The position numbers and the translations under genes were made by a program. The notes beneath the pieces are model-generated. The model ran no database searches, had not been told where the DNA came from, and saw nothing but the letters and a program-made list of their open reading frames with translations. From Candidatus Raymondbacteria bacterium RIFOXYA2_FULL_49_16 (lineage in GTDB: Bacteria; Fibrobacterota; OXYB2-FULL-49-7; XYB2-FULL-49-35): a stretch of 5,213 nt of DNA. Shown here piece after piece: positions 1 through 5,213 of this stretch. Location: NCBI GenBank assembly GCA_001789205.1, contig MFYT01000093.1, positions 1-5,213 on the forward strand, read 5' to 3'. Position 1 is the first letter of the stretch; the number at the start of each line of letters is the position of its first letter.

Positions 1-252
1 CAAAATCCGCTGCCAGGAAAATGCAATTGTCATTGGGGCCGATAGCGTATGTACCTGCCGTAAATTGTCCTTCCAGATGTGCGCGGGCAGCTTGTTCATC
101 AAAGGGAGTGAAGGCGCGATGCGAACACTTCGAGCATTTGACCTGGGGCTTTTTGCATATATCACGTGCCCATTCATTACTGCATACCGGTGAGTATCCC
201 TGTAATCCCTTGGCTTTGTTCTCCCATCGTTTTGGAAAAACATCGTTACGAT
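1..252 (-). pseudogene. TOTE conflict-system primase-domain protein, internal fragment cut by IS66
   Basis: An open frame of 83 codons (250 down to 2) runs off the left edge. It reads RNDVFPKRWENK near its start, then GYSPVCSNEW, a four-cysteine cluster (residues about 23, 32, 39 and 42, with CSKC at 39-42), HRAFTPFDEQAARAHLEG, and finally FLAADF at the edge. I recognise this order (RW/FE-N/S-K, GYSP-C-NEW, CxxC, DHL-type helix, FLAADFD) from the archaeo-eukaryotic primase domain of TOTE conflict-system proteins. Those are large multidomain proteins with helicase and nuclease modules, thought to act in defence against invading nucleic acid. The last seen D belongs to the ADFD motif, probably in the primase active site. 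There is no start codon: the frame enters directly from the IS66 end at 253, so the 5' part is missing. Downstream completeness cannot be judged. Family assignment is from memory of the motif pattern, without a search. Confidence 0.8.
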
Positions 253-272
253 GTAAGCCTACGGTAAACCCC
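253..272 (+). repeat. IS66 left terminal inverted repeat
   Basis: The sequence gtaagcctacggtaaacccc is the inverted copy of 2530-2549, matching 19 of 20 positions (mismatch at position 16). It lies just beyond the tnpC stop codon and directly against the TOTE fragment. Confidence 0.93.
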
Positions 273-278
273 GTTTGA

Positions 279-1751
279 CTATTCTGTTTTCGGGGTCCAG
301 GTATTTGGCAGGTAGGGTTCCAGCTGTTTTGTGGTGAGAGCGGGGATATCGGTCAGCATAGCGGTAAAATAGTCCGGAATGTTTTTGCCATGAAGTTTTG
401 CAGTTCCAATCAGTGAATACGCGACTGCGGCACGAGCTGCTGCTTCGTGAGAACCCATGAACATATAGTTTTTGCAACCAATAGCAACAGGACGAATACT
501 GTTTTCGATAAAATTGTTACTCAATTCAACCCGGCCATCCTCCTGAAACGGTTTGAACCAGGGCCATTGGTTCAATGCATATTTAAGGGCCTTGCCAATC
601 AGGTCTTGTGGCAGAACTTTTCCAGCCTCATTTTTCAGCCACTGATGAAAGGTTTCCATGGCGGGAACGATTTTCTCCTTCCGCATTTCCAATCTCTGTA
701 CCGGAGTCAATTGTTGCTGAGCAGCCTCCCTTTCCAAGGCAAACCACTCGCCAATCTGATCCAGTGCAAAACCGGCACGGGCAGAGTCGGCATCCTTCAC
801 CTTCTCGAAACTTCTCCGGACATGCGCCATACAGGCGGCATGCTTCATGCCCGGGCGTCTGAATACAGCATTATAGCCCTCATATCCATCCACCTGAAGG
901 ATGCCAATAAATAGCGCAAGTGTTTTTAACGGTCCTTCGTGGCCACGGCTTGGCTGATATTCAAACAACAGCAGCTTCCGAACCGGATCGTAATAGACCC
1001 AGAAGTATCCTTTGTGCGTTTTACCCCGCTTATCTTTAACCAGAACAGGAATCGGTGTTTCATCACCCTGCAAATAATTGGTCTTAAACATATTCAAGCG
1101 ATGCAATTGATAGACAGGAACCAACCATTCCGTGCCATGGCGTACGGCATCACAAAGCGTTGACTCGGCAAACTCGACGCCGCTCACTTCCATAAGCATT
1201 TTCCGTTGACGGTCGAGCGGAATGTGATATTCGAACTTCTGCGTTATCAAATGGGCAATCAGACTCGCGCCCATGTTGCCCTTCTCTACCGGCATAGGTG
1301 GAAGCTGAGCAATGGCGATGCCGTCGCCTGATTCACGGGGGTAGCGTGGCCGGATGATGCGCCGAATGAAAAGGCTGCCTGGCTTGTATTCGAATTGCCA
1401 GGAGATGTCGTCGCCAATGCTTTTGGTGTTTGCAGGCTTATCTTCAGGTTCAATGACAACGTCAACAATGGGGAGGTGTGTCGGCATCTGACCGCGGCCA
1501 TGACCCGCAGGCGCAGGTGCAGCGTCAGGCTTGCGGACATAGCTGACCGGTGTACCGGCGACCTCGGATGGCACCGCAAGCTCTGGCATGCCGCCAAAAG
1601 GCAATCCCATTTGGCCGTTATCCCTGGGGATAAACCGTTCGGTTTTCTGGCCAAACATCTGCCGCTTGAGCCATGAAAGTTCGTGGTCCAGTTTGAGGAC
1701 GGTTGTCACGAGTTCTTCGCGAGAAAGGTTGTCGAGGTCAGATGGTGCCAT
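279..1751 (-). CDS. tnpC: IS66 family transposase TnpC
   Basis: This 490-aa protein is the DDE transposase that cuts and joins the IS66 ends. The N-terminus (1-40) is a leucine-rich helical segment ending KRQMFGQKTERF, typical of IS66 TnpC. A proline-rich linker follows at about 45-105. The region near 115-145, where many IS66 transposases carry a CxxC zinc finger, reads WQFEYKPGSLFIRRIIRPRY with no cysteine pair. Catalytic residues can be placed as D230 (QGDETP), D288 (QVDGYEGY) and E416 (NNFIENSIRP), followed by the C-terminal GSHEAAARAAVAYSLIGTAK segment. The start is the ATG at 1751, 37 nt after the tnpB stop, with no clear Shine-Dalgarno site. Length is normal for the family and no frame damage is seen. 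Confidence 0.96.
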   Translation of the reverse strand: MAPSDLDNLSREELVTTVLKLDHELSWLKRQMFGQKTERFIPRDNGQMGLPFGGMPELAVPSEVAGTPVSYVRKPDAAPAPAGHGRGQMPTHLPIVDVVIEPEDKPANTKSIGDDISWQFEYKPGSLFIRRIIRPRYPRESGDGIAIAQLPPMPVEKGNMGASLIAHLITQKFEYHIPLDRQRKMLMEVSGVEFAESTLCDAVRHGTEWLVPVYQLHRLNMFKTNYLQGDETPIPVLVKDKRGKTHKGYFWVYYDPVRKLLLFEYQPSRGHEGPLKTLALFIGILQVDGYEGYNAVFRRPGMKHAACMAHVRRSFEKVKDADSARAGFALDQIGEWFALEREAAQQQLTPVQRLEMRKEKIVPAMETFHQWLKNEAGKVLPQDLIGKALKYALNQWPWFKPFQEDGRVELSNNFIENSIRPVAIGCKNYMFMGSHEAAARAAVAYSLIGTAKLHGKNIPDYFTAMLTDIPALTTKQLEPYLPNTWTPKTE

Positions 1752-1788
1752 AATGTTATCTATAATATACTATATTGATGGCTATAAG

Positions 1789-2148
1789 TCAAGCATTATC
1801 TTTCATTATTCCCAAATATCTTTTCCTCCGGCGTACCTGTTCCAGGTCAATACCCTCCAGCCACATCACCATCTGCTCGTAACCCAAGGAGCAAGAGGTT
1901 CCTGTGGTTGGAAACTGCTGGAACCGGCCCGCCTCCAAGCGACGGCAGAACAGCCAAAACCCGTGGCGGTCCCACACCAGTATCTTCATCCGGTTCCGGG
2001 GACGATTCACAAACACAAACAAGCTTCCGGATTGCGGGTCTTGCCCCATGTATGAACGGACTTCGCCGCATAGCCCGTTATACGCCTTCCGCATATCTGT
2101 CGGACGAGTACACAGAAAAATGCTCATCCCACCATGCAGACTAATCAT
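1789..2148 (-). CDS. tnpB: IS66 family accessory protein TnpB (IS66 Orf2)
   Basis: This small accessory protein is required for efficient transposition of IS66 elements; its biochemical role is not settled. It carries the family signature FLCTRPTDMRKAYNGLCGEV near the N-terminus, then SGSLFVFVNRPRNRMKILVWDRHGFWLFCRRLEAGRF spread over the middle. About 119 aa is the usual size. The ATG at 2148 is chosen as start because it overlaps the tnpA stop (ATGATTAG), the usual coupled arrangement. An in-frame GTG two codons further upstream, at 2154, is the alternative. It is not to be confused with the RuvC-like TnpB of IS200/IS605 elements. Confidence 0.95.
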   Translation of the reverse strand: MISLHGGMSIFLCTRPTDMRKAYNGLCGEVRSYMGQDPQSGSLFVFVNRPRNRMKILVWDRHGFWLFCRRLEAGRFQQFPTTGTSCSLGYEQMVMWLEGIDLEQVRRRKRYLGIMKDNA

Positions 2149-2470
2149 GAACACCGCGCAGTTGCCGGACTAATGCCGCAACATCCGGCAAGGCGAGCGT
2201 GGTAGGCAGAATCAAGCTGCCACCATCGGGAAATCGGTATTGAAATGTGCCGGAGGTCGCAGGTAGACCGACCTGTACAAAGGCTGGAAGGATGGGACTG
2301 TGGGAACTTTGAGCAGCAGCGGGTTCGGATCGGAGCCGCTGTTTCCACCAGTAGAATGTCGAAACCGGGATGCCGCTCTTTACGCAGAAAGCATGCGCTT
2401 GTTCGCCGCTTTGCCGCCAAGTGCGCAGTAGTCGCTGCATGAATTGCCGTCGCTCATGGCGTGTAGCCAT
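2141..2470 (-). CDS. tnpA: IS66 family accessory protein TnpA (IS66 Orf1)
   Basis: This 109-aa protein is the first gene of the IS66 operon. A helix-turn-helix segment lies at about 21-47 (SGEQAHAFCVKSGIPVSTFY, then WWKQRL), which fits the expected role in binding DNA. The C-terminal half holds the family's FRFPDGGSL-like stretch (here YRFPDGGSLILP), followed by a VAALVRQLRG helix. The ATG at 2470 is preceded by AAGGAGG four nucleotides upstream, a strong Shine-Dalgarno site. Such sites are not seen before most other genes here, which is consistent with the IS coming from a different background. Its 3' end overlaps tnpB by 8 nt. Confidence 0.94.
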   Translation of the reverse strand: MATRHERRQFMQRLLRTWRQSGEQAHAFCVKSGIPVSTFYWWKQRLRSEPAAAQSSHSPILPAFVQVGLPATSGTFQYRFPDGGSLILPTTLALPDVAALVRQLRGVHD

Positions 2471-2529
2471 AAAACCTCCTTGGGTGTGACGGCATATAAT
2501 ATCGTGAATTCGAAAAGAAAATAAAAGAT

Positions 2530-2549
2530 GGGGGTTACCGTAGGCTTAC
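2530..2549 (-). repeat. IS66 right terminal inverted repeat
   Basis: Read inward on the minus strand this is gtaagcctacggtaaccccc, the partner of the left repeat. It stands about 60 bp upstream of tnpA, so the tnp promoter must lie at 2471-2549. The AT-rich minus-strand stretch around 2490-2500 could serve as a -10 region, but no convincing -35 hexamer is visible. Confidence 0.93.
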
Positions 2550-2552
2550 TTA

Positions 2553-2999
2553 TTAACGTCTTTCCCCTGTTTTGCGTATATATTCTGCAATCTCTAGTTT
2601 TGCTTCTTTTTCATCACCGATGGTAAAACTTGCAACGTCTTTCCAGAAATTATTGATAACCGTCACTGAAAGTGAGTTTAGAAGGCGTTGTAGCCTTTTA
2701 TCTAAATCATCGATGATTTTTTGAGGGGTAATATCCGGGTCTATGAGCTTTACGAGAAAGGATATCGATCTTTCGGAAAGGAATTCAATTTTGGTCAGCC
2801 GGATAGAGTTCTTAAAGTTGTATCCCTTAAAACCGTCTGCCAAATAATTCTGCATCCACTGGTCGAATCCTCCGAAAGAATCATTCGCAATAAAGATTAT
2901 CTGAAAATTGATGTTCATGACAACATCATCTTCTGATATTGGGATGGAATTAAAAATATCGTCCGATTCTCTTATTTCTTCCTCTTGGCTCGAAACCAA
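2553..2999 (-). CDS. Hypothetical protein, second gene of a two-gene unit
   Basis: I do not recognise a family. The frame allows 148 aa from a TTG at 2999, which would overlap the upstream gene by 28 nt, or 121 aa from the ATG at 2918, which leaves a gap of about 54 nt. The acidic stretch before that ATG (EEEIRESDDIFNSIPISEDD) looks like plausible coding sequence, so the start is undecided. The core is mixed: NINFQIIFIANDSFGGFDQW, then hydrophobic strands (KIEFLSERSISFLVKLI), a basic amphipathic helix (IIDDLDKRLQRLLNSL) and a charged end (EIAEYIRKTGERR). No signal peptide or membrane segment is evident. It ends in tandem TAA codons 3 nt from the IS66 end, so IS arrival did not change the stop codon unless it supplied it. 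The overlap with the 115-aa gene suggests joint transcription. Confidence 0.6.
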   Translation of the reverse strand: MVSSQEEEIRESDDIFNSIPISEDDVVMNINFQIIFIANDSFGGFDQWMQNYLADGFKGYNFKNSIRLTKIEFLSERSISFLVKLIDPDITPQKIIDDLDKRLQRLLNSLSVTVINNFWKDVASFTIGDEKEAKLEIAEYIRKTGERR

Positions 3000-3319
3000 C
3001 TTCTATCTCCCAAATGAAAGGTAATTTTACCGAACATATACCCATCGTCTTCAATGTGCGCCAAACCCCTGCCGTTTGCATCGTCCATTTCGCTGTTGCC
3101 CTCCCATGAGAATTCAAGGCGCTGTTTTTCTTCTATACTTTCAATGTCATAGTCAATTGAACCTTGGACATTCCCAAAATGGAATTCACCTTGTCCGCCC
3201 TTGCGAAATTTGAAGAATCCTTCTTCCTCCTCGTCTATGAAGTCCTTATCCCATTGTTCCATCGCTGTAATACGCCATCTACCGAGGAAGGGGTTTTTCT
3301 TCTTAGATTTTCTTGGCAT
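2972..3319 (-). CDS. Conserved-looking hypothetical protein, NPFLGRWRIT type
   Basis: This is a 115-aa soluble protein with a lysine-rich N-terminus (MPRKSKKKNPFLGRWRIT) and C-terminus (RAKRKK) around an acidic centre (FIDEEEEGFFKFRKGGQGEF). The layout NPF-GRWRIT-MEQWD-DF-DEE, FHFGNVQG-IDY, LEFSWEGN-EMD-A-GRG and ITFHLGD matches a hypothetical protein type I have seen in scattered bacteria with no assigned function. The alternating aromatic and acidic pattern suggests a small beta-sheet fold (inference). ATG at 3319 is the start; an AAAGGA element about 12 nt upstream is a weak ribosome site. It shares a 28-nt overlap with the next gene if that gene starts at TTG. I give no function. Confidence 0.8.
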   Translation of the reverse strand: MPRKSKKKNPFLGRWRITAMEQWDKDFIDEEEEGFFKFRKGGQGEFHFGNVQGSIDYDIESIEEKQRLEFSWEGNSEMDDANGRGLAHIEDDGYMFGKITFHLGDRSWFRAKRKK

Positions 3320-3375
3320 ATTTATTTGAGTCCTTTCAATTGTAGAAAATAGCCTTCTAAAGACGCGAAATCACG

Positions 3376-3507
3376 AAAAATGGCAATCGCTCACGGCGAG
3401 TAACTGTCATCACGAGGCAATGATTATTTTTATCTACAGGTAAATAAAATGTCTAAAATTACCCACTCGCTCGCCCGAAGAGCCATTTTTATATCGCTCA
3501 AAATGGC
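3376..3507. repeat. Nested and competing inverted repeats before the sigma-like gene
   Basis: The arm aaaaatggc (3376-3384) is the inverted copy of gccattttt (3482-3490). An inner pair, ggcgag (3395-3400) and ctcgcc (3471-3476), aligns with it. The same gccatttt segment (3482-3489) also pairs with aaaatggc (3500-3507) across a 10-nt loop. The two pairings exclude each other, and the right arm ends 12 nt before the ATG at 3520. There is no T-run, so this is not a terminator. A regulatory role is only possible. The rest of the 200-bp divergent gap at 3320-3519 holds no recognisable promoter hexamers. Confidence 0.5.
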
Positions 3508-3517
3508 GTTTGATTAA
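3449..3517 (+). CDS. Possible 22-codon leader ORF upstream of the sigma-like gene
   Basis: An ATG at 3449 opens a frame of 22 codons (MSKITHSLARRAIFISLKMA, then FD) ending with TAA at 3515-3517, only 2 nt before the ATG of the sigma-like gene. An AGG lies 8 nt upstream of the ATG, in an AT-rich leader. The peptide is basic and amphipathic. The competing inverted repeats lie partly inside this frame, so its translation could affect their folding and the downstream start. Such a short frame can arise by chance; the evidence is only its tight spacing and position. Confidence 0.3.
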   Translation: MSKITHSLARRAIFISLKMAFD

Positions 3518-3519
3518 TT

Positions 3520-3888
3520 ATGCTTTCTTCCAATTTCAGACCCTATTTCGAAATTGCCCGAAAACATCCAAAGCTTGCCCGCAAAAAAGAGCGTCTTTTA
3601 ATCCGGCTTGCACGCAAGGGAGATGTGGAGTCAAAGAAGAAAATTATGCTTCATTTTTCAGGATTTATCCTTTTTCGAATTTTGACTACGATTCATGGTA
3701 GTTCTTTAGTTGATAAAGGAGAAGATATTTTTCAAGAATGTTTTATATATGCGGATTTTAAATTGCCTCGGTATAAATTGTGGTTCAAGAAGGAGGACGG
3801 TACTTTTGCCTCTTACCGTTTCAGCACTTATTTATGGAAAGGGATTACCGGAATTATGATGCGCCATTTACGAAAACAAAAAAACTGA
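3520..3888 (+). CDS. Sigma-70 region-2-like protein without region 4 (possibly frameshifted)
   Basis: This 122-aa protein resembles the core-binding and -10-recognising part of sigma-70 family factors. After a basic N-terminus (RPYFEIARKHPKLARKKERL) come LARKGDVESKKKIMLHF (like the region 2.1 start), GEDIFQECF at about 67-75 (like the DLIQEG motif of region 2.2) and YRFSTYLWKGITGIMMRHLR at about 98-117 (like FSTYA of regions 2.3-2.4). No helix-turn-helix region 4 is present here or in the sequence after it. The frame stops at TGA directly after an A7 run (3878-3884). Skipping one base there continues into an acidic tail to 3946, so the annotated end may be a frameshift. It stands alone, divergent from the hypothetical pair. 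A role in transcription is inferred from motif similarity only. Confidence 0.65.
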   Translation: MLSSNFRPYFEIARKHPKLARKKERLLIRLARKGDVESKKKIMLHFSGFILFRILTTIHGSSLVDKGEDIFQECFIYADFKLPRYKLWFKKEDGTFASYRFSTYLWKGITGIMMRHLRKQKN

Positions 3889-3946
3889 GCAACTCAACGA
3901 GAATGACGCTTATGACAACGATGACTATTTTGAACGCGGAGAATAG
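3884..3946 (+). other. Likely out-of-frame tail of the sigma-like gene
   Basis: In the +1 frame relative to the sigma-like gene, the sequence right after the A7 run reads TEQLNEND, continues acidic, and ends YFERGE before TAG. A single missing A would join it smoothly to RHLRKQK. Its very acidic composition looks more like a real C-terminal tail than the -1 frame does. Whether this reflects mutation, a sequencing error or slippage cannot be told from the sequence. Confidence 0.4.
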
Positions 3947-4020
3947 TCGGCGGTTTTCAGATAGGGACTGATTCATAATGAGTCACATTGCCAAAAAAAT
4001 ATTCCGGAACAGAGCTAACG

Positions 4021-4062
4021 TAAAATAAAAGAACTCCTTAAGCCTTGCGACCTAAGGAGTTC
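4021..4062 (-). terminator. Intrinsic terminator of the minus-strand tRNA-like/toxin unit
   Basis: A perfect 10-bp stem (gaactcctta at 4031-4040 with taaggagttc at 4053-4062) encloses a 12-nt loop. On the minus strand it is followed by TTTTATTTTA. On the plus strand no T-run follows, so it works in one direction. It lies where a tRNA gene's own terminator would sit, and would also stop transcripts from the PIN operon. Confidence 0.85.
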
Positions 4063-4066
4063 CATA

Positions 4067-4128
4067 TGGCGCCTCGCTCGCCTCGCGTCGCCCGCCTAGT
4101 CGGCGAGGCTGGCCGCCAGGCGAAGCGG
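4067..4128. repeat. GC-rich repeat block next to the tRNA-like remnant
   Basis: This block is almost entirely G and C inside an AT-rich neighbourhood. It is made of shuffled short units such as cgcctcgc, ggcgagg and gcccgcct. Inverted pairs include gcccgc (4090-4095) with gcgggc (4125-4130) and cgcct (4093-4097) with aggcg (4118-4122). The unit ctcgccgagcgag at 4154-4166, inside the tRNA remnant, is closely related. It resembles small palindromic repeats of the REP kind, but I cannot name a family. Confidence 0.55.
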
Positions 4129-4197
4129 GCAGAATTGAACTGCGGACACCCGCCTCGCCGAGCGAGTTGAGGAGGGCATGGATTTTCAGTCCTCTGC
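4129..4197 (-). pseudogene. tRNA-Phe-like remnant with a 28-nt insert in the variable region
   Basis: On the minus strand the anticodon arm reads GAGGA, loop CTGAAAA and TCCAT (4178-4194), giving anticodon GAA (4185-4187) with T33 and A37 as in tRNA-Phe. A T arm follows at 4129-4143: GCAG, loop TTCAATT, CTGC, preceded by GTGTC, the usual variable loop. Between them, at 4150-4177, lie 28 extra GC-rich bases with a perfect hairpin (CTCGC, TCG, GCGAG). AGCAG at the D-arm side is kept, but the rest of the D arm and the 5' acceptor strand are absent. The 3' acceptor strand gives way to the GC-rich block after CCCG, and no CCA context is seen. One anticodon-stem pair (A-A) and the outer T-stem pair (C-C) are mismatched. 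It is probably not a working tRNA. Confidence 0.65.
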
Positions 4198-4213
4198 TGA
4201 ACAACTCTCTATA

Positions 4214-4259
4214 TTTATGAACCACTTACAGAGGCGGTGTGTCGTTTTATGTACCACTT
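4214..4259. repeat. Two 14-bp direct repeats, 32 bp apart
   Basis: The sequence tttatgaaccactt (4214-4227) recurs as tttatgtaccactt (4246-4259) with one mismatch. The 32-bp offset is about three helical turns. Sub-terminal direct repeats containing GTGGTAC/ACCAC are common in ends of IS21-like and related integrase-type elements, so this may be a transposase-binding IS end. Tgaacaac at 4198, just beside the tRNA-like remnant, would be the tip. The stretch 4198-4333 otherwise holds no gene. Confidence 0.45.
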
Positions 4260-4333
4260 TTTTCGCTATAAAAAACGTGTTGCGATGCTATACCTCTCAA
4301 ATAAATCCATTTGCATGCCCCCCCTACCCACGA

Positions 4334-4528
4334 TCAGGCAAGGCTCAACACCTCGCGCCTCCGATGTGCGACTTTCCCCCTGCCCCTGGAACCTGCTGGA
4401 ACGAGCCCTTTTCGTTTCTTCTGCTGCCTGACAGCATCTGCAAAGATCCTATCCGGGTCAAAACCCAGTTTGGCAGCATATGCTTCCCGGTTTTTGCGAA
4501 CCTCCTCAATAATTTCATCCTTATACAT
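4334..4528 (-). CDS. Small basic partner of the PIN toxin, probable antitoxin
   Basis: This 64-aa protein begins MYKDEIIEEVRKNREAYAAK, then FDPDRIFADAVRQQKKR. This pattern (Y/W-KD-IIEEVR-IREAYA-F-FD-I-D) recurs in small proteins encoded beside PIN-domain genes, where they are taken as antitoxins. The N-terminal half is an acidic amphipathic helix suited to bind the toxin. The C-terminus (GRGKVAHRRREVLSLA) is strongly basic and may be variable or extended. Its ATG overlaps the toxin stop codon by 8 nt (ATGTATAA) and is preceded by GGGGAGGG, so translation is probably coupled to the toxin gene. No ribbon-helix-helix or AbrB motif is evident, so self-regulation by DNA binding is uncertain. Confidence 0.7.
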   Translation of the reverse strand: MYKDEIIEEVRKNREAYAAKLGFDPDRIFADAVRQQKKRKGLVPAGSRGRGKVAHRRREVLSLA

Positions 4529-5003
4529 ATTTCCCTCCCCATAATTCTTCAGGTGTACAAATTACTGGAAGCCTATACCCAGCCTTGGTCGCTTCTAGAG
4601 CAAGATGGGAGCGAATAGTCGCGTTGGCTATGTGGGCACAGTTCCAGGTTAGCAGATACTCCATTTCATGCACCGTTGCTACGGCAATATGAAATGCATC
4701 GACCAAGGCTTTTTTAGGAATCACTCGGCTTGCCAGGAATTTTTGTACCAGGTCATTAACCTGACTGTCCACTTCCAGTATCCGCAATTCTTTCATGGTT
4801 TCCAGTCGAAGCTGGGCTGCCGAAAAATCTCCTGCTTTTGCCTCAGAAAAAACATACTCTGAAACAAACAAATCAAAATTCTTGCGTTGTTCATCCCACC
4901 ATGTTCGCGTCAATTGTTGATGGCTGGCAACAAGCAGATCCCTGCTCATCCGAGCAGTCAAATAGCTGATGATACTGGTTTCAATATAAACGGATTGTTT
5001 CAT
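4521..5003 (-). CDS. PIN-domain ribonuclease, VapC-like toxin
   Basis: This 160-aa protein is predicted to be a metal-dependent ribonuclease acting as the toxin of a type II toxin-antitoxin pair in the cytoplasm. PIN features are in order: first acidic site in VYIETSIISYLTAR (E8, where most PIN domains have D), second at SEYVFSEAKAGD (E54), third at DAFHIAVA (D102), then the TWNCAHIAN segment (N121) near the fourth site. Residues 20-45 (RDLLVASHQQLTRTWW) are typical of the subgroup with a YIETS start. Length is normal. ATG at 5003 has no Shine-Dalgarno site; the AT-rich stretch upstream could hold a -10 element on the minus strand. The gene precedes its partner, the reverse of the most common antitoxin-first order. 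RNA target unknown. Confidence 0.85.
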   Translation of the reverse strand: MKQSVYIETSIISYLTARMSRDLLVASHQQLTRTWWDEQRKNFDLFVSEYVFSEAKAGDFSAAQLRLETMKELRILEVDSQVNDLVQKFLASRVIPKKALVDAFHIAVATVHEMEYLLTWNCAHIANATIRSHLALEATKAGYRLPVICTPEELWGGKYV

Positions 5004-5029
5004 ACATTAAATATAACATATTTAGACTG

Positions 5030-5039
5030 GGGGTACCCC
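5030..5039. repeat. Perfect 10-bp palindrome ggggtacccc between transposase and PIN gene
   Basis: The palindrome lies 31 nt after the transposase stop codon and 27 nt before the PIN start. It may belong to the end of the transposable element or act as an operator for the toxin pair. Its position fits either, and nothing decides between them. Confidence 0.4.
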
Positions 5040-5069
5040 ACATCACGCAGGATAAATTCATTCACTCCA

Positions 5070-5213
5070 TCAGGCTGCCGCACGGTAATAATGATGATGC
5101 AGCCCGCCCAAGACAGGGCTTTTACAGATAGCCCCGCTGCTTTTTATCTCTGACGGTATCGGAATTTGCTGTTCTATTCCCTGATGGGGCCGTTGCGAAT
5201 TATAATGAATCAC
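5070..5213 (-). CDS. DDE integrase/transposase, C-terminal fragment (runs off right edge)
   Basis: The last 47 codons of a minus-strand gene are visible, ending at TGA (5070-5072). They read HYNSQRPHQGIEQQIPIP near the edge and end GGLHHHYYRAAA. The YxxxRPHQGI stretch is typical of the end of the retroviral-type integrase core (rve) in bacterial transposases, just after the catalytic glutamate, which would lie outside the window. The GGLHH-Y-RAA ending is one I associate with a group of stand-alone integrase-core transposases. It reads in the same direction as the PIN operon, 66 bp upstream of it. Completeness and IS family cannot be judged. Confidence 0.75.
   Translation of the reverse strand: MIHYNSQRPHQGIEQQIPIPSEIKSSGAICKSPVLGGLHHHYYRAAA

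Follow-up and report, generated by a model that had tools for sequence, protein, structure and literature searches.

A tRNA-Phe gene fragment interrupted by two GC-rich palindromes of a dispersed family in a Candidatus Raymondbacteria genome

Introduction

Islands that are integrated into tRNA genes by tyrosine integrases leave behind an intact tRNA gene and a displaced fragment of it (PMC4383910). In Islander, a 3′ fragment is present in 3760 of the 3919 islands in tRNA and tmRNA genes, and an anticodon-centred site was assigned to 2083 of the 3919 (PMC4383910). Rickettsia palindromic elements (RPEs) are found between genes, in frame in protein-coding genes, and in the genes for tmRNA and RNase P RNA (PMC2229807). 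The GC clusters of yeast mitochondria, e.g., GC42, are GC-rich palindromes of about 40 nt, which proliferate, merge and are shuffled, and which do not encode a protein (PMC4478555).

The window, i.e., the whole stretch of 5,213 nt that was analysed, is the entire contig C93 of a draft genome (5.43 Mb, 112 contigs). It resembles the anticodon-centred islands of Islander (class A) in that the genome contains a complete tRNA and a 3′ fragment that extends from the anticodon arm past the 3′ end, and in that mobile and defence genes adjoin it. In contrast to class A, no integrase was seen beside the fragment in the window, and the fragment is interrupted twice. In addition, the two tRNA copies have 0.5 kb of downstream DNA in common, and they are located on different contigs (C93 and C80), the ends of which hide in this draft whether the two loci adjoin.

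Results

The intact tRNA-Phe gene of the genome, with the anticodon GAA, is located on contig C80 (1994–2066). When its full DNA sequence was used as a query against the genome, only this gene and the fragment in the window were matched. In a pairwise alignment, the minus strand of the window from 4198 to 4067 matched the intact gene in three exact blocks (19, 21 and 11 nt), which follow one another in the right order (Table 1). The anticodon arm and the T arm, which had been recognised in the initial annotation, are both included in these blocks. The copy starts four nucleotides ahead of the anticodon stem, at tRNA position 23, and ends at the 3′ end of the tRNA. Positions 23–73 have been retained with the exception of 42 and 43, which lie beside insert 1 and read AT instead of the TC of the intact gene, and G44 can be placed either at 4149 or at 4177. 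Positions 1–22 are missing, so that the loss of the 5′ part that had been described before was borne out. The acceptor end, in contrast, had been regarded as lost, but it is present and merely shifted by the second insert, and it is contiguous with the conserved terminator. The retention of the terminator was verified; together with the tRNA end it is 95% identical to the intact tRNA-Phe locus over 58 nt. Further downstream, the window and C80 are colinear over 547 aligned columns (E=3.9e-155 in the genome-wide search, E=1.7e-156 in the pairwise comparison). The match is far above chance, and because of the three ordered exact blocks and the colinear downstream homology it is certain that the window copy was derived from tRNA-Phe.

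Table 1. Features of the window that were located in this study.
Feature	Position	Strand	Basis
TOTE conflict-system primase fragment	1-252	-	AEP-TOTE E=1.1e-27
IS66-family element, three genes, 29-nt terminal inverted repeats	244-2558	-	DDE_Tnp_IS66 E=3.9e-82, TnpB_IS66 E=1.3e-33
Weakly sigma-70-like ORF	3520-3888	+	Pfam Sigma70_r2 E=0.025, NCBIfam sigma factor E=0.007, both below cut-off
Shared downstream segment from tRNA end	3542-4077		83% identity with intact tRNA-Phe locus
Intrinsic terminator, GAACTCCTTA...TAAGGAGTTC + TTTT	4027-4062	-	Conserved in comparison with intact tRNA-Phe locus
tRNA-Phe positions 63-73 (acceptor 3′ strand, discriminator), GCGAGGCGCCA	4067-4077	-	Exact 11-nt block
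Palindromic insert 2, 51 nt	4078-4128		Absent from intact gene
tRNA-Phe positions 44-64 (variable-loop end, most of T arm)	4129-4149	-	Exact 21-nt block
Palindromic element 1 (insert 1), 28 nt	4149-4176		Alignment to intact gene; ends set by family consensus
tRNA-Phe positions 23-41 (D-stem end, A26, anticodon arm to position 41, GAA)	4180-4198	-	Exact 19-nt block in comparison with C80 gene
Small ORF (4334-4528) overlapping PIN-domain-like ORF (4521-5003)	4334-5003	-	PIN E=3.2e-4, slightly under cut-off

ARAGORN did not detect a tRNA at the window locus, and with the Rfam model RF00005 the locus was not reported at E<=10, neither in a search of the genome nor in a local scan, while the intact gene on C80 reached 66.8 bits with the same model. 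Because neither ARAGORN nor the Rfam tRNA model detected a tRNA at the locus, a functional gene was excluded, and judged by these models the window copy is a non-functional fragment of a tRNA-Phe gene. Class II tRNAs carry long arms in the variable region. Insert 1 lies in exactly this region and the terminator has been retained, and thus an unusual functional tRNA or a tRNA-like RNA might be considered, in which the insert would be an extended variable arm and the whole a unit with a role of its own. This reading is extremely improbable, given that, apart from the lack of matches to the tRNA models, the 5′ acceptor strand and the D arm are missing, the T stem is broken by insert 2, the change from TC to AT breaks the pair 28–42 of the anticodon stem, and the genome has no further copies; moreover, the predicted RNA fold of the locus, which is slightly more stable than shuffled sequences (z=-1.76), does not form the tRNA arms. 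A repeated functional tRNA-like unit had been one of the proposals of the initial annotation. It was abandoned, as no other place in the genome has the anticodon and T arms and covariance scoring gave no tRNA; it is the hairpin and not the tRNA that is repeated at this locus. The absence of a tRNA signal in covariance scoring, together with a lack of other copies that share the two arms, had also been named as evidence against a tRNA-like sequence. The signal was indeed absent, but the origin from a tRNA was nonetheless proved by the alignment to the intact gene. Elsewhere in the genome, two low-scoring matches to the tRNA model had odd lengths, namely C83:21745–21803 (59 nt, 35.5 bits) and C4:52418–52510 (93 nt, 31.1 bits).

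Insert 1 is the GC-rich hairpin that had been seen between the two arms. With its ends taken from the family consensus, it lies in the variable region between tRNA positions 44 and 45, and the alignment to the intact tRNA-Phe showed no target-site duplication. Only this one hairpin had been described before; insert 2, which is also GC-rich, had been overlooked. It interrupts the T stem in its 3′ strand, at position 64/65 with an ambiguity of 2 nt, and has the form of a palindrome, CCCGCTTCG...GCGAGGCGAGC, the loop of which seems, from the sequence, to contain another, nested palindrome. A covariance model, R1, was built from 19 copies of the palindrome, none of which was taken from the window. 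In a scan of the window it matched insert 1 at 4149–4176 (E=1.1e-4) and insert 2 at 4077–4112 (E=4.4e-4).

Both inserts belong to a family of GC-rich palindromes of about 25–35 nt that is dispersed in the genome (e.g., CCCGCCTCGACTCGCTCGGCGAGGCGGG). A strict pattern of the palindrome arms was found at 17 places in the genome, compared to 0 for a control with the reversed pattern. With the model R1, at least 59 distinct places were counted by hand at E<=1, a lower bound as 150 of the 2797 candidates were scored. GC hairpins are a possible source of assembly errors and the genome is a draft of 112 contigs, but it is hardly credible that the inserts are assembly artefacts that are not present in the organism, in view of the number of places with the same palindromes, the empty control, and several genes in which the reading frame has been kept.

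The latter genes encode proteins with T9SS sorting domains (Por_Secre_tail). In seven different proteins the domain has two loops at which palindromes recur in frame (loci L009, L011, L012, L020, L023, L151 and L176, around base 1500). Loop 1 is filled with about 30 nt in frame, encoding RSPRVAAGEAG or a similar sequence, in L012, L020, L011 and L151, and it is empty in L023 and L176; an example is ATTCG-[30 nt]-TAATTC for a filled site compared to ATCAG-TAATTC for an empty site. Loop 2 is filled in L009, L011, L020, L023 and L176 and empty in L012 and L151, but as these domains are paralogs, some of the common insertions may have been inherited via duplication and may not be independent. A target-site duplication, which together with terminal inverted repeats related to an IS characterises MITEs, was not seen at loop 2, as it had not been seen at insert 1. 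A further example is a dispersed repeat on contigs C9, C29, C42, C61 and C90, which contains one palindrome on the first four of these and lacks it on C90. This repeat is about 200 bp long, starts with TGATAAGYATTTTRATTTT, and carries one or two palindromes (loci L046, L053, L052, L061 and L157). The copy on C46 resembles, judged from its sequence, a palindrome that is nested within a palindrome like in insert 2. As filled and empty sites coexist within one genome, the tRNA copy, the two T9SS loops and the dispersed repeat point to a clean insertion of the palindromes, which are presumed to be mobile.

A wide distribution of the palindromes was not found. A search of GTDB with a 22-nt core yielded eight isolated hits in unrelated, mostly high-GC records, which were read as chance matches, and in 167 genomes of the phylum the matches to a less strict arm pattern were scattered and had unrelated inner sequences. 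Two genomes of the same phylum, G075 and G076, share a different repeated palindrome, CGCCTCGTTAATACGAGGCG, which is present several times in G076.

The sigma-like ORF is convergent to the tRNA copy, and the intact tRNA-Phe is followed at the corresponding place by a homolog (C80:1433–1820). Between these two, frame-breaking indels are present in homopolymer runs, which could indicate pseudogenes, sequencing errors or frameshifting. Homologs of the ORF were found in the genomes G031, G032, G050 and G051, of which those in G031 and G032 are longer and open. A comparison with plasmids and viral contigs gave no match. In G031 the ORF is about 0.7 kb away from the genes for tRNA-Pro and tRNA-Arg. 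The TOTE fragment is located at the other end of the window, beyond the IS66 element, and is 96.8% identical to C80:316–567, about 1.4 kb downstream of the intact tRNA-Phe. The window contig also contains a possible end of an IS3-type transposase and an ORF (2553–2999) with a weak match to Y1_Tnp (E=0.028). From their arrangement, the small ORF and the overlapping PIN-like ORF could be an antitoxin-toxin pair. They lie in the DNA that replaces the 5′ half of the tRNA, and this region is single-copy except for one match of 52 nt. Genes of the mobile or defence type (TOTE primase, IS66, PIN-like, AbiEi-like) are found at both tRNA-Phe loci. An integrase gene was found neither in the 5.2-kb window contig nor in C80 1–1994, which covers about 2 kb downstream of the intact tRNA-Phe.

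In G028, a genome of the same phylum, contig C277 carries an intact tRNA-Phe (3271–3346) with a Phage_integrase gene (PF00589, E=1.2e-18) behind it. A partial copy of this tRNA in the same orientation lies 7.6 kb onward; it begins with the anticodon arm and includes the 3′ end. The region 3271–10940 of this contig (L143) has the appearance of a small integrative element in tRNA-Phe, with genes for a tyrosine integrase, a serine recombinase and a Prim-Pol.

Discussion

The tRNA-Phe remnant is in itself ordinary and of a known kind. The best explanation is that it is what remains, in decayed form, of the attachment site of a tRNA-Phe island at the junction of at least one integrated island, and that it was later hit by palindromes; this is considered to be probable. 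An attachment-site remnant had already been suggested in the initial annotation, and it gained support from the footprint, which begins at the anticodon arm and includes the 3′ end, and from the integrase-bearing tRNA-Phe of G028. Recombination in the anticodon region of tRNA-Phe would have brought in an element that carried the 3′ portion of this gene (anticodon arm through 3′ end), the terminator and the adjacent sigma-like gene. This would have preserved one complete tRNA-Phe, which is now on C80, and left behind a second, detached 3′ fragment that is bordered by foreign DNA at its 5′ end. The fragment would then have decayed, and GC-rich palindromes would have been inserted into it at least twice; the second insertion seems to have a further palindrome within it. 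Because no integrase was seen near the window copy, site-specific integration can only be inferred as the cause of the fragment.

A single integration does not explain the shared DNA of about 0.5 kb past the tRNA, and therefore either tandem elements or a plain duplication is needed; each of the two would explain that both loci share downstream DNA and a TOTE fragment. Since the DNA downstream of both tRNA copies is homologous, two related elements in tandem would be the likely layout. The alternative is an ordinary segmental duplication, in which the 3′ part of tRNA-Phe, the terminator and the convergent sigma-like gene were copied by recombination or by IS activity and the break within the tRNA is due to chance. 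The extent of the homology, the IS66 element and the possible IS3-type transposase end on the same contig, and the lack of an integrase would all fit to a duplication. However, the break is at the anticodon arm, where fragments generated by integrases typically start (PMC4383910), and a relative has an integrase-bearing example at its tRNA-Phe, and thus a duplication is a serious, but rather doubtful explanation.

As to the palindromes, they resemble RPEs in their locations between genes, in frame within genes and in the sequence of an RNA gene (PMC2229807, PMC10969869). The in-frame location is represented by the seven proteins with T9SS domains, with filled and empty paralogs. However, RPEs have a length of 105–146 bp, while the GC-rich palindromes of this genome, with about 25–35 nt, are three to five times shorter, and RPEs reside in RNA genes, whereas here the palindromes reside in a dead tRNA fragment. 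Likened by description and not by sequence, the palindromes seem to work like RPEs, but they are not RPEs. In size and composition they recall, again by description, the yeast GC clusters, which are, however, mitochondrial and fungal and have AG target nucleotides. Like the REP/BIME sequences that are associated with RAYT, they are short palindromes, rich in GC and scattered over a bacterial genome, but several of the copies lie within reading frames. RAYT-driven REPs gained no support as an explanation, as none of the Y1 transposase genes that were found is flanked by palindromes: the four PF01797 matches lie on contigs (C31, C18 and C107) that have no palindrome hit at E<=1.

Taken together, the palindromes appear from these comparisons to be a genome-specific, lineage-restricted family of an already known kind. 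It is tempting to speculate, albeit tentatively, that they could be undescribed minimal mobile GC palindromes of about 30 nt, characterised by clean insertion without target duplication, frame-keeping in the sorting domains of secreted proteins, nesting, and tRNA-derived targets. They might then be a bacterial counterpart of the GC clusters, moved by some enzyme. The intact tRNA-Phe shows the prior state of the site, and therefore the palindromes can be read as clean added units of 28 and 51 nt. The locus also suggests that tRNA-Phe is an integration site for islands in the Fibrobacterota. Together with the in-frame copies in the T9SS domains, the tRNA copy offers a small system for asking how short palindromes move and why they are tolerated in coding regions.
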